Assembly (NCBI RefSeq): GCF_001006005.1
Contig: NZ_CP011254.1
Location: 4,216,001 to 4,280,000, forward strand
Origin: Serratia fonticola
GTDB taxonomy: Bacteria; Pseudomonadota; Gammaproteobacteria; Enterobacterales; Enterobacteriaceae
Direction of reading: 5' to 3'
DNA: 64,000 nucleotides
Below, piece by piece: positions 1 through 64,000 of this stretch (the stretch's first letter is position 1; every line of letters begins with the position of its first letter). Made by a program: the position numbers and the translations under genes. The notes beneath the pieces are model-generated. The model searched no databases. It was not told the DNA's origin and saw only the letters and a program-made list of their open reading frames with translations.

Positions 1-1
1 C

Positions 2-490
2 GACGGTTCTATCGATACCGTCGCCACCGATCACTGCACTTTCCCTTATCACCAACGGCAGGCAATGGCGGCGGGGGATTTTACCCGCTGCCCGAACGGC
101 CTGCCTGGGGTCGAGAATCGCATGATGCTGCTGTTCTCTCATGGGGTGATGAGCGGGCGGATTTCCCCTTCACGCTTTGTGGCGCTCACCAGCAGCAACC
201 CGGCGCGGTTGTTCGGCTTGTGGCCGCGTAAAGGCAATCTAAACCCAGGCGCTGATGCCGACGTGGTGATCTTTGATCCGCGCCAATCCACGGTTATCAA
301 CCACGCGCGGCTTCATGACAATGCGGACTATTCGCCTTATGAAGGTTTTCAGTGCCAGGGCGCGCCGGTGCTGACGATGTGCCGAGGTGAAATCGTAGCT
401 CGCAATGGCGAATTTACCGGGCGGCAGGGATACGGGCAGTTCTTGCGTCGTCGACCTTTCAATGCCCAGATCGCGGCAAAAATGGGGTAA
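2..490 (+). CDS. hyuA: D-hydantoinase/dihydropyrimidinase family protein, C-terminal part
   Basis: The gene enters from the left edge already in frame; the last 162 codons are present and no start is visible. The piece carries the hallmarks of the C-terminal half of cyclic amidohydrolases: a metal-site aspartate in ATDHCTF near the start, then GLPGVENRMMLLFSHGV, SSNPARLFGL and GADADVVIFDP. This matches HyuA (YgeZ) of E. coli, about 461 residues, a Zn-dependent hydrolase of hydantoin or dihydropyrimidine rings. The next gene is yqeA, as in the E. coli purine/hydantoin cluster, which supports the name. The true substrate in this pathway is not settled by sequence. Confidence is high for the family and good for orthology. 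Confidence 0.88.
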   Translation, partial: DGSIDTVATDHCTFPYHQRQAMAAGDFTRCPNGLPGVENRMMLLFSHGVMSGRISPSRFVALTSSNPARLFGLWPRKGNLNPGADADVVIFDPRQSTVINHARLHDNADYSPYEGFQCQGAPVLTMCRGEIVARNGEFTGRQGYGQFLRRRPFNAQIAAKMG

Positions 491-505
491 CAGAGTCTTG
501 TGTTG

Positions 506-642
506 CCCCTCACCCCAACCCTCTCCCATAGGGCGAGGGAGTTGTACGGTGTTGTGTCCAGTAAAATGTTGAAGTGAGACACCGCAATAACAACGTGGCA
601 CGGACGGTCCCCTCTCCTTGGGGAGAGGGTTAGGGTGAGGGG
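506..642. repeat. Inverted pair of GGGTGAGGGG-type REP-like repeats
   Basis: Two related GC-rich units lie in opposite orientation: 506-541 (CCCCTCACCCCAACCCTCTC start) and 609-642 (its near reverse complement, ending GGGTGAGGGG). Each unit also contains its own short hairpin. About 67 bp of unrelated sequence separates them. The same arrangement recurs at 46404-46542. This resembles BIME-style paired REP elements placed between genes, here between hyuA and yqeA. Confidence 0.75.
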
Positions 643-675
643 AGTCATACGTTGCACTAATCAATAAGGATCAAA

Positions 676-1608
676 ATGAACAAGAAAATAGTTCTGGCAT
701 TGGGCGGTAACGCATTGGGTGAGGGCCTGGAGGAACAGATGCAGGCGGTCAAAACCACCGCGCAGGCGATTGTCGATTTAATCGAGCACGGCCATCAGGT
801 GGTGGTCACCCACGGCAATGGCCCTCAGGTGGGTATGATCAATCTGGCGTTTGAGGCGGCGGCAAAAAGTGAGGCCCATACGCCGATGTTGCCAATGTCG
901 GTGTGCGTCGCGTTGAGCCAGGGATATATAGGTTACGACCTGCAAAACGCCCTGCGTGAAGAGTTGCTCGATCGCAATATCGTCAAGCCGGTAGCCACGC
1001 TGATCACCCAGGTGATCGTTAACGGCAGCGATCCGGCGTTCCTCAATCCCACCAAGCCGATTGGCTCGTTCTTTACCAAGGCCGAAGCCAGTCAACTGAC
1101 CAAGAACGGTTACAACATGGTAGAGGATGCGGGCCGTGGTTACCGTCGGGTTGTGGCTTCGCCCAAGCCGATCGACATCGTGGAGAAAGAAACGGTACGC
1201 GCCATGATGGAGGCCGGGCAGGTGGTGATCACCGTGGGGGGCGGCGGTATTCCGGTGATCCGCGAAGGTAACCACCTGCGGGGAGCCAGCGCGGTGATCG
1301 ACAAAGACTGGGCCAGTGCCAAACTGGCAGAGATGATCGATGCCGATATGCTGATCATCCTCACCGCGGTGGAAAAGGTGGCGATCAATTTTGGCAAACC
1401 GAATGAGCAATGGCTGGAGCAGTTGAGCATTGCCGATGCCCAGCGCTTTATCGAAGAAGGGCACTTTGCCAAAGGCTCAATGCTGCCGAAGGTAGAGGCG
1501 GCGGTGGCGTTTGCCGAATCCAAGCCAGGGCGTCAGGCGTTAATCACGGTATTGAGCAAGGCTCAGCAGGGCATTGAAGGCAAAACCGGCACGGTGATTA
1601 GCCATTAA
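676..1608 (+). CDS. yqeA: Carbamate kinase-like protein YqeA
   Basis: 310 residues, the same length as E. coli YqeA. Amino-acid kinase fold signatures are visible: LALGGNALG at residues 7-15, THGNGPQVG near 45-55, and the glycine-rich GGGGIPVI around 190. Carbamate kinases make ATP from carbamoyl phosphate and ADP. Next to a hydantoinase the likely role is to recover ATP from carbamoyl phosphate released during purine or hydantoin breakdown, which is inference. The ATG at 676 follows an AAGGA ribosome-binding site at about 667. It lies downstream of hyuA on the same strand, separated by the repeat pair, and ends against a hairpin facing yqeB. Family confidence is high; YqeA activity itself is poorly characterised. 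Confidence 0.9.
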   Translation: MNKKIVLALGGNALGEGLEEQMQAVKTTAQAIVDLIEHGHQVVVTHGNGPQVGMINLAFEAAAKSEAHTPMLPMSVCVALSQGYIGYDLQNALREELLDRNIVKPVATLITQVIVNGSDPAFLNPTKPIGSFFTKAEASQLTKNGYNMVEDAGRGYRRVVASPKPIDIVEKETVRAMMEAGQVVITVGGGGIPVIREGNHLRGASAVIDKDWASAKLAEMIDADMLIILTAVEKVAINFGKPNEQWLEQLSIADAQRFIEEGHFAKGSMLPKVEAAVAFAESKPGRQALITVLSKAQQGIEGKTGTVISH

Positions 1609-1620
1609 TCACAGACACCA

Positions 1621-1660
1621 GACTCACAAGAGGCGCTGCATACTGCACCCCTTGTGAGTC
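1621..1660. terminator. Bidirectional terminator-like hairpin between yqeA and yqeB
   Basis: GACTCACAAG at 1621-1630 pairs perfectly with CTTGTGAGTC at 1651-1660, closing a loop that contains a degenerate copy (GGCGCTGCATACTGCACC) of the palindromic repeat seen at 14367, 17261 and 51938. It lies between two converging genes. There is no long T-run on either side. Confidence 0.6.
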
Positions 1661-1668
1661 AACAATCG

Positions 1669-3258
1669 CTATCTGCGCCCAAGTTTCATAATGGCTTCAA
1701 GCACCGCCCCGGCGATGGCCCGAGCTTTATCTGACACCGTGGTGTAATCCGCCAGCGTACCGCGTGGGTCGATATCACCGATTTTAGTACCGGTCTTAAC
1801 CTCCAGCCCATCATGCAACAAACCGCGCACCATACCGGAAAGCGGCGCAATCACCGGCACCTCGCCGCAGTTGGCCACTACATCCCCCTCCTGTACCAAA
1901 TCCCCCAAAGCGACGCGACATTGCATAACGCCATCGGCTGGTGCACGGATCACCCTGCGGGTGGTGTGGCCAGCGATATTGCCGGGAATACCGGTATTGG
2001 GATGGGTGTAACCTTGATAAATTACTCGTCCTAGTGCGTGGCCGCGATTGGTTTCGATCACCGCATCGCAATCCTGCCCGGCGTTGAAGCCAGGACCAAG
2101 GGCCACGGTGAACGGCGCCATATTGCGGTGGGTCCCCAGGTTTTGCTTGGCCAGAATGGCATCCACCAGAAAGCGAGGTTTGAGCTGCTCCAGGCTGCGG
2201 GTCTCTGGGTCAACCAACAGCGGGATCTCGCCGCGGTTGATGATGTCGAAGGCTTCGTTGACGTCGTTGGCCAGGCAGGCGGTGACGCCCTCCACGCAGG
2301 TTTTGCCGTCAAACATCGCCTGGGCAAATGCCACCGTCCGGCGGATGGCGGTCGGCTGGGCAATGTCGAGCATGATGACCTGAAAACCGGCATGAAACAG
2401 CCGCAGCGCCACGCCGGTGGCGATATCGCCTGCACCACGGATCACCACCAGTTTGTCGCGCGTTAAGCGGATGTCATTTTTCATCAGCCCGCCAGCGGAC
2501 TGGTTGCGCACTTGCAACAGTTCTGCCAGCACGCTGATGGCGATTTCCTCTGGCGTTTCTGCGCCGATGTTATAGCCGACCGGGGCATGCAGCCTGGCAA
2601 GCTTCTCATCTTCCACACCGCGCTGGCGCAACTGTTGGGTAAAGGTCTGTACCTTGCGGCGGCTGGCGAGCAAACCAAGATAGCGCAGCGGTTGCTCGAT
2701 CAGCACGTTGAGTGCCTCGCAATCCTGATTGTTGGTGGCGATAATCACAAAGTTGGCCGGATCAATATTCATCTTGTCGATGGCCGCCGGGAAGGTCTCG
2801 CCATGAACCAGAGTGGTGCCCACTGGAAATAGCGCCGGGTCGAGGCTGGCCGGGTAGATATCGGCAACGTGAATATCAAAGCCGAGCGGCTTGGCGGCGT
2901 TGGCGATGGCGCGGTTGACGTGCCCGGCACCGATCAATATCAGGCGCGGGCGCAGGCCATGCACGTCGATATACACCGACATTGCGCCTCCACAGTCCGA
3001 GCCTACCGCATCCTGCCCGGTGCGCGCCATGCGACCGTGAAACACCCTGGCCTTGCGCTCCGCAATGGCGGCAATTGCCTGTTCGATCACCAGGCGTTCG
3101 ATCATGCCACCACCGATAGTGCCAATACAGCCACCATCGGCCATCACCAGCATTTGCCCCGAATGGCGCGGTGTAGAGCCACGGCTTTCGATAATCTGGG
3201 CGAGCGCAAAGGGCCGGTTTTCTTCTTCTAAACGTGCAGCTTCGGCGAAGATATTCAT
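1669..3258 (-). CDS. yqeB: Molybdenum hydroxylase accessory protein YqeB (XdhC/CoxI + EF2563 domains)
   Basis: 529 residues (E. coli YqeB is about 541). The N-terminal part (about 1-240) is XdhC/CoxI-like: AQIIESRGSTPRHSGQMLV and the Rossmann-type LILIGAGHVNRAIANAAKPLG near 105-125. After residue 260 comes the second domain, LVVIRGAGDIATGVALRLF, typical of the EF2563 selenium-dependent molybdenum hydroxylase family. XdhC-type proteins help load or protect the sulfurated molybdenum cofactor before insertion into xanthine dehydrogenase-like enzymes. The ATG at 3258 has GAGG five bases upstream. It follows yqeC on the same strand with a 28 bp gap, so the two are probably cotranscribed. The link to selenium is established only as a family annotation. 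Confidence 0.88.
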   Translation of the reverse strand: MNIFAEAARLEEENRPFALAQIIESRGSTPRHSGQMLVMADGGCIGTIGGGMIERLVIEQAIAAIAERKARVFHGRMARTGQDAVGSDCGGAMSVYIDVHGLRPRLILIGAGHVNRAIANAAKPLGFDIHVADIYPASLDPALFPVGTTLVHGETFPAAIDKMNIDPANFVIIATNNQDCEALNVLIEQPLRYLGLLASRRKVQTFTQQLRQRGVEDEKLARLHAPVGYNIGAETPEEIAISVLAELLQVRNQSAGGLMKNDIRLTRDKLVVIRGAGDIATGVALRLFHAGFQVIMLDIAQPTAIRRTVAFAQAMFDGKTCVEGVTACLANDVNEAFDIINRGEIPLLVDPETRSLEQLKPRFLVDAILAKQNLGTHRNMAPFTVALGPGFNAGQDCDAVIETNRGHALGRVIYQGYTHPNTGIPGNIAGHTTRRVIRAPADGVMQCRVALGDLVQEGDVVANCGEVPVIAPLSGMVRGLLHDGLEVKTGTKIGDIDPRGTLADYTTVSDKARAIAGAVLEAIMKLGRR

Positions 3259-3286
3259 TATGACCTCGTCAATAACCTCAGAAATA

Positions 3287-4063
3287 TTATCGTGTTAAGC
3301 GCCGTATCAGGTGGTGGATCGCAGGGGTCTCCTGCACTGCGCCAAACCAGATGGCGCTGAGCGCCAGTTCTGGCCGCAGCAGCGGTTGCCAGCGGGAAGC
3401 CGGTTGATTATCACAATGAGAAGCCTGATTGATCAGCCAAACTCGTCGTGCCTGCGGCGGCGTACCTTTGAACATTCCGTCAGGGTGAGCGATCAGGGTG
3501 TCGAATACCCGATGATCCAGTACTTCACCGGCACCGACCCCCGTCAGCGCTGAGAAAATCGCCCAGCGGTGAATTTGCTGTGGGTCTGCGGGACGATCGA
3601 TCACCTGGCCTCCGGTTAGCGCGATAACACAATCACTACGGGAGGGGATGCAAGGTTCATGCCTTGCCGGGGCTTTCAGGGGTAACCCTCGGGAGCCGTC
3701 CGCTTCGACCAGGATCACATCGAAGGCACCATGCTGTTTGATTTCGTCGATTTGCTCGGAGGTTAACCCGATAACCTTGTTATCCTGCGGCTGATAATGA
3801 CCGAAGCAGGCGGTAATGGCCGGGGTGCTGCTGGTGGTGGGTGGTTGGCCTATCAACAGGTGGTGGTAGTTGGCAGCGGTAGGCCGGTACATCTTGGTGG
3901 TGGTAGTGAACAGCACGCGCTTGCCCTGGTGATAAAAGGCTTGCGCCAACCAGTGCAGGGTGCTGGTTTTCCCCCCGGCCCCAATCAGGGCGATCAGCAG
4001 CGGTTGCCCTTGCTCAAGGCGGTGATATTCCTCACTGAATAATTCTTTGAAGCTGGGCGTCAT
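3287..4063 (-). CDS. yqeC: Molybdenum hydroxylase accessory protein YqeC
   Basis: 258 residues from the chosen ATG (codon 4063-4061), close to the E. coli length of about 256. An in-frame extension upstream to 4201 exists, but it adds 46 unrelated residues and has no match to the family start. The protein has a P-loop-like LIALIGAGGKTSTLHWLAQAF at residues 20-40 and a nucleotide-binding-like motif DVILVEADGSRGLPLKAPA near 120. YqeC is annotated as an accessory protein for selenium-dependent molybdenum hydroxylases; its biochemical step is not established. The E. coli neighbour mocA (molybdopterin cytidylyltransferase) is not present in this window. The gene diverges from ygfK across a 468 bp control region. 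Confidence 0.85.
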   Translation of the reverse strand: MTPSFKELFSEEYHRLEQGQPLLIALIGAGGKTSTLHWLAQAFYHQGKRVLFTTTTKMYRPTAANYHHLLIGQPPTTSSTPAITACFGHYQPQDNKVIGLTSEQIDEIKQHGAFDVILVEADGSRGLPLKAPARHEPCIPSRSDCVIALTGGQVIDRPADPQQIHRWAIFSALTGVGAGEVLDHRVFDTLIAHPDGMFKGTPPQARRVWLINQASHCDNQPASRWQPLLRPELALSAIWFGAVQETPAIHHLIRRLTR

Positions 4064-4227
4064 AAATAGCCTGTTTTGTGAGTCAGAAAGCGGGAGATAT
4101 AACGGTGATTTAACCGATAACCAATATGCGGTTTTTTCAGGATAGATTGCCGATTTAATCGCAAACAACCTTGATGTAATCGCTATTTGGCAAACATTCA
4201 TACTTTATCGATTGCGGTCTCGTTTTT

Positions 4228-4261
4228 AACCAAAGTGCTATTTGGCCGTATCAAAGTGATA
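4228..4261 (+). promoter_or_regulatory. Tandem TATCA-N3-TGATA palindromes upstream of ygfK
   Basis: A perfect palindrome TATCA-AAG-TGATA sits at 4249-4261, and a degenerate copy AACCA-AAG-TGCTA at 4228-4240, with centres 21 bp apart. The same motif occurs twice upstream of xdhA (22194-22230). The distance of about 170-200 bp to the sigma-54 promoter suits an enhancer-binding activator. A YgeV/XdhR-type protein is the obvious candidate, but none is encoded in the window. Confidence 0.5.
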
Positions 4262-4350
4262 GCTGGCGATGTTTTTTTGATAATTGATTCCATTAGCGTA
4301 GCCGTGATGATTAAGTGACTACCGGCACTGATTTTTATTCTCACTTGCGA

Positions 4351-4368
4351 TTGTGAGCCCGTTCACAA
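4351..4368 (+). promoter_or_regulatory. CRP-binding site, perfect palindrome
   Basis: TTGTGAGCCCGTTCACAA has perfect TGTGA-N6-TCACA half-sites with matching flanks. It lies between the putative enhancer sites and the sigma-54 promoter of ygfK, centred about 72 bp upstream of the promoter's -24 element, and about 290 bp upstream of the divergent yqeC start. Either gene could be its target. The rest of the 468 bp gap is AT-rich without ORFs. Confidence 0.7.
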
Positions 4369-4430
4369 ATAAAATTAACAATTAGAACTGCCTCACGAAT
4401 TTAACCGCTGCCCAACCCCGTGGGGAGATT

Positions 4431-4446
4431 TGGCCTGATTGTTGCT
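4431..4446 (+). promoter_or_regulatory. Sigma-54 promoter for ygfK-ssnA-ygfM-xdhD
   Basis: TGGCCTGATTGTTGCT fits the -24/-12 consensus TGGCAC-N5-TTGCW, with the invariant GG and GC exactly 12 bases apart (first G to G). Transcription would start near 4458, leaving a leader of about 75 nt before the ygfK ATG at 4532. The xdhA promoter at 22038-22053 has the same TGGCCT-N5-TTGCT core. Confidence 0.7.
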
Positions 4447-4531
4447 GCGTTATGCATAACCGATGTGAAAAACCGTCCTCAGGTTTTTACTCACTCATCA
4501 TTCAGGCATTTCGTCGCAAGGAGATAAAGCT

Positions 4532-7500
4532 ATGGGAGATTTAATGCGTCCCGTTCCGTTCAAGGCGCTGTTAACCCGGATTTTCGATGAATATCATGAG
4601 AGCCGGTCTATTTTTGGTATTCCAGAAAAGCAGTTTTATCGTAAACATGACGATCGGCGGATTAACGTCTTCAACGAAAGTTGTGAAACGCCGCTTGGCC
4701 CGGCCGCGGGCCCGCATACTCAGTTGGCGCAGAATATTATCGTCTCCTGGCTGACCGGTGGGCGCTTTATCGAATTGAAAACCGTGCAGATCCTCGATCG
4801 GCTGGAGTTGGAAAAGCCCTGTATCGATGCCGAAGACGAATGCTTCAACACCGAATGGTCGACCGAGTTCACGCTGCTCAAAGCCTATGATGAATATTTA
4901 AAAGCCTGGTTTGCCCTGCACCTGCTGGAGGAGATGTTTGATCCACGGGCCAAGGGGGAAAGTAAATCCTTCATCTTCAATATGAGCGTGGGTTATAACC
5001 TCGACGGGATTAAACAGCCGCCGATGCAGGACTTTATCCATAACATGATGGATTCTGCACAGCACCCGAAATATGCCGAGTATCAACATATTCTTGCCGC
5101 ATGGGTTAAGGACGAGGGCTTTATTAGCCAGTTCGCCTTATCCAACCAACGTGGGGCATTGGCACAGCTGCCAGAGCATATTCCAGCGCAACTGGTCAGC
5201 GGTATTACCCTTTCGACCATGCACGGCTGCCCGCCAGATGAAATTGAAGCCATCTGCCGCTATATGCTGGAGGAAAAACGGCTCAATACCTTTGTAAAAT
5301 TAAACCCGACGCTGCTGGGTTATCCGCGTGTGCGTTCCATTCTGGACAACTGCGGATTTGATTATGTCGGGCTGAAAGAAGAATCTTTCGAGCACGATCT
5401 CAAACTGGAGCAGGCGATCGCGATGTTGCACCGCCTGACCGCCCTGGGGAAACAGCACCAGTTGGGCTTCGGGGTCAAATTGACCAATACCCTGGGGGCT
5501 ATCAACCATAAAGGCGCCTTGCCGGGCGAAGAGATGTATATGTCCGGGCGCGCGTTGTTCCCGCTTTCCATCAACGTGGCGGCGGTTCTCTCCCGTGAAT
5601 TCAACGGGGAACTGCCGATTTCCTATTCCGGCGGGGCAAGCAAGTTTAACGTTCGCGAGATTTTTGACACCGGCATCCGGCCAATCACCATGGCCACCGA
5701 TCTGCTCAAGCCCGGCGGTTATTTACGCCTGACGGAATGCATGCAAGAGCTGGACGCTTCCGATAGCTGGCAGATGACGCGCATCGATGTCGATAAGCTG
5801 CAAGCGCTGGCAGACAAAGCCGTCAGCATGGAATACACCCAGAAACACTGGAAATCAACGGATCGCATCGACGCTGGTGGCCCACTGCCGATGATTGACT
5901 GTTACGTGGCTCCTTGCGTCACCGCCTGCGCCATTAAACAGGATATCCCGGAATATATCCGGCTGCTGGGCGTACAGCGCTATGCCGATGCGTTGGAGCT
6001 GATTTATCAGCGTAACGCCTTGCCAGCCATTACCGGGCATATCTGCGATCACCAGTGTCAGTACAACTGCACCCGTCTTGATTACGACAGCGCGCTGAAC
6101 ATCCGCGAACTGAAAAAAGTGGCGTTGGAGAAGGGCTGGGATGAGTATCAGCGCCGCTGGCATAAACCGGCAGGCTCTGGCAGCAAACGTCCGGTCGCCA
6201 TTTTGGGTGCTGGCCCGGCGGGTCTGTCCGCTGGGTACTTCCTGGCACGGGCCGGGTATCAGGTTACGTTGTTTGAGCGCGAGGCCAATGCGGGCGGGGT
6301 GGTGAAAAACATCATTCCACAGTTCCGCATCCCGGCGGAGCTTATCGAGCACGATATCGACTTCGTGGCTGCACACGGCGTGAAGATGGTCTATGGCTGC
6401 GATCCCGATCTGACCGTCGACAAGCTGCAACAACAGGGCTTTGACTACGTGTTTATCGGTATCGGCACCGATAAAAACAGCGGCGTGAAGCTGGCGGGCA
6501 ATAACCGCAACGTCCACAAATCTTTGCCGTTCCTGCGCGATTTCAACCTCGGTAAGCCGATGAACCTGGGCAAACACGTGGCCGTGGTCGGTGCCGGTAA
6601 CACGGCAATGGACTGTGCCAGGGCCGCGTTGAAAGTGCCTGGTGTGCAGGACGTCACCGTGCTGTACCGTCGCACGCTCAAAGAGATGCCAGCCTACCGC
6701 GAAGAGTATCAGGAGGCGGTAGAGGACAACGTGCAGTTTATGTTCCTCACCAACCCGGAACACTTTGATGCCAACGGTACCTTGACGGCCAGAGCGATGG
6801 CGCTGGGAGAGCCGGATGAGAAGGGGCGCCGTCGCCCGGTCGCCACCGAACAGACCTTGACGCTGCAGATGGATACCTTGATCACCGCCATTGGCGAGCA
6901 GGCTGATGAGGAAGTGCTGCATAAGCTGGGCGTACCGTTGGATGATGCGGGCTATCCGCAGGTCAACACCGCCACCGGCGAAACCACCCGGCCTAACGTT
7001 TTCCTGATCGGCGACGTGCAGCGTGGCCCGTCATCCATTGTTGCTGCCATCGGTAGCGCCCGCAACGCCGCCGAAACCGTGCTGGCGCGGGAGAACGTCA
7101 AAACCCATCACGCCGACAAATACTGGTCCAACGTCGATCCGGCGGAAATCTATCGCCGCAAAGGCACTATTTCAGTCGCGATGGTGGATAAAACCGAGCG
7201 CGAAGCCTTTGTTGCCCAAGAAGCCCAGCGCTGCCTGGAATGTAACTACGTGTGCAGCAAATGCGTCGACGTTTGCCCGAACCGCGCCAACGTGTCGATT
7301 GCCATACCGGGCTTCCAGGATCGTTTCCAGACCCTGCACCTGGACGCCTACTGCAACGAATGCGGTAACTGCGCCCAGTTCTGCCCATGGCAGGGTAAGC
7401 CATACAAAGACAAGGTGACGATCTACAGCCTGCCGCAGGACTTTGCCAACAGCACCAATCCAGGGTTCCTGGTGGATGGCGCGCAGGTCAGCGTACGGCA

Positions 7501-7639
7501 GGGCGGCAAGCTTTACCAACTGCAGATCGATAGAGACGGCCAGCTTGAGCACGTGCCGTCGGAACTGGAGGAGATGTGCCGCATTATCAGCCATGTGCAC
7601 ACTCATCATCATTATCTCCTTGGCCAGGTGGAGGTGTAA
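4532..7639 (+). CDS. ygfK: YgfK, flavin/iron-sulfur electron-transfer oxidoreductase subunit
   Basis: 1035 residues, matching E. coli YgfK (1032) including the N-terminus MGDLMRPVPFKALL. Domains in order: a dihydroorotate dehydrogenase-like N-terminal part with GITLSTMHGCPPDEIEAI near 228-246; a GltD-like cysteine region (CYVAPCVTACAIKQDIP near 455, CDHQCQYNCTR near 505); FAD and NADPH Rossmann motifs (AILGAGPAGLSAGYF near 557, VAVVGAGNTAMDC near 683); and a C-terminal two-cluster ferredoxin (CLECNYVCSKCVDVCP near 900, CNECGNCAQFCPW near 940). It has been called a selenate reductase subunit. In this context it more likely passes electrons between NAD(P) and the XdhD-type molybdoenzyme, which is inference. 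First gene of the ygfK-ssnA-ygfM-xdhD operon; ssnA begins 2 nt after its stop. Confidence 0.93.
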   Translation: MGDLMRPVPFKALLTRIFDEYHESRSIFGIPEKQFYRKHDDRRINVFNESCETPLGPAAGPHTQLAQNIIVSWLTGGRFIELKTVQILDRLELEKPCIDAEDECFNTEWSTEFTLLKAYDEYLKAWFALHLLEEMFDPRAKGESKSFIFNMSVGYNLDGIKQPPMQDFIHNMMDSAQHPKYAEYQHILAAWVKDEGFISQFALSNQRGALAQLPEHIPAQLVSGITLSTMHGCPPDEIEAICRYMLEEKRLNTFVKLNPTLLGYPRVRSILDNCGFDYVGLKEESFEHDLKLEQAIAMLHRLTALGKQHQLGFGVKLTNTLGAINHKGALPGEEMYMSGRALFPLSINVAAVLSREFNGELPISYSGGASKFNVREIFDTGIRPITMATDLLKPGGYLRLTECMQELDASDSWQMTRIDVDKLQALADKAVSMEYTQKHWKSTDRIDAGGPLPMIDCYVAPCVTACAIKQDIPEYIRLLGVQRYADALELIYQRNALPAITGHICDHQCQYNCTRLDYDSALNIRELKKVALEKGWDEYQRRWHKPAGSGSKRPVAILGAGPAGLSAGYFLARAGYQVTLFEREANAGGVVKNIIPQFRIPAELIEHDIDFVAAHGVKMVYGCDPDLTVDKLQQQGFDYVFIGIGTDKNSGVKLAGNNRNVHKSLPFLRDFNLGKPMNLGKHVAVVGAGNTAMDCARAALKVPGVQDVTVLYRRTLKEMPAYREEYQEAVEDNVQFMFLTNPEHFDANGTLTARAMALGEPDEKGRRRPVATEQTLTLQMDTLITAIGEQADEEVLHKLGVPLDDAGYPQVNTATGETTRPNVFLIGDVQRGPSSIVAAIGSARNAAETVLARENVKTHHADKYWSNVDPAEIYRRKGTISVAMVDKTEREAFVAQEAQRCLECNYVCSKCVDVCPNRANVSIAIPGFQDRFQTLHLDAYCNECGNCAQFCPWQGKPYKDKVTIYSLPQDFANSTNPGFLVDGAQVSVRQGGKLYQLQIDRDGQLEHVPSELEEMCRIISHVHTHHHYLLGQVEV

Positions 7640-7641
7640 TC

Positions 7642-8970
7642 ATGCTGATATTAACCAATGCAACCGGCGTGCAGCTCGACCCCGCCAGCGTACAGCCCGG
7701 TATCGATATCGTCATTGAAGGGACGTTGATCAAAGAGGTGGGCCAAGGGTTGGCGGCCAAATATCCCCAGGCCGAAGTGCGAAATATGCACGGCAAATGG
7801 GTGATGCCAGGGATTGTGTGTGCCCACAACCATTTCTACTCCGGGTTATCGCGCGGGATTATGGCCAACATCGCGCCAAGCCCGGACTTTATCTCCACCC
7901 TGAAGAACCTGTGGTGGCGGCTGGATCGGGCGCTGGATGAGGAATCGCTGTATTACAGCGGCCTGATCTGCTCGCTGGAGGCCATCAAGAGCGGCTGTAC
8001 GGCGGTGATCGATCACCACGCCTCACCCAACTTTATAGCCGGTTCGCTGAAGACCCTGCGCGCAGGCTTTATCGAGACCGGTCTACGCGGTATGACCTGT
8101 TTTGAAACCACCGATCGCAACGGCGGGGAGCGCGAACTGCGTGCTGGCGTGGAGGAGAATATTGCCTTTGCCCAGTTGATCGACGTCGCCAAAAAAGCCG
8201 GTAAGGAGCCTTACCTGGTGGAGGCGCATATTGGCGCTCACGCACCGTTCACGGTATCTGATGCCGGGTTGGAGATGCTGCAAGCGGCGGTTAAAACTAC
8301 TGGCCGTGGTCTGCATATCCACGCCGCCGAGGACAGCTACGACGTATCCCACAGCCACGACAAGTATGGCAAGGATCTGATCGCGCGTCTGGCGCAATAC
8401 GACCTGATCGGGTCAAAAACGTTGGTCGCCCACGGTCTGTATCTGTCTGCGGCGGACATCGAGCTGATCAACCAGCAGGATGCCTTCCTGGTGCACAACG
8501 CTCGTTCCAATATGAACAACCACGTGGGCTATAACCATCAGTTGGCGCAGTACCGCAACCTGGCGCTCGGCACCGATGGCATCGGCTCAGACATGTTTGA
8601 AGAGCTGAAGTTTGCCTTCTTCAAACACCGCGATGCTGGCGGGCCGCTGTGGCCGGATAGCTTTGCTCGCTTCCTGGCTAACGGTAATCAACTGCTGGCG
8701 CGCAACTTTGGAGCCAACTTCGGGTGCCTGGCCGCCGGTTACAAAGCGGATCTGACCATCTGTGACTACCCGTCACCCACGCCGCTGGCGGCGCAAAATA
8801 TTGGCGGACACCTGGCCTTCGGCATGGGGGCTGGCAGCGTCAACAGCGTGATGGTGGAGGGCCGCATGGTCTATCAGGATCGCCAGTTCCCGTTCGATGT
8901 GGAACCGATCTACGCAGAGGCTCGCAAGGTAGCGGCCAAGCTGTGGCAGCGTATGGATGCCTTGAATTAA
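7642..8970 (+). CDS. ssnA: SsnA, amidohydrolase of the purine cluster
   Basis: 442 residues, exactly the E. coli SsnA length when started at ATG 7642, 2 nt after the ygfK stop. A longer in-frame reading from 7576 lies inside ygfK and is rejected. Metal-dependent deaminase/amidohydrolase motifs are present: VCAHNHFYSGLSRG near 58-71, EAHIGAHAPFTV near 195, HIHAAED near 225, and GTDGIGSDMFEE near 312. The family hydrolyses ring or aminopurine-type bonds; the SsnA substrate is not firmly known. Its tight coupling to ygfK and xdhD suggests that it processes a purine oxidation product or precursor. Confidence 0.92.
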   Translation: MLILTNATGVQLDPASVQPGIDIVIEGTLIKEVGQGLAAKYPQAEVRNMHGKWVMPGIVCAHNHFYSGLSRGIMANIAPSPDFISTLKNLWWRLDRALDEESLYYSGLICSLEAIKSGCTAVIDHHASPNFIAGSLKTLRAGFIETGLRGMTCFETTDRNGGERELRAGVEENIAFAQLIDVAKKAGKEPYLVEAHIGAHAPFTVSDAGLEMLQAAVKTTGRGLHIHAAEDSYDVSHSHDKYGKDLIARLAQYDLIGSKTLVAHGLYLSAADIELINQQDAFLVHNARSNMNNHVGYNHQLAQYRNLALGTDGIGSDMFEELKFAFFKHRDAGGPLWPDSFARFLANGNQLLARNFGANFGCLAAGYKADLTICDYPSPTPLAAQNIGGHLAFGMGAGSVNSVMVEGRMVYQDRQFPFDVEPIYAEARKVAAKLWQRMDALN

Positions 8971-9024
8971 ACCGGTCGCCGCTCTGCGAACACCGAGGGC
9001 GGCTGACATTGATGAGGGTGCAAC

Positions 9025-9798
9025 ATGATTGAGCAATTATATCGACCAGGATCGGTACAGCAGGCGCTAGAGCTAAAACGCCAGTTCCAGCAGGATGCCG
9101 TCTATTTCGCCGGCGGCAGCAAACTAAACGCCACACCCACTAAAACACGGCAAAAGATTGCCATCGCGCTGTCGCAGCTAGGCCTGGATCAGGTGAGCTG
9201 GCAGCAGGGGGCATTGCATATCGGTGCCACCATTACCTTACAGCGTTTAATGGATACCCAGCTTATCCCGCAGGCCCTGCGTGAGGCGCTGGGTTTTGTC
9301 TATTCCCGCCATATTCGCAATCAGGCCACGCTGGGTGGTGAAGTTGTTTCGGCGGCGAAAGACTCGGTGCTGCTGCCGGTGCTGCTGGCATTGAGTGCCC
9401 AAGTGGTGGTGGGCAGCGGTAAGACGATGGCGCTGGAAGACTATCCGCTGTGCGGCGGCAGTGAACTACTGCTGGCGGTGGTGCTGCCGGATCCTTACCG
9501 TACCTGCGCTACCCGTAAAATTGCCCGTTCAGCGGCGGGATTGCCGGTGGTGACTGCGGCGGTATCCCGCGATGCGCAGGCGAAAATTCGTATCGCCCTG
9601 AGCGGCGTGATGGCACCTGGCCGCCTGCGTGATGCAGAGAACAGTGGACTGAGCGGCTTGGCGTTGGAGCAGGTGGTGGCGCAGATGGTGTCTCCGCCAG
9701 ATGACATCTGTGGCAGCAGCGTTTACAAGCGCTATATCACCGGTGTGGTGGTGGCAGACCTGCTGGCGGATTGCCTGGCATCAGGGGAGAAAGCATGA
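9025..9798 (+). CDS. ygfM: YgfM, FAD-binding subunit of molybdenum hydroxylase
   Basis: 257 residues (E. coli YgfM about 259). The FAD-domain pattern of xanthine dehydrogenase medium subunits is visible: AVYFAGGSKLNATPTK near 25-40 and HIRNQATLGGEVVSAAKDSVLLPVLLAL near 93-120. SD GAGGGTG precedes ATG 9025. The stop overlaps the xdhD start in an ATGA arrangement, implying translational coupling and a YgfM-XdhD complex in which electrons leave molybdenum via FAD. A 54 bp spacer after ssnA contains no feature I can support. Confidence 0.9.
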   Translation: MIEQLYRPGSVQQALELKRQFQQDAVYFAGGSKLNATPTKTRQKIAIALSQLGLDQVSWQQGALHIGATITLQRLMDTQLIPQALREALGFVYSRHIRNQATLGGEVVSAAKDSVLLPVLLALSAQVVVGSGKTMALEDYPLCGGSELLLAVVLPDPYRTCATRKIARSAAGLPVVTAAVSRDAQAKIRIALSGVMAPGRLRDAENSGLSGLALEQVVAQMVSPPDDICGSSVYKRYITGVVVADLLADCLASGEKA

Positions 9799-12677
9799 TG
9801 AATATTCGCTTTACGCTTAACGACATCCCGCAGGAGATGCAGTGCCAGCCCGGTGAAAACGTCCAGCAACTGCTGTTTACGTTGGGAATGCATTCGGTCC
9901 GCAATAGTGATGACGGCTTCGGGTTTGCCGGTTCGGATGCGATCCTGTTTAACGGCGTGGTGGTCAACGCCTCGTTGCTGATCGCCGCCCAGTTGGATAA
10001 TGGCGTGGTGACCACGGCCGAAGCGCTGGGGAGCTGGAATCAGCTCAGCCTGGTGCAACAGGCGATGGTGGACGTGGGGATCGTCCAGTCCGGCTACAAC
10101 GACGCGGCGGCGGCGCTGATCCTGACGGATCTGTTGGCCCGCATCGAGGAACCAACGCGTGCGCAGATCGACGATGCGTTGTCGGGCTTGTTCAGCCGTG
10201 ACGCCGGTTATCAGCAGTTCTATCAGGTCGTAGCGCTGGCGGTGGCTCGCCGTAACGATCCAGAATTTCAGTCGCTTGCCGCCCCTGAATTCCGCAGCGA
10301 TCTGAACGTGGTTGGTAAGCTGTGCCCTAAAGTGGACGCGGCGAAAATGGTACAGGCCAAGCCTTGCTATGTGGAAGACCGCGTGGCCCGTAATGCCTGT
10401 ATCATCAAGATGCTGCGTAGCCCGCATCCCCATGCCTTGATCACGCATCTGGACGTCAGCAAAGCCGAGGCGTTGCCTGGGGTGGTGCATGTGATCACCC
10501 ATCGCAACTGCCCGGATATCTATTACACCCCAGGTGGGCAGAGCGCGCCAGAACCTTCACCGCTCGATCGCCGGATGTTTGGTCAAAAACTGCGTCACGT
10601 AGGTGACCGGGTGGCGGCGGTAGTAGCCGAGAGCGAAGAGATTGCGTTGGCTGCGCTGGCATTGATCGATGTCGAATACCAGGTGCTTAAACCTGTGATG
10701 TCGATTGATGAGGCGATGGCGGAAGGAGCACCGCTGGTACACGACGAGCCAATAGTCTACGTCCACGGCGCACCTGACGACCTGGCCGAGCAGAACCAGG
10801 GCAGTGCGCAGCGTGGCACCGAGCATGTGACGATCAACTTCCCGATTGGCGCCAAACCCCACAGTAATATTGCCGCCGCGGTACATGGACGCATTGGCAA
10901 CGTAGAACAGGGCTTTGCCGAGGCGGACGTGGTGCTGGAGCGCACCTACGAATCCAAACAGGTGCAACAGTGCCCAGCGGAAACGCACGTCTGCTACACC
11001 TACATGGATGGCGATCGGCTGGTGATCCACGCGTCAACCCAAGTGCCTTGGCACCTGCGCCGTCAGGTTGCCAGGATCGTCGGGCTCAAGCAGCATAAGG
11101 TCCACGTGATCAAAGAGCGGGTCGGCGGCGGCTTTGGCTCCAAGCAGGATATCCTGTTGGAAGAGGTGTGTGCCTGGGCTACCTGCGTGACCGGCCGTGC
11201 GGTCTATTTCCACTATACCCGCGAAGAAGAGTTTATCAGCAACACCTCGCGCCACGTGGCCAAGGTGTGGGTGAAGATTGGGGCGAAAAAGGACGGCCGC
11301 CTGACGGCGATCGACATGAACTTCCTGGCCAATACCGGTCCTTATGGCAACCATGCGCTGACGGTGCCCAGCAACGGCCCGGCGCTGTCGCTGCCGCTTT
11401 ATCCCTGCGATAACGTCAATTTCCAGGTGACCACCTATTACAGCAATATCTGCCCGAACGGCGCTTATCAGGGGTACGGTGCGCCAAAAGGCAACTTCGC
11501 CCTGACCATGATCCTGGCGGAGATGGCGGAACAACTGCAGATGGATCCGCTGGATATCATCGAGCGCAACCGGGTAGTTGAAGGGCAAGAGTTGAAAATC
11601 CTCGGGGCGATTGGCGAAGGCAAAATGCCGACCTCGGTGCCAAGTGCCGCCAGCTGTGCGCTGGAGCCGATTTTGCGTAAAGGGCGTGAGCTGATCCAGT
11701 GGAGCTCACCGAAAGTCAGCCAGGGAGACTGGCAGATTGGCCGTGGCGTGGCCATTATCATGCAAAAATCCGGTATTCCGGATATCGATCAGGCCAACTG
11801 CATGATCAAGCTGGAGTCGGACGGTACCTTTATCGTTCATTCCGGCGGGGCGGATATCGGCACTGGGCTGGATACGGTTGTGGGCAAACTCGCGGCAGAA
11901 GTGCTGTGCTGCCCGTTCTCCGAGGTACATGTGATCTCCGGTGATACCGATCATGCCCTGTTTGATAAAGGGGCCTACGCCTCTTCCGGCACCTGCTTCT
12001 CCGGCAATGCGGCGAAGAATGCGGCGGAAAATCTCAGGAAGAAAATCCTGTTCCACGGCGCGCAGATGCTGGGTGAGCCAGAAAGCGACGTCACGCTGGA
12101 GGTTCCAGGTGTGGTGCGCGGTAAACAGGGCGAAGTGACGTTCGCGCAGATTGCCCATAAGGCAGAGACGGGCACCGGCTTTGGCACCCTGGTGGCCACC
12201 GCCAGCTATATCTCCTCTGACTTTGCCTTTCCGTTTGGCGCCAACTTTGCCGAAGTGGCGGTCAACGTGCGCAGCGGTGAGATCCGGTTGGATAAGTTCT
12301 ATGCCTTGCTCGATTGCGGCACCCCGGTTAACCCGGAGTTGGCGCTGGGGCAGATCTATGGGGCTTCAATGCGTGCTATCGGCCACAGCATGACGGAAGA
12401 GATTATCTATGACAGCCAAGGCTCGCCGATCACTCGTGATTTGCAAAGCTATGGCGCGCCGAAGATTGGTGATATCCCGCTGGACTTCCAGGCGTTCCTG
12501 GTGCCGAGCGACGATCGGGTAGGGCCATATGGGGCCAAGTCGATCTCCGAGATTGGCGTCAACGGGGCGGCTCCGGCCATCGCCATGGCGATCCACGATG
12601 CCTGTGGCGTTTGGCTGCGCGAATGGCATTTCACCCCAGAGAAAATCTTGAGGGGGTTAAATAAGTTGTCAGCGTAG
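9795..12677 (+). CDS. xdhD: XdhD, molybdenum hydroxylase large subunit (hypoxanthine oxidase-type)
   Basis: 960 residues, very close to E. coli XdhD (956). Start ATG 9795 overlaps the ygfM stop; ATG 9798 is an equally possible start. Residues 1-160 form a [2Fe-2S]-ferredoxin-like plus helical domain, but every cluster cysteine is replaced (NSDDGFGFAGSD where CxxGxCGxC is expected, QSGYNDAAAAL for [15 protein letters not shown] for CRCTGY). The rest is the molybdopterin domain: ERVGGGFGSKQDI near 440, NGAYQGYGAPKGNF near 553, HSGGADIGTGLDTV near 680, and GAKSISEIGVNGAAPAIAMAIHDA near 915. It probably hydroxylates hypoxanthine, xanthine or a related purine, passing electrons to YgfM and YgfK. 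The loss of the FeS cluster is shared with E. coli XdhD as I recall it. Confidence 0.93.
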   Translation: MMNIRFTLNDIPQEMQCQPGENVQQLLFTLGMHSVRNSDDGFGFAGSDAILFNGVVVNASLLIAAQLDNGVVTTAEALGSWNQLSLVQQAMVDVGIVQSGYNDAAAALILTDLLARIEEPTRAQIDDALSGLFSRDAGYQQFYQVVALAVARRNDPEFQSLAAPEFRSDLNVVGKLCPKVDAAKMVQAKPCYVEDRVARNACIIKMLRSPHPHALITHLDVSKAEALPGVVHVITHRNCPDIYYTPGGQSAPEPSPLDRRMFGQKLRHVGDRVAAVVAESEEIALAALALIDVEYQVLKPVMSIDEAMAEGAPLVHDEPIVYVHGAPDDLAEQNQGSAQRGTEHVTINFPIGAKPHSNIAAAVHGRIGNVEQGFAEADVVLERTYESKQVQQCPAETHVCYTYMDGDRLVIHASTQVPWHLRRQVARIVGLKQHKVHVIKERVGGGFGSKQDILLEEVCAWATCVTGRAVYFHYTREEEFISNTSRHVAKVWVKIGAKKDGRLTAIDMNFLANTGPYGNHALTVPSNGPALSLPLYPCDNVNFQVTTYYSNICPNGAYQGYGAPKGNFALTMILAEMAEQLQMDPLDIIERNRVVEGQELKILGAIGEGKMPTSVPSAASCALEPILRKGRELIQWSSPKVSQGDWQIGRGVAIIMQKSGIPDIDQANCMIKLESDGTFIVHSGGADIGTGLDTVVGKLAAEVLCCPFSEVHVISGDTDHALFDKGAYASSGTCFSGNAAKNAAENLRKKILFHGAQMLGEPESDVTLEVPGVVRGKQGEVTFAQIAHKAETGTGFGTLVATASYISSDFAFPFGANFAEVAVNVRSGEIRLDKFYALLDCGTPVNPELALGQIYGASMRAIGHSMTEEIIYDSQGSPITRDLQSYGAPKIGDIPLDFQAFLVPSDDRVGPYGAKSISEIGVNGAAPAIAMAIHDACGVWLREWHFTPEKILRGLNKLSA

Positions 12678-12698
12678 ATTCTCTAATAATTCGTACCG

Positions 12699-12726
12699 GG
12701 ATAATGGCTGATGACGGTCATTATCC
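12699..12726 (+). terminator. Hairpin downstream of xdhD
   Basis: GGATAATG at 12699-12706 pairs with CATTATCC at 12719-12726, 22 bp after the xdhD stop. No T-run follows, so it may be a Rho-linked 3' end or an mRNA-stabilising hairpin. The remaining sequence up to xanQ (12727-12927) must hold the xanQ promoter, but no clear box was recognised. Confidence 0.4.
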
Positions 12727-12927
12727 TGCTATACCTGCCGAGTTAAACCGGCGGCGGGTATAAACGATTCAATATATTAGCCAAAGGCTAATCTGTTATT
12801 GCCGCCATACAAAAATGATGAGCTAAAGATAAAGGCTCAGGCTAGCCCGTGGATTTAACATGGCGAAAGTGCAGGGCGTGGAGCTTATTGAATCAGATGA
12901 TCAAATTTACTGGAATGGAGTAAAGAG

Positions 12928-14343
12928 ATGTCTGATATGCCTACTTCAAATAACGACCTTATTTATCGGGTGGAAGATAAACCACCTTTTGACCAATGCA
13001 TCGTGGGGGCGATTACCCATTTACTGGCTATTTTTGTGCCGATGGTGGCCCCGGCATTAATTGTCGGCACCGCACTGGGGTTGCCGCCGGACGTCACGGC
13101 CTATCTGGTTTCGATGGCAATGATTGCCTCAGGAATTGGCACTTGGCTGCAGGTGAATCGCTATGGCCGCGTAGGCTCCGGCTTATTGTCCATTCAATCG
13201 GTCAACTTTTCCTTTGTGACGGTGATGGTCGCCTTGGGCAGCACCATGAAAGCCGATGGCATGCATGTGGAAGCGATCATGTCCACTCTGCTGGGCATCT
13301 CTTTTGTTGGGGCATTCCTGGTGGTGGGATCCTCGTTTATTCTGCCCTATCTGAAACGGGTGATCACACCCACCGTGAGCGGCATTGTGGTGCTGATGAT
13401 TGGCCTGAGCCTGATCAAGGTGGGCATTATAGATTTTGGCGGCGGTTATTCAGCGAAAAGCAGCGGCACCTTTGGCAACTACGAAAATATCGGTATCGGC
13501 CTGTTGGTGCTGTTGGTGGTGATCGGGTTTAACTGTTGCCAGAACGCATTATTGCGCATGGGGGGCATCGCCATCGGCTTGATTGTCGGTTATGTCGTGG
13601 CCTTGTGCCTGGGCATGGTGGATTTCTCGGGGATGCAAAACCTGCCGATAATGACCGTTCCCGTTCCCTTTAAATACGGTTTCTCTTTCGATCTGCATGC
13701 CTTCCTGGTGGCTGGCGTCATCTATCTGCTCAGCGTGTTGGAGGCGGTCGGCAGTATCACCGCTACCGCAATAGTGTCCGAGCAGCCCATCAAAGGGGAT
13801 GAATATACCGCACGCCTGAGCGGTGGAGTGCTGGCCGATGGGCTGGTATCGGTGATTGCCGCCATGCTGGGCTCGTTGCCACTGACGACATTTTCCCAGA
13901 ATAACGGCGTGATCCAGATGACCGGTGTCGCCTCGCGTCATATCGGCAAATATATCGCCGTGATCCTGGTGGTGCTGGGGCTGTTCCCCGTCATTGGCCG
14001 CTTCTTTACCACTATCCCGGCGCCAGTGCTGGGAGGCGCGATGACGCTGATGTTCTCCATGATCGCCATCGCCGGGATACGCATCATTCTCTCCGACGGC
14101 TTAAACCGTCGTGAAACCATCATCGTCGCCACCTCGCTGGGGCTGGGCCTTGGCGTCTCTTACGATCCGGAAGTGTTTCGTATTTTGCCCGAGTCGATTT
14201 ATGTGCTGGTGGAAAACCCAATCTGCGCCGGTGGGCTCACGGCCATTTTCCTCAATTTGCTGATACCGCAGAACAAGAGTGAGAAACCTGGCGTCCAGGA
14301 GGACGAGTTCGAAGGGGTTCCAGCGGAAAAAAACACCGATTGA
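12928..14343 (+). CDS. xanQ: Xanthine permease XanQ (NAT/NCS2 family)
   Basis: 471 residues, similar to E. coli XanQ (YgfO, 466), a proton-driven xanthine symporter of the inner membrane. The NAT signature SQNNGVIQMTGVASR occurs near residue 323 and the TM3 motif QSVNFSFVTVMVALG near 90. About 12-14 hydrophobic segments are visible, with a charged, hydrophilic C-terminal tail (NKSEKPGVQEDEFEGVPAEKNTD). ATG 12928 follows GGAGTAAAGAG. It supplies xanthine to the xanthine oxidation steps encoded around it. It is separated from xdhD by a hairpin, so it probably has its own promoter. Specificity for xanthine rather than urate rests on resemblance to XanQ. Confidence 0.9.
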   Translation: MSDMPTSNNDLIYRVEDKPPFDQCIVGAITHLLAIFVPMVAPALIVGTALGLPPDVTAYLVSMAMIASGIGTWLQVNRYGRVGSGLLSIQSVNFSFVTVMVALGSTMKADGMHVEAIMSTLLGISFVGAFLVVGSSFILPYLKRVITPTVSGIVVLMIGLSLIKVGIIDFGGGYSAKSSGTFGNYENIGIGLLVLLVVIGFNCCQNALLRMGGIAIGLIVGYVVALCLGMVDFSGMQNLPIMTVPVPFKYGFSFDLHAFLVAGVIYLLSVLEAVGSITATAIVSEQPIKGDEYTARLSGGVLADGLVSVIAAMLGSLPLTTFSQNNGVIQMTGVASRHIGKYIAVILVVLGLFPVIGRFFTTIPAPVLGGAMTLMFSMIAIAGIRIILSDGLNRRETIIVATSLGLGLGVSYDPEVFRILPESIYVLVENPICAGGLTAIFLNLLIPQNKSEKPGVQEDEFEGVPAEKNTD

Positions 14344-14366
14344 GATTTGCTGATAAAGGTTACGCA

Positions 14367-14387
14367 GGGGCGCTGCATGCTGCGCCC
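14367..14387. repeat. Palindromic GCGCTGCATGCTGCGC repeat
   Basis: A copy of the short near-palindrome GGGCGCTGCATGCTGCGCCC (here with one extra leading G) in the 84 bp gap between xanQ and guaD. Other copies are at 17261-17281 and 51938-51958, and degenerate copies at 1631-1650 and 51871-51888. It behaves like a REP element: intergenic, hairpin-forming and multi-copy. Confidence 0.7.
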
Positions 14388-14427
14388 GCCTGGCAACATC
14401 CGTTTTATGGTGATAAGGAATTTGAGT

Positions 14428-15744
14428 ATGGAGCGTGAACAATCAATCAAGGCCGTGCGGGGCAGTTTTCTCGATATCACCCGCACCGTACAGCATCCGG
14501 AAGAAATCGAGGGTCATCTGCGCTTTATTAAAGACGGGCTACTGATCATTCGTGATGGCCGGGTGGAGTGGTTTGGCAACTGGGAAGAGGGACACCACCA
14601 GATCCCCGACGGCATCCGGGTGCGTGATTACAGCGGTAAAATGATCGTGCCAGGGTTTGTCGACACCCATATTCATTATCCACAATGTGAAATGGTGGGA
14701 GCCTATGGCGAACAGCTGCTGGACTGGCTGAACAAGCACACCTTCCCGGCGGAGAAGCGCTATAACGATCTGGAATACGCCCGCGAGATGTCGGCGTTTT
14801 TCATCAAGCAGTTGCTGCGTAATGGCACCACCACCGCGCTGGTGTTCGGCACCGTACACCCCGAATCGGTAGAGGCGCTGTTTGAGTCGGCGCGTCATAT
14901 CAATATGCGGATGATCGCCGGTAAGGTGATGATGGATCGCAACGCGCCCGATTACCTGCTGGATACCGCAGAAAGCAGCTATAGCCAAACCAAGGCGCTG
15001 ATTGAGCGCTGGCATAACAATGGCCGCCTGTTGTATGCCATCACCCCGCGTTTTGCGCCGACTTCCTCGCCGGAACAGCTGGAGATGGTGCAACGCCTGC
15101 GCCAGGAATATCCGGATGTTTACCTGCATACCCACCTGTCGGAAAACAAGGATGAAGTGGCTTGGGTGAAAGCCCTGTATCCAGAGCACAAAAATTATCT
15201 CGATGTTTACCATCACTACGGCATGACCGGCAGAAAAAGCGTATTTGCCCACTGTGTACATCTGGAGGACGCCGAATGGGATTGCCTGCACCAGACCCAA
15301 TCTTCCATCGCCTTTTGCCCGACCTCCAACCTGTATCTCGGCAGCGGCCTGTTTAATTTGCCCAACGCCTGGCGGAAAAAGGTGCGGGTGGGGATGGGCA
15401 CCGACATCGGCGCGGGTACCACCTTTAACATGCTGCAAACGCTGAATGAGGCTTACAAAATCATGCAGCTGCAGGGTTACCGGCTCTCGGCATATGAGGC
15501 GTTCTATCTGGCGACGTTGGGAGGAGCCGATGCTCTGGGGCTGGCGGACACCATTGGTAACTTCAACCTGGGGAAAGAGGCGGACTTTGTGGTGCTGGAG
15601 CCGACGGCCACGCCGCTGCAACAGCTGCGCTACGACAATTCAAAAACCTTGATGGATAAGCTGTTTGTCATGATGACGCTAGGGGATGACCGGTCGATCT
15701 ATCGCACCTATGTCGATGGCCGGCTGGTGTATGAACGTACTTAA
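14428..15744 (+). CDS. guaD: Guanine deaminase
   Basis: 438 residues from ATG 14428, which has AAGGAA about 7 nt upstream and aligns with the E. coli GuaD N-terminus (KAVRGSFLDITRT). In-frame ATGs further upstream lie in or before the REP repeat and are rejected. The enzyme converts guanine to xanthine and ammonia with one metal ion. Motifs: VDTHIHYPQ near 80-88 (metal His pair), NGTTTALVFGTVH near 130, HTHLSENKDEVAW near 236, FAHCVHLEDAEW near 275, and MGTDIGAGTTFNML near 325. Placed between xanthine and guanine/hypoxanthine permease genes, it turns imported guanine into substrate for the xanthine-oxidising enzymes. Confidence 0.95.
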   Translation: MEREQSIKAVRGSFLDITRTVQHPEEIEGHLRFIKDGLLIIRDGRVEWFGNWEEGHHQIPDGIRVRDYSGKMIVPGFVDTHIHYPQCEMVGAYGEQLLDWLNKHTFPAEKRYNDLEYAREMSAFFIKQLLRNGTTTALVFGTVHPESVEALFESARHINMRMIAGKVMMDRNAPDYLLDTAESSYSQTKALIERWHNNGRLLYAITPRFAPTSSPEQLEMVQRLRQEYPDVYLHTHLSENKDEVAWVKALYPEHKNYLDVYHHYGMTGRKSVFAHCVHLEDAEWDCLHQTQSSIAFCPTSNLYLGSGLFNLPNAWRKKVRVGMGTDIGAGTTFNMLQTLNEAYKIMQLQGYRLSAYEAFYLATLGGADALGLADTIGNFNLGKEADFVVLEPTATPLQQLRYDNSKTLMDKLFVMMTLGDDRSIYRTYVDGRLVYERT

Positions 15745-15845
15745 CCAACCGCACTGCAATTTGCCAGGATTGGCGTTACCCCAAGCGAGTGCCGTAGCGG
15801 CAAGCCAGCGGGGTAGGTGAGTGTAAACCTTCAGAGGGCATTGAT

Positions 15846-17210
15846 ATGTCTAATAATTTATCGCAGGCGACGTCAGCAAAAGCGGCCAGCTCGCTAGACA
15901 GCTATTTTAAGATTAGCGAGCGGGGCAGCAGCGTACGGCAGGAAGTGTTGGCAGGGTTGACCACCTTTTTGGCAATGGTCTATTCGGTGATCGTGGTGCC
16001 TGGCATGTTGGGCAAGGCGGGTTTCCCTCCTGCGGCGGTGTTTGTCGCTACTTGTCTGGTTGCCGGTGTGGGGTCACTGGTGATGGGCCTGTGGGCTAAT
16101 TTACCAATGGCTATTGGCTGCGCCATCTCCTTGACGGCGTTTACCGCTTTCAGCCTGGTGCTTGGCCAGCACATCAGCATACCCGTCGCCCTGGGGGCTA
16201 TTTTCCTGATGGGGCTGATATTCACTGCCATTTCGGTAACTGGAGTGCGTTCATGGATCCTGCGAAACCTGCCGATGGGCATAGCGCATGGCACCGGGAT
16301 TGGTATCGGTCTGTTCCTGCTGCTGATCGCTGCCAACGGCGTCGGCATGGTGATCAAGAACCCGCTGGACGGCTTGCCAGTGGCGCTGGGGTCGTTTGTG
16401 TCTTTCCCGGTGATGATGTCTTTGCTCGGTCTGGCGATGATCCTTGGGCTGGAGAAATTGCGCGTACCAGGCGGGATCTTATTGGTGATCATCGGTATTT
16501 CCCTGGTCGGCCTGATCTTTGACCCGAACGTAAGATATCAGGGGCTGTTTGCGCTGCCGAGCTTGTCTGGGCCGGACGGTAGCTCGCTGATTTTTAGCCT
16601 GGATATCAAAGGGGCGTTGAACCCGGCGGTACTGCCCAGCGTATTGGCGTTGGTCATGACGGCGGTATTTGATGCTACCGGCACCATCCGGGCGGTAGCC
16701 GGGCAGGCTAACCTGCTGGACAAGGATGGGCAGATTATCAACGGTGGCCGGGCATTAACCGCCGACTCCATGAGCAGCATGTTCTCTGCGCTGGTTGGGG
16801 CCTCACCGGCTGCGGTGTATATCGAGTCTGCTGCGGGAACGGCTGCTGGCGGTAAAACCGGCATGACGGCGGCGGTTGTGGGCGTACTGTTCTTGCTGAT
16901 CCTGTTCTTGTCACCGCTGTCTTATCTGGTCCCCGGCTATGCGACGGCACCGGCGCTGATGTATGTGGGCCTGCTGATGCTGAGCAACGTGGCCAAGCTG
17001 GACTTTGACGACTTTGTCGATGCCATGTCCGGCCTGGTGTGCGCGGTATTTATCGTGCTGACCTGTAACATTGTCACCGGCATCATGCTGGGCTTCAGCA
17101 CGTTGGTGATTGGCCGCGTGTTTTCTAACGAGTGGCGTAAGCTGAATATTGGTACGGTGATAATCGCAGTGGCGCTGGTGGCATTCTATGCTGGTGGCTG
17201 GGCGATTTGA
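15846..17210 (+). CDS. ghxQ: Guanine/hypoxanthine permease GhxQ (AzgA family)
   Basis: 454 residues, like E. coli YgfQ/GhxQ (455), an inner-membrane purine:H+ symporter. The AzgA-type N-terminus is recognisable: [40 protein letters not shown]. Further on come [41 protein letters not shown] near 280, and the conserved [19 protein letters not shown] near 325. About 12-13 transmembrane segments are apparent. It completes the set guanine import, guanine deamination, xanthine oxidation. A 100 bp gap to guaD holds no clear promoter, so it may be cotranscribed. Confidence 0.92.
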
Positions 17211-17260
17211 TGGAGTAACCGAGCAGATTGCTGACCAACTCGCACTCGATGCTAAAGGTA

Positions 17261-17281
17261 GGGGCGCTGCATGCTGCGCCC
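17261..17281. repeat. Palindromic GCGCTGCATGCTGCGC repeat
   Basis: Second full copy of the family, preceded by GGTAG as in the 51938 copy (TTGTAG). It lies in the 3' region of ghxQ, 50 bp after its stop, before the rpn gene. Confidence 0.7.
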
Positions 17282-17395
17282 ACTATCAGCGTTCAACCTC
17301 GTTTTGCGAGTTGACTCCAGAGGTTGCACGCAGGTAATTTTAACCACGTTCAGCTTGTAGTAGGTTTTGCTCATGTTTTGTCCAGGATGACCGAC

Positions 17396-18328
17396 ATGAA
17401 AAAACCTACCCCTACTACGCATGATGCGATTTTTAAGCAGTTCCTCACCGATCCCGAAACCGCCCGCGACTTTCTGGAAATGCATTTGCCGCCAGATTTG
17501 CTGCAAAGTTGCGATCTGAATACGTTAAAACTAGAGCCAGGTAGTTTTATCGAGCGCGACCTGCGTGCTTATTACTCCGATGTGCTTTACTCGCTGAAAA
17601 CCGGTAAGGATGACGGCTATGTCTATGCTCTGATTGAGCACCAAAGTTCGCCCGACAAGCATATGGCATTCCGTTTGGTACGTTATGCCATTGCCGCAAT
17701 GCAGCGCCATCTTCAGGCGGGTCACGATCGGCTACCATTAGTTATTCCGATGCTCTTTTACCACGGACAGATCACACCTTACCCGTATTCGATGAGTTGG
17801 CTAGAGGAGTTCAGTGACCCAGAATTGGCCAGGCAACTTTATGCGGGACACTTTCCTTTAGTTGACGTTACCGTCATTCCCGACGATGAGATCATGCAAC
17901 ACCGCCGTATGGCCATTCTGGAGCTGTTACAAAAACATGTGCGCCATCGCGACCTGTTCGAACTACAGGAACGACTGGTCACATTATTGTTGGCCGGATA
18001 CACTACTAAAGAACAACTGATATCGTTGATTAACTATATGCTGCAGATGGGGAGTACGACCAAACCGGAGAGACTGCTCCGTGAATTGGCCAGACGCGCG
18101 CCGCAGCATGAGGAGGAATTGATGACTATTGCAGAATATCTCGAGCAGAAAGGTTTCGATAAAGGTATAGAGAAAGGTATAGAGAAAGGTATTGAGGAAG
18201 GGCGAAAGGAAGGGCGAGAGGCCATCTTGAAGATAGCGCTCTCCATGCTGGCTAAGGGCTTCGATCACGCCATAGTCATACAGCTGACCGGCCTTTCAGA
18301 AGAAGAGCTGGCGCAAATCCACCACTAG
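17396..18328 (+). CDS. Rpn family recombination-promoting nuclease / putative transposase
   Basis: 310 residues from ATG 17396, which has AGGA 8 nt upstream; longer in-frame starts exist (17324, 17387). It closely follows E. coli RpnA-type proteins: HDAIFKQFLTDPETARDFLEMHLP, LKLEPGSFIERDLRAYYSDVLYSLKT (PD-(D/E)XK catalytic D) and YALIEHQSSPDKHMAFRLVRYAIAAM (E-x-Q). Rpn proteins are DNA endonucleases that promote RecA-independent recombination in E. coli; their real role may be phage defence or genome plasticity. The C-terminal tail carries KGIEKGIEKGIEEGRKEGRE, encoded by three 12-bp tandem units at 18161-18196, typical of the variable tail of the family. It has no ends resembling an insertion sequence. 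It sits between ghxQ and the oppositely oriented xdhABC, as though it had landed there. Confidence 0.85.
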   Translation: MKKPTPTTHDAIFKQFLTDPETARDFLEMHLPPDLLQSCDLNTLKLEPGSFIERDLRAYYSDVLYSLKTGKDDGYVYALIEHQSSPDKHMAFRLVRYAIAAMQRHLQAGHDRLPLVIPMLFYHGQITPYPYSMSWLEEFSDPELARQLYAGHFPLVDVTVIPDDEIMQHRRMAILELLQKHVRHRDLFELQERLVTLLLAGYTTKEQLISLINYMLQMGSTTKPERLLRELARRAPQHEEELMTIAEYLEQKGFDKGIEKGIEKGIEEGRKEGREAILKIALSMLAKGFDHAIVIQLTGLSEEELAQIHH

Positions 18329-18344
18329 CGTTTACTCGCGTTTC

Positions 18345-18821
18345 TCAACTCGGCATCTCCTCATCCAGCTGCTGCGCCTGTTCCACCGCCTTGACGATCG
18401 AGGTATAGCCAGTGCAGCGGCATAAATTCCCGGCCAGGCCGCGGCGGATCTCCTGCTCGGTGAGGCGGTGGCCGCGAAAGCGTTCCACCATTGAGGTACT
18501 GGTCATCACCAACCCCGGCGTACAAAAACCACACTGCACGGCCCCCACATTCACATAAGCCTGCTGTACGGCAGACAGTTTGCCCTGTTTCACCTCGCCC
18601 TCGGTGGTGCGGATGGTTTTGCCATCGGCCCAGAGCGCCAGATAAATGCAGGTATCGGTAGCCACATCGTCGATCAGTACGGTACAGGCACCACACTCGC
18701 CCACGCTACACCCTTGTTTGACGCTGTTAAGCCCTTGCTGGCGCAATAACTCCATCAGCGACAGGCGGGGATCGACCTCGAACTGATAGGGGCGGCCATT
18801 GATGGTGCAATTGATCAACAT
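18345..18821 (-). CDS. xdhC: Xanthine dehydrogenase iron-sulfur subunit XdhC
   Basis: 158 residues (E. coli XdhC 159), the [2Fe-2S] small subunit. All eight cluster cysteines are present: C38, C43, C46 and C58 ([11 protein letters not shown]...C) and C97, C100, C134 and C136 (QCGFCTPG ... LCRCTGY). This contrasts with the cysteine-less equivalent domain of XdhD in the same window. It relays electrons from molybdenum to the FAD subunit XdhB. The start overlaps the end of xdhB by 7 bp, so it is translationally coupled. Last gene of xdhABC, ending 16 bp from the convergent rpn gene. Confidence 0.95.
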
Positions 18822-19696
18822 GATAACTCTCCTCCAGCACGTTGGGCCGCCTGGGCCAGCACGCGCTCTGCCAGCGTACGGATGATTTGCATACGGAACT
18901 CTTTGCTGGCGCGCCAGGATGAACGTGGCAGCACGTCACGTATGACCGCCTCACGCACGGCGGCGAGCGTTTGCGCATTGAATGGCTGACCCAGAGCTGC
19001 GGCCTCGGCATTTGGGGCACGGATCGGCGTTGGGGCCGCTACGCCAAAGGCGATTTTCACCGCGCTAAAGTGGCCATTTTCAATTTTGCAGGCCGCCGCG
19101 CAGCCGATGGTGGCAATATCCATCGCACCACGCATGGCGTATTTGTAATAGCTGGCACCAAAGTGCTGATAGTGCTGGGGCCTGAACAGCAACGCTACGG
19201 CGACCTCATTTTGCCCCAGCGCGACTTTGCCTGGGCCGGTGTGGAATCCCTGGATAGGCGTGCGGCGTAACCCTGTGGGGGTAGCGATTTCCAGCTCGGC
19301 TTCCATCACCACACAGGGTGAGGCGGAATCGGCACTGGTGGCACCGTTGCAGATATTCCCGCCCAGCGTGGCCATATTCCGCACCTGTGGTCCGGCGATT
19401 GTCGCGGCTGCCTCTGCCAGGATCGGAATATGGCGTTGCACCAACGGTGAGTCGATAATCTGGCTAAAGGTGGTGCCACTGCCGATACGCAGTGTGCCAT
19501 CCGGCAGCAGCTTGATGCCGTTCAGCTCGTTCAGGCCGTGAATATCCACCAGATGGCGGTATTTGCCGTTTATATGATGGAGCTGGATCAGCACGTCGGT
19601 ACCTCCAGCAATCAGCCGGGCCTGCGGATCGGCGGCTAATTGCCGCACGGCATCGTCTATGCTGGTCGCCCGATAATAGTGTGCAATATCGTACAT
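18815..19696 (-). CDS. xdhB: Xanthine dehydrogenase FAD-binding subunit XdhB
   Basis: 293 residues (E. coli 292). FAD-domain motifs: [16 protein letters not shown] near 26-41 and [26 protein letters not shown] near 98-123. It binds FAD and passes electrons onward to NAD+ or another acceptor. It lies 12 bp after xdhA and overlaps xdhC, forming a compact three-gene operon read on the minus strand. Confidence 0.95.
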
Positions 19697-19708
19697 AGTG
19701 TTCTCCAG

Positions 19709-21994
19709 TTACTCGATCAGGCCCGCCTGCGAAAAGTAGCGATACAGCGTTTTGGGCGTCAGCGGTAACTCATCTATCTTCACGCCGGTTGCCATCCAGA
19801 TGGCGTTACGGATCGCCGGGGCGGGAGAGATCAGCGGCGGTTCACCCAGCGCCTTGTGCCCATAGGCGGATTGCGGCTCATAGGTTTCGACAAACGCACA
19901 GTCCAACTCTGGCAGATCGAGAATGGTAGGGAACTTGTAATCCAGCAGATTGTTATTGCGCACGATGCCGCTTTGCTCGTCGATGATCATCTCTTCGAAC
20001 AGCGTCCAGCCGATGCCCATCCCCATGCCGCCATGCACCTGTCCCTCGGCCAGCAGTGGGTTAAGGATCTGGCCGGAATCGTGCAGATTAATGATCTTGT
20101 TGATGGTGACCTTACACAGCTCAATATCGACGGTGAGGTCAACAAAGGTGCAGCCAAAGGCGGGTGGATTGCTGCGGGTTTTGCAGGAAACCTCGGCCAT
20201 AATCTGCCCGCCGACCTCCTGATCGTAATGGGCGCTCATGGAGACCTCTTGCACCGAGCACAACACTTTTTCCGGCATCTCCTTCAGCACCACCTCGCCG
20301 TTGATCACATCTAGCGCCCATTCGGGCTGGTTGCACATATAGGCCGCATGGGTCAGGATCTTGGCGCGTAGTTCGGTAGCGGCCTGGCGGATGGCTGGGG
20401 CTGCGACATAGCTTTGCCGCGAGGCGAAGGCACCGGGATCGTAGGCGGTAATATCGGTGTCTTGGGTGGAGATAACGTAGAGGGAAGAGAAGGGCACGCC
20501 GATGGTTTGCGCTGCCATTTGTGCAAACACGGTATCCGATCCCTGGCCAATTTCTGTCGCGCCGACTTGCAGATGGATGGTGCCGTCCTGGTTGAGTAAC
20601 AACCGGGCGCTGGCAATCTCGACGCCAACTGGATAGGTATTGGACGCATAGCTCAGGCAGGCCACGCCAACGCCGCGACGGATGGGGCCACTTTGGTTCA
20701 GGCAGGCGGCACGACGGGCATCCCAGTCAAACAATTCCCGGCCTTTTTGCAGGCATTCGATAATCCCGGCGCTCTTGATTTCTTTATGATTGAGTGGGTT
20801 GAGATCTCCTTGGCGGGCGACGTTTTTGAGCCGCAGTTCCAGCGGATCCATCCCCAGTTGGGCGGCGGCTTCGTCAATCATGCATTCCAGGGCAAAGGTC
20901 ACCTGTGGTGCACCGTAGCCGCGCATGGCTCCGGCGTTCGGCAGGTTGGAGTAAAAGGTGGTGGCTTTGTAGCCGAAGGCGATACGCGGATACAAATAGG
21001 CGATTTTATTGGCCCCGGCGGAGGCAATGGAATGGCCGTGAGAAGCATATCCTCCGGTATTGGAGAGCACCTCCAGGCTATAGGTTTGCAGGATGCCGTC
21101 GCGGTTAATGCCCATCTTACCGCTGATGGCGAACGAGTGGCGTGTGCGTGACGCCAAAAAGCACTCTTCGCGGCTCAGTTCAACCTTGACCGGCACGCCG
21201 CCGAGTTTCCAGGTCAGGAATGCGGCCATCGGCTCTTCCAATACGTCCTGCTTATTGCCGAACCCGCCGCCGATATAGGGTTTGATCACCCTGATGGATG
21301 ACCATGGCCGATCCAGCGCCTGGCCTACCACACGGCGTACCAGATGGGGAATTTGGGTGCTTGAGACGATCACGATGCGATCCATCTCGTCCATGTAAGC
21401 GTAAGAAATCACCCCTTCCAGATGACAATGTTGCACTACCTGCGTGCTGTAGTTGCCTTCGATCACGACCTCTGACGCAGCCAATGCTGCCACGGGATCG
21501 CCGCCGTTGAGCTGGTGCTGTTTCAGTAGATTGCTTTTACCGCCGTGTAACAGCGGCGCATCGGCTGCCAGCGCGGTTTTAGCTGTGGTCATCACTGGCA
21601 GTTCCTGATATTCCACTTCAACCAACATGGCGGCTTTCTCTGCCGTTAACACGTCGCGGGCGACCACGATCGCCACGCCATCGCCGTGATGGCGTACATG
21701 CTGGGTCAGCAACTGTTTATCCGCTACGTCACGCTTATTGGCATCCAGCGACCAGGCGTGGCCGGCAGTCGGAAAACCATGCTGCGGCACATCCTGATAA
21801 GTGAATATGGCTTCCACCCCTGGCAGTTGCAGGGCTTTGCTGGTGTCGATACGCGTAACCAGGCCATGGGCAATCGGGCTACGGACATATTTGGCATGAC
21901 GCATACCGGGCATGGTCATATCGTCGGTATAACGCGCCCGGCCGGTGACTTTGGCTTGTGCATCGACGCGTTCGGGCGAAGTTCCTACAGGCAT
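19709..21994 (-). CDS. xdhA: Xanthine dehydrogenase molybdenum-binding subunit XdhA
   Basis: 761 residues from ATG 21994, which has GAGGAGAG at good spacing; a further in-frame extension to 22168 crosses the sigma-54 promoter and is rejected. E. coli XdhA has 752. Motifs of the molybdopterin subunit: VTGRARYTDDM at 17-27, IGGGFGNKQDVLEEPMAAFL near 245, AGAMRGYGAPQVTFALE near 355, GATEIGQGSDTVFAQM near 478, and LGEPPLISPAPAIRNAIW near 720. It hydroxylates hypoxanthine/xanthine. In this genome xdhABC lies downstream of ghxQ in reverse orientation, instead of next to ygeV as in E. coli. Confidence 0.95.
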   Translation of the reverse strand: MPVGTSPERVDAQAKVTGRARYTDDMTMPGMRHAKYVRSPIAHGLVTRIDTSKALQLPGVEAIFTYQDVPQHGFPTAGHAWSLDANKRDVADKQLLTQHVRHHGDGVAIVVARDVLTAEKAAMLVEVEYQELPVMTTAKTALAADAPLLHGGKSNLLKQHQLNGGDPVAALAASEVVIEGNYSTQVVQHCHLEGVISYAYMDEMDRIVIVSSTQIPHLVRRVVGQALDRPWSSIRVIKPYIGGGFGNKQDVLEEPMAAFLTWKLGGVPVKVELSREECFLASRTRHSFAISGKMGINRDGILQTYSLEVLSNTGGYASHGHSIASAGANKIAYLYPRIAFGYKATTFYSNLPNAGAMRGYGAPQVTFALECMIDEAAAQLGMDPLELRLKNVARQGDLNPLNHKEIKSAGIIECLQKGRELFDWDARRAACLNQSGPIRRGVGVACLSYASNTYPVGVEIASARLLLNQDGTIHLQVGATEIGQGSDTVFAQMAAQTIGVPFSSLYVISTQDTDITAYDPGAFASRQSYVAAPAIRQAATELRAKILTHAAYMCNQPEWALDVINGEVVLKEMPEKVLCSVQEVSMSAHYDQEVGGQIMAEVSCKTRSNPPAFGCTFVDLTVDIELCKVTINKIINLHDSGQILNPLLAEGQVHGGMGMGIGWTLFEEMIIDEQSGIVRNNNLLDYKFPTILDLPELDCAFVETYEPQSAYGHKALGEPPLISPAPAIRNAIWMATGVKIDELPLTPKTLYRYFSQAGLIE

Positions 21995-22037
21995 CTTGCT
22001 CTCCTCGGTGAGAGAAAAAGTCGCGATAGCCAACAGC

Positions 22038-22053
22038 AGCAACTTACAGGCCA
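22038..22053 (-). promoter_or_regulatory. Sigma-54 promoter for xdhABC
   Basis: On the minus strand TGGCCTGTAAGTTGCT matches TGGCAC-N5-TTGCW with correct GG/GC spacing, and its conserved blocks (TGGCCT, TTGCT) are identical to those of the ygfK promoter. Transcription would begin about 30 nt before ATG 21994. Confidence 0.7.
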
Positions 22054-22193
22054 TAATGGGTTGAAAAATCATCTGGATGTGGGTTTTGTGAGTTGAATCT
22101 GGTTTATGGCGGGGGCGTGATAGTTTTTTGGTGGTCAAAGAGGGGGGAGGACGCACCAATGACGGCATAGCAAAGACGATGTGCGACGATAAT

Positions 22194-22230
22194 TTATCAT
22201 ATTGATAAGGATAAGATTATCAGGTTGATA
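22194..22230 (-). promoter_or_regulatory. Tandem TATCA-N3-TGATA palindromes upstream of xdhA
   Basis: Two perfect sites: TTATCA-TAT-TGATAA at 22194-22208 and TATCA-GGT-TGATA at 22218-22230, centres 23 bp apart and about 140-190 bp upstream of the sigma-54 promoter. They match the sites upstream of ygfK and are proposed as binding sites for the shared activator. Confidence 0.55.
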
Positions 22231-22285
22231 CTAGCTATATCGAAACCAGTCCACTCTCAAAGAGGGGGCATCAGAATGAGCGTAA

Positions 22286-22317
22286 AAAATTGCCCTTGGA
22301 GAGAGCAGGGCAATTTT
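22286..22317 (-). terminator. Intrinsic terminator of the DUF1471 gene
   Basis: AAAATTGCCCT (22286-22296) pairs over 11 bp with AGGGCAATTTT (22307-22317), with a 10 nt loop. Read on the minus strand the stem ends in a run of six T (22289-22284), a standard intrinsic terminator 37 bp beyond the stop codon. Confidence 0.8.
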
Positions 22318-22353
22318 CGTTGCGAGATGGCTAACGCTAACTCAATGGCAAGG

Positions 22354-22623
22354 CTACTTTTTCTTGTAGACTTCCGCCGTACCATGAACTTTGTTATCCG
22401 TGTTAGCCGAGGTCAACACATAGATATCCCCACCTTTTTCATCCGCTTTTTTTGAAAGCTCCTCTTTTGCATCAGATTGAGAGGTTTCGCCAGAGGTGGA
22501 AATACTGCCGACGTTAACATATTGATCTTTCACCTTTTCGAAATCTACTTTTGCCATCAATTCTGCGGCGACTGAACTGAAGGCGAGTGTGCTTGCGAAA
22601 AGAGCCAGTATCAGTTTCTTCAT
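22354..22623 (-). CDS. DUF1471 (YhcN/BhsA/McbA-like) periplasmic protein
   Basis: 89 residues from ATG 22623, which has AAGGAAAC upstream. Residues 1-20 form a signal peptide ([20 protein letters not shown]). The rest, about 70 residues with [53 protein letters not shown], is one DUF1471 domain, typical of small enterobacterial stress-induced secreted proteins such as YhcN and BhsA. Those are linked to acid, peroxide and surface phenotypes. Which member this is cannot be told from sequence alone. Monocistronic, with its own terminator. Confidence 0.85.
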
Positions 22624-22846
22624 AGTTTGTTTCCTTGTGACTAGTTGAGTGCATGATTTCAAATAAAACCGCATTAATGCGAGGGATTAAAAGTGGTTAT
22701 GATCAGGCTAAAGCAACTGCATAAGGTACTTTTCAGGTGAAAGGCTTCAATTGTAAAGTCCCTGCTACCCAGTATAGACGAATAATTGACGAGAGCTCTA
22801 AATCGGCGTTGACGTGATTACAACGTGAGGGGAGGTGAAACCTGTC

Positions 22847-22960
22847 ATGGTAAACCTCTGCAGCGTACAACACCTAACTCGGGCAGCGGCAGGGGTGAGC
22901 AGTACAACTATCGGGGAGGAACAACCCGATGCTGAAAACATTATTTTTAAGTTTAAATGA
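22847..22960 (+). CDS. Possible 37-residue small ORF upstream of the microcin-like gene
   Basis: ATG 22847 follows a strong GGGGAGGTG (22829-22837) with 9 nt spacing and opens 37 codons to TGA 22958-22960. The peptide starts MVNLCSVQHLTRAAAG, has no membrane segment and resembles nothing I recognise. It lies in the 585 bp gap 22624-23208, which otherwise holds the promoter of the DUF1471 gene and AT-rich leader sequence of the next gene. It could be chance. Confidence 0.22.
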   Translation: MVNLCSVQHLTRAAAGVSSTTIGEEQPDAENIIFKFK

Positions 22961-23077
22961 ATAAATAAGAGGTCCACATAATATCCGTTGGATGCCTTAA
23001 TTTATTTTCAAGGTAAAACGCTTTCTCCAGCGTTGAGTAATTAGCCTGAAAGTCAGGTAAATCAGAGGGATGTGGCG

Positions 23078-23103
23078 CGTATAAATAAGTTTATATTTAT
23101 ACG
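23078..23103. promoter_or_regulatory. Perfect 10-bp inverted repeat upstream of the microcin-like gene
   Basis: CGTATAAATA (23078-23087), a 6-nt spacer AGTTTA and TATTTATACG (23094-23103) form a perfect AT-rich palindrome about 105 bp before ATG 23209. There is no T-run after it. Position and symmetry suit an operator for a dimeric regulator or a leader hairpin. Confidence 0.5.
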
Positions 23104-23208
23104 TGTTACTTGATTCGCTAATAAATAATGTGTTGCATGTTAAATTGCGCTGGGTTAATAATGATTTCGAACTAGGTTGTTTTATATTAATTAATAAAGG
23201 AGCTGTTT

Positions 23209-23586
23209 ATGAGAGTTATTGATAATACTATGCTTGATCAAATTTCTGGCGGTCGAGGGAATAATGGTGGTGATCGGTCGGATAACGGCGGTCGCAATAA
23301 CAACAAGGGAAGAGGCGCGTCCACTAACTATGGCGGGCAGGCCAATGGCTTTGTCGGCAATTCATCTCCCGGTATGGATGCCAATTGTGTCGGTAGCCTT
23401 GCCTCTGGCGCTTTCGCTGGGGCGATTGGCGGTTCGCGAGGTGGCCTTGGCGGTGCAGCCGCAGGAGCTGCTATCGGTGCTTTGGGCGGGATTAATGGTT
23501 GTGTCAATACGGGCAATGGCGGTGGTGGCGGAACGGGTAGCAATAGCAGCTGTGGTGGAAGTTCAGGTAACAGCTGTAGCAGGTAA
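23209..23586 (+). CDS. Candidate class II microcin precursor (double-glycine leader, Gly-rich)
   Basis: 125 residues. Residues 1-15, MRVIDNTMLDQISGG, are a textbook double-glycine leader (hydrophobic residues at -12, -7 and -4, GG at -2/-1), as in microcin V and H47 precursors exported by CvaB-like peptidase ABC transporters. The predicted mature 110-residue peptide is about one third glycine. A hydrophilic Asn/Gly/Arg-rich stretch (16-58) is followed by a GxxxG-rich apolar core (about 62-97: GSLASGAFAGAIGG, GLGGAAAGAAIGALGG) and a Gly/Ser tail. Four cysteines (60, 98, 115, 123) could form two disulfides, one flanking the core. AAAGGAG precedes ATG 23209. No precursor-processing exporter gene is nearby. 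Alternative: a Gly-rich surface or contact-dependent peptide with the same export route. Confidence 0.62.
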   Translation: MRVIDNTMLDQISGGRGNNGGDRSDNGGRNNNKGRGASTNYGGQANGFVGNSSPGMDANCVGSLASGAFAGAIGGSRGGLGGAAAGAAIGALGGINGCVNTGNGGGGGTGSNSSCGGSSGNSCSR

Positions 23587-23654
23587 TGTGATTCATGGCT
23601 AAAAACTAATACCAGCATGTTACCTATCGCATCACCTACACAGAGGGTTATACA

Positions 23655-23888
23655 ATGATGATTAAATCAAATTTTTTATATAGCATATGGATTTTTGTTC
23701 TTGTATTATTCATTATTAACCCTCTGTTTTATTGTGTTGGCATTTTAGCTGTTTCTGTCATCGAACTCCCTTCATGGCTTACTAAGACAATTCTTGTATT
23801 CGTTATACCTTTAGGTTGCTACCGTTTGATCGATCTGGTTTACAACGCGGTGTGTAAGATAGTGACCCGAATGTCGAAAGAAAAATGA
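23655..23888 (+). CDS. Small membrane protein, candidate microcin immunity protein
   Basis: 77 residues, AT-rich codons unlike the flanking operons. Two hydrophobic segments, about 7-34 (YSIWIFVLVLFIINPLFYCVGILAV) and 41-65 (LTKTILVFVIPLGCYRLIDLVY), and a basic C-terminus (CKIVTRMSKEK) predict a two-span inner-membrane protein. It begins 68 nt after the glycine-rich precursor, same strand, with GAGGG 7 nt before ATG 23655, and is followed by a terminator. Size, topology and position are those of class II microcin immunity proteins; there is no recognisable sequence family. The immunity function is inference. Confidence 0.6.
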   Translation: MMIKSNFLYSIWIFVLVLFIINPLFYCVGILAVSVIELPSWLTKTILVFVIPLGCYRLIDLVYNAVCKIVTRMSKEK

Positions 23889-23912
23889 TAGCCAGCCTAA
23901 TCAAGGAAAAAT

Positions 23913-23948
23913 ATTGGCCCCATAACGGTTAATCAGTTTGGGGCCAAT
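23913..23948. terminator. Bidirectional terminator
   Basis: ATTGGCCCCA (23913-23922) pairs with TGGGGCCAAT (23939-23948): 10-bp stem, 16-nt loop, between the convergent immunity-like gene and the heparinase-like gene. Confidence 0.7.
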
Positions 23949-23978
23949 CTTGCCGTTGTTTTGATGGTTAAATCGCAG

Positions 23979-25997
23979 TCATACCGCACCTTGCATCGTA
24001 TGCCATTGCGGTAGCGAGTTGCTACCGTCGTTCACCTCCACCGTCAGCATTAATTCCCCGCGCCGCAACTGAATGCGCAGACCACCGCTATCCCGGCTGA
24101 CATGCATATCGGTTATTGGCTGCCGATCGTCAAAATCCCATACGCCAATAAACTCCGCCTGTGGCTGATGGCTGCGTAATGTCAGATAACTCAGATCGGT
24201 CACTGCCGGGTTGGCCGGAGCATAGCCTTGCCACAGCAGCGCATCGCCATGCAGCCACAGCGCTTGCCCTTTACGGGAAGTGGCAAAGTGGCGTGGTTGG
24301 CTGTTGGTGAGCTTGGTTACCAAGGCGTCGTGCATTACCGTCAGCGGCCCTTGTTGGCTAAATGGTGAAGTGTCACCCACCGCATCCAGCGCTTTGCCTT
24401 GCAGATGCAGCGTCCAATCGAGCTGCTGGCGATGCGGATTGGCGATAGTGCTGATATCAATCAGCGCACCGGGCAACCACAGCAAACGACGACGGAACCG
24501 AATATCGCGATAGGCCTGGCTATCCCATTCCACCCGGGTATGGCTATCCAACTCCGGCGGGCTTTGCTGCCAATCGACCTCCACATCCAGCCAGCAAAAA
24601 GACTCGCTCTGATGATATTGTAATATCTGCGGGATCGCTGGTGGCTGATTAGCCTGATTGACGGTCAGCGTATTATGGGTGGCGCTATTTTTGTAGTAGG
24701 CGTAATGCATCCGCGCGCCATAACCGGTGGTGCCGAGATCGGGCAAGATCTCCTTACCGTGGTCGAACAAAATCAGGTTAAGGCGATCGTAGTGATCGTG
24801 TTCGCCGCCATAAGGCGTATGTTTCACCAGTAATGCCCGCCGTTGTGCCGGATCGCGCCAGATGGTGATGCCGCAATCTGGCGCGTGCAGATGTTGTTGG
24901 GGGATCACGTTCAGCGCTTGTACTGGCAAAGCGGCCCCGTAGAGCAGTGCATCAATATTGGCTCGTGGCGTGTCGCGGTAGATGGCTTGTAGCGCGGCGG
25001 CATACTCCGGTTGTTGATAGCAGGACCAGGCAAATTCGTAGACATCGTGGTGATCGAGGCGTTCCTGGCCATAAATGCAGTCGTTAATGCGTGGAAAACT
25101 GCCGTCCGGCATCAACAGTTGCAGTGGGAAACTGAGCATTTTGCGGTAGTAGGGCGTGGCTAGCAGGCTCCAGCGGCTGCCTAGCGCCAGTTTTTCAAAC
25201 GCCAGAAACCCTTGCAGCGCATAAAAGTGATAATGAATCGAACCCTCGAACCATAACCCTTCCGCGAACAACCCGTGCTCAAGCTGATAGCGCAACCCAT
25301 AAGGCTGATTGACGGCAAACTCCAGCAGCGCCTCGTCTTGTAGAATAAATCCCAGCACGCCGATGGCGCTACTGATCTTAACCTCATGGTTATGCAACTG
25401 CGGCGTGCGGTGCGCCATCAGAAACTCTGCACCGCAGCGCAGCAATCTTTCTTCTATGAAATGACGTTGTTCCTCAGTTAACGCCTCGCAGATAAAGTCA
25501 TAGCCTAGGGTGAAGTCGAGCAGGCAGTTGGCTTCACACAGGGTTTGGGCGTTCATCTTGCCTGGCCCGTTGTAGGGGATGCCGCCGTGCTCCTGATAGT
25601 CTGGATAAAATTGGGCGTAGCGCAGTAAAATATCGCGCACCTTAGCCAGATAGCGTTGTTCACCGGTCAACTGCCACAACAGCCCCAGTTGGCGGCAGGC
25701 TTTGGCATTCAGGCCGTTCATCTCGCGCCACCACGCACCATCATAAGGTTCACCGCTAAAGCGCCGCCCGTCTACCGGGCAGCAATGGGCTTTGGGGGAG
25801 TCGTGCCGCCAGGCTAGCCGTACGCCGTGATCCGGGCAAAAGTAATACAGATTCCAGGTAGCGACGGAGGTAGCTGGCACCTGTAATGGCGTATCGAGCA
25901 CCACGGCGTTTTCCGCCAGCAGATGCACAATGACCAAAGGTTGTCTGGCCGCACGATCTCGCAACGCAATAAGTTGTTGCGTGGTGAACTGCTTCAT
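23979..25997 (-). CDS. Heparinase II/III-like polysaccharide lyase
   Basis: 672 residues from ATG 25997 (AAGGA about 10 nt upstream); a longer frame to 26084 would overlap the preceding gene and is rejected. It consists of an N-terminal alpha/alpha toroid (roughly 80-330) followed by a beta-sheet heparinase II/III-type domain (roughly 370-640). Residues resembling the catalytic set of PL15/PL17-type exolyases are visible: N203-H204 in LHNHEVKISS, Y256 in GSIHYHFYAL and H400/H402 in GGEHDHYDRL. No signal peptide, so probably a cytoplasmic oligosaccharide lyase giving unsaturated uronate monomers. It lies 26 bp after the alginate-lyase-family gene, same operon. Substrate (oligo-alginate, or another uronate polymer) is inferred, not shown. 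Confidence 0.8.
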   Translation of the reverse strand: MKQFTTQQLIALRDRAARQPLVIVHLLAENAVVLDTPLQVPATSVATWNLYYFCPDHGVRLAWRHDSPKAHCCPVDGRRFSGEPYDGAWWREMNGLNAKACRQLGLLWQLTGEQRYLAKVRDILLRYAQFYPDYQEHGGIPYNGPGKMNAQTLCEANCLLDFTLGYDFICEALTEEQRHFIEERLLRCGAEFLMAHRTPQLHNHEVKISSAIGVLGFILQDEALLEFAVNQPYGLRYQLEHGLFAEGLWFEGSIHYHFYALQGFLAFEKLALGSRWSLLATPYYRKMLSFPLQLLMPDGSFPRINDCIYGQERLDHHDVYEFAWSCYQQPEYAAALQAIYRDTPRANIDALLYGAALPVQALNVIPQQHLHAPDCGITIWRDPAQRRALLVKHTPYGGEHDHYDRLNLILFDHGKEILPDLGTTGYGARMHYAYYKNSATHNTLTVNQANQPPAIPQILQYHQSESFCWLDVEVDWQQSPPELDSHTRVEWDSQAYRDIRFRRRLLWLPGALIDISTIANPHRQQLDWTLHLQGKALDAVGDTSPFSQQGPLTVMHDALVTKLTNSQPRHFATSRKGQALWLHGDALLWQGYAPANPAVTDLSYLTLRSHQPQAEFIGVWDFDDRQPITDMHVSRDSGGLRIQLRRGELMLTVEVNDGSNSLPQWHTMQGAV

Positions 25998-26023
25998 TAG
26001 CTGTGGATCCTTCTTCCCGGAGC

Positions 26024-27259
26024 TTAAGGTTTTAATGGGGTAATCAGCGTGGTGATATCGTCGGGGTAGTTGGCCATCAGCCACTGTGCCTTTTCACGAA
26101 ATACCGGGTCTTCCGGCCAGGCGCGGGCGGCGCTGACGATATTGACCAAGGCTTTTTTGTTATCCATTTTGTCGATATCTTTCCACGGCCATGGCGTGTC
26201 GCTATTCACGAACCCGGCAACATAGCTGTAGCCTTTGCGCAGGCTGTGATCGTCCAGGCTGAAGTTCCATACATCAACGCCGGTGATTTCTCCCAGGCGG
26301 CCAAGCTTGTTATAGGCTTCAAGGTTGAAGTTGCTGTAATGCCACGGGCGGGTGCGTTCCAGTTCGGCCATCTGGCGGCCTTGATTATCAAACTGGTTGG
26401 CAATGCGTCGCAGTTGGGTGATTTGCAGCCGTTGTTTGGCTTCGGCGATCTGGCCGCTGAACAGGGCAAAAGAGGCGGCTTGTAAGTCAAAGTAGGTGCC
26501 GTGGTTGTTATGCCAGTTATCCTCTTCAAAGCCGTTCTGGCTGGTCGTCATCCAATGGTAGAAATCGCCGTACCACTGTTTGAGTTGCTGATACTCTTTG
26601 TCGCTGATGACGTTGGCCGGGCGTAGCAGCTCGATGGCGTCAATAACGTCCACCAGCGCGCGGCTGTCAATCAGGCCGATGCCACGCCCATCGTTAATCC
26701 CTGGAATAGCCTGTGCATATTGCAGGTTCGGATTCATGCGGGTTTGCGGATTGATAAACCAGTTCACCAGTTGTTCGCGCGCCTTCTGCGCATAGGCCGG
26801 GTTTTGGCTGAAGTACCAGGCCAACGCCAGATTAGAGACATCGTTGCTCATGGCGACCAGGCGCTTTTTATCGGTGGCATCGCTGTTGGCATCGGGGTTG
26901 GTTTCGCCATCTTTACGGATATAGGGCAGCCCGTCCTTTTTACTTGGGTCTGGCCACCAGTAAGGCGGGAAGCTGTAATAGTCGTGCTTGTCGCCGCTGG
27001 CGGCGGTCAGGCTTTTATCCATGACGGAGTAGAGCGGCTGCTTGAGGGCGCGATCGGCAGAGGAAAGCAACTTGTTATAGGCGCCGACAAACGCCGGGGT
27101 TTTTGCTGTCAACTGCTGTTGGCTGTACTGCAAGTCATCCAGTTTGACGATCAGCGGGTGCCCCTCGGCGGCAGACGACCCGCCCGCATGGAATAATGCC
27201 GCAAGAGTTAATGCCAGCAAGGGTAAACGGGGTAATAAAGCCATTTTAATCGGCAGCAT
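26024..27259 (-). CDS. Secreted alginate-lyase-family (PL5-like) protein
   Basis: 411 residues with a signal peptide (LPRLPLLALTLAALFHAGGSSA, cleavage near 31), so periplasmic or exported. An alpha-toroid Alginate_lyase domain covers about 85-370. Motifs that match the PL5-type active site: NWHNNHGTYFDLQ (N251/N252, H253) and ELERTRPWHYSNFNLEAY (R302, Y308). ATG 27259 has GGAG upstream. It would cleave polyuronate (mannuronate-like) chains by beta-elimination in the periplasm before uptake. It shares the fold and many blocks (WWPDP, GLPYIR, AQAIPGI, GRGIGLID) with the cytoplasmic protein at 31963-33099. First gene of a two-gene minus-strand operon with the heparinase-like gene; a KdgR-like box lies 108 bp upstream. 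Confidence 0.82.
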   Translation of the reverse strand: MLPIKMALLPRLPLLALTLAALFHAGGSSAAEGHPLIVKLDDLQYSQQQLTAKTPAFVGAYNKLLSSADRALKQPLYSVMDKSLTAASGDKHDYYSFPPYWWPDPSKKDGLPYIRKDGETNPDANSDATDKKRLVAMSNDVSNLALAWYFSQNPAYAQKAREQLVNWFINPQTRMNPNLQYAQAIPGINDGRGIGLIDSRALVDVIDAIELLRPANVISDKEYQQLKQWYGDFYHWMTTSQNGFEEDNWHNNHGTYFDLQAASFALFSGQIAEAKQRLQITQLRRIANQFDNQGRQMAELERTRPWHYSNFNLEAYNKLGRLGEITGVDVWNFSLDDHSLRKGYSYVAGFVNSDTPWPWKDIDKMDNKKALVNIVSAARAWPEDPVFREKAQWLMANYPDDITTLITPLKP

Positions 27260-27366
27260 GATTTTCTCCGTTCATCTGAGGATAGTGTTATTAATAGTAG
27301 GTGTTTAATATTTCCCAGCTAAATGGCTGGTTAATGCGATTAGGCTTTTAAAATGATTTTATAAAT

Positions 27367-27381
27367 TGAAATATTGTTTCA
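27367..27381. promoter_or_regulatory. KdgR-like operator 1
   Basis: TGAAATATTGTTTCA matches the core of the enterobacterial KdgR consensus (TGAAACANTGTTTCA) at all but one position. It lies 108 bp upstream of the secreted lyase start. KdgR represses uronate and pectin catabolism genes and is released by 2-keto-3-deoxygluconate. Confidence 0.6.
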
Positions 27382-27421
27382 AGCTAGTGATGACGCAGTG
27401 TAAGAGAAGACGGATATTTTT

Positions 27422-27439
27422 TTGTGATACACATCAAAT
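27422..27439. promoter_or_regulatory. CRP-like site in the lyase/ABC divergent region
   Basis: TTGTGATACACATCAAAT: TGTGA-N6-TCAAA, one mismatch from TGTGA-N6-TCACA. It lies between the two KdgR-like boxes in the 507 bp divergent gap 27260-27766, which otherwise is AT-rich and free of ORFs. Confidence 0.45.
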
Positions 27440-27625
27440 TTAGCCTTCTAAGCGTAAATTGAGGTTAAAAACCCGCTGGCGGTCACGAAAAACCGCCTTT
27501 ATCAACGTTTTTTGATTTTTTAAGCAATAATTTGTTTTTTATAACCACATGTTTTTAAATGACTATCGCGTGATGTCACCTTTTTTGTCACTTTCCTCTG
27601 TGATCAACAGCAAAGTTTTTAATTT

Positions 27626-27640
27626 TGAAACATGATTTCT
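27626..27640. promoter_or_regulatory. KdgR-like operator 2
   Basis: TGAAACATGATTTCT keeps the TGAAACA left arm and most of the right arm of the KdgR consensus (three mismatches). It lies 127 bp upstream of the solute-binding protein start. Confidence 0.4.
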
Positions 27641-27766
27641 ATTTTATGGCGTTGTATTTAAAAAGGGCATTCGATTTAATGGCTAGGCACTCATTTAAAA
27701 TATCCATACCCTGGTTCACTCCATTTTCGTGATTATCAAACCTCTTAAAAAAAGGATGTGAATAAA

Positions 27767-29059
27767 ATGTCCGTTAGCAAAATTAAATCCTTATTGTTGT
27801 TATCTGCGCTTGGCCTGGGAGTCACACAGGCTTATGCAGCAGAAACGCTTAATATTTGGATCCGTGCCAGTAACGATTCCAAAAATATTTATACCAAAGA
27901 GGCCGAAACCTTCGAGAAGAAAACCGGCATCAAGATTGAGTATTTCAACGCCACCACCGATTTCGAACAACGCCTGGCCCGTGCCGCTGCGGGGAACGCC
28001 TTACCGGATCTGATCTTCAACGATGCGGTCGCCATCGGGCAGTTTATCCAGCTCGGTATCGTTGAGGAAATTGAGCCGAAGAGCATTGCCGGGCATGACA
28101 ACCTCTACCCCATCGCCTGGGAAAGTACCCGCTATACCGATGGCAAATATTACGGCGTGCCTACTTCTGCGCAGACCTTCGCCCTGTTTGTGCGTAAAGA
28201 CTGGCGCGAAAAACTGGGGCTGCCGCAGCCGAAAACCTGGCAGGACGTGGCCACGCTGGCCAAAGCCTTCACCACGCAAGATCCGGATGGCAATGGCAAA
28301 AGCGATACCTACGGTTTCCTGCTGCCAGCATCCACCACCCGTGGTTATGCCAGTTGGTTTATGAGTGCGTTTCTGTGGCAGGCCGGTGGTGACTTTATTC
28401 GTGAGTCGGGGCAGGGCAAATTTAAAGCCTCACTCGATGAACCTGCGGCGGCAGAAACCCTGCAGTTTATGCGCAACATGTTGTGCGAAAAGGTAGTGCA
28501 GCCGGGTGCCATCAATGCCACCACCGCCGATGTGATCCCTTCGTTCCGTTCCGGCCAGACCGGCATGTTCTTTAGCGGCCCTTACCATATCGCGCTGTTT
28601 GATAAGGATCCGGGCAAGGATAGCTTCGAAGTGGTCGCCCTGCAGGGGCCGCAAAGTGGGGCCACGCTGGCGGAAGGCACCACGGTGTTCCTGATGAAGA
28701 GCAGCCAGAAGAAAGAGGCCGCCCGCCAGTTCATCGAATTTATGATCTCAAAAGAAGGGCAAGAGATCGGCATGGGCAAGGGCAGCAAAAATATGCCGGT
28801 GGTGCGCTTACCGGTGAACCAGCAGGTCGATATCCAATCCGTTTACGACGATGCTCGCTGGGCCACCTTCGCCAAGCTGTATACCGAACAGGGCCGCTAT
28901 GTACCGCAGGTGCCGAACTGGACGCCAATCCGCCAGATCACCGCAGAGGGCTTTAACCGCATCCTGGCGGACTGCAACAGCGATATCGCCGCAGAGCTGA
29001 AATCCAGCAACGACAAGGTCAACGCCGAACTGGCCAAACAACAAGTGCTGGCCGAGTGA
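27767..29059 (+). CDS. ABC transporter sugar/oligosaccharide-binding protein
   Basis: 430 residues from ATG 27767 with AAAGGA about 10 nt upstream (a GTG at 27758 overlaps the SD and is less likely). A signal peptide is present, cleavage near VTQAYA-AETLNIW. Family 1 extracellular solute-binding fold: FEKKTGIKIEYFNATTDFEQRLARAAAGNALPDLIF near 45-80, then GTTVFLMKSSQKKEAARQFIEFM near 300. Such proteins capture oligosaccharides in the periplasm for MalFGK-type importers. With two permeases, an ATPase and uronate lyases around it, oligo-uronates are the likely cargo. First gene of the plus-strand operon 27767-33099. Confidence 0.85.
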   Translation: MSVSKIKSLLLLSALGLGVTQAYAAETLNIWIRASNDSKNIYTKEAETFEKKTGIKIEYFNATTDFEQRLARAAAGNALPDLIFNDAVAIGQFIQLGIVEEIEPKSIAGHDNLYPIAWESTRYTDGKYYGVPTSAQTFALFVRKDWREKLGLPQPKTWQDVATLAKAFTTQDPDGNGKSDTYGFLLPASTTRGYASWFMSAFLWQAGGDFIRESGQGKFKASLDEPAAAETLQFMRNMLCEKVVQPGAINATTADVIPSFRSGQTGMFFSGPYHIALFDKDPGKDSFEVVALQGPQSGATLAEGTTVFLMKSSQKKEAARQFIEFMISKEGQEIGMGKGSKNMPVVRLPVNQQVDIQSVYDDARWATFAKLYTEQGRYVPQVPNWTPIRQITAEGFNRILADCNSDIAAELKSSNDKVNAELAKQQVLAE

Positions 29060-29108
29060 TCCTCCTGGGTGCCGCGGTTGTGCGGTGCCTTGTTAATCCT
29101 ATAGAGCG

Positions 29109-29996
29109 ATGATAACGATGTTAACTTCCCGCCAGAAACGGAACCTGGTGCCGTGGATCTTCCTGGCCCCGGCCCTGATCATTTTTACCTGGTTCAAGTT
29201 CATCCCAATGCTGCAAGGCCTGGTGATGAGTTTCTACAAGGTGAATTTCAATCAACAAAATGAGTGGGTAGGGTTTGCCAACTTCTCCCGCGCCTTTGCG
29301 GATGCTGAACTGCATGCGGCGGTGTTCAATACCTTCCTCTATGTCATCGTAACGATGGTGGTGGCGGCAGTGCTGGCTTTCTTCCTGGCCATGCTGCTTG
29401 AAGGCCCGGCACGCCACTTGCGTTTTATCCGTACCGCTATCTTTCTGCCAGCGGTCACCAGTGCGGCGATCGTCGCCGAAATGTGGCGCATCCTGTTCAA
29501 CCCGACCCCCAACGGCGTGATGAACCAGGTGTTGAGCTGGTTTGGTGTGGCCGATCAGGGGTTCCTGGCGAGCTCCGATCAGGCGCTATGGGTGATCATG
29601 CTGCTGCATATCTGGAAGGCGATCCCCTACAACATGGTGATCTTTATCGCCGGGTTGGCCGGTATCAGCCGCGATCTGTATGACGCCTCCAATGTTGATG
29701 GTGCCAACTGGTGGAACCGTCTGCGCTACGTGACCTTGCCTGGCATGATCCCGGCGCTTTCTGTGGTGCTGATGCTCTCCTTTATCCGTGGGTTCCGCGT
29801 GTTTGCCGAAGTGTATGCCACCACCGGCGGCGGGCCTTCCAACTCCACCGAAATGATCATGACGCACATCTACAAGCTCGGTTTTGAGCAGTTTGACTAC
29901 GGCTATGCCTCGGCGGTGTCGTTCCTGTTGTTCGCCTTCACCGTGCTGTTGACCATTTGTCATCTCACGCTGAAAAAACGCATCGCACGTTATTAA
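29109..29996 (+). CDS. ABC transporter permease (MalF/UgpA-like)
   Basis: 295 residues with six predicted membrane segments (first at about 14-34, PWIFLAPALIIFTWFKFIPML). The cytoplasmic EAA-type loop DASNVDGANWWNRLRYVTLPGM near 196-217 contacts the ATPase. It forms the import channel with the next gene, 10 bp downstream. Two possible starts, ATG 29109 and ATG 29118, differ by three residues. Substrate is inferred from context only. Confidence 0.87.
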   Translation: MITMLTSRQKRNLVPWIFLAPALIIFTWFKFIPMLQGLVMSFYKVNFNQQNEWVGFANFSRAFADAELHAAVFNTFLYVIVTMVVAAVLAFFLAMLLEGPARHLRFIRTAIFLPAVTSAAIVAEMWRILFNPTPNGVMNQVLSWFGVADQGFLASSDQALWVIMLLHIWKAIPYNMVIFIAGLAGISRDLYDASNVDGANWWNRLRYVTLPGMIPALSVVLMLSFIRGFRVFAEVYATTGGGPSNSTEMIMTHIYKLGFEQFDYGYASAVSFLLFAFTVLLTICHLTLKKRIARY

Positions 29997-30005
29997 GGAG
30001 CCCTC

Positions 30006-30845
30006 ATGTTAGGTAAACGTTGGGATACCTTTGGCCGCTGGATGATTTACGCTCTGCTGCTGGTGGTATTTGTCGGCCCGTTCTGGGGCATTGTGGCCAC
30101 CGCGTTCAGCGGCGCACCGGTTAAACCGGGGGAATTGCTGGCATGGCCGAATCAGTTTTCGCTGGAAAACTTTATCTTCGCCTGGAACGACATTGGCGTT
30201 TGGCAATACCTGTTGAACTCTATGGTGGTGGTGTTCTTTGGCACCATTCTGCAAGTGTCGGTCAGCGCGTTGGCAGCCTATGCGCTGGCACGTAAGAAGT
30301 TTGTTGGCGTGTCGTTGGTCAGCCTGGTGATCCTTTCCACCATGATGCTGCCGGAAGAGGTGATCGCCATTCCGCTGTATATGATCATCAACTGGAAGTT
30401 GCCGGTGATCGACGCTTCGCTCTACAACACCTATCTCGGCATGATCATGCCTGTAGTGGGCTGGGCGTTCTCCATCTTTGTGCTTAGCGAGTTTATGGCC
30501 GCTATCCCCAAAGAGCTGGAAGAGGCGGCGCGCATCGACGGGGCCAATGAATGGCAGATTTTCTTCCACGTGATTTTACCGCTAGTGAAGCCGGCGCTGG
30601 GGACGGTGGTGACCTTCGGCTTCATCATGATCTGGGATCAGTATCTGCTGCCACTGATCGTCATCAACCGCGACAGTCTGAACACCATTCCGGTGATCCT
30701 TGGCACGTTGCGTACCGACGAGAGCATCACCCCGAACATCTTTATTGCCATCACCTTACTGGCGATGCTGCCTAGCATCATCGTTTATCTCGGCCTGCAA
30801 AAACATTTCAACCGCGGGATTATGTCCGGCGCGGTCAAAGGATAA
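30006..30845 (+). CDS. ABC transporter permease (MalG/UgpE-like)
   Basis: 279 residues, six predicted membrane segments, with the EAA loop EEAARIDGANEWQIFFHVILPLVKP near 175-199. AAGGAG lies just before ATG 30006. It pairs with the preceding permease. The 3' end lies 10 bp before the ATPase gene. Confidence 0.87.
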   Translation: MLGKRWDTFGRWMIYALLLVVFVGPFWGIVATAFSGAPVKPGELLAWPNQFSLENFIFAWNDIGVWQYLLNSMVVVFFGTILQVSVSALAAYALARKKFVGVSLVSLVILSTMMLPEEVIAIPLYMIINWKLPVIDASLYNTYLGMIMPVVGWAFSIFVLSEFMAAIPKELEEAARIDGANEWQIFFHVILPLVKPALGTVVTFGFIMIWDQYLLPLIVINRDSLNTIPVILGTLRTDESITPNIFIAITLLAMLPSIIVYLGLQKHFNRGIMSGAVKG

Positions 30846-30855
30846 GGAGCGACCT

Positions 30856-31950
30856 ATGGGTTCCGTGGTACTGAATAATGTCTGTAAATCTTATGGCGAT
30901 GTGCACGTCATCAAAGACGTCTCTCTGACTATCCCGGAAGGCGAGTTTTGTGTGTTGGTCGGCCCCAGTGGCTGCGGCAAATCGACGCTGCTGCGGATGA
31001 TTGCCGGGCTGGAGGAGATCACCGGCGGTACGGTCGCGATAAATGAAAAAGACGTCACCGACGTAGAGCCAAAACTGCGGGATATCGCGATGGTGTTCCA
31101 GAGCTACGCGCTGTATCCGCAGATGTCGGTGCGGGAAAATATGGGCTTCGCGCTGAAAATGGCCAAGCTGCCGAAAGCGGAGATTAACCGCAAGGTCGAA
31201 GATGCAGCGGAGTTGCTTGGGCTTGGCGTGTTGCTGGATCGGTTACCGAAGGATCTCTCCGGTGGTCAGCGCCAGCGGGTGGCGATGGGGCGGGCCATTG
31301 TGCGTAACCCGCAGGTATTCCTGTTCGACGAGCCGCTCTCTAACCTGGATGCCAAACTGCGCACTCAGGTGCGTGGCGAGATCCGTGAGCTGCACCGCCG
31401 GTTGAAAACTACCTCGGTTTACGTCACCCACGATCAGATTGAAGCGATGACGATGGGGCAGATGATTGTGGTGCTGCGCGACGGGCGCATTGAGCAGGTC
31501 GGCACACCGTTGGAGCTGTACGATCGTCCGGCTAACCTGTTTGTGGCCGGGTTTATTGGCTCGCCGGAAATCAATCAGTTAAAGGGTGAAATTGTGATAG
31601 CGGGCGATGAAACTCTGCTACGTCTGGCGGATGATTCGCATCTGCGCCTGCCTGCGGGCTTGCAGGTACAGGTGGGGCAAAAGGTGGTGTACGCCATTCG
31701 CCCAGAGCAGGTTAACGTGGTGGGCGAGAACGAGCAGCACGGGGCGTTACAGGCGACCATTACCGCCATCGAAAATACCGGCTCGGATATGCAGCTGTTC
31801 TGCAACACTGGCGGCGGAGCCTTCACTTCGGTATTCAAGCAGCGTCTTGCTGTGCAGGAAGGGGAGACGGTCTGGCTACAGCCGAAGCTCGCCGGGATCC
31901 ATATTTTTGACGCCGCAAGCGGGCTGCGTGTGCCTTACCGTGTCAGTTAA
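30856..31950 (+). CDS. ABC transporter ATP-binding protein (MalK/UgpC-like)
   Basis: 364 residues from ATG 30856 (AAGGAG 6 nt upstream); a longer frame starting inside the permease gene is rejected. Walker A GPSGCGKST at 37-45, Q-loop VFQSYALYPQ, signature LSGGQRQRVAMGRA near 134, Walker B VFLFDEPLSNLDAKLR, and H-loop VTHDQ. The C-terminal regulatory TOBE/MalK-type domain (about 240-364) contains YAIRPEQVNVV. It drives uptake through the two permeases. The ATPase is often shared among related importers. Confidence 0.92.
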   Translation: MGSVVLNNVCKSYGDVHVIKDVSLTIPEGEFCVLVGPSGCGKSTLLRMIAGLEEITGGTVAINEKDVTDVEPKLRDIAMVFQSYALYPQMSVRENMGFALKMAKLPKAEINRKVEDAAELLGLGVLLDRLPKDLSGGQRQRVAMGRAIVRNPQVFLFDEPLSNLDAKLRTQVRGEIRELHRRLKTTSVYVTHDQIEAMTMGQMIVVLRDGRIEQVGTPLELYDRPANLFVAGFIGSPEINQLKGEIVIAGDETLLRLADDSHLRLPAGLQVQVGQKVVYAIRPEQVNVVGENEQHGALQATITAIENTGSDMQLFCNTGGGAFTSVFKQRLAVQEGETVWLQPKLAGIHIFDAASGLRVPYRVS

Positions 31951-31962
31951 CAGGAGGGATGG

Positions 31963-33099
31963 ATGAAGCTGTATACCCTGGACATTGCCTGCCTGGAGAG
32001 TGCTCAACGTCGGTTGCAGCAGCCTTTTTCTCCGCTACAGGTTGCGCTGAGCCAACTGGTGAGCGATGCCGACAAGCTGCGCAGGCAGCCGCTGGAAACG
32101 GTGATCAACAAAAAGCTGCGCCCGGTCAGTGGCGATCCCCATGATTATTACAGCCTGGGCACCTACTGGTGGCCGAACCCGCGGCGGCCCAACGGGTTGC
32201 CCTATATTCGGCGCGATGGGCATACCAATCCGCAGTGTCAGAATAATGATACCGACACCACGCGGATCATCCGCATGTGTGAGCGCTGTTTGACGTTGGG
32301 ATTGGCTTGGTACTTCACTGGCCAGCGCAATTATGCGCTGGCCGCCGCCGAACAGATCCGCTGTTGGTTTCTCAATGGCGAAACGCTGATGAACCCGCAC
32401 CTGAACTACGGCCAGGCGATACCGGGAATTGTTTCTGGGCGTGGCACGGGGCTTATCGACACGCGGCTGATGTGGATGGTGATCGACACCATTGGCCTGA
32501 TCAGCCCGGCGGGCGTGCTGGATACCGACGATATTATCGGCCTGCATCAGTGGTTCCGGGATTTTAACCACTGGATGTATCACAGCGAGGTCGGGCATTC
32601 CGAGTATGTCTGGCACAACAATCACGGTACCTGGTATGACGCACAGCGCACGGTGAACGCGTTGTTTTATGGTGACAAAGGGCTGGTGGCGCGGATTATC
32701 CAGCAGGGCATCACCCAGCGGATGGCGGCGCAGATCGACCAGGATGGCAAGCAGACCATGGAGCTGGAGCGGCCGGTGCCGTTCCACTATTCGCTTTTTA
32801 ACCTGGAAGCCCATCTGTTGCTGAACCGTTATGCCGAGCATGTGGAGTTCGATCGCTGGAACGAGGTGCGTGACGGCAGGAGCGTTAAGCTGGGGATCGA
32901 CTATCTGGTGCCATTTATCGCCGATCCCGAACTTTGGCCGTATAGCGATTTGCAGGGAATTGTCTGGGATAGCGCGCTGCGGCTGTTGCTACAATCGATC
33001 CGTGGCTATCCGCAGGATGCTCCGCGTTATAAAGCCGTGCTGGAGGATCTCCCAGAAGAAACGCTCGGCTTACGCGAACGGCTGATGTGGTGTTGCTAG
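31963..33099 (+). CDS. Cytoplasmic alginate-lyase-family (PL5-like) protein
   Basis: 378 residues, no signal peptide, so intracellular. An Alginate_lyase domain spans most of the length: GTYWWPNPRRPNGLPYIRRDG at 66-86, AIPGIVSGRGTGLIDTR near 152-168, and catalytic-like VWHNNHGTWYDAQ (N219/N220, H221) with ELERPVPFHYSLFNLEAH (R270, Y276). It is a paralogue of the secreted protein at 26024-27259. GGAGG precedes ATG 31963, 12 bp after the ATPase gene, so it is part of the importer operon and presumably acts on imported oligosaccharides. Exact substrate unknown. Confidence 0.8.
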   Translation: MKLYTLDIACLESAQRRLQQPFSPLQVALSQLVSDADKLRRQPLETVINKKLRPVSGDPHDYYSLGTYWWPNPRRPNGLPYIRRDGHTNPQCQNNDTDTTRIIRMCERCLTLGLAWYFTGQRNYALAAAEQIRCWFLNGETLMNPHLNYGQAIPGIVSGRGTGLIDTRLMWMVIDTIGLISPAGVLDTDDIIGLHQWFRDFNHWMYHSEVGHSEYVWHNNHGTWYDAQRTVNALFYGDKGLVARIIQQGITQRMAAQIDQDGKQTMELERPVPFHYSLFNLEAHLLLNRYAEHVEFDRWNEVRDGRSVKLGIDYLVPFIADPELWPYSDLQGIVWDSALRLLLQSIRGYPQDAPRYKAVLEDLPEETLGLRERLMWCC

Positions 33100-33173
33100 C
33101 CGATTTTTTAAGTCGGGAGTCGCTGTTCCCCTCACTAGGCCGAACAGGCTCCTGCAACCAGCCTCAAATCCAC

Positions 33174-35612
33174 CTACAGCTTCACAATCTGCACCAGATT
33201 GGTGTGTTGCGGGTTGCCCTTGGCCAGCGGGGAAGGGCGATGGTGGGTCAGAATATTCACGCTGCCGCCGTGATCGACCTTATCACCAAACATATCCGCC
33301 GCCAGCCAGGCGCCTTGGCCCATCGCGGTGACGCCGGGCATAATGCGTGGCGTTACCTTCGCCTGGATCTGCGTTTCGCCCCGGCCGTTAAAGACCTTCA
33401 CCCGATCGCCGTTCTTGATGCCGCGCGCCTGCGCATCCAGCGTGTTGATCCACACCTCCTGCGGGCAAGCCTGCTGCAATACGTCGATATTACCGTAGCT
33501 GGAATGGGTTCTGGCCTTGTAGTGGTAACCAAACAATTGCAGCGGATATTGGCTGCTCAGCGGATCTTCCCAACCTTCGAACCCGGCGGCATAGACAGGT
33601 AACGGGTGGATCACATCTTCTGGCGCCAACTCCCAGGTAGCAGCGATTTCCGCCAGCCGTTCGGAATAAATTTCAATCTTGCCCGATGGCGTTTTCAGTG
33701 GGTTGGCCTGCGGATCTTCTCTGAACTCCTTGAAGGCCACCACGTGCTCTTCCGGGCATTTGCGCTTATAAATACCGGCGCTTTTCATCTCTTGATAGCT
33801 TGGCATCTCCGGATTGCGTTCGCGGGTTTTCTCACACAGGTATTCGATCCACTGTTGCTGGTTGCGCCCCTCGGTGAAGGTTGCTTCGGCCTGTGGCCCA
33901 ACCCGTTTGGCCACCTCGGAAAGGATCTCGTAAATCGGGCGGCGTTCAAACTTGCGCGTGGTGGCGGGCTGGCCCAGGATCACATAGCCCATATTGCCTG
34001 CGGACTCATGAGAGATTAGGTCTTCCTGCTCGGTTGGCATCAGATCGGGCAGCAGGATGTCGCAGTATTTGGCCGACGAGGTCATAAAGTGCTCGATGCC
34101 GACGATCATTTCACACTTGCTGTCGTCTTGCAGGATCTGGTGGGTACGGCTGATATCGCCATGCTGGTTGATCAACGTATTACTGGCGTAGCACCAAATA
34201 AACTTGATCGGCACGTCCAGCTTGTCTTTGCCACGGATGCCGTCACGTTTGGCGGTCATTTCCGGGCCGCGCATGATGGCGTCGGTCCAGGTAAACACCG
34301 AAATCTTGGTCTGCACCGGGTTGGTCAGCATGTCGAACCATTCCACGCCCAGATCGAAGCTACCTTCGCGGCAGCCGGTATTACCGCCGTTGATACCGAC
34401 GTTACCGGTCAGGATCGGTAACATGGCTATGGCCCTGGCGGTTTGTTCACCGTTGGCGTGACGCTGCGGCCCCCAGCCTTGGCAGATATAGGCCGGTTTG
34501 GTCATGCCGATTTCGCGGGCCAGTTGGATAATGGTGTTGGTCAGTATCCCGGTGATACGAGCCGCCCACTCTGGCGTTTTGGCGATGCCATCGTCACCCT
34601 GGCCGAGGATATAGGCTTTGTAATGGCCGTTTTTTGGCGCGCTGCTGGGTAGGGTGGTTTCATCATAGCCTACGCAGTATTTATCCAGGAACGGCTGGTC
34701 CACCAGGTTTTCGCTGATCAACACGTGGGCGATGCCTGCAACCAACGCAGCATCGGTGCCCGGGCGGATCGGTACCCATTGATCTTCACGGCCACCAGCG
34801 GTATCGGTATAGCGCGGATCAATGACAATCATCTTGGCGTTAGAGATAGCCCTGGCTTGTTCCAGATAGTAGGTCACGCCACCACCGCTCATGCGGGTTT
34901 CCGCCGGATTGTTGCCAAACAGTACCACCAGCTTGCTGTTGGCGATATCATCCGGGCTGTTGCCCTGCTGTGCGCCGTACAGATAGGGCATGGCGGCGGT
35001 GATCTGCGCGGTGCTGTAACTGCCATAGCGGCTGAGGAAGCCGCCGCAGGAGTTCATCAGGCGATAAGGCACGTTGGAGTTGGTGATATTGCCGCCGTCG
35101 ACCCCGGTACCGTACAGCACGTGCACCGCTTCATTACCGTATTGCGCCAGGGTGTGCTTCAACTGGCCGCTGATGGTATCCAGCGCTTCTTCCCAACTGA
35201 TGCGTTTGAACTTGCCTTCGCCGCGTTTGCCGACGCGTTTCATCGGGTATTTCAGACGGTCCGGGTGGTTCATACGGCGGCGGATAGAGCGCCCGCGCAG
35301 GCAGGCCCGCACCTGATGGTTGCCATATTGATCGTTGCCGGTGTTGTCGGTTTCCACCCAGTAGACTTCGTCATCCCGCACGTGCAGGCGCAGCGCACAG
35401 CGGCTGCCGCAGTTTACGGTGCAAGAACTCCAGACCACCTTGTCTTCCGGCTGTTGGGCATTTGGCAGCGGCTCGGCGGCAGCGATTTTACGGAAGGGTA
35501 ACACCAGCCCCGAAGTGGCGGCCAGTAAACAGCCGGTAGCCGAGCCGGTTTTGATTAGCTTACGACGGCTGAACGGGTGATGAAGCAGGTCCGGGTTGTT
35601 GTTATCGTTCAT
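33174..35612 (-). CDS. DmsA/YnfE-type Tat-exported molybdopterin oxidoreductase (orphan catalytic subunit)
   Basis: 812 residues, the size of DmsA (814). Twin-arginine signal SRRKLIKTGS at 15-24, then a [4Fe-4S] motif C64-x3-C68-x3-C72...C104, and the molybdenum-ligand region YGSYSTAQ near 196-203. The blocks KLVVLFGNNPAETRMSGGGVTYYLE, YICQGWGPQRHANGEQTARAIAMLPILTG and the C-terminal molydopterin-binding domain with AMGQGAW follow DmsA/YnfE closely. It should reduce DMSO, TMAO, an S-/N-oxide or a selenium oxyanion in the periplasm. Unusually, no dmsB-like ferredoxin or dmsC-like anchor gene lies beside it: it is flanked by the convergent lyase gene and a 1 kb gap. It may borrow partners encoded elsewhere. 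Confidence 0.87.
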   Translation of the reverse strand: MNDNNNPDLLHHPFSRRKLIKTGSATGCLLAATSGLVLPFRKIAAAEPLPNAQQPEDKVVWSSCTVNCGSRCALRLHVRDDEVYWVETDNTGNDQYGNHQVRACLRGRSIRRRMNHPDRLKYPMKRVGKRGEGKFKRISWEEALDTISGQLKHTLAQYGNEAVHVLYGTGVDGGNITNSNVPYRLMNSCGGFLSRYGSYSTAQITAAMPYLYGAQQGNSPDDIANSKLVVLFGNNPAETRMSGGGVTYYLEQARAISNAKMIVIDPRYTDTAGGREDQWVPIRPGTDAALVAGIAHVLISENLVDQPFLDKYCVGYDETTLPSSAPKNGHYKAYILGQGDDGIAKTPEWAARITGILTNTIIQLAREIGMTKPAYICQGWGPQRHANGEQTARAIAMLPILTGNVGINGGNTGCREGSFDLGVEWFDMLTNPVQTKISVFTWTDAIMRGPEMTAKRDGIRGKDKLDVPIKFIWCYASNTLINQHGDISRTHQILQDDSKCEMIVGIEHFMTSSAKYCDILLPDLMPTEQEDLISHESAGNMGYVILGQPATTRKFERRPIYEILSEVAKRVGPQAEATFTEGRNQQQWIEYLCEKTRERNPEMPSYQEMKSAGIYKRKCPEEHVVAFKEFREDPQANPLKTPSGKIEIYSERLAEIAATWELAPEDVIHPLPVYAAGFEGWEDPLSSQYPLQLFGYHYKARTHSSYGNIDVLQQACPQEVWINTLDAQARGIKNGDRVKVFNGRGETQIQAKVTPRIMPGVTAMGQGAWLAADMFGDKVDHGGSVNILTHHRPSPLAKGNPQHTNLVQIVKL

Positions 35613-36082
35613 GATAGTGCTCCCTGTGCTGGCCTATTTCGGTGCCGATAACGCCTGATGTCTGGTTTGCTATTAACCTATGATGTCTCTTGGCAAGACG
35701 TTTTAAGTCAGGCAACGGTGGCGTGAACTATTAAAAGTGCTAACCTGTAGCGAATAGAACCGTCTGCATTAATGAATTTGCATTGGTAATATTCGCCATG
35801 CAAAGTTATCTCTGAGCTTGATAATTGGATTACCTCTTAATAAGTATACTCGTGCACGGGGCAGATGAAGTTTGCTTGAGGTCAAGTTTTAGCTTTTAGC
35901 AAGCGAATAAAGCGGGCTGGTTGTTTCTTTTCACAGCGGCAAGCGTTGTGTTGAGGCCGGTATCTCAATCTATAGCATATTTGGTTGGCAGGATTAAGGG
36001 ATGTTGGTGAATTAAATCCAGCGTCGATACAATATTGTTATGGCCTCGTGCAACATAAGCCCCCCGTTACGCGCGTGTTAGA

Positions 36083-36114
36083 GGGATTAGCAAAGTCATT
36101 CATTGCTTAATCCC
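36083..36114. other. Hairpin in the dmsA-like/hybO intergenic region
   Basis: GGGATTAGCAA and TTGCTTAATCCC form an 11-bp stem with one bulged A. No T-run follows. It is one of the few features in the 1.05 kb gap 35613-36665, which also holds the promoters of the two divergent genes, a possible small ORF at 36342 and an FNR box. Confidence 0.35.
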
Positions 36115-36341
36115 CGATGTATTGCATGATGACCAATCCCCGCCAGCCGTCACAGTGGTAGGAAAATCGGGTAAAAGTTCGACATCTTGCAACACCATTA
36201 CCAAGCACGACCCCGCTGATGACTCTGCAATAAAATTATAAACTAAAACGGCATATTACGTGTTTTCCTGCCCCGGCCTTTTCTATACTCATCACGCTTG
36301 ATTGTGTCGTAAAGCTTATGCTGAGGCAGGGGGGATATTAA

Positions 36342-36434
36342 TTGTTACAAAACGATTCAGGTGAATACATTATTATTCTTGTTGTTTGCTCGGTGGCTTA
36401 TTTAACGGGGTTAGGATTTTTATTTAAAAGGTAA
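36342..36434 (+). CDS. Possible 30-residue small membrane protein
   Basis: A TTG start at 36342 lies about 8 nt after an unusually strong SD (AGGGGGG at 36328-36334) and opens 30 codons ending LTGLGFLFKR before TAA 36432-36434. The peptide has a short polar N-terminus (QNDSGEY), one membrane span of about 19 residues and a Lys-Arg end, the usual look of tiny enterobacterial membrane proteins. A TATACT -10-like box lies at 36284-36289, but no good -35. Unrecognised. Moderate to low confidence. Confidence 0.35.
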   Translation: MLQNDSGEYIIILVVCSVAYLTGLGFLFKR

Positions 36435-36560
36435 TGAGAGTTATTGTTATTTAAATGCGTGCGCGAATAAATCTAGCCAGAAAAATATGCAAGAAAAATA
36501 TTTTTTGCTGAAGCGATTTTTCTCATGTTACGCAAATATTAACCGTTACCTCTGCAAAGG

Positions 36561-36574
36561 TTGATAAAGATCAA
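36561..36574 (+). promoter_or_regulatory. FNR box of the hyb promoter
   Basis: TTGATAAAGATCAA is a perfect match to TTGAT-N4-ATCAA. A TATATT -10-like element at 36599-36604 puts the site near -41.5, a class II FNR-activated promoter, about 90 bp before hybO. Anaerobic induction of hydrogenase 2 fits. Confidence 0.8.
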
Positions 36575-36665
36575 CTCAGGGTAGCCGGAAAATAACAATA
36601 TATTAACCACCCGCATACTGTGTTTACGGGCTTGCATGTCGGTCATCAACAGGGGATAGATAATA

Positions 36666-37799
36666 ATGATAAGGGAAAATCAAACATTTTTCCGGGATGG
36701 CGTGAATCGCCGCGATTTTATGAAGTTATGTGCGGCATTGGCCGCCACCATGGGGCTCAGCACCAAAGCCGCCGCCGAAATAGCCCACTCGGTAGGTTCG
36801 CCACAGCGGCCACCGGTCATCTGGATCGGGGCTCAGGAATGTACCGGCTGTACGGAGTCCTTGTTACGGGCCACTCACCCAACGATCGAGAACCTGTTGC
36901 TTGACGTGGTTTCCATGGAATACCACGAAGTCCTCTCTGCTGCGTTCGGCGAACAGGCGGAAGAAAACAAGCACCGCGCGATTGAGCAATACAAAGGGAA
37001 ATACGTGCTGGTGGTCGACGGCTCCATTCCGATGAAGGATGGCGGCGTCTACTGCATGGTGGCCGGTAAGCCGATCGTTGAACATATCCGTAATGCGGCA
37101 GAGCACGCCGCTGCGGTGATCGCCATCGGCTCCTGTGCCGCCTGGGGCGGCGTCGCGGCCAGCGGACCTAACCCGACCGGCGCGGTCAGCCTGCAGGATA
37201 TTTTACCCGGCAAAACCGTCATCAACATTCCCGGCTGCCCACCTAACCCGCACAACTTCCTGGCGACGGTGGCCCATATCATCACCTATCAACGGCCACC
37301 GGCGCTGGACGCGAAAAATCGCCCCGAGTTCGCCTATGCCCGCCTGATCCATGAAAACTGTGAGCGCCGTCCGCACTTTGACGCCGGGCGTTTCGCCAAA
37401 CAGTTTGGTGATGACGGCCATCGGCAAGGCTGGTGCCTGTATCACCTTGGCTGCAAGGGGCCAGAAACCTACGGCAACTGCTCAACGCTGGAGTTCTGCG
37501 ACGTGGGCGGTGGCATCTGGCCGGTCGGGATCGGCCACCCATGCTACGGCTGTAACGAGGAGGGCATCGGCTTTACCAAAGGGATCGCCCAGTTGGCTAG
37601 CGTCGAAAATCCTACCCCACGAAACGCCAAACCCGAAGTGGGTATCGTCGAAGGCGGGCATGTCAGCCCAACGGCGATGGGATTGCTTGGCGGTGTCGTC
37701 GGCCTGGTTGCCGGGGTCAGCCTGATGGCGGTGAAAGAGCTGGGGCGGCAGCAAAAAACGCAGCGTAAAGACGATGAGCAGCCGCCAAGCAAGGAGTAA
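36666..37799 (+). CDS. hybO: Hydrogenase 2 small subunit HybO
   Basis: 377 residues (E. coli 372). Tat motif NRRDFMKLCAALAATMG (R15-R16) in the leader, then the small-subunit FeS ligands: ECTGCTES near 60, IGSCAAWGG near 157, PGCPPNPHNF near 190, HLGCKGP and HPCYGCNEEGIGF near 285-300. A C-terminal membrane helix (AMGLLGGVVGLVAGVSLMAVK, about 337-357) anchors the heterodimer to the periplasmic face. It carries electrons from the NiFe site to HybA/HybB. First gene of the hyb-hyp operon, behind the FNR box. Confidence 0.96.
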   Translation: MIRENQTFFRDGVNRRDFMKLCAALAATMGLSTKAAAEIAHSVGSPQRPPVIWIGAQECTGCTESLLRATHPTIENLLLDVVSMEYHEVLSAAFGEQAEENKHRAIEQYKGKYVLVVDGSIPMKDGGVYCMVAGKPIVEHIRNAAEHAAAVIAIGSCAAWGGVAASGPNPTGAVSLQDILPGKTVINIPGCPPNPHNFLATVAHIITYQRPPALDAKNRPEFAYARLIHENCERRPHFDAGRFAKQFGDDGHRQGWCLYHLGCKGPETYGNCSTLEFCDVGGGIWPVGIGHPCYGCNEEGIGFTKGIAQLASVENPTPRNAKPEVGIVEGGHVSPTAMGLLGGVVGLVAGVSLMAVKELGRQQKTQRKDDEQPPSKE

Positions 37800-37802
37800 G
37801 CC

Positions 37803-38813
37803 GTGAATCGACGTAACTTTCTAAAACTGACCTGCGGTGGCGCGATGTTGGCAGGGGTTGCCCCTGCGGCGCAGGCCGGGCCGGAGAACAAGCAGCCCAT
37901 CCCCAACTCGCTGGGCATGCTGTATGACTCGACCCTGTGCGTGGGTTGCCAGGCCTGTGTCAGCAAATGCCAACGTATCAACCATACCGATGAACCGCAT
38001 GGCGAAACCTATGCTTACGCGGGTACCGAAGCGACCTGGTCGAACAACGACAAGCTCAGCCCCTATACCAACAACATTATTCAGGTGTGGACCAGCGGAG
38101 ACGGCAAGCACAAAGACCAGGTGGACAACGGCTACGCCTATATCAAAAAGCAGTGCATGCACTGTGTCGATCCCAACTGCGTATCCGTCTGCCCGGTTCA
38201 GGCGCTGCACAAAGATGCCAAAACCGGCATCGTGCATTACAACCCGGATGTCTGTACCGGCTGCCGCTACTGCATGGTGGGTTGCCCGTTCAACGTGCCG
38301 AAATACGACTACGACAACCCGTTCGGCAAGATCCACAAATGCGAGCTCTGTAACCAGAAAGGCGTTGCCCGGCTGGATCAGGGCGGGTTGCCAGGCTGTG
38401 TCGAAGTCTGCCCAACCGGGGCGGTGATCTTTGGCACTCGCGAGCAATTAATGGCCGAAGCCAAACAGCGTCTGGCCAGTAAGCCCGGTGAAAATTACCG
38501 TTACCCGCGCCAAACCCTGCAAGGCAACGACCATTACGAACACCCGGTGCCGCATTACCAACCGCACCTGTATGGCGAGCATGAGGGCGGCGGAACGCAG
38601 GTGCTGGTGCTGACTGGCGTGCCTTTCGAGGATCTCGGCTTGCCAGCACTGGAGGAGTTGTCAACCGGTGCGCGTTCCGAGCATATCCAGCACACGCTGT
38701 ACAAAGGCATGGTGTTGCCGTTTGCCGCTCTGGCCGGGATCACCTTCCTGGTGCAGCGCAACCAGCGTAACGAGCGTCAGGACAAGAAGGAAGATAAACA
38801 TGACGACGCATAA
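37803..38813 (+). CDS. hybA: Hydrogenase 2 ferredoxin-type subunit HybA
   Basis: 336 residues (E. coli 328). A Tat signal starts the protein ([13 protein letters not shown]). Four ferredoxin-type cysteine groups: [12 protein letters not shown] near 40, [16 protein letters not shown] near 118, [19 protein letters not shown] near 150, and [12 protein letters not shown]...CVEVCP near 180-205. A C-terminal membrane helix ([17 protein letters not shown], about 300-316) is followed by a charged tail. It links HybO to HybB. It starts 3 nt after hybO, and its last 14 bp overlap hybB. Confidence 0.95.
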
Positions 38814-39999
38814 AACGCAGCCACTCGGCGGGCGGCTGGTGAGCTGGCCGGTGATGATGCTGGCACCGTTTGTGGTGCTGTGCCTGTTGCTGATCCTCAA
38901 ACGTCTGGTGTTGGGGTTGGGCGATGTTTCCGATTTGAACGGCGGCTATCCCTGGGGGATCTGGATCGCGTTCGATCTGTTGGTAGGCACAGGTTTAGCC
39001 TGCGGCGGCTGGGCGTTGGCCTGGGCGGTGTATGTGTTCAACCGGGGAGAATATCACCCGCTGGTGCGGCCTGCGCTGTTGGCCAGCCTGTTCGGCTATT
39101 CGCTGGGCGGGCTGTCGATCACCATCGACGTCGGCCGTTACTGGAACCTGCCTTACTTCTATATCCCCGGCCATTTCAACACCTCGTCGGTGCTGTTTGA
39201 AACCGCGGTCTGTATGACGATCTATGTCGGCATCGTGGCGCTGGAGTTTGCCCCGGCGCTGCTGGAACGGCTGGGCTGGAAGGTGTCGCTCAAACGGCTC
39301 AACAAGGTGATGTTCCTGGTGATCGCCCTGGGCGCATTGCTGCCAACCATGCACCAATCCTCGATGGGTTCGCTGATGATTGCGGCGGGGATCAAAATCC
39401 ACCCGCTGTGGCAAAGCTACGAAATGCTACCGCTGTTCTCTCTGTTGACGGCGGGCATTCTGGGCTTCTCGATAGTGATATTTGAAGGCTCGCTGGTGCA
39501 GGCCGGGCTGCGGGGGAAAGGGCCAGAGGAAACGCCGCTGTTTGCCCGCATGACCTACATCATCGATGGGTTCTTACTGCTGTTTATTGTGCTGCGCTTT
39601 GGGGAACTGATCTGGCGCGGCAAAACGGACTATCTGTGGCATCTCGATCGGTTTGCCATCTCGTTCTGGGTGGAAACGCTGTTGATGTTGGTGCCGCTGG
39701 TGATGTTCCGCTGGAAACGCAACCGCCGCAACTCACGCCTGCTGTTTCTCGGTGCGCTGAGCATGGTTTGCGGAGCTTCGTTCTGGCGGCTGAATTACGC
39801 GTTGCTGGCCTACGACCCTGGCAATGGCTACCACTATTTCCCGACGGCCAGCGAACTGCTGATCTCCATCGGCTTTGTGGCAATTGAAGTTTGTGCGTAC
39901 ATCCTGTTGATCCGGTTGTTACCGGTGCTGCCTGCGCATCAACATAAGAATGAAAACAACCAGTTAGAGGTAGAGCATGAGCCAACGCATCACCATTGA
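38800..39999 (+). CDS. hybB: Hydrogenase 2 membrane subunit HybB
   Basis: 399 residues from ATG 38800, which overlaps the hybA 3' end (E. coli HybB 392); the longer frame upstream is out of register with homologues. About ten hydrophobic segments of the NrfD/PsrC type, with [18 protein letters not shown] near 48 and [23 protein letters not shown] near 110. It passes electrons to quinone, and in E. coli couples this to proton movement. A His-rich C-terminus ([10 protein letters not shown]) overlaps the hybC start by 23 bp. Confidence 0.95.
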
Positions 40000-41671
40000 T
40001 CCCGTCACCCGCATTGAGGGCCACCTGCGCATCGACTGTGAAATCGAAGACGGCAAGGTGGTTAAAGCCTGGTCCTCCGGCACCATGTGGCGCGGAATGG
40101 AAGAGATCCTGCAAGGTAATGACCCGCGTGACGCGTGGATGATCGTCCAGCGGATCTGCGGCGTGTGCACCACCATTCACGCGTTAGCCTCGGTGCGGAC
40201 GGTGGAAAATGCGCTGGGCATGGAGATCCCGGTCAATGCCCAGTATATCCGCAATATCATTGCCGCCGCCCACAGCATTCACGACCATATTGTGCATTTC
40301 TACCAGCTCTCGGCGCTGGACTGGGTGGACGTCACCTCGGCGCTGAAGGCCGACCCGCAGAAGGCTGCCGATTTGCTCAGTGGCCTGTCTAGCTGGCCGT
40401 TGAACAGCGCTGCCGAGTTCACCCGGGTGCAGCAGAAGATCAAGGATCTGGTCGCCAGCGGCCAACTGGGCATCTTCGCCAATGGCTACTGGGGACACCC
40501 GGCCATGGCGTTACCGCCGGAGATTAACCTGATCGCCGTTGCCCACTATCTGCAGGCGCTGGAATGCCAGCGTGATGCCAACCGCGTGGTGGCAATACTG
40601 GGCGGCAAAACGCCGCATATCCAGAACCTGGCGGTGGGCGGGGTGGCTAACCCGATCAACCTCGATGCCCCTAGCGTGTTGAACCTCGAGCGCCTGATGT
40701 ACCTGAAAACCTTTATCGATCGCCTGGGCGACTTTATCGAGCAGGTTTATCTGGTGGACAGCGCGGTGATCGCGGCGCATTACCCTGAGTGGCTAACCCT
40801 TGGCAAAGGCTCAGACTGCTATCTCTGCGTGCCGGAGCTGCCGATCGATCGTAAAGGCGACCAGTTCCTGATGCCGGGTGGCTATCTGGAGAACGGCAAG
40901 TTCCGGCCAATCGCCAACCAGCGCGATGAGTATCTGATCAAGGGTATTCAGGAGAGCGGTAAACACGCCTGGTATCAGGACGATGAACCGCTGGCACCGT
41001 GGGAAGGGCTGACCCGGCCTAAATACACCGGCTGGCAGGAAGATGGCAAATACTCTTGGGTAAAAGCGCCAACCTTCTACGGCAAAGCGGTAGAGATGGG
41101 GCCGTTGGCCTGGCTGATGTGTACCCTGCAAGCCGAGCACCCGCCAACCCAGAAATATTTTGCCAAGGTCAACAGCAATTACCAGGCCCTGACCGGCAAA
41201 GCGTTAACCGCCGATCAGTTGCCGTCGACCCTGGGCCGCATTGTCGGGCGCACGGTACATGCCTGTGTGCTGCATGAAACCCTGGGCCAGCAGTGGCAGG
41301 CGTTGGTGAGCAATATTGGCAGCGGCGACCACGAAACCTTTATCCAACCGAATATTCCGTTGACCGGTGAGATCCGGGGCGTGGGCTTTATCGAAGCTCC
41401 GCGCGGTGCATTGTCTCACTGGGTGGTGATCAAGGACGGCAAGATCGCCAACTATCAGGCGGTAGTGCCCTCAACCTGGAACGCCGGGCCACGCAACTTT
41501 AACGATGAGCCCGGTCCTTACGAACGCTCGCTGGTTGGCACGCCGGTGGCCGATCCGAGCAAACCGCTGGAGGTGGTGCGAACTATCCACTCGTTCGACC
41601 CGTGCATGTCCTGTGCGGTACATATTGTAGACACCACTGGCAATGAAGTGACCAGGGTCAAGGTGCTGTAA
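39977..41671 (+). CDS. hybC: Hydrogenase 2 large subunit HybC (NiFe)
   Basis: 564 residues (E. coli 567). NiFe ligands: RICGVC (C61, C64) near the N-terminus and DPCMSCAVH (C543, C546) at the C-terminus. The 15-residue extension after H549 (IVDTTGNEVTRVKVL) is the peptide removed by HybD after nickel insertion. It oxidises H2 at the periplasmic side; it has no Tat signal and is co-exported with HybO. It overlaps hybB at the start, and its stop shares a base with the hybD ATG. Confidence 0.97.
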   Translation: MSQRITIDPVTRIEGHLRIDCEIEDGKVVKAWSSGTMWRGMEEILQGNDPRDAWMIVQRICGVCTTIHALASVRTVENALGMEIPVNAQYIRNIIAAAHSIHDHIVHFYQLSALDWVDVTSALKADPQKAADLLSGLSSWPLNSAAEFTRVQQKIKDLVASGQLGIFANGYWGHPAMALPPEINLIAVAHYLQALECQRDANRVVAILGGKTPHIQNLAVGGVANPINLDAPSVLNLERLMYLKTFIDRLGDFIEQVYLVDSAVIAAHYPEWLTLGKGSDCYLCVPELPIDRKGDQFLMPGGYLENGKFRPIANQRDEYLIKGIQESGKHAWYQDDEPLAPWEGLTRPKYTGWQEDGKYSWVKAPTFYGKAVEMGPLAWLMCTLQAEHPPTQKYFAKVNSNYQALTGKALTADQLPSTLGRIVGRTVHACVLHETLGQQWQALVSNIGSGDHETFIQPNIPLTGEIRGVGFIEAPRGALSHWVVIKDGKIANYQAVVPSTWNAGPRNFNDEPGPYERSLVGTPVADPSKPLEVVRTIHSFDPCMSCAVHIVDTTGNEVTRVKVL

Positions 41672-42171
41672 TGAGAATCTTGGTATTAGGCATAGGTAAT
41701 CTGTTATTGGGCGATGAAGCGGTGGGCGTGCGCATCGTCGAAGCCCTTGAGCAGCGCTATCGCTTACCGGCCCATGTTGAGGTGCTGGACGGTGGCACCT
41801 CGGGGATGGAACTGATGGAAATGATGGCCGATCGCGATCATCTGATTGTGGCGGATGCGGTGTTGACCGGTGCTGCACCGGGTAGCGTCGCCGTGCTGTA
41901 TGACGAAGATATCCCGGCGCTGTTTACCCGTAAGGTTTCGCCTCATCAACTGGGGCTTTCCGACGTGCTGATGGCGCTGCGGCTGACGGATGAGTTTCCC
42001 CGTCGGCTCACCCTGGTGGGCGTGGTGCCAGAGTCGCTGGAGCCTGGAATAGGTCTGACCGCCGTGGTTAGCCAGGCGATTGAACCAGCGTTAGCCCAGG
42101 TGTTGCTGGCGCTGCAAGAGAGCGGCGTGGTGGCGGAGCCAAAAGAGGTGGCCAATGCAGACTGTGACTAA
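41671..42171 (+). CDS. hybD: Hydrogenase 2 maturation endopeptidase HybD
   Basis: 166 residues (E. coli 164). N-terminus MRILVLGIGNLLLGDEAVGVRIVEAL with the nickel-recognition Glu/Asp (GDEAVG), DGGTSGMELMEMM near 50, and the conserved His region KVSPHQLGLSDVL near 90. It removes the HybC C-terminal extension once nickel is in place. It begins within the hybC stop (TAATG) and overlaps hybE by 17 bp. Confidence 0.95.
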   Translation: MRILVLGIGNLLLGDEAVGVRIVEALEQRYRLPAHVEVLDGGTSGMELMEMMADRDHLIVADAVLTGAAPGSVAVLYDEDIPALFTRKVSPHQLGLSDVLMALRLTDEFPRRLTLVGVVPESLEPGIGLTAVVSQAIEPALAQVLLALQESGVVAEPKEVANADCD

Positions 42172-42640
42172 CGGTTTTCAGCTCAACCCCAGCGCGCTGT
42201 TGGAAACCGCCTTTCAGGCGATCGCCGATGGTGAGATGCAGGGTTTGCCGTTTTTCCAACCGCAAATTCCGGTGCGTGCCTGTGGCTTTCAGCTGTTTGA
42301 ACGGCAGTGGGTCGGCACCATTCTCACGCCGTGGATGCTCAGCCTGCTGGTGTTGCCCGGTCCTGAACAGGTTTGGCAACCCTATGCGGTGGGAGACAAG
42401 CTGGCGTTGAGCCTGCCTTGCGGCAGCGTGCGGTTTATCGTCGGTGAGATTGTGGGTTGCGGGCAATACCTGGCCTGTTCGCTGATGTCTCCGTTGGATC
42501 GCCATCTGGGGGCCGAGCAGGCGCTGGCGTTGGCACAACAGAGCGCGCGGATGGCGCTTTCGCTACCGGTAGCGGATGGCAACATCCCCAGTAATCCGGG
42601 GCGCAGGGCGCTATTTGGTCTTTCACAGAGAACGGCGTAG
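42155..42640 (+). CDS. hybE: Hydrogenase 2 chaperone HybE
   Basis: 161 residues (E. coli 162). It is the HybE/HyaE-type hydrogenase-specific chaperone that retains HybO until the complex is assembled and ready for Tat export. Family stretches include FFQPQIPVRACGFQLFERQWVGTILTPWMLSLLVLPGP. It overlaps hybD, and its stop abuts the hypA ATG. Confidence 0.93.
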   Translation: MQTVTNGFQLNPSALLETAFQAIADGEMQGLPFFQPQIPVRACGFQLFERQWVGTILTPWMLSLLVLPGPEQVWQPYAVGDKLALSLPCGSVRFIVGEIVGCGQYLACSLMSPLDRHLGAEQALALAQQSARMALSLPVADGNIPSNPGRRALFGLSQRTA

Positions 42641-42982
42641 ATGCATGAAATCAGCCTGTGCCTGAGCACGATGGAATTGATAGAACAGCAGGCTCGGCAG
42701 CACGGAGCTAAACGGGTGACGGCGGTGTGGCTGGAAATTGGGGCGCTCTCTTGTATTGAAGAGCACGCGCTGCGTTTCAGCTTTGCCTCCGCATCCCGCA
42801 ATACGCTGGCAGAGGGGTGCCAGCTATTGCTGGACTACCAAGCGGCCCGCGCCTGGTGCTGGAGTTGCAGCATGAGCGTGTTGATTGAAAAACATGATGA
42901 AGGTTGCCCACAGTGCGGCAGCCACCAGCTGCGCGTCGAGAGCGGTGACAGCCTGCGGTTAAAGCAGCTGGAAGTGGAATAA
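42641..42982 (+). CDS. hybF: Nickel incorporation protein HypA/HybF
   Basis: 113 residues, as E. coli HybF/HypA. Starts MHEISLCLSTMELIE with the nickel-binding His2; the zinc-site pairs are CWSC near 73 and CPQC near 91. It works with HypB to deliver nickel to the large-subunit precursor. It begins immediately after the hybE stop. It is named hybF by position in the hyb operon; hypA would be equally apt. Confidence 0.93.
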   Translation: MHEISLCLSTMELIEQQARQHGAKRVTAVWLEIGALSCIEEHALRFSFASASRNTLAEGCQLLLDYQAARAWCWSCSMSVLIEKHDEGCPQCGSHQLRVESGDSLRLKQLEVE

Positions 42983-43001
42983 TTTTGAGGAGTGAATAAC
43001 G

Positions 43002-43967
43002 ATGTGTACGACTTGCGGTTGCGCCAGTGGCGAAAAAACCATCGAGGGTGACGAACATCATCACCATGACGACCACCATCATCACGACCATCATGATGCT
43101 CACCACCATCATCCTGATCATCACCACCACCACGACGGAGAACATCAAGCACCGGCAGGCGTGGTGATCCATCACCATCATCACTATTACCACCAGGGCG
43201 ATGTGCATCACCATTACGCGGGTGTCGCAGCGGCGGAACGCTTTACGCCAGAGGTGCAACCGCATTCGCAAGACCTGCACTATGGGCACGGCGAGGCGGG
43301 GAGCCATGCACCGGGTATCGGACAGCGCCGTCTGGTGCAGATTGAACAGGATGTCCTGAGCAAGAACAACCATCTGGCGGCCCACAACCGCGAACACTTT
43401 TCCGCGCAACATATTCTGGTGCTGAACCTGGTTTCCAGCCCCGGCTCGGGCAAAACGACCTTGCTAACGGCCACGCTGGAACGATTGGCGGGCAAATTAC
43501 CCTGCGCGGTGATTGAGGGCGACCAGCAAACCACTAACGATGCCGAGCGTATTCGCGCCACCGGCGTACCGGCTATTCAGGTTAATACCGGCAAGGGCTG
43601 CCATCTGGACGCGCAGATGGTACACGACGCGGCACACCGCCTGGATTTGCAGGATCACAGCCTGCTGTTTATCGAGAACGTCGGCAACCTGGTCTGCCCG
43701 GCCAGCTTCGATCTGGGCGAACGACATAAGGTCGCAGTGCTGTCGGTGACGGAAGGGGAAGACAAGCCGCTGAAGTATCCTCATATGTTTGCTGCCGCAA
43801 CGCTGATGATTATCAACAAGATCGATTTGCTGCCTTACGTTAATTTCTCTGTAGAGAAATGCATCGAGTTTGCCCGCCAGGTTAATCCGTCAATCCAGGT
43901 GATCGCATTGTCGGCCACCAGCGGTGAGGGAATGGATCTCTGGCTGAACTGGCTGGGGGAACAATAA
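43002..43967 (+). CDS. hypB: Hydrogenase nickel-GTPase HypB with long His-rich N-terminus
   Basis: 321 residues, about 30 longer than E. coli HypB (290). N-terminal high-affinity nickel motif CTTCGC, then an extended His tract: about 29 histidines in residues 19-73, with four more before the GTPase domain. G1 [13 protein letters not shown] near 143, G2/G3 region [17 protein letters not shown] (G4) near 270. It hydrolyses GTP to load nickel; the His tract probably stores nickel or zinc, as in rhizobial HypB. It starts 19 bp after hybF and overlaps hybG by one base. Confidence 0.95.
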
Positions 43968-44242
43968 TGTGCCTCGGTGTGCCCGGCAAGGTGACCGCAG
44001 TGGGGGAGGATATCCACCAACTGGCCTGGGCCGACGTGTGCGGAGTGGCGGTCAGGATCAATATTGCGCTGGTCTGTGAAGGTTCACCGCAGGAGCTGAT
44101 CGGCCAGTGGGTGTTGGTGCACGTCGGCTTTGCCATGAGCCTGCTCGATGAACAGGAAGCGCTGGAGACGCTGGCGGCATTGCAGCATATGCGCGCCGTC
44201 GGGTTGGCACGGGATGACGAGGATGCCAATGCGCTACGTTGA
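43967..44242 (+). CDS. hybG: Hydrogenase maturation chaperone HybG (HypC family)
   Basis: 91 residues. It starts [27 protein letters not shown]; the essential Cys2 is present. [13 protein letters not shown] and [19 protein letters not shown] blocks are closer to E. coli HybG (82) than to HypC. It forms the Fe(CN)2CO scaffold complex with HypD and hands the iron to HybC. A C-terminal tail of about 10 residues extends beyond E. coli HybG and overlaps the hypD start. Confidence 0.9.
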
Positions 44243-45344
44243 TGAATTCCGCGATCCGGCGCTATGTCAGGCGCTGTTACGGCGCATCGAAACGTTGATG
44301 TTAGCCATTCCCCAGTCGCAGCGCCTGCCGCTACAGGTGATGGAAGTCTGCGGTGGCCACACCCACGCGATCTTCAAGTTTGGTCTTGACCAACTGTTGC
44401 CGGACAGCCTGGAATTTGTCCACGGCCCCGGCTGCCCGGTTTGCGTATTGCCGATGGGGCGCATTGATAGTTGCCTGGAGATTGCCGCCCATCCGGAGGT
44501 GATTTTCTGCACCTACGGTGATGCGATGCGGGTTCCTGGCCGCAATGGGTCACTGTTGGATGCCCGTCGCCGTGGTGCCGATATCCGGGTCGTTTATTCG
44601 CCGCTGGATGCGCTACAGCTGGCAGCGGATAACCCTCAGCGTGAAGTGGTATTTTTTGGCCTGGGTTTTGAAACCACCATGCCCGCCAGCGCCTTGACGT
44701 TGCAGCAAGCCCGCCAGCGGCAGCTGAAAAATTTCACCCTGTTTTGCCAACATATCACTCTGATCCCCACCTTACGCAGCCTGTTGCAGCAGCCCGATGT
44801 GCGCATCGACGGCTTCCTGGCGCCGGGCCACGTCAGCATGGTGATCGGCAACGCGCCTTATCAGTTTATCGCTGCGGATTATCATAAGCCGCTGGTGGTG
44901 ACCGGCTTTGAACCGTTGGACATTCTGCAAGGTTTGGTGATGCTGCTGGAACAGCTGCGTGATGGCCGCCGTGCGGTAGAAAACCAATACCGGCGCATCG
45001 TGCCTGAACAGGGCAATCTTCTGGCCCAGCGGGCGATGGCAGAGGTGTTTGGCCTGAAAGACAGCAGCGAATGGCGCGGGCTGGGCGAGATTGCCCACTC
45101 TGGCGTGCAGATCAAACCTGAGTATGCGGATTTTGATGCAGAGCTGCGGTTTAAACCGCAGGCGCAGCGGGTGGCTGACGATCCGCGCTCACGCTGTGGC
45201 GAAGTGTTGACCGGGCGCTGCAAACCGGATGCCTGCCCGCTGTTTGGCAAGCAATGTACGCCGGAGAACGCCTTTGGTGCCCTGATGGTGTCCTCGGAAG
45301 GGGCCTGCTCGGCTTACTATCAGTATCGCAGGGAGAACGCATAA
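44229..45344 (+). CDS. hypD: Hydrogenase maturation protein HypD
   Basis: 371 residues from ATG 44229 ([10 protein letters not shown], aligned to E. coli MRFVDEY); an ATG two codons upstream and a longer extension are rejected. Conserved [15 protein letters not shown] near 38, [10 protein letters not shown] near 67, GFETTMP near 148, and a C-terminal [4Fe-4S] motif C319-x14-C-x6-C region ([21 protein letters not shown]). It assembles the Fe(CN)2CO unit with HybG and HypE. The stop overlaps the hypE ATG (TAATG). Confidence 0.95.
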
Positions 45345-46372
45345 TGCGTGAAGAGAACAACGGGCGGGAAATCACCCTGGCCCATGGCAGCGGTGGCCGC
45401 GCCATGCAATCCCTGATTGAAGAACTCATGCTACCCGCCTTTGCCAATCCGGCATTAAATGCCCGAGAAGATCAGGCACGAATCTCACTGGATGAGCTTG
45501 CTACCTCGGGCGACCGCTTGGCGGTATCGACCGACAGTTACGTTATCGATCCCATTTTCTTCCCCGGTGGTGATATCGGCAAACTGGCGGTTTGCGGCAC
45601 CGCTAACGACGTAGCCGTCAGTGGCGCCCAGCCGCGTTATCTGAGCTGCGCCATGATCCTGGAGGAAGGGTTACCTTATGCCACGCTGGAACGCATCGTC
45701 CAATCGATGGCTAGCACGGCGCAGCAGGCCGGGATCCAGATTGTGACCGGCGATACCAAAGTGGTGCCCCGTGGTGCGGCAGACAAAATCTTTATCAATA
45801 CCACCGGCTTGGGAACCATCCCGGCTGGCGTCAATTGGGGGGCTGCGAACATCCGCCTGGGGGACAGCATTATCGTCAGCGGCACCTTGGGCGATCATGG
45901 CGCAACCATTCTGAACCTGCGTGAAGGGCTGGGGTTGGAGAGTGAATTAAGCAGCGATTGCGCGCTGCTGGCCCCGCTGATTGCTCCACTATTACCGATT
46001 GCCGGAGTGCGCGCTTTACGCGATGCGACTCGTGGCGGCGTGACGGCGGTGCTGCATGAGTTTGCCGCTGCTAGCGGCTGTGGCATGGCGATTTCCGAGG
46101 CGGCGTTACCGTTGAAACCGGCGGTGCGGGGGATTTGCGAACTGCTGGGGCTGGATGCGCTCAACTTTGCCAACGAAGGCAAGCTGGTATTGGTGGTGGC
46201 AGCCGAGGCTGAAGCTGAAGTGTTAGCTGCGTTGCATAGTCATCCGCTGGGCCGCGATGCGGCGGTGATTGGCCATACCACCGAGCGCCAGCAGGTGAGT
46301 CTCACCGGGCTGTTCGGGGTTTCCCGGCGGCTGGATCTGCCGCTGGATGAGCCTTTGCCGCGGATCTGCTAG
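45344..46372 (+). CDS. hypE: Hydrogenase maturation protein HypE
   Basis: 342 residues from ATG 45344, which overlaps the hypD stop. An AIR-synthase-like ATPase fold: LAHGSGGRAM near 12, DSYVIDPIFFPGGDIGKLAVCGTANDVAVSGAQP near 64-98, and RDATRGGVTAVLHE near 227. The C-terminal RIC supplies the cysteine that HypF carbamoylates and HypE dehydrates to thiocyanate, the source of the CN ligands. A REP-like pair separates it from hypF. Confidence 0.95.
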   Translation: MREENNGREITLAHGSGGRAMQSLIEELMLPAFANPALNAREDQARISLDELATSGDRLAVSTDSYVIDPIFFPGGDIGKLAVCGTANDVAVSGAQPRYLSCAMILEEGLPYATLERIVQSMASTAQQAGIQIVTGDTKVVPRGAADKIFINTTGLGTIPAGVNWGAANIRLGDSIIVSGTLGDHGATILNLREGLGLESELSSDCALLAPLIAPLLPIAGVRALRDATRGGVTAVLHEFAAASGCGMAISEAALPLKPAVRGICELLGLDALNFANEGKLVLVVAAEAEAEVLAALHSHPLGRDAAVIGHTTERQQVSLTGLFGVSRRLDLPLDEPLPRIC

Positions 46373-46403
46373 TGGTTTGGTTGTGGGGTTGAGTGTGGTT
46401 TTG

Positions 46404-46542
46404 CCCCTCACCCTAACCCTCTCCCACAGGGAGAGGGGACCGACCGAGTTCGTGATTAGTTTTGGAGTCAGTATTTGATCACCGTATCTGACCACAACGC
46501 CGAACAGGCTCCCTCTCCTTGGGGAGAGGGTTGGGGTGAGGG
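46404..46542. repeat. Inverted pair of GGGTGAGGGG-type REP-like repeats
   Basis: Units at 46404-46438 and 46511-46542, oriented head to head as at 506-642 and with similar spacing (72 bp against 67). The spacers of the two pairs share no obvious sequence. Located between hypE and hypF. Confidence 0.75.
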
Positions 46543-46592
46543 AGATAGGAGATACAGATTGATCGCTGGACTAACAGGAGAGTCGAGACAAC

Positions 46593-48929
46593 ATGGCAGA
46601 TTTTGAGCCGGAGAATATCGCCAGCAGCAACGGCCTTCGCCTGCGGATCAAGGGCAAGGTGCAAGGGGTCGGATTTCGTCCCTACGTTTGGCTGCTGGCC
46701 CGGCGCTTTAACCTGTGCGGCGAGGTCAGCAATGACGGCGCCGGGGTGATCGTCCAGTTATGGCAATCGTCTGCCATAACGGATTTTTTGCGGGTACTGC
46801 CGCAAGAGTGTCCACCCCTGGCGCGGATCGATAGCGTCACCTCTACACCGTTTAACTGGCCGCAACAGCCAGCGAGTTTCACCATTGCCAGCAGCGGCGC
46901 GGGGCAAGTGGATACCCATATCGTGGCGGATGCGGCCACCTGCGATGCCTGCCTGGCAGAGCTGAACTCGCCGCATAACCGGCGCTATCACTATCCGTTT
47001 ATCAACTGCACCCACTGCGGCCCGCGATTTACCATCATTCGCCGGATGCCCTACGATCGGCCCAATACCTCAATGCAGCCTTTTCCGCTGTGCCCGCAGT
47101 GCCTGGCGGAGTATCAGGATCCTGCCGACCGTCGTTTTCATGCACAGCCTACCGCCTGCCCGGAGTGTAGCCCGCACCTGTGGCTCAGCGATGCCGCAGG
47201 CCAAACCACCGCCAGTGCCGACGATGCGCTGAAACTGGCCTCACAGGCGCTGATTGCCGGGCAGATCGTGGCGGTGAAGGGGATCGGCGGTTTTCATCTT
47301 GCCTGTGACGCCACCAACCCGGCTGCGGTACAGCGCCTGCGCGCACGTAAACATCGCCCTGCCAAGCCCTTGGCGGTGATGATGCCGGATACTCACTGGC
47401 TGCAACAATGTGTTCAGGTCGCGGAACCGACGGCACTGTTAAAGCTGTTGCGTAGCCCACCAGCCCCGATAGTGCTGGTAATGGCTCACCCGCAAAGTCC
47501 CTTGTGCGGGGAGATTGCGCCGGGGCTCAATGAGGTAGGGGTGATGTTACCGGCAAATCCGCTGCAACATCTGCTGTTGCAACAGGTCGCGCGGCCACTG
47601 GTGATGACCTCCGGCAATCCGGCAGGCAAACCTCCCGCACTGAGCAACCAACAGGCACTGGATGAACTCGCTGGGGTGGCTGACGTCTGGCTGCTGCATA
47701 ACCGCGAGATCGTCCAGCGAGCCGATGACTCTTTAGTACGCTTGACCGAGCAGGGTAGTGAGATGCTGCGCCGGGCACGTGGCTATGTCCCGGATGCGAT
47801 GCCCTTGCCCCCTGGCTTTACCTCCCAACCGGCCATTCTGGCACTGGGAGCCGATAGCAAGAATACCTTCTGCCTGCTGTGGGATGACCGGGCGGTGGTC
47901 AGCCAGCATCTAGGCTCGCTGGAAGATGAAACCACCCGGCAACAGCAACAACGATTGTTGGCGCTGTTTGGGGAAATTTACGGCGTGGTGCCACAGGCGA
48001 TCGCCATCGATGCCCATCCCGGCTATCTCAGCCACCAGCAGGGCCTGGCGTTGGCCAACGAGCGGACGATCCCTTGTGTCACCACGCTGCATCATCATGC
48101 CCATCTGGTAGCCTGCCTGGCGGAACATGGCTGGCCGCGCGACGGCGGTAAGGTAATCGGGCTGGCGTTGGATGGGCTGGGATATGGCCTTGGCGGGCAA
48201 CTGTGGGGCGGTGAATGCCTGCTGGTAGATTATCAGCATTGTGAGCATTTGGGCGGGTTGCCCGCAGTGGCATTGCCAGGGGGCGATGTGGCCGCTCGCC
48301 AGCCGTGGCGCAACCTGTTGGCCCAGTTACAGCGTTTTGTCCCCGATTGGCAGACGTTGCCAGAGGCCGCCTCTATCCCTCAACCGCAGGCGACGATCTT
48401 ACTGCAGGCGGTAGAACGGCAAATCAACTCACCGTTGGCCTCTTCCGCCGGGCGCTTGTTTGATGCGGTAGCCGCAGCATTACAGATCGTGCCGCCACAA
48501 ATTTCCTGGGAGGGGGAGGCAGCCTGCCAGTTGGAAGCCTTGGCGTGGCAAAGCCCGCCTCATCAGCCCCCGGTTTCACTGCCGCTGCTCGGCAATCAGC
48601 TGGATCTGGCCACCTTCTGGCGGCAATGGCTGGCCTATCAGGCCCCCCCGGCGCAGCGTGCTTATGCGTTCCATTTCGCCCTGGCCCAGGGATTTGCCGC
48701 ATTGGCTCGCCACGCGACAAAGCAATACGGCATCAATACCGTCGTGCTGTCCGGTGGAGTGATGCATAACGCGCTGTTGCGGCAACTGTTGCTCCAGCAG
48801 TTACACGGATTACAGGTCTTGCTGCCATCCCGTTTACCGGCAGGCGATGGCGGGTTGGCCTTGGGGCAGGCGCTGATTGCCGCCAACCGACTTATTCAAG
48901 GCAGGCATAAGGATGAATTTATAACGTAA
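46593..48929 (+). CDS. hypF: Carbamoyltransferase HypF
   Basis: 778 residues (E. coli 750). Acylphosphatase domain at the N-terminus ([22 protein letters not shown] near 12-33), two zinc-finger modules (CDACLAELN...CTHCGP near 110-148 and CPQCLAEY...CPECSP near 168-192), a YrdC-like domain ([24 protein letters not shown] near 225-265) and a C-terminal Kae1-like domain ([36 protein letters not shown] near 720). It transfers carbamoyl from carbamoyl phosphate to HypE. AGGAGA precedes ATG 46593. It is apart from hypE by 220 bp with the repeat pair. Confidence 0.95.
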
Positions 48930-48989
48930 TCAACTGTTTTTACGAGTAAAACCACCACCTTCATTCACTGGAAAATTTAGGTATTCATT

Positions 48990-49580
48990 ATGCGTATTAA
49001 TGTCAAAGCTGTGGCTGTATCCCTACTGGCGCTGTTCCCCATGCTGGCCTTTGCCCATGTGGGCCATGACGGTGGCGCGCATCACGTATTAAGCTTTACC
49101 GAAGGCTTTATCCATCCGCTGACCGGGATGGATCATCTGGTTGCCATGGTATTGGTAGGCATCTGGAGTGCTATGAATACCAAGCAGTGGTGGCTGGCGC
49201 CGCTGGCGTTTGCCGGTTTGCTGTTGACCGGTGCGCTGGTTGGCATGGCAGGTGTGACCGTACCTGGCACTGAGTTCATCGTTGCCGCCTCGCTGCTGGG
49301 CATTGGCGTGATGGTTGCCTTACAGCTGAAACTGTCGGCGATAACGGGCGCATTGATTATCGGCGCTTTTGCCATTTTCCACGGCCTGGCCCACGGTGCT
49401 GAGCTTTCTCATTCGGTGGCGGCGCTTTCCGGTATGGTGATTGCAACGGCGTTGCTGCACGTGGCGGGGTTGGGTATCGGTTATCTGCTGGCGTCTTCGT
49501 CTACGCATAGCGGCTGGGCGCGGGTGATTGGCGGCGGTTCATCTCTGCTGGGGATCGGCCTGCTCAGCGGTATTCTTTGA
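48990..49580 (+). CDS. hupE: HupE/UreJ-family nickel permease
   Basis: 196 residues. A signal-like N-terminus (KAVAVSLLALFPMLAFA, possible cleavage before HVGHDGG) with His-rich start, then about six membrane segments. The family motif HPLTGMDHLVAM at 38-49 and GLAHGAELS near 130 are metal-site candidates. HupE/UreJ proteins import nickel by facilitated diffusion. Placed 60 bp after hypF it probably feeds the hydrogenase; hupE naming is by family. Confidence 0.88.
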   Translation: MRINVKAVAVSLLALFPMLAFAHVGHDGGAHHVLSFTEGFIHPLTGMDHLVAMVLVGIWSAMNTKQWWLAPLAFAGLLLTGALVGMAGVTVPGTEFIVAASLLGIGVMVALQLKLSAITGALIIGAFAIFHGLAHGAELSHSVAALSGMVIATALLHVAGLGIGYLLASSSTHSGWARVIGGGSSLLGIGLLSGIL

Positions 49581-49693
49581 TAGCCTGGTGCCAACAACGG
49601 CAAATTGCTGACAGGGATGTTGGCAATAGCTGAATAATCCCTGCTAACGGCTGGATTGACGCTCACTTTTTGGTTAAATTCCAAGGGGAGTTA

Positions 49694-49804
49694 ATGCAGG
49701 CGCTAACAGGGATTGTGGCAATGAGAAGGTTTTGGGCACTATTGACGTCTGGTTTTGTCGGTTCCTCCCCGCAGTCCCCCGATCTCGCCGGTTATCAGCC
49801 ATGA
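49694..49804 (+). CDS. Possible 36-residue leader ORF coupled to the next gene
   Basis: ATG 49694 follows AAGGGGAG (49683-49690) and opens 36 codons (MQALTGIVAMRRFWALLTSG...). Its TGA at 49802-49804 overlaps the ATG at 49801 of the following gene (ATGA), a classic translational-coupling arrangement. The following gene has no good SD of its own, which supports the small ORF being translated. No recognisable family. Confidence 0.4.
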   Translation: MQALTGIVAMRRFWALLTSGFVGSSPQSPDLAGYQP

Positions 49805-51003
49805 AAAAAATCGGCTTCCACCATCTGTCCTTTATTCGCCATGATAAAAATGCCACTGGTGAACACCTGCTGCGGCGTATTTTGGCTGGGGATAAGGTTT
49901 TCTACACCTATAGCGACCAGTTTGCCGATATCAGCGTGCTGGATAAATTGGTTGCGGGAGAGGGGGTTTATATCGGGGCGCATCAACTGGCCGATGGTAG
50001 CTACTGGTTGCACTGGCTGGTGAGCGCGGAAAAAGGCATCCTGCAAGCCCAAGCGGCTGATGAACCAAATCCTTCCAGGCTCATCTTGCAGATGGTGGGC
50101 TCAGCAGGACTGATTGGGCTGGCGGTCTATGGGTTTACCTGGTTACCCAATCTTTGGGTGGCGGTTATTCTGATGTTGGTCTTAAGCTGCGGCGTATGGG
50201 GCTGTTTTAGCTCGTTCACCCAGTGGACGATGAACGCCAGCCGTAGGGCGCGCCAGTCGCTGCAAGGTCTGGAACAGGTGATGCATGGCGATGTTGCCCT
50301 TTGCCAAACTTCCGGCGTGCAGCCTCCTGTTCCGAGCAACGATAAACTGATGTCCGATCAGGCCATACTCTCTTGCGTACAAAGCATTGCCACCCGTGTG
50401 AGCGCCAGGCGTGAGATTATTGGCAGTGGTGAATACCAGCGGGAAGTGATCGATTACCAATTTAGCTGTAGCGCTGGGCGATTAACGTTTCGCACCGGCG
50501 TGGATCCGATGATTGAAAACCTTAACCCGCTGCTGCTGCGTGAACATCCTTTCTTCCTGGCGGCCAACGATCCAGTGACGCTGCTGATCGCCCGGCCGAG
50601 CAACGCCGTGATCGGCGTTTGCAATGAGCGGGACGGCAGCGCTTATCTCAACCGGCCAAGCGGTTTGGCGGTGTCACTGCAACGGCTTAAGTGGCTGTAT
50701 AAAACTTTGCCCATTTGTTGTCTGTTTTTGATGCTGCTGCTGGTCTGTTTCACGTTGAATGACTGGTGGCACCAGGGCGGGGTGCCGGATAAATGGGATT
50801 GGCTGGACGCTGCCGACATCTTCGCTACTGTTGGCCTGCTGAGCGTAATGTTCTGCTGTGGCCTGATGCTGCTGTTGGAAGTGGCGGGGTGGTTAGCTCG
50901 CAAAGACTCAGTGAACGCGGCGGGTTTTGTCTTGGCTCGCCAAAAGCTAGCGCTGTTCAAGCGCAGCGCTGGCAAGCCTGTCTACCTGCAGGACGTGGCC
51001 TGA
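49801..51003 (+). CDS. Membrane protein of unknown function
   Basis: 400 residues from ATG 49801. The N-terminal about 90 residues are soluble, followed by a hydrophobic hairpin (about 102-147: MVGSAGLIGLAVYGFTWL, VAVILMLVLSCGVWGCF), a soluble middle of about 150 residues with RTGVDPMIENLNPLLLREHPFF, and two further spans near 310-330 (LPICCLFLMLLLVCFTL) and 345-370 (FATVGLLSVMFCCGLMLLLEV). No known family recognised. ATG 49801 lacks an SD; translation probably depends on the coupled upstream ORF, or a TTG at 49732 is used instead. It is followed 58 bp later by a secreted unknown protein. Confidence 0.65.
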   Translation: MKKIGFHHLSFIRHDKNATGEHLLRRILAGDKVFYTYSDQFADISVLDKLVAGEGVYIGAHQLADGSYWLHWLVSAEKGILQAQAADEPNPSRLILQMVGSAGLIGLAVYGFTWLPNLWVAVILMLVLSCGVWGCFSSFTQWTMNASRRARQSLQGLEQVMHGDVALCQTSGVQPPVPSNDKLMSDQAILSCVQSIATRVSARREIIGSGEYQREVIDYQFSCSAGRLTFRTGVDPMIENLNPLLLREHPFFLAANDPVTLLIARPSNAVIGVCNERDGSAYLNRPSGLAVSLQRLKWLYKTLPICCLFLMLLLVCFTLNDWWHQGGVPDKWDWLDAADIFATVGLLSVMFCCGLMLLLEVAGWLARKDSVNAAGFVLARQKLALFKRSAGKPVYLQDVA

Positions 51004-51061
51004 GAAGTCGTCACCAGAAAATAGGTTTGAATTAATGCAATTGCAGACAGGAAATCGAGTG

Positions 51062-51811
51062 ATGATTAAAGTGATAGGTGGACTGGCGTTAGGGGTGATT
51101 TCTTTCTCCTCGCTGGCTGATTGCCAGCCGCTGCTTAACGAATTGGCTAAGCCCTTCGCCGCCAAAACGACCATGAATACCGAGCTGTCCACCTGCAAGG
51201 TGTGGCCCTATGCTCCGGAAAAAACCATAGCGGTGCTGATGCTGGAACCCAAGGAAGAGGCCCAACCCGATTTTACCGACTATGACGTCGCCGTTTTGGT
51301 GGTTGATAGCCTGACCAGCAAGGTGCTGGCCAGCAAATATCATCCCAAAGCGATTATGGATGATGCCATCTACACCAGCAGCGTGACCATCGACACTGCG
51401 CGCTACCAATTATCTCCAGCGATACGCGCCTTCGGGGTGCGTTTTATCCACCGTGGCTCCTCCTCGGTCAATCCCATCAGCATCGAACGGCTTAACCTCT
51501 ATACCCTGCAAGATCAGCAAGTCAGTCTGGTGCTCAACAATCTCACCATGAATGAATATAGCGGTGAGTGGGATGGCCAGTGTGCAGGGGATTTTGCCAC
51601 GACCCATCGCGCATTGGCGCTTGGCAAGAGCGCACATAACGGCTTCCAGGATCTACAACTACAGACCATGGCGACGCACAAGGAAGCCAGCAAAAAAGGG
51701 GAGGACTGCGTGGAAAGCAGCAAAGTCGTTGCCAAGACCCGCGTCGAACTCAAGTTCGATGGTAAAGCGTATCCGGTTGCACAGGATAAGCTGCTCGATC
51801 ATCGTTTTTAA
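51062..51811 (+). CDS. Exported protein of unknown function
   Basis: 249 residues from ATG 51062 with AGGAA 8 nt upstream (an in-frame ATG at 51035 is weaker). A signal peptide, MIKVIGGLALGVISFSSLA, precedes DCQPLL, so it is probably periplasmic; the site does not make a good lipobox. The mature protein has four cysteines (two near the N-terminus, two towards the C-terminus), suggesting disulfides, and a central beta-rich region (DYDVAVLVVDSLTSKVLASKY). No family recognised. It is likely cotranscribed with the membrane protein before it. Confidence 0.65.
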   Translation: MIKVIGGLALGVISFSSLADCQPLLNELAKPFAAKTTMNTELSTCKVWPYAPEKTIAVLMLEPKEEAQPDFTDYDVAVLVVDSLTSKVLASKYHPKAIMDDAIYTSSVTIDTARYQLSPAIRAFGVRFIHRGSSSVNPISIERLNLYTLQDQQVSLVLNNLTMNEYSGEWDGQCAGDFATTHRALALGKSAHNGFQDLQLQTMATHKEASKKGEDCVESSKVVAKTRVELKFDGKAYPVAQDKLLDHRF

Positions 51812-51870
51812 TCCGTGCCTGGTCGTTAGCAACCATGAAAAAAATCTGCCTCTACGAACAGAGTCGTCGT

Positions 51871-51958
51871 GCCATGCTGCGCCCCTACGGTCGAACATGT
51901 GCGATCCCCAGACAAATCACCTCCGGCTCACCTTGTAGGAGCGCTGCATGCTGCGCCC
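51871..51958. repeat. Inverted pair of GCGCTGCATGCTGCGC-type repeats
   Basis: A partial unit at 51871-51888 (CATGCTGCGCCCCTAC) and a full unit at 51938-51958 face each other, with GGTCGAACAT next to the first. The same GGTCGAACAT and CACCTTGTAGG blocks recur at 59196-59252. Located between the exported protein and the convergent cobD. Confidence 0.65.
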
Positions 51959-52001
51959 ATTAAGATATTCAATAGGTTAATGTTTGACGCCTATAAATGC
52001 C

Positions 52002-53075
52002 TCAGTCCTCCACCAGCACCTGTTGCAGCGCGGCTATCAGTTTGCGGTTGGCCGCTTCGCTCTTGATCGCCACCCGATAATAGTCGGCGGACAGGCCAGG
52101 GTAGTTGGCACAGTGGCGGATCAAGATGCGGTGCTGCAACAACGCCTGTTGCAGATCGTATCCGGGACGCAGGCAGCGGAGGAAAATATAGTTCGCTGCC
52201 CCTGGCCAAATGCGCAAGTGCGGCAAGGTAGCCAGCGCGTTAAACAACCAAGCACGCTGCTCTGCCAGCCATTGGTGGGTTTGCTGGATGTAATCGCGAT
52301 CGTCGAGGATCACCTCGCCTGCCAGTGCTGCATAGGCATTGATGGTCCAGGGTTCGCGCAGTTGTTTCATCTGTTGTAAAGCCGCGCGATCGCTGCTGAC
52401 CAGATAGCCGAGCCGCAGGCCGGGGATGGCAAAGAATTTGGTCAATGAGCGCAGGATATAAAGGCGTGAATACTCCGCCATTTGTGGGATCAGCCCCGGC
52501 GCATCTGGCAGAAAATCGATAAAGGCTTCATCAACGATCAACGCAATATTGTGCTGGCGACAGCAGGCTAGGATGGCCTGCAACAGCGCGGGGTCTGGCA
52601 TCAGCCCGGTCGGATTGTTAGGGGTGGCCAGGAACAGACAGTCCGGTTGGCGCTCGGCCAGCACCTGCAGCAGCCGCTCATCGGGTTGAAAACCCCCGGC
52701 TTCATCCAGCAGGAAGTCCTCGATCTGGCAGTCAATCCGCTGCAAAGCCCGGCGGTATTCGGCAAACCCCGGCGTAAGGAGCAGCGCCGTGCGGGGGCGT
52801 AGCCGGTTCACGATGGCGTAAATCAGCTCGGTGGCCCCGTTGCCTGCCATGATATTCTCTGGCGGGCAGTGATGAACCCGCGCCAATGCCGCATGCAGAC
52901 GCCGGTATTCAACGTCGGGATAGCATTCGGCGCTGGTCAGATGCTCGATAATCGCCGCCTTCAGGCTGGCGGGCATGCCCAATGGATTGATATTGGCGCT
53001 GAAATCAATAATCTCGGCCGGATCCAGACCGGTTTTCAACGCCATTTCCAGTACGTTACCACCATGTTCGCTCAC
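52002..53075 (-). CDS. cobD: L-threonine-O-3-phosphate decarboxylase CobD
   Basis: 357 residues (Salmonella CobD 364), a PLP-dependent class I/II aminotransferase-fold enzyme that makes (R)-1-aminopropan-2-ol phosphate, the linker of cobalamin. It has HGGNVLEMA at the start, DFSANINPLGMP near 24, LATPNNPTGL near 150, VDEAFIDFLPD near 183, the PLP lysine in SLTKFFAIPGLRLGY near 215, and IRHCANYPGLSADYYRVAIK at the end. It is transcribed away from the riboswitch-controlled genes, so it is not obviously under B12 control. Confidence 0.93.
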   Translation of the reverse strand: MSEHGGNVLEMALKTGLDPAEIIDFSANINPLGMPASLKAAIIEHLTSAECYPDVEYRRLHAALARVHHCPPENIMAGNGATELIYAIVNRLRPRTALLLTPGFAEYRRALQRIDCQIEDFLLDEAGGFQPDERLLQVLAERQPDCLFLATPNNPTGLMPDPALLQAILACCRQHNIALIVDEAFIDFLPDAPGLIPQMAEYSRLYILRSLTKFFAIPGLRLGYLVSSDRAALQQMKQLREPWTINAYAALAGEVILDDRDYIQQTHQWLAEQRAWLFNALATLPHLRIWPGAANYIFLRCLRPGYDLQQALLQHRILIRHCANYPGLSADYYRVAIKSEAANRKLIAALQQVLVED

Positions 53076-53337
53076 GGTTTTGCTATTCCCCTGTCAAGTT
53101 TGCGTGCAGGATAACACAGCGTAATTGCCGTTGATCCGTTGCAAACTAAACCTGTCGCCCAGGTGAATGCCAGATCTTGGCGTGTATTCGCCATATCAAC
53201 AGGTTATTATGGCATGGCCATTGTCGAGGCTATCGAGATGAAAACTAAGTGATAAATTGAAGCGTGGAGTTCATAGAACCCATAACGTTGTGATTAACCG
53301 TATTATTGCCAACTGGATAACCCACATCCTGAACGAT

Positions 53338-53515
53338 GACAGGTTGTGGTTGGGAAGGGGGTTTAACTCCCCCGCAGCCCCCGCTGCTGTGATGCCGACG
53401 AATCCACTGCGCCACTGATCTGAGGATTGGGAAGGGAGTGGATGAGGATGACGCTAAGCCAGAAGACCGGCCAGTTGGTCACACATTCAACACCTTCGGT
53501 GGGAAGGGGGTTGTC
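53338..53515 (+). ncRNA. Cobalamin riboswitch
   Basis: Conserved blocks appear in order: GTTGGGAAGGGGGTTTAACT, then CCCCCGCAGCCCCCGCTGCTGTGA (53369-53392 region), CCACTG, and the B12 box TAAGCCAGAAGACCGGCC (53455-53472). A terminator follows at 53568. It should lower cbiB-cobT expression when adenosylcobalamin is plentiful. The 262 bp before it (53076-53337) must contain both the leader promoter and that of cobD; no box was clear. Confidence 0.9.
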
Positions 53516-53567
53516 ATAAGATACGTGCAGCTATGTTGCACCGCCTGGTCGTATCCTGTTGACACCC

Positions 53568-53597
53568 AAATCCCGCCCGAGAGGTCGGGATTTTTTT
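53568..53597 (+). terminator. Riboswitch expression-platform terminator
   Basis: AAATCCCG (53568-53575) pairs with CGGGATTT (53586-53593), extended by CC/GG inside, and runs into seven T at 53591-53597. It ends 54 bp before the cbiB ATG. Confidence 0.82.
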
Positions 53598-53650
53598 ATG
53601 CCATTAACCCACCATCAGGCTTTCTCAATCGCGGCTACAAGGTGCGTGTC

Positions 53651-54607
53651 ATGACGCTGCTAGCCTGGTTCGCGGCCTTTCTGCTAGACAGTCTGTTAGG
53701 TGACCCACCGCACTGGCCGCATCCGGTGCGCTGGATCGGTAACCTGATCACGGTGCTGCAACGCGCGATCCGCCGGACTTGCCATAGCGAGAGAACGCTA
53801 AAACTTGGCGGCGGGCTGCTGTGGCTGGGCGTCGTTGGGTCGGTCTGGCTGGTCAGTTGGGGATTTTTGACGCTGATGCAGTATATCCACCCGTGGTTAG
53901 GCTGGCTGGCGGAAGTCTGGCTGATTTATACCCTGCTCGCCGGGCGCTGCCTGGAGCAGGCGGCCATGGAGGTTCACCGGGCACTGCAAAGTGCCGATCT
54001 TGAGGAGAGCCGCCACAAGCTGTCGTGGATTGTCGGGCGGGATACCTCACAACTGGAAGAGCCGCAAATCACCCGGGCGGTGGTGGAGACGGTGGCAGAA
54101 AACAGCGTGGATGGCGTAATTGCGCCGCTGTTCTTTTTGCTGATAGGTGGAGCACCGTTGGCGATGGCGTATAAAGCGGTTAACACTCTTGATTCAATGG
54201 TGGGCTATAAAACGCCGAAATACCGCGCTATCGGCTATGTGTCGGCGCGGATGGATGACTTCGCCAACTGGTTACCGGCCCGGCTTAGCTGGCTACTGCT
54301 GAGCTGTGCGGCCCGGCTGAACGGGTTGGACTATCGCCAGGCGTTACGCATTGGCTGGCGCGATCGCTATCAGCACACCAGCCCTAACTGCGCCTGGTCG
54401 GAAGCCACCGTGGCTGGAGCGCTGGGAGTGCGGCTTGGCGGTCCTAACAATTACTTTGGTCAACGGGTCGAAAAGCCGTGGATCGGTGAGGCCCGGCGGG
54501 AGATCGAGCTGGCGGATATTCCACGCAGCACTCGTCTGATGATGACGGCCTCGCTGTTGGCTCTGCTGCTGTTTGCAGCGTTGCGCCTGCTATGGCTTGG
54601 CGCTTGA
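53651..54607 (+). CDS. cbiB: Adenosylcobinamide-phosphate synthase CbiB
   Basis: 318 residues from ATG 53651 (Salmonella 319); an upstream in-frame reading through the riboswitch is an artefact. Membrane protein with GDPPHWPHPVRWIGNLI near 17-33, SWIVGRDTSQLEEPQITRAVVETVAENSVDGVIAPLFF near 123-160, MAYKAVNTLDSMVGYKTPKY near 172-191 and SPNCAWSEATVAGALGVRLGG near 240. It amidates adenosylcobyric acid with aminopropanol phosphate (from CobD). First gene under the riboswitch. Confidence 0.95.
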   Translation: MTLLAWFAAFLLDSLLGDPPHWPHPVRWIGNLITVLQRAIRRTCHSERTLKLGGGLLWLGVVGSVWLVSWGFLTLMQYIHPWLGWLAEVWLIYTLLAGRCLEQAAMEVHRALQSADLEESRHKLSWIVGRDTSQLEEPQITRAVVETVAENSVDGVIAPLFFLLIGGAPLAMAYKAVNTLDSMVGYKTPKYRAIGYVSARMDDFANWLPARLSWLLLSCAARLNGLDYRQALRIGWRDRYQHTSPNCAWSEATVAGALGVRLGGPNNYFGQRVEKPWIGEARREIELADIPRSTRLMMTASLLALLLFAALRLLWLGA

Positions 54608-54656
54608 AATAATAATGGTTTGCGCGGCTCAGCCAGCGCGACGTGGAGAATAAGTG

Positions 54657-56198
54657 ATGAAACGGTGTGTGATGGTGCAGGGAACCGCATCCGATGTGGG
54701 TAAAAGCGTGCTGGTGGCCGGGCTGTGCCGGATATTTATGCAGGATGGCTATCGCTGTGCGCCGTTCAAATCGCAGAATATGGCGCTCAACTCTGGCATT
54801 ACCGCCCGTGGCGAAGAGATGGGCCGGGCGCAGATCTTTCAGGCCGAAGCCGCCGGTATCGCACCCGATGTGCGGATGAACCCGGTACTGCTGAAACCGA
54901 CCAGCGATTGCCAGGCGCAGGTGGTGCTGATGGGCAAAGTGGCCTGCAATATGGACGCGGTCAGCTATCACGAGTACAAGCCGCAGTTGCAGCAACAAAT
55001 CAGCGAGGTGTATCACAGCCTGGCCAGCGGCTACGACATCATGGTGCTGGAGGGGGCAGGTAGCCCGGCGGAAATCAACTTGCGCGATTGCGATATCGTC
55101 AATATGGGCATGGCGGCGATCGCCGATGCGCCAGTGCTGTTGGTGGCCGATATCGATCGTGGCGGGGTATTTGCCGCTATTTACGGCACACTGGCCCTGC
55201 TGGAACCGGAAGAAAAAGCTCGGGTGAAAGGGGTGATCATCAATAAATTCCGTGGTGATATTGCCTTACTCTACTCGGGCTTGGAGCAGATCGAAGCCCT
55301 GACTGGTGTGCCAGTGCTGGGCGTGATGCCCTGGTTGAATATCGATCTGGAAGATGAGGATGGTGTGGCGTTGCAAAATGGCAAATATGCCCCGACAGGC
55401 AGCAGCCATGAGCTGGACATCGCGGTGGTACAGCTGCCCTATATGTCCAACTTTACCGATTTTAATGCCTTGGCGGCCCAGCCTGACGTAGGGCTGCGCT
55501 ATGTTTCGCACCCGGCGGCGCTGGCCGGTGCCGATCTGATTATCCTGCCGGGTAGCAAAAACACCCTGGGGGATTTGCAGTGGCTACAGCACAGCGGGTT
55601 GGCGGCGGCGTTACAGGATCAGCACCGGGCCGGAGTGCAGATCGTGGGTATTTGCGGCGGCTACCAGATGCTTGGCAAGCACATTATTGATGGCGTGGAA
55701 TCCGGTGTGGAACAGATGGCGGGTTTGGGATTGCTGGATGTCACCACCCGCTTCGCACCGCAAAAAGTCACAACGCAGGTGACAGCACAATGTGAGCCTG
55801 GGTTGCCCGGCCTCTGGTCTGGCTGTGGCGAGCAGGACGTCGTTGGTTATGAAATCCATATGGGCACCACCCAGCTAGGATCACAGGCTACGCCTTTCTC
55901 CCGTCTTTACCTACGTAACGGCCAACCGGACAGCGCCTTTGACGGGGCAGTTAACCCCGCCGGTAACGTACTGGGCAGCTATATTCATGGCTTATTCGAC
56001 AGCGCACCTTTTTGCCGCGCGCTGCTAAACCAATTGCGCCAGCGTAAAGGGCTGCCGGTTTACGACGGCCCGGCTTTCGATTATGCCGATTATAAGCAGC
56101 AACAGTTTGATCTCTTGGCCGATAAGATGCGGGAACATATTGATATGGATAAAATTTACCGCTTGATGACCGAGCACCAGCAAACGGGGGCCCAATGA
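54657..56198 (+). CDS. cbiP: Adenosylcobyric acid synthase CbiP (CobQ)
   Basis: 513 residues from ATG 54657 with GGAGA upstream; a GTG directly before it is possible. N-terminal P-loop-like [19 protein letters not shown] at 6-24, [36 protein letters not shown] near 128-152, [17 protein letters not shown] near 163, and the class I glutamine amidotransferase nucleophile [12 protein letters not shown] near 330. It amidates four carboxyl groups of the corrin ring with glutamine and ATP. It overlaps cobU by 4 bp. Confidence 0.95.
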
Positions 56199-56740
56199 TC
56201 CTGATCACCGGTGGAGCACGCAGCGGCAAAAGTTCGCTGGCCGAAAGGTTAGCGAGCGGTGTCAGTGACCGGGTGTTGTATATCGCCACGTCGGTGGTCA
56301 CCGATGAGGAAATGGCTGAACGGGTCAAGCTGCATCGCCAGGCCCGGCCTGCGCATTGGCGTACCTGGGAGGGCAGCCAGCAACTGGCCAGCGTGATCGA
56401 CCAACAGGCGGGGGTGGGAGATGCGGTGATCCTGGAGTGTATTACCACGCTGATCGCCAACCTGATGTTTGACCTGACCGGGGAGATGCCGGTGGAAAGC
56501 ATCGACTTTGCCGTGGTTGAAACGGCAATCCAACGGCAGATCGATGATCTGCTGGCCGCCTGCGCCCGCAGCCCAGCGGCGATTTATCTGGTCACCAATG
56601 AACTGGGGATGGGCATCGTGCCGGAAAACCGTCTGGCACGGCACTTCCGTGATATTGCCGGGCGTGTTAACCAGCGTTTGGCCGCCGCCGCTGAGTCGGT
56701 GCTATTGGTAATTTCTGGTATTGAGGTCAAGATCAAATGA
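56195..56740 (+). CDS. cobU: Adenosylcobinamide kinase / GTP transferase CobU
   Basis: 181 residues (Salmonella 180). P-loop [15 protein letters not shown] at 6-20, then [30 protein letters not shown] with the guanylylated His at about 46, [14 protein letters not shown] near 90, and [30 protein letters not shown] near 130. It phosphorylates adenosylcobinamide and attaches GMP. ATGA overlaps link it to cbiP and cobS. Confidence 0.95.
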
Positions 56741-57483
56741 GTTTGCGACTGTTTTGGGCCACCCTGCAATTGATGACGCGTATCCCGTTGCCCGCCAGTT
56801 GGACACAGGGGTTAGCGATGGATAATTACCAGCGTGGCATCGTCGGTTTCCCCTTGATTGGCCTGATCGTCGGTGCAATCGGTGGCGCCGTCTTTACCCT
56901 GTTGGCTCCCTGGTGTGGGGTACCACTGGCGGCGTTGGGATACGTGCTGGCGTTGGCTCTGGTTACCGGTGCCTTCCACCTCGACGGATTGGCCGATACC
57001 TGTGACGGCGTATTTTCGGCTCGTACTCGGGAAAAAATGCTGGAGATCATGCGCGACAGTCGCCTAGGTACCAATGGTGGGTTGGCGCTGATCTTTATCG
57101 TTGTGGCCAAGGTGTTGGTGATCAGTGAACTGGCACTGCGCGGGGTACCGATGTTGGCCACGTTGGCGGCAGCAGGAGTAGCCTGCCGGAGCCTGGTGGT
57201 ATTGATGATGTATCGCCAGCCTTATGCCCGTGAGGGTAACGGGCTGGGGAACCTTTACATTGGCAAGATTAGCGGTGGACAAACGCTGTTCACTCTGGCG
57301 CTGGGGACCGCTTTGGTCGCCTTGTTAGGGCATGGGCAGGGGCTGTTTGCGCTTGGCTGTGCGCTGATCTCTGTGATGTTACTGCGTACCTATCTGCACC
57401 GCCGTCTGGGCGGGCAAACCGGTGACACCCTGGGAGCGGCGATAGAAATTGCCGAGCTGGTCTTCTTACTGGCACTGCTGTGA
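56737..57483 (+). CDS. cobS: Adenosylcobinamide-GDP ribazoletransferase CobS
   Basis: 248 residues (E. coli 247), an inner-membrane protein with about six spans. Motifs: LMTRIPLP near 13, [14 protein letters not shown] near 31-44, and the active-site [42 protein letters not shown] near 78-118. It joins the activated corrinoid to alpha-ribazole(-phosphate). It overlaps cobU by 4 bp. Confidence 0.95.
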
Positions 57484-57492
57484 GTGAGCGTT

Positions 57493-58110
57493 ATGCGGCT
57501 ATTTTTGGTACGACACGGGCAAACGGCGGCGAATCGGCAGGGCGTATTTTGCGGCATGACCGACTTGCCGTTGACCGAACAAGGTGAGAAGCAGGCCAGG
57601 CAGATCGCACAATGGCTGGCCGAGGTGCCTTTTACCCAGGCGATCAGCAGTGAGTTAAGACGCGCCCAACATACCGCCGAGATCGTGCTCGGGCCAAGGG
57701 AACTGGTGATCCAACCCGACGGCGGCTTTAACGAAATGAATTTTGGCGACTGGGAAATGTGCCATCACCAGGATTTACAGCAGCAGGATAGTGCTGCCTG
57801 GGCCGACTGGGTGGCGGATTGGCAGCTAGCCTGCCCGCCAGCGGGGGAGTCCTTTCCACTGTTTTCACAGAGGATTAGCCAGCAGGCCCAGCGTCTGCTG
57901 AACGAACAGGGCGATGGCGATCGTTTGCTGGTGGCGCACCAAGGTTCTCTGAGCCTGCTGCTGGCTGGGTTACTAAAGTTGCCCCCCGCCGGGATGTGGC
58001 ATTTCCCGTTTACCCAGGGAACCTACAGCGTGGTGGAACTCAACCAGGGGTTTGTCACGCTAAAAGTATTTAACAGCCAGGCTCATTGGCAGCCTGCAAG
58101 CAGAGAATAA
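57493..58110 (+). CDS. cobC: Alpha-ribazole-5'-phosphate phosphatase CobC
   Basis: 205 residues from ATG 57493 (E. coli 203); a GTG at 57484 is less likely because the family begins MRL-LVRHGQT. Histidine phosphatase superfamily: [11 protein letters not shown] at 7-17 with the phosphorylated His8, [13 protein letters not shown] near 55, and [11 protein letters not shown] near 147. It removes the phosphate from alpha-ribazole phosphate or adenosylcobalamin phosphate. It sits 9 bp after cobS and 4 bp before cobT. Confidence 0.93.
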
Positions 58111-58114
58111 AGTT

Positions 58115-59173
58115 ATGCAAACATTGTCATCGTTAATCGACCTGATTAAGCCGTTGGACGCGGCCGCCATGCAACAGGCAGCGGCAAAGATTGATGGCCT
58201 GCTTAAGCCACCGGGCAGCCTTGGCCGCCTGGAACAGTTGGCGACCCAGTTGGCCGGGATGCGCGGTTTTAGCGAGATGGACGCCAGCCGCAAGCAAATA
58301 ATCGTCATGATGGCCGATCACGGCGTTTATGCCGAAGGGGTGGCGGTGTCACCGCGTGAAGTGACGGTGATCCAGGCGCTGAATATGGTGAAAGGCAATA
58401 CCGGCGTTTGCGTATTGGCGGCCAATGCCGGTGCCGAGGTGAAGCTGGTGGATGTTGGCATCGACAGCGAACCCTTGCCGGGCCTGATCGACATGAAAGT
58501 TGGGCGCGGCAGCGGCAACATTGCGCGTGGTGCGGCAATGACGCGCCAGCAGGCGGAGGAGTTGCTGTTGGCCACGGCTCAATTGACGCTGGAACAGGCG
58601 GCGCTTGGGGTGAAGTTGTTTGGCGTTGGTGAGTTGGGGATGGCTAATACTACGCCAGCCGCGGCGTTAGTTAGCGTCTTTACCGGCCGCGATCCGCAGG
58701 AAGTGGTCGGCATTGGGGCCAATTTCCCCAGCGATCGTTTGCACCACAAGGTGGACGTGGTGCGTCGGGCGATTGAGGTAAATCAGCCGGATACCCAAGA
58801 CGCGTTGGACGTGTTGGCGAAGCTGGGTGGATACGATCTGGTGGGAATGGCTGGCGTGATGCTGGGGGCTGCTGCGGCCGGTCTGCCGGTGATCCTCGAT
58901 GGTTTTCTCTCTTATGCCTCTGCACTGGCGGTCTGCGGCATTGCGCCTCAGGCTCGGGATTACCTGTTGCCGTCCCATTTCTCTGCGGAGAAGGGCGCGG
59001 CTGCGGCTCTTGAGCACCTGCAATTGGCACCTTATCTGCAGCTGGACATGCGGCTGGGGGAGGGCAGCGGTGCCGCCATCGCCATGCATATCGTGGATGC
59101 CGCCTGCGTGATGTTTAATCAGATGGGATCGTTGGCGGACAGTAATATCGTTATTCCCGGTAGCGCGACCTGA
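58115..59173 (+). CDS. cobT: Nicotinate-nucleotide:dimethylbenzimidazole phosphoribosyltransferase CobT
   Basis: 352 residues (E. coli 359). Motifs: [19 protein letters not shown] near 28-46, [28 protein letters not shown] near 64-92, [16 protein letters not shown] near 169, and [19 protein letters not shown] near 310-330 with the catalytic Glu. It activates the lower ligand base for CobS. Last gene of the B12 operon, ending before a hairpin. Confidence 0.95.
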
Positions 59174-59195
59174 ACGGCTGATACCACCACCAAGG

Positions 59196-59252
59196 TTTCA
59201 CCTTGTAGGGGCGCCGCCCGCTTAGCTAGGGTCGAACATATGCTCGACCCTG
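59196..59252. terminator. Repeat-derived bidirectional terminator hairpin after cobT
   Basis: AGGGTCGA (59228-59235) pairs with TCGACCCT (59244-59251). CACCTTGTAGGGGCGC, shared with the 51900-51960 repeats, precedes it. It lies between the converging cobT and NCS1 permease genes. Confidence 0.6.
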
Positions 59253-59265
59253 TTAATTCGACAAA

Positions 59266-60555
59266 TTAAGCAGTTTGCAGGTTGGTTGCCCGGCCAAACA
59301 GGCGTTTAAACAGCCAGTAAATCACGCTGGCTGCCAGCAGTGAGTTAATGGTTGGCACACCCCATTCCGTCACCAGGCCGATTACGCTACCGACGATGCT
59401 GGCGATAATCGCTGCCCAGCCGATGAGCGGCGTTTGTTGCGGCAGTTGGCCAAGCTGGCGGCTGGCGTCCAGAGCATCGCGGTGGCTGCGCAGCAGGAAA
59501 TAGTCCACCAGCATGACGCCGAGGATCGGTGGGAATACCACGCCCAGCACGGTCAGGAAATCCACAAACCGATCCAGGATCCCAAGAACCGAAAGCAGCG
59601 TGCCCAAAAGACCGATAATCACCGTGGTCGCGGTGTATTTCAGCTTCTTACCGGTAATCCCTTCAACCGCATTCACTACGCCCAAGGACGACGAATAGAG
59701 GTTCAGATCGTTAACGCGCAGGGTGGAGAACACGACCACCAGCAAACCGATACCGCCTGCACTCTGGGCCATGATCGTTACCACGTCTGCGGTGCCGAGC
59801 GTTTTGGCAATAAAAATCGCCAGGCCGTTAACCACGAATTCACCGGCAATAATGGTCAGCAGAGTAATGCCAAACACGTGGCGTTTGTTTTTGGAGTAAC
59901 GGGTCAGGTCAGGGGTCATCAGGCTGGCGACAATGGCGCCGCCGACCACGATGGTGATGCCCGCGCTGATGGTTAACGCGTCCCCCATCGGTGCCAGCAG
60001 AATGGCCTCATGCAGTTTCTGCCCAGAGAGGACGTTATAGGAAATAAAGAACACCAGCAGGATAAACAGCGGCACCGCGATACGTGCAGTGATGCGCAGC
60101 GCTTTAAAACCAAAAGCGACCAGCACCGTCAAAAACAGGCCGGAGAGTGAGGCTGACAGCGGGAAGCCCAGGCGATCGCCCAAGGCGAAGTTAAGCGATT
60201 TGGCAAAGATGGCGTTCTGAATGCCAAACCAGCCCAACAGGCTGACGGCCACTACCAGGCCGATAAGCACCGAGCCTATGCGGCCAAAGCCACACCAGCG
60301 AGCCAGCAGGCTGCCGGAGATACCTTCTCTCATCCCGGCCAAACCCAGCCCGAACGTCACGACCCCAAAGATCAGGCTGCCAATCGAGATGGCGATAAAG
60401 GCATCGGTCAGGGTCATTGAGTTACCCAGCACGGCACCCAACATAAACTGGTCCAAGGCCGTTAGCATACCCATATGCACGATGGCGACGCTGAGGAAGG
60501 AGACCCTCTTATCCTGCGGTACCCGGCTCAGTGGGTAGTCTTCAATTTTAATCAC
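59266..60555 (-). CDS. NCS1-family (CodB-like) permease
   Basis: 429 residues with about 12 membrane segments. It resembles cytosine permease CodB: DYPLSRVPQDKRVSFLSVAIVHMGMLTALDQFMLGAVLG at the N-terminus and the NCS1-type SLLGWFGIQNAIFAKSL near 105 and ASLMTPDLTRYSKNKRHVFG near 210. NCS1 carriers import nucleobases, hydantoins or thiamin precursors with Na+ or H+. No cytosine deaminase gene is near, so the substrate is open. The start is GTG (60555) with GAGAG upstream, 19 bp after the regulator gene; no nearby ATG fits. Confidence 0.82.
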   Translation of the reverse strand: MIKIEDYPLSRVPQDKRVSFLSVAIVHMGMLTALDQFMLGAVLGNSMTLTDAFIAISIGSLIFGVVTFGLGLAGMREGISGSLLARWCGFGRIGSVLIGLVVAVSLLGWFGIQNAIFAKSLNFALGDRLGFPLSASLSGLFLTVLVAFGFKALRITARIAVPLFILLVFFISYNVLSGQKLHEAILLAPMGDALTISAGITIVVGGAIVASLMTPDLTRYSKNKRHVFGITLLTIIAGEFVVNGLAIFIAKTLGTADVVTIMAQSAGGIGLLVVVFSTLRVNDLNLYSSSLGVVNAVEGITGKKLKYTATTVIIGLLGTLLSVLGILDRFVDFLTVLGVVFPPILGVMLVDYFLLRSHRDALDASRQLGQLPQQTPLIGWAAIIASIVGSVIGLVTEWGVPTINSLLAASVIYWLFKRLFGRATNLQTA

Positions 60556-60574
60556 GATAATCTCTCGTTAACGT

Positions 60575-61264
60575 TTAAATAAATTGGATGCCTTTTTCAA
60601 TCAGGCGTACTGGAATGTAGCTGTCCAAATTCACCAGTTTGCAATACTCCTCGAACTGCTGGAGCGTATGCACATCGGCTTTTTGGTAGATGTTGTAGAT
60701 TCTATTTTCTATGGTTTTATTGCTGACGTCATATAACCTGGCAATCTCTTTGTTGGTGTAGCGTTGCAGCATCAAAAATATGATATCCAACTCCGACTGG
60801 GTAAAAATCTGGATGCTGACTTCGGTGGTTAATATGCTGGGTTTTTGCTGGTTGATATATTTTAGCGGTGAAAAACTGTCCAGCGGACGGGCGTTCCACA
60901 TGGTGCCAACCAGCTCTTCCTTGTCATTATAAATAGGCAGTTTTTCGCTGATAAAGGGGACCAGGCTGTCGCTACCGTACCAGAAGTGCGTCTCGATGAC
61001 GGCTACGCGATCCCGCGTTCCTTCGGTTTTCCTGTCGTGTTCTTGCAAGTCGGGGGCGAACTCTGCCCAATCGGCAGGGAATTCGGCATCAAGCTTGCCC
61101 GCAATATCGAAATTGAGAGGTGTATTGGTATAAAGATAGGCCGCCTTATTCATATAAATATGGCGTGAAGATAAATCTTTAATGCCCCAAGGCTCATTTA
61201 AATGTTCCATCATGGTGATGAGACCTTTTAAATATAATTCATTGCTCTGCCAAAATGAATCCAT
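60575..61264 (-). CDS. LuxR-type HTH regulator with PAS-like sensor domain
   Basis: 229 residues from ATG 61264 with GAGGGG 5 nt before it. The N-terminal about 130 residues look PAS-like (LNEPWGIKDLSSRHIYMNKAAYLYTN, later IYNDKEELVGTMWNARPL). The C-terminal LuxR helix-turn-helix is FTQSELDIIFLMLQRYTNKEIARLYDVSNKTIENRIYNIYQKADV near 150-195. Lying 19 bp before the NCS1 permease on the same strand, it is likely to regulate that operon in response to a small ligand. It is not a match to a named E. coli regulator that I recognise. Confidence 0.82.
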   Translation of the reverse strand: MDSFWQSNELYLKGLITMMEHLNEPWGIKDLSSRHIYMNKAAYLYTNTPLNFDIAGKLDAEFPADWAEFAPDLQEHDRKTEGTRDRVAVIETHFWYGSDSLVPFISEKLPIYNDKEELVGTMWNARPLDSFSPLKYINQQKPSILTTEVSIQIFTQSELDIIFLMLQRYTNKEIARLYDVSNKTIENRIYNIYQKADVHTLQQFEEYCKLVNLDSYIPVRLIEKGIQFI

Positions 61265-61289
61265 TTGAACCCCTCATACTCCAGCGCTA

Positions 61290-61700
61290 TTAGATGTTTT
61301 TCGCTAAATAAATGCGAGTATGGCGGTGCGCATAGCCCGCTAAGTTGCCATACGGTTGGTACCCCAGTTTTTCGTAAAATGCCTGCGCCTGAAAACTGAA
61401 GGTATCGACATAGGCCATATGGCAACCGCGCTTGACGGCTTCCTGTTCTGCCCGCAGCATCAGGTCACGGCCGTAGCCTTTTTTGCGATACTCGTCGCTT
61501 ACCCAAAGGTACTGGACTTCTAATCCACCCCACCAGGTTCTGGCAACCAACCCTGCCACAATCTGCCCGCGATCGTCGGTGACGGTCAGGAATAACGGAT
61601 GAATATCTACCGCATCATACTGATGGTTGTGCGCCCAGAGGCTGTCAATCACGAACTCTTCGTCCTGCGGATTTGGAGTGTCCGTTACGTTAATCTTCAT
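61290..61700 (-). CDS. GNAT-family N-acetyltransferase
   Basis: 136 residues from ATG 61700 (AAGGA about 10 nt upstream). GNAT fold with the acetyl-CoA loop VSDEYRKKGYGRDLMLRAEQEAVKRGC near 72-98 (R/Q-x-x-G-x-G type: RKKGYG) and the C-terminal FQAQAFYEKLGYQPYG. Substrate unknown. First gene of the minus-strand operon, 25 bp before the LuxR-type regulator. Confidence 0.85.
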   Translation of the reverse strand: MKINVTDTPNPQDEEFVIDSLWAHNHQYDAVDIHPLFLTVTDDRGQIVAGLVARTWWGGLEVQYLWVSDEYRKKGYGRDLMLRAEQEAVKRGCHMAYVDTFSFQAQAFYEKLGYQPYGNLAGYAHRHTRIYLAKNI

Positions 61701-62022
61701 GGCCAATCTTTCCTTTTCATGCTAATAATTCAAATGTTCATTAAGGTGTCTGTATTGATTAGCTTTTGTTAACATTTATTGACAATGATTACAAGGGTGT
61801 TTTTCACCTGTTTTCCTGGTGGCAAAAAATGGGTATGTTGTTGGCAAGAGAAGGGAATAATTGACCTTTCTCAAGAGTATACCGAATAGAAAATATTGTG
61901 CTTCACCAGGGATACGCCCTTTAGGGCCGAGGGTAGTGACAAGAGCAAGCTAACTTGCCAACCGCACTATTCCTCACTGAACATGTAGTAAGATTTACCA
62001 TCACTTCGTAGTAATGCATTGC

Positions 62023-62054
62023 GCAAAGTAGCGGATTAAACTCCGCTACTTTGC
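62023..62054. terminator. Strong 13-bp hairpin
   Basis: GCAAAGTAGCGGA (62023-62035), loop TTAAAC, TCCGCTACTTTGC (62042-62054) form a perfect stem without a T-run. No gene ends next to it. In the 502 bp between 61701 and 62202 I see only this hairpin and the AT-rich region that should hold the GNAT operon promoter. Confidence 0.5.
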
Positions 62055-62202
62055 CGCAAAATCCGTGCCGTTATCGTATAATTACCTGTTAAGCACCGCG
62101 TTTCGTGGTGCTCCTCGCTTCAAGTGGCTCCACTGAGGTATTATGGCCGAGCGGCCCATTTCGCGGCCAGCTTGCAACAGGTGAGAAAGTATTGATGGCA
62201 TT

Positions 62203-62436
62203 ATGAAAACACTTAAGCCACGCCGCCCTCATGGGAGGTGGATCTATTACATTCTGCACGAAGATATTCTGTGGCCATGCCCAGTCAAATGGGAGTGGGA
62301 AGAGAATTTCGAGGCATGGTTGCCTTTTTACTATTCGCCCACCCTGGAGTTTGTGGCAGGCGATCCGGCGAAAGCCGTCAAGGTGACGAAACCCCAAACG
62401 CCCGGCTTGCAGCCGAAACGCCTGGAGTACGCTTGA
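62203..62436 (+). CDS. Doubtful 77-residue ORF
   Basis: An open frame from ATG 62203 to 62436, rich in Trp, Pro and Tyr (RWIYYILHEDILWPCPVKWEWEENFEAWLPFYYSP). It has no clear SD, and overlaps other open frames on the opposite strand. No family recognised. It may be a degenerate or chance ORF; listed because the stretch otherwise holds nothing. Confidence 0.25.
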   Translation: MKTLKPRRPHGRWIYYILHEDILWPCPVKWEWEENFEAWLPFYYSPTLEFVAGDPAKAVKVTKPQTPGLQPKRLEYA

Positions 62437-62550
62437 TTCGGGGATACCCGATGATTATTCAACCATTCCCTGAGTGCCGATACTCGCCAAGCCATGCTAT
62501 CCAGGCTGAAACAGTCCATCCCCAACGCACAACCGCTTTTCTGGCGGAAC

Positions 62551-62898
62551 TCAATTGAGCAAATCGTGAACGGTACGGCGCACGTAGTGGGTCATCTGTG
62601 CCAGGTCTTCGGGCGCAACCGGGCCACCGCCAGCCATGACGACCTGTTGCTCGATCTGAGTGATCTCTTGCTCAACCCGGTTGGCGATTTGCACCTTGAC
62701 GATCTTGTCTACCGATGACAGCAGAACCTTCAATACCACTTTCAGCGCAATGTTTTCGCAGAATGAATCGTAGGAGTGGGCTGTTGGCGGCGCTTCTACC
62801 GCCGGTGGCGGCATGCGTGGGGCCATAGCCTTGAAACTGTCTACATTTTCAATAATAAGATCCATGTCTCTTATTAGTTCATCAAAATCTTTAGACAC
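62551..62898 (-). CDS. Hypothetical helical protein
   Basis: 115 residues from a GTG at 62898, chosen because AAAGGG lies about 10 nt upstream; the frame stays open further upstream but without an SD and with poor composition. The sequence is mostly amphipathic helix: SKDFDELIRDMDLIIENVDSFKAM, a Pro-rich linker (PRMPPPAVEAPPTA), then a hydrophobic-heptad stretch (IALKVVLKVLLSSVDKIVKVQIANRVEQEITQIEQQ) that could form a coiled coil. No signal peptide or known family. Confidence 0.55.
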   Translation of the reverse strand: MSKDFDELIRDMDLIIENVDSFKAMAPRMPPPAVEAPPTAHSYDSFCENIALKVVLKVLLSSVDKIVKVQIANRVEQEITQIEQQVVMAGGGPVAPEDLAQMTHYVRRTVHDLLN

Positions 62899-63254
62899 TG
62901 ACTTATTTCCCTTTGCAGTACGCAAAAAATAGAACGCCTGGCTTTGGTTGGCGGACAGGCGGACACAGCTTGAATCGACCGGACGTTCAACGGGTGAGCG
63001 GTAGGCTGGTCGGCATTTTAACCCTGCTCGGGTTCCGCAAACAAGATAGGGATGATTGATGGCTAGCCTTATATGTATAACTGCCATTGATGATTTTTCG
63101 CTGACCATACAAAGTGCATTGCCGCACGGAGCTCGGATAACCGGGGGGATATGATAAAAAATGCGAAGGGTATTCAGATAAACGCTTAGACCGCAACCCG
63201 ACAAGCGCTGCACAGGCTAAACTTGAGGGGCAGACATTTACACCGGGAGGAGAT

Positions 63255-63428
63255 ATGGAACCCGAACGTGGCATTAAGCGAGTGATACTTTCTGATGGCG
63301 CTATCAAACATGTGGTGGTGGAAGACGCTATGGGCAACGAGCGCTCCCTGGCCGCCGTAGATTACATCTCTGAGGGGATACAGCCGCCGTTGGAAACGCT
63401 GCCGGAAGTCCCGGCCCAGGAAGAGTAA
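63255..63428 (+). CDS. Small conserved-looking hypothetical protein (57 aa)
   Basis: 57 codons from ATG 63255 behind a near-perfect SD (GGGAGGAG, 63245-63252). The peptide begins MEPERGIKRVILSDGAIKHV, is soluble and acidic at its C-terminus (LETLPEVPAQEE). It has no cysteine, membrane span or known motif. The strong SD and natural composition argue that it is real. The 356 bp upstream (62899-63254), shared with the divergent helical gene, shows no other feature I can support. Confidence 0.6.
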   Translation: MEPERGIKRVILSDGAIKHVVVEDAMGNERSLAAVDYISEGIQPPLETLPEVPAQEE

Positions 63429-63574
63429 AAAGGTCCAGGAGGATTGGTTGTCAACCCTCGGCACCGGGCAGCGATTGCTGCTGCCAATCCGGCACGATAT
63501 TGCCGATTGCTAGCCTTTTCCCCATACTGGCAGAAATTGTGTATTTTAGTGCACCCAGCAGGAAGGGCAAGTCA

Positions 63575-64000
63575 GTGTCAACGGTCAAGAAAAACTCTAC
63601 TCCCACGCTGTTTCTGAAGATCAAACCCCAGGAAGCCGTACTGGTCTTTATCACCATGCTCTGGGGCGGCACTTTTTTGGCCGTGCATCAGGCGATGCTG
63701 GTCAGTGGGCCATTCTTTTTTGTCGGGCTACGTTTTGGCACCGCGACGTTGGCGCTGGTGCTGTTCTCTCTGCGTTCGCTACGCGGGATGACCTGGTACG
63801 AAATCAAGGCCGGAGTGTTTATCGGCACCTCGATCATGTTCGGCTATGGCCTGCAAACCATGGGGCTGCAAACCATCACCAGCAGCCAGTCGGCCTTTAT
63901 TACTGCCATGTACGTGCCGATTGTGCCGTTATTGCAGTGGCTGGTCCTTGGGCGTATGCCGGGGATCATGTCCTGGATTGGCATTCTGCTGGCCTTCGTC
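63575..64000 (+). CDS. EamA/DMT-family transporter, N-terminal part
   Basis: A GTG start at 63575 with AGGAAGG about 8 nt upstream; 142 codons are seen before the window ends. Drug/metabolite transporter features: first span EAVLVFITMLWGGTFLAVHQA near 20-40, FFVGLRFGTATLALVLFSL near 48-66, VFIGTSIMFGYGLQTMGLQTITSSQSAFITAMYVPIVPLLQWL near 80-122. EamA proteins export metabolites or amino acids. Substrate cannot be judged from half a protein. Confidence 0.85.
   Translation, partial: MSTVKKNSTPTLFLKIKPQEAVLVFITMLWGGTFLAVHQAMLVSGPFFFVGLRFGTATLALVLFSLRSLRGMTWYEIKAGVFIGTSIMFGYGLQTMGLQTITSSQSAFITAMYVPIVPLLQWLVLGRMPGIMSWIGILLAFV

Follow-up and report, generated by a model that had tools for sequence, protein, structure and literature searches.

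The window, by which we mean the whole stretch of 64 kb analysed here, spans bases 4216001-4280000 of a single-contig Serratia fonticola genome of 6,000,511 bases. It carries an open reading frame for a short precursor with a double-glycine leader, followed on the same strand by an open reading frame for a small membrane protein (Table 1). One flank of the locus has a YahO-like gene together with a molybdopterin dehydrogenase set; heparinase/alginate lyase-like genes make up the other. Elsewhere in the window, an open reading frame at 17324-18328 encodes a YhgA-like putative transposase (Transposase_31).

Table 1. Features of the putative microcin locus, in window positions.
Feature	Position	Strand	Basis
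Shine-Dalgarno sequence AAGGAG	23197..23202	+	Six bases 5' of the precursor ATG
Putative microcin precursor, 125 aa	23209..23586 (stop included)	+	ATG at 23209, sequence and homologues
Double-glycine leader MRVIDNTMLDQISGG, residues 1-15	23209..23253	+	GG, hydrophobic -4/-7/-12; cleavage predicted
Asn/Gly-rich stretch, residues 16-37, G36-A37 at its end	23254..23319	+	Alignment A2, published McpM sites
Glycine-zipper core, Cys60 to Cys98	23386..23502	+	Alignment, GxxxG count
Gly/Ser/Asn-rich tail, residues 99-125, with Cys115, Cys123 and a CSR end	23503..23583	+	Alignment of 27 precursors
Two-span membrane protein, 77 aa, probable immunity protein	23655..23888	+	Starts 68 bp past the precursor stop

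Counted from the predicted G15|R16 site, the leader has I, L and I at -4, -7 and -12. Leaders of class II microcins are described as 15-18 residues long, with a GG or GA end and hydrophobic residues at exactly these positions (PMC11494933). A scan for double-glycine leaders at ORF starts, in six frames of the whole window, gave ten rows with five distinct ORF ends, among which only the one at 23209 combines an ATG with an upstream AGGAG. The predicted mature peptide has 110 aa and 9.84 kDa, inside the class II size of about 5-10 kDa; its glycine content, 33%, is above the 12-26% published for class II microcins. Precursor residues 56-100 hold nine GxxxG motifs against a mean of 3.75 after shuffling (a fraction of 0.0012 of 5000 shuffles reaches nine), and cysteines are found at positions 60, 98, 115 and 123. 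An earlier note on this DNA had described a 15-residue double-glycine leader, a 110-residue mature part with a GxxxG-rich core, a strong Shine-Dalgarno sequence and a small two-span membrane protein downstream, all of which are borne out. The four cysteines that it counted are there as well, its two-and-two pairing of them being putative; the number of cysteines varies from 1 to 5 among 27 aligned precursors. No promoter-like site was found for the precursor gene, and the best match to a Fur box (11 of 19 bases of the consensus) is equalled by 95% of shuffles.

One protein search returned 13 homologous proteins of the precursor at E<=0.001, and the best named homologues come from S. fonticola. 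A second search scored its best 8000 candidates; among the homologues listed by the two, the name microcin is absent and any name given is hypothetical or uncharacterised. The same genome holds a full-length paralogue at 3711826-3712173, accompanied by two tandem two-span genes. A profile (A1) built from the window peptide, eight of the 13 homologues, this paralogue and the homologue of the sister genome G004, without microcin S, matches 26 of 392 genomes of the family and two of seven of the genus. Scanning the genome contigs gave a single locus (L017), and 72,556 plasmid records, from which the same or very near genomes may be excluded, gave no match to the window peptide. The aligned relatives have in common the leader, the Asn/Gly-rich stretch, the glycine-zipper core, as a rule between two cysteines, and the tail, which terminates in C-x-W or C-x-R in 25 of 27 precursors. 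Leaders included, four cysteines occur in 13 of the 27, three in nine, two in two, five in two and one in one. Purine-rich sites resembling the Shine-Dalgarno sequence of the window likewise precede the ATGs of the relatives. A profile search of the PDB is headed by microcin E492, at no better than E 0.01, and unrelated chains follow at 0.07-0.1: a lead, short of evidence.

Profile A1 also matches a precursor in genome G256, at E 1.2e-12. We recognise that locus (L028/L055) as microcin S, a microcin proven by experiment, by the features published for mcsS of E. coli G3/10 (PMC3316575): its product has the published 120 aa and 11.67 kDa, and both mcsS primers match exactly. The genes there follow in the order precursor, 65-aa ORF, 216-aa CAAX-protease homologue, HlyD-like gene and C39-ABC gene. 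Since the window-type and microcin S-type profiles are both shallow (Neff about 1.8) and glycine-rich, and such profiles can inflate scores, we read with caution their alignment by hhalign, at 98.2% and E 3.5e-14 over 112 columns, nearly the whole length. The direct comparison of the two precursors is weak (33% identity, E 2e-4 on the basis of a single comparison). By our judgement of the sequences, the order of leader, cysteines and tail should weigh as much as the profile scores in favour of the kinship.

The two systems have homologous precursors, each with a leader, an Asn/Gly-rich stretch, four cysteines that follow one another alike and a CSR end, and in both a small two-span ORF lies downstream of the precursor; the exporter McsB is 59% identical to an exporter of the window genome, encoded near 618k. 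In contrast, microcin S is encoded by a plasmid operon with an exporter and McsI of its own, neither of which adjoins the window locus. McsI, the 216-aa CAAX-protease homologue, confers immunity to microcin S (PMC3316575). It has no homologue in the window genome at E<=0.001, and immunity of this kind is a mark of the microcin S cluster and need not be one of the peptide type. As a query, microcin S hits 130 plasmid records, none above 80% of the query.

A further likeness, by published positions only, is to McpM, the microcin PDI of E. coli-25 (PMC5311971), which has cysteines at 57, 90, 109 and 118, against 60, 98, 115 and 123 here, a double-glycine site and a GA pair near residue 36. The cysteines of microcin S (57, 90, 109, 118) and its glycine sites (17-18, 26-27, 35-36) coincide with the reported McpM positions. 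Inhibition by McpM depends on its first two cysteines, which match Cys60 and Cys98 of the window precursor, and not on its last two; two-step cleavage, use of OmpF, control by OmpR and dependence on proximity are features described for microcin PDI (PMC5311971). The Asn/Gly-rich stretch of the window precursor is placed where McpM carries a second leader, with G36-A37 as a possible second cut. Cleavage after A37 is predicted to yield a peptide of 88 residues; known class II cores have 60-90 (PMC10233263). As the GA site is missing from the paralogue and from L014 in alignment A2, we only infer this second cut.

Our preferred reading, at a probability of roughly 80%, is that the window locus encodes a class IIa microcin on the chromosome, of the microcin S / microcin PDI type, along with the immunity protein for it. 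The earlier proposal of a new class II microcin is supported; the peptide would not be a new type, since it groups with microcins S and PDI. On this reading, the type is extended to a Serratia chromosome.

Exporter genes are not found beside the window precursor, the nearest C39 matches being far off. The window genome holds six such matches. Two of them (618k and 738k) are CvaB-type exporters whose triad positions, by alignment, have Cys, His and Asp, and each adjoins an HlyD-like gene; at about 0.62 and 0.74 Mb, they are unlinked to the peptide gene at 4.24 Mb. By the earlier note, its proposal would be refuted if no genome with the gene had a C39-peptidase exporter; this did not come about, given the two with the triad here and the exporters next to relatives described below. 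The two exporters and their adaptors match NCBIfam bacteriocin-exporter and HlyD models with scores short of the curated cut-offs; for TolC, two matches lie above the TIGR01844 cut-off. The 738k exporter is 60% identical to exporters whose operons also encode peptides related to that of the window. Linkage to an exporter cluster recurs at nine loci of eight other genomes (two in G202, one each in G282, G198, G026, G251, G256, G230 and G408), with no more than about 1.05 kb between it and the precursor. In G282, precursor, two-span gene, adaptor and exporter follow in a row.

At E<=1e-100, an exporter occurs in 21 of 27 precursor-positive genomes (the 26 matched by A1 plus G004; G135 among them has two fragments only) and in 11 of 21 precursor-negative ones, hand-picked rather than random, so that co-occurrence with the precursor is only weakly better than in these negatives. 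As for the exporter-less positives, the precursors of G148 and G385 contain stops, those of G265 and G391 miss the normal leader and tail, that of G091 has SGD in place of SGG, and that of G062 looks intact, with no exporter at E<=1e-100.

We rejected as exporters the 866k C39 protein, which is without the catalytic Cys and matches HlyB above cut-off, and the 509k, 2734k and 3497k paralogues, in which Asn aligns with the Asp of the triad and which fall in another cluster. The latter three, 81-90% identical to each other, belong to closely related islands (L009 5942-15477, L010 and L011, at ~2734k, ~509k and ~3497k) with DsbA-like, HlyD-like, MacB-like and TolC-like genes, plus one that looks like a ketosynthase gene, so labelled from its sequence. 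At ~866k (L012), the HlyB-like exporter without the C39 cysteine adjoins a 599-aa protein of RTX-like appearance.

The product of the 77-aa ORF has two hydrophobic stretches in a simple Kyte-Doolittle scan. It is part of a loose family of two-span proteins (A3), to which the unnamed 65-aa ORF between mcsS and mcsI also belongs and McsI does not. Across 392 genomes, two-span and precursor matches occur together in 19, the precursor alone in seven and the two-span gene alone in six; once the nine genomes with sequences in A3 are set aside, the counts are ten, seven and six of 383 (P 8e-12), and the pair is adjacent on the same strand in nine of those ten, G251 being the exception. Of 27 further loci with a two-span gene, seven gave no precursor on the upstream side, L096, L098 and L099 among them being weak or interrupted matches; at three others (L082, L089, L095), the precursor alignment contains a stop. 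The two-span protein of L094 (G334), with no precursor found upstream, is very similar to the 65-aa ORF of microcin S. Compared with its counterpart in G004, the 77-aa ORF shows a dN of 0.092 and a dS of 0.317, and 12 residue changes where random mutation gives a mean of 20.5 (a fraction of 0.0002 of 5000 draws is as low).

Two-span genes occur in three of the seven genus genomes, at three loci. At locus A, that of the window, the precursor is intact in the window genome (G000); in G004, the flanks are conserved, the core that should lie between them is missing and the frame is interrupted, with the 77-aa gene open. Locus B (3.71 Mb) has an intact precursor and two two-span genes in G000; in G004 no precursor was detected and one two-span gene is left, within a longer open frame. 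At locus C (4.83 Mb) it is G004 that has the intact precursor. There, G000 keeps a precursor relic with stops next to an open two-span gene, and G001, where the common flank is shown on one side only, a precursor frame shortened to 43 codons, again with an open two-span gene. In total, the two-span gene is open in seven of seven locus-by-genome cases and the precursor intact in three of seven, and for this reason we hold the 77-aa protein to be probably the immunity protein of the window microcin. At locus C, the two-span genes of G000 and G004 differ by 21 changes against 29.8 expected; part of the purifying selection at loci A and C may predate the loss of the toxin, since the G000-G004 comparison cannot date that loss.

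The two sister genomes seem to have lost such weapons and kept the protection. Orphan microcin immunity genes are known from E. coli plasmids (PMC12546727). A wider interpretation, which we offer tentatively and at somewhat less than even odds, is that the S. fonticola group owns a chromosomal set of three microcin S-type loci, whose toxins were repeatedly lost and whose two-span immunity genes were kept; the small ORF of microcin S would then be an immunity gene itself, perhaps the ancestral one, to which McsI was added later. If true, each strain would carry a weapon at some of the loci and just the shield at the rest, and the state of each strain at the three named loci makes for a testable cross-protection matrix.

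The two-span protein might instead be an accessory, like McpA of microcin PDI, and immunity to a genuine microcin come from elsewhere. In favour of this, mcsS and mcsI have the homologous 65-aa ORF between them, and immunity was obtained with mcsI by itself (pAZ13; PMC3316575); McpA is described as a microcin PDI synthesis gene (PMC5311971), and we infer that it corresponds to the 65-aa ORF. Against it, the two-span gene stays open after loss of the precursor, the seven orphans among the 27 further loci (three weak or interrupted) included. Moreover, it is the sole small gene between precursor and exporter in G282, and a homologue of McsI was not found in six of ten genomes searched, that of the window included. 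We consider an accessory role unlikely, and see in the conserved two-span ORF a concrete candidate for an immunity function that, in class II microcins, is not locatable by conserved sequence features (PMC10233263).

The broken loci of the sister genomes, the unlinked exporter and the lack of a detected promoter-like site would also suit a decaying or silent relative, whose precursor is no longer secreted or active. Yet the window copy is open and has its leader, Shine-Dalgarno sequence and conserved cysteines, a second full-length copy exists at locus B, and exporters are present in the genome, which makes decay an improbable explanation.

If the locus does encode a working microcin and the immunity to it, one or other of the CvaB-type ABC transporters would recognise the leader and cut after G15, and the peptide would leave by way of the HlyD-type adaptor and TolC. 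The 88-residue form may arise by a further cut near G36-A37. A disulfide between Cys60 and Cys98 may hold the glycine-zipper core together. Related bacteria would take up the peptide via an outer-membrane protein, after which the core would insert into the inner membrane; in that of the producer, the 77-aa protein would block it. Exporters of the CvaB kind also carry other peptides, and a secreted double-glycine peptide could have a signalling, surface or structural role. Its length, its cysteine-flanked glycine zipper, the adjoining membrane protein and the homology to microcin S all argue against such a role, to which we give little credence.

In S. marcescens, putative class II microcins are reported in 96% of genomes, and 17 microcins as confirmed (PMC13101503). 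They are like the window peptide in genus, class, exporter type and a membrane protein as presumed immunity, and belong to another species; the likeness is drawn from their description, and the main text of PMC13101503 has no mention of fonticola, MccPDI, MccS, microcin S or PDI. One class IIb microcin, Sf H47, is reported in S. fonticola CP033055 (PMC11634061). It shares with the window peptide the species, a class II leader and an adjacent immunity gene, and is set apart by description, as a siderophore type without the four cysteines (PMC11634061). With these two reports published, the window gene is a further member of a known microcin class. Among the papers listed in searches judged by title and start of abstract, mostly open-access ones, none is on a class IIa microcin of S. 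fonticola.

Chromosomal location and a Gly/Ser-rich C-terminus would fit a siderophore-type class IIb microcin, which we reject as very improbable on the CSR end and the four cysteines, given that class IIb calls for a serine-rich C-terminus with serine as the last residue and for at most one cysteine (PMC11634061). An HlyC-type modification gene had no match in the genome, though the control gave none either. Microcin V resembles the window peptide in its 15-residue double-glycine leader and CvaA/CvaB/TolC-type export (PMC5311971). The longer mature part, four cysteines and Asn/Gly-rich N-terminus of the window peptide set the two apart, again by description.

Related background includes the cinful pipeline (PMC9746304) and plant-associated microcins with PDI-like tails (PMC13174018). 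Within the family, the motif YGGQANG recurs in A2 rows, P0020, P0049, P0054 and P0056, despite differing cores and tails, a pattern that suggests an exchange of modules. Close to the exporter locus of G198, we noted a second double-glycine-type precursor of another kind (L052 1981-2295). In Erwinia sp. P7711, a protein of 177 aa (P0018) has precursor and two-span protein in one open frame, as if fused.
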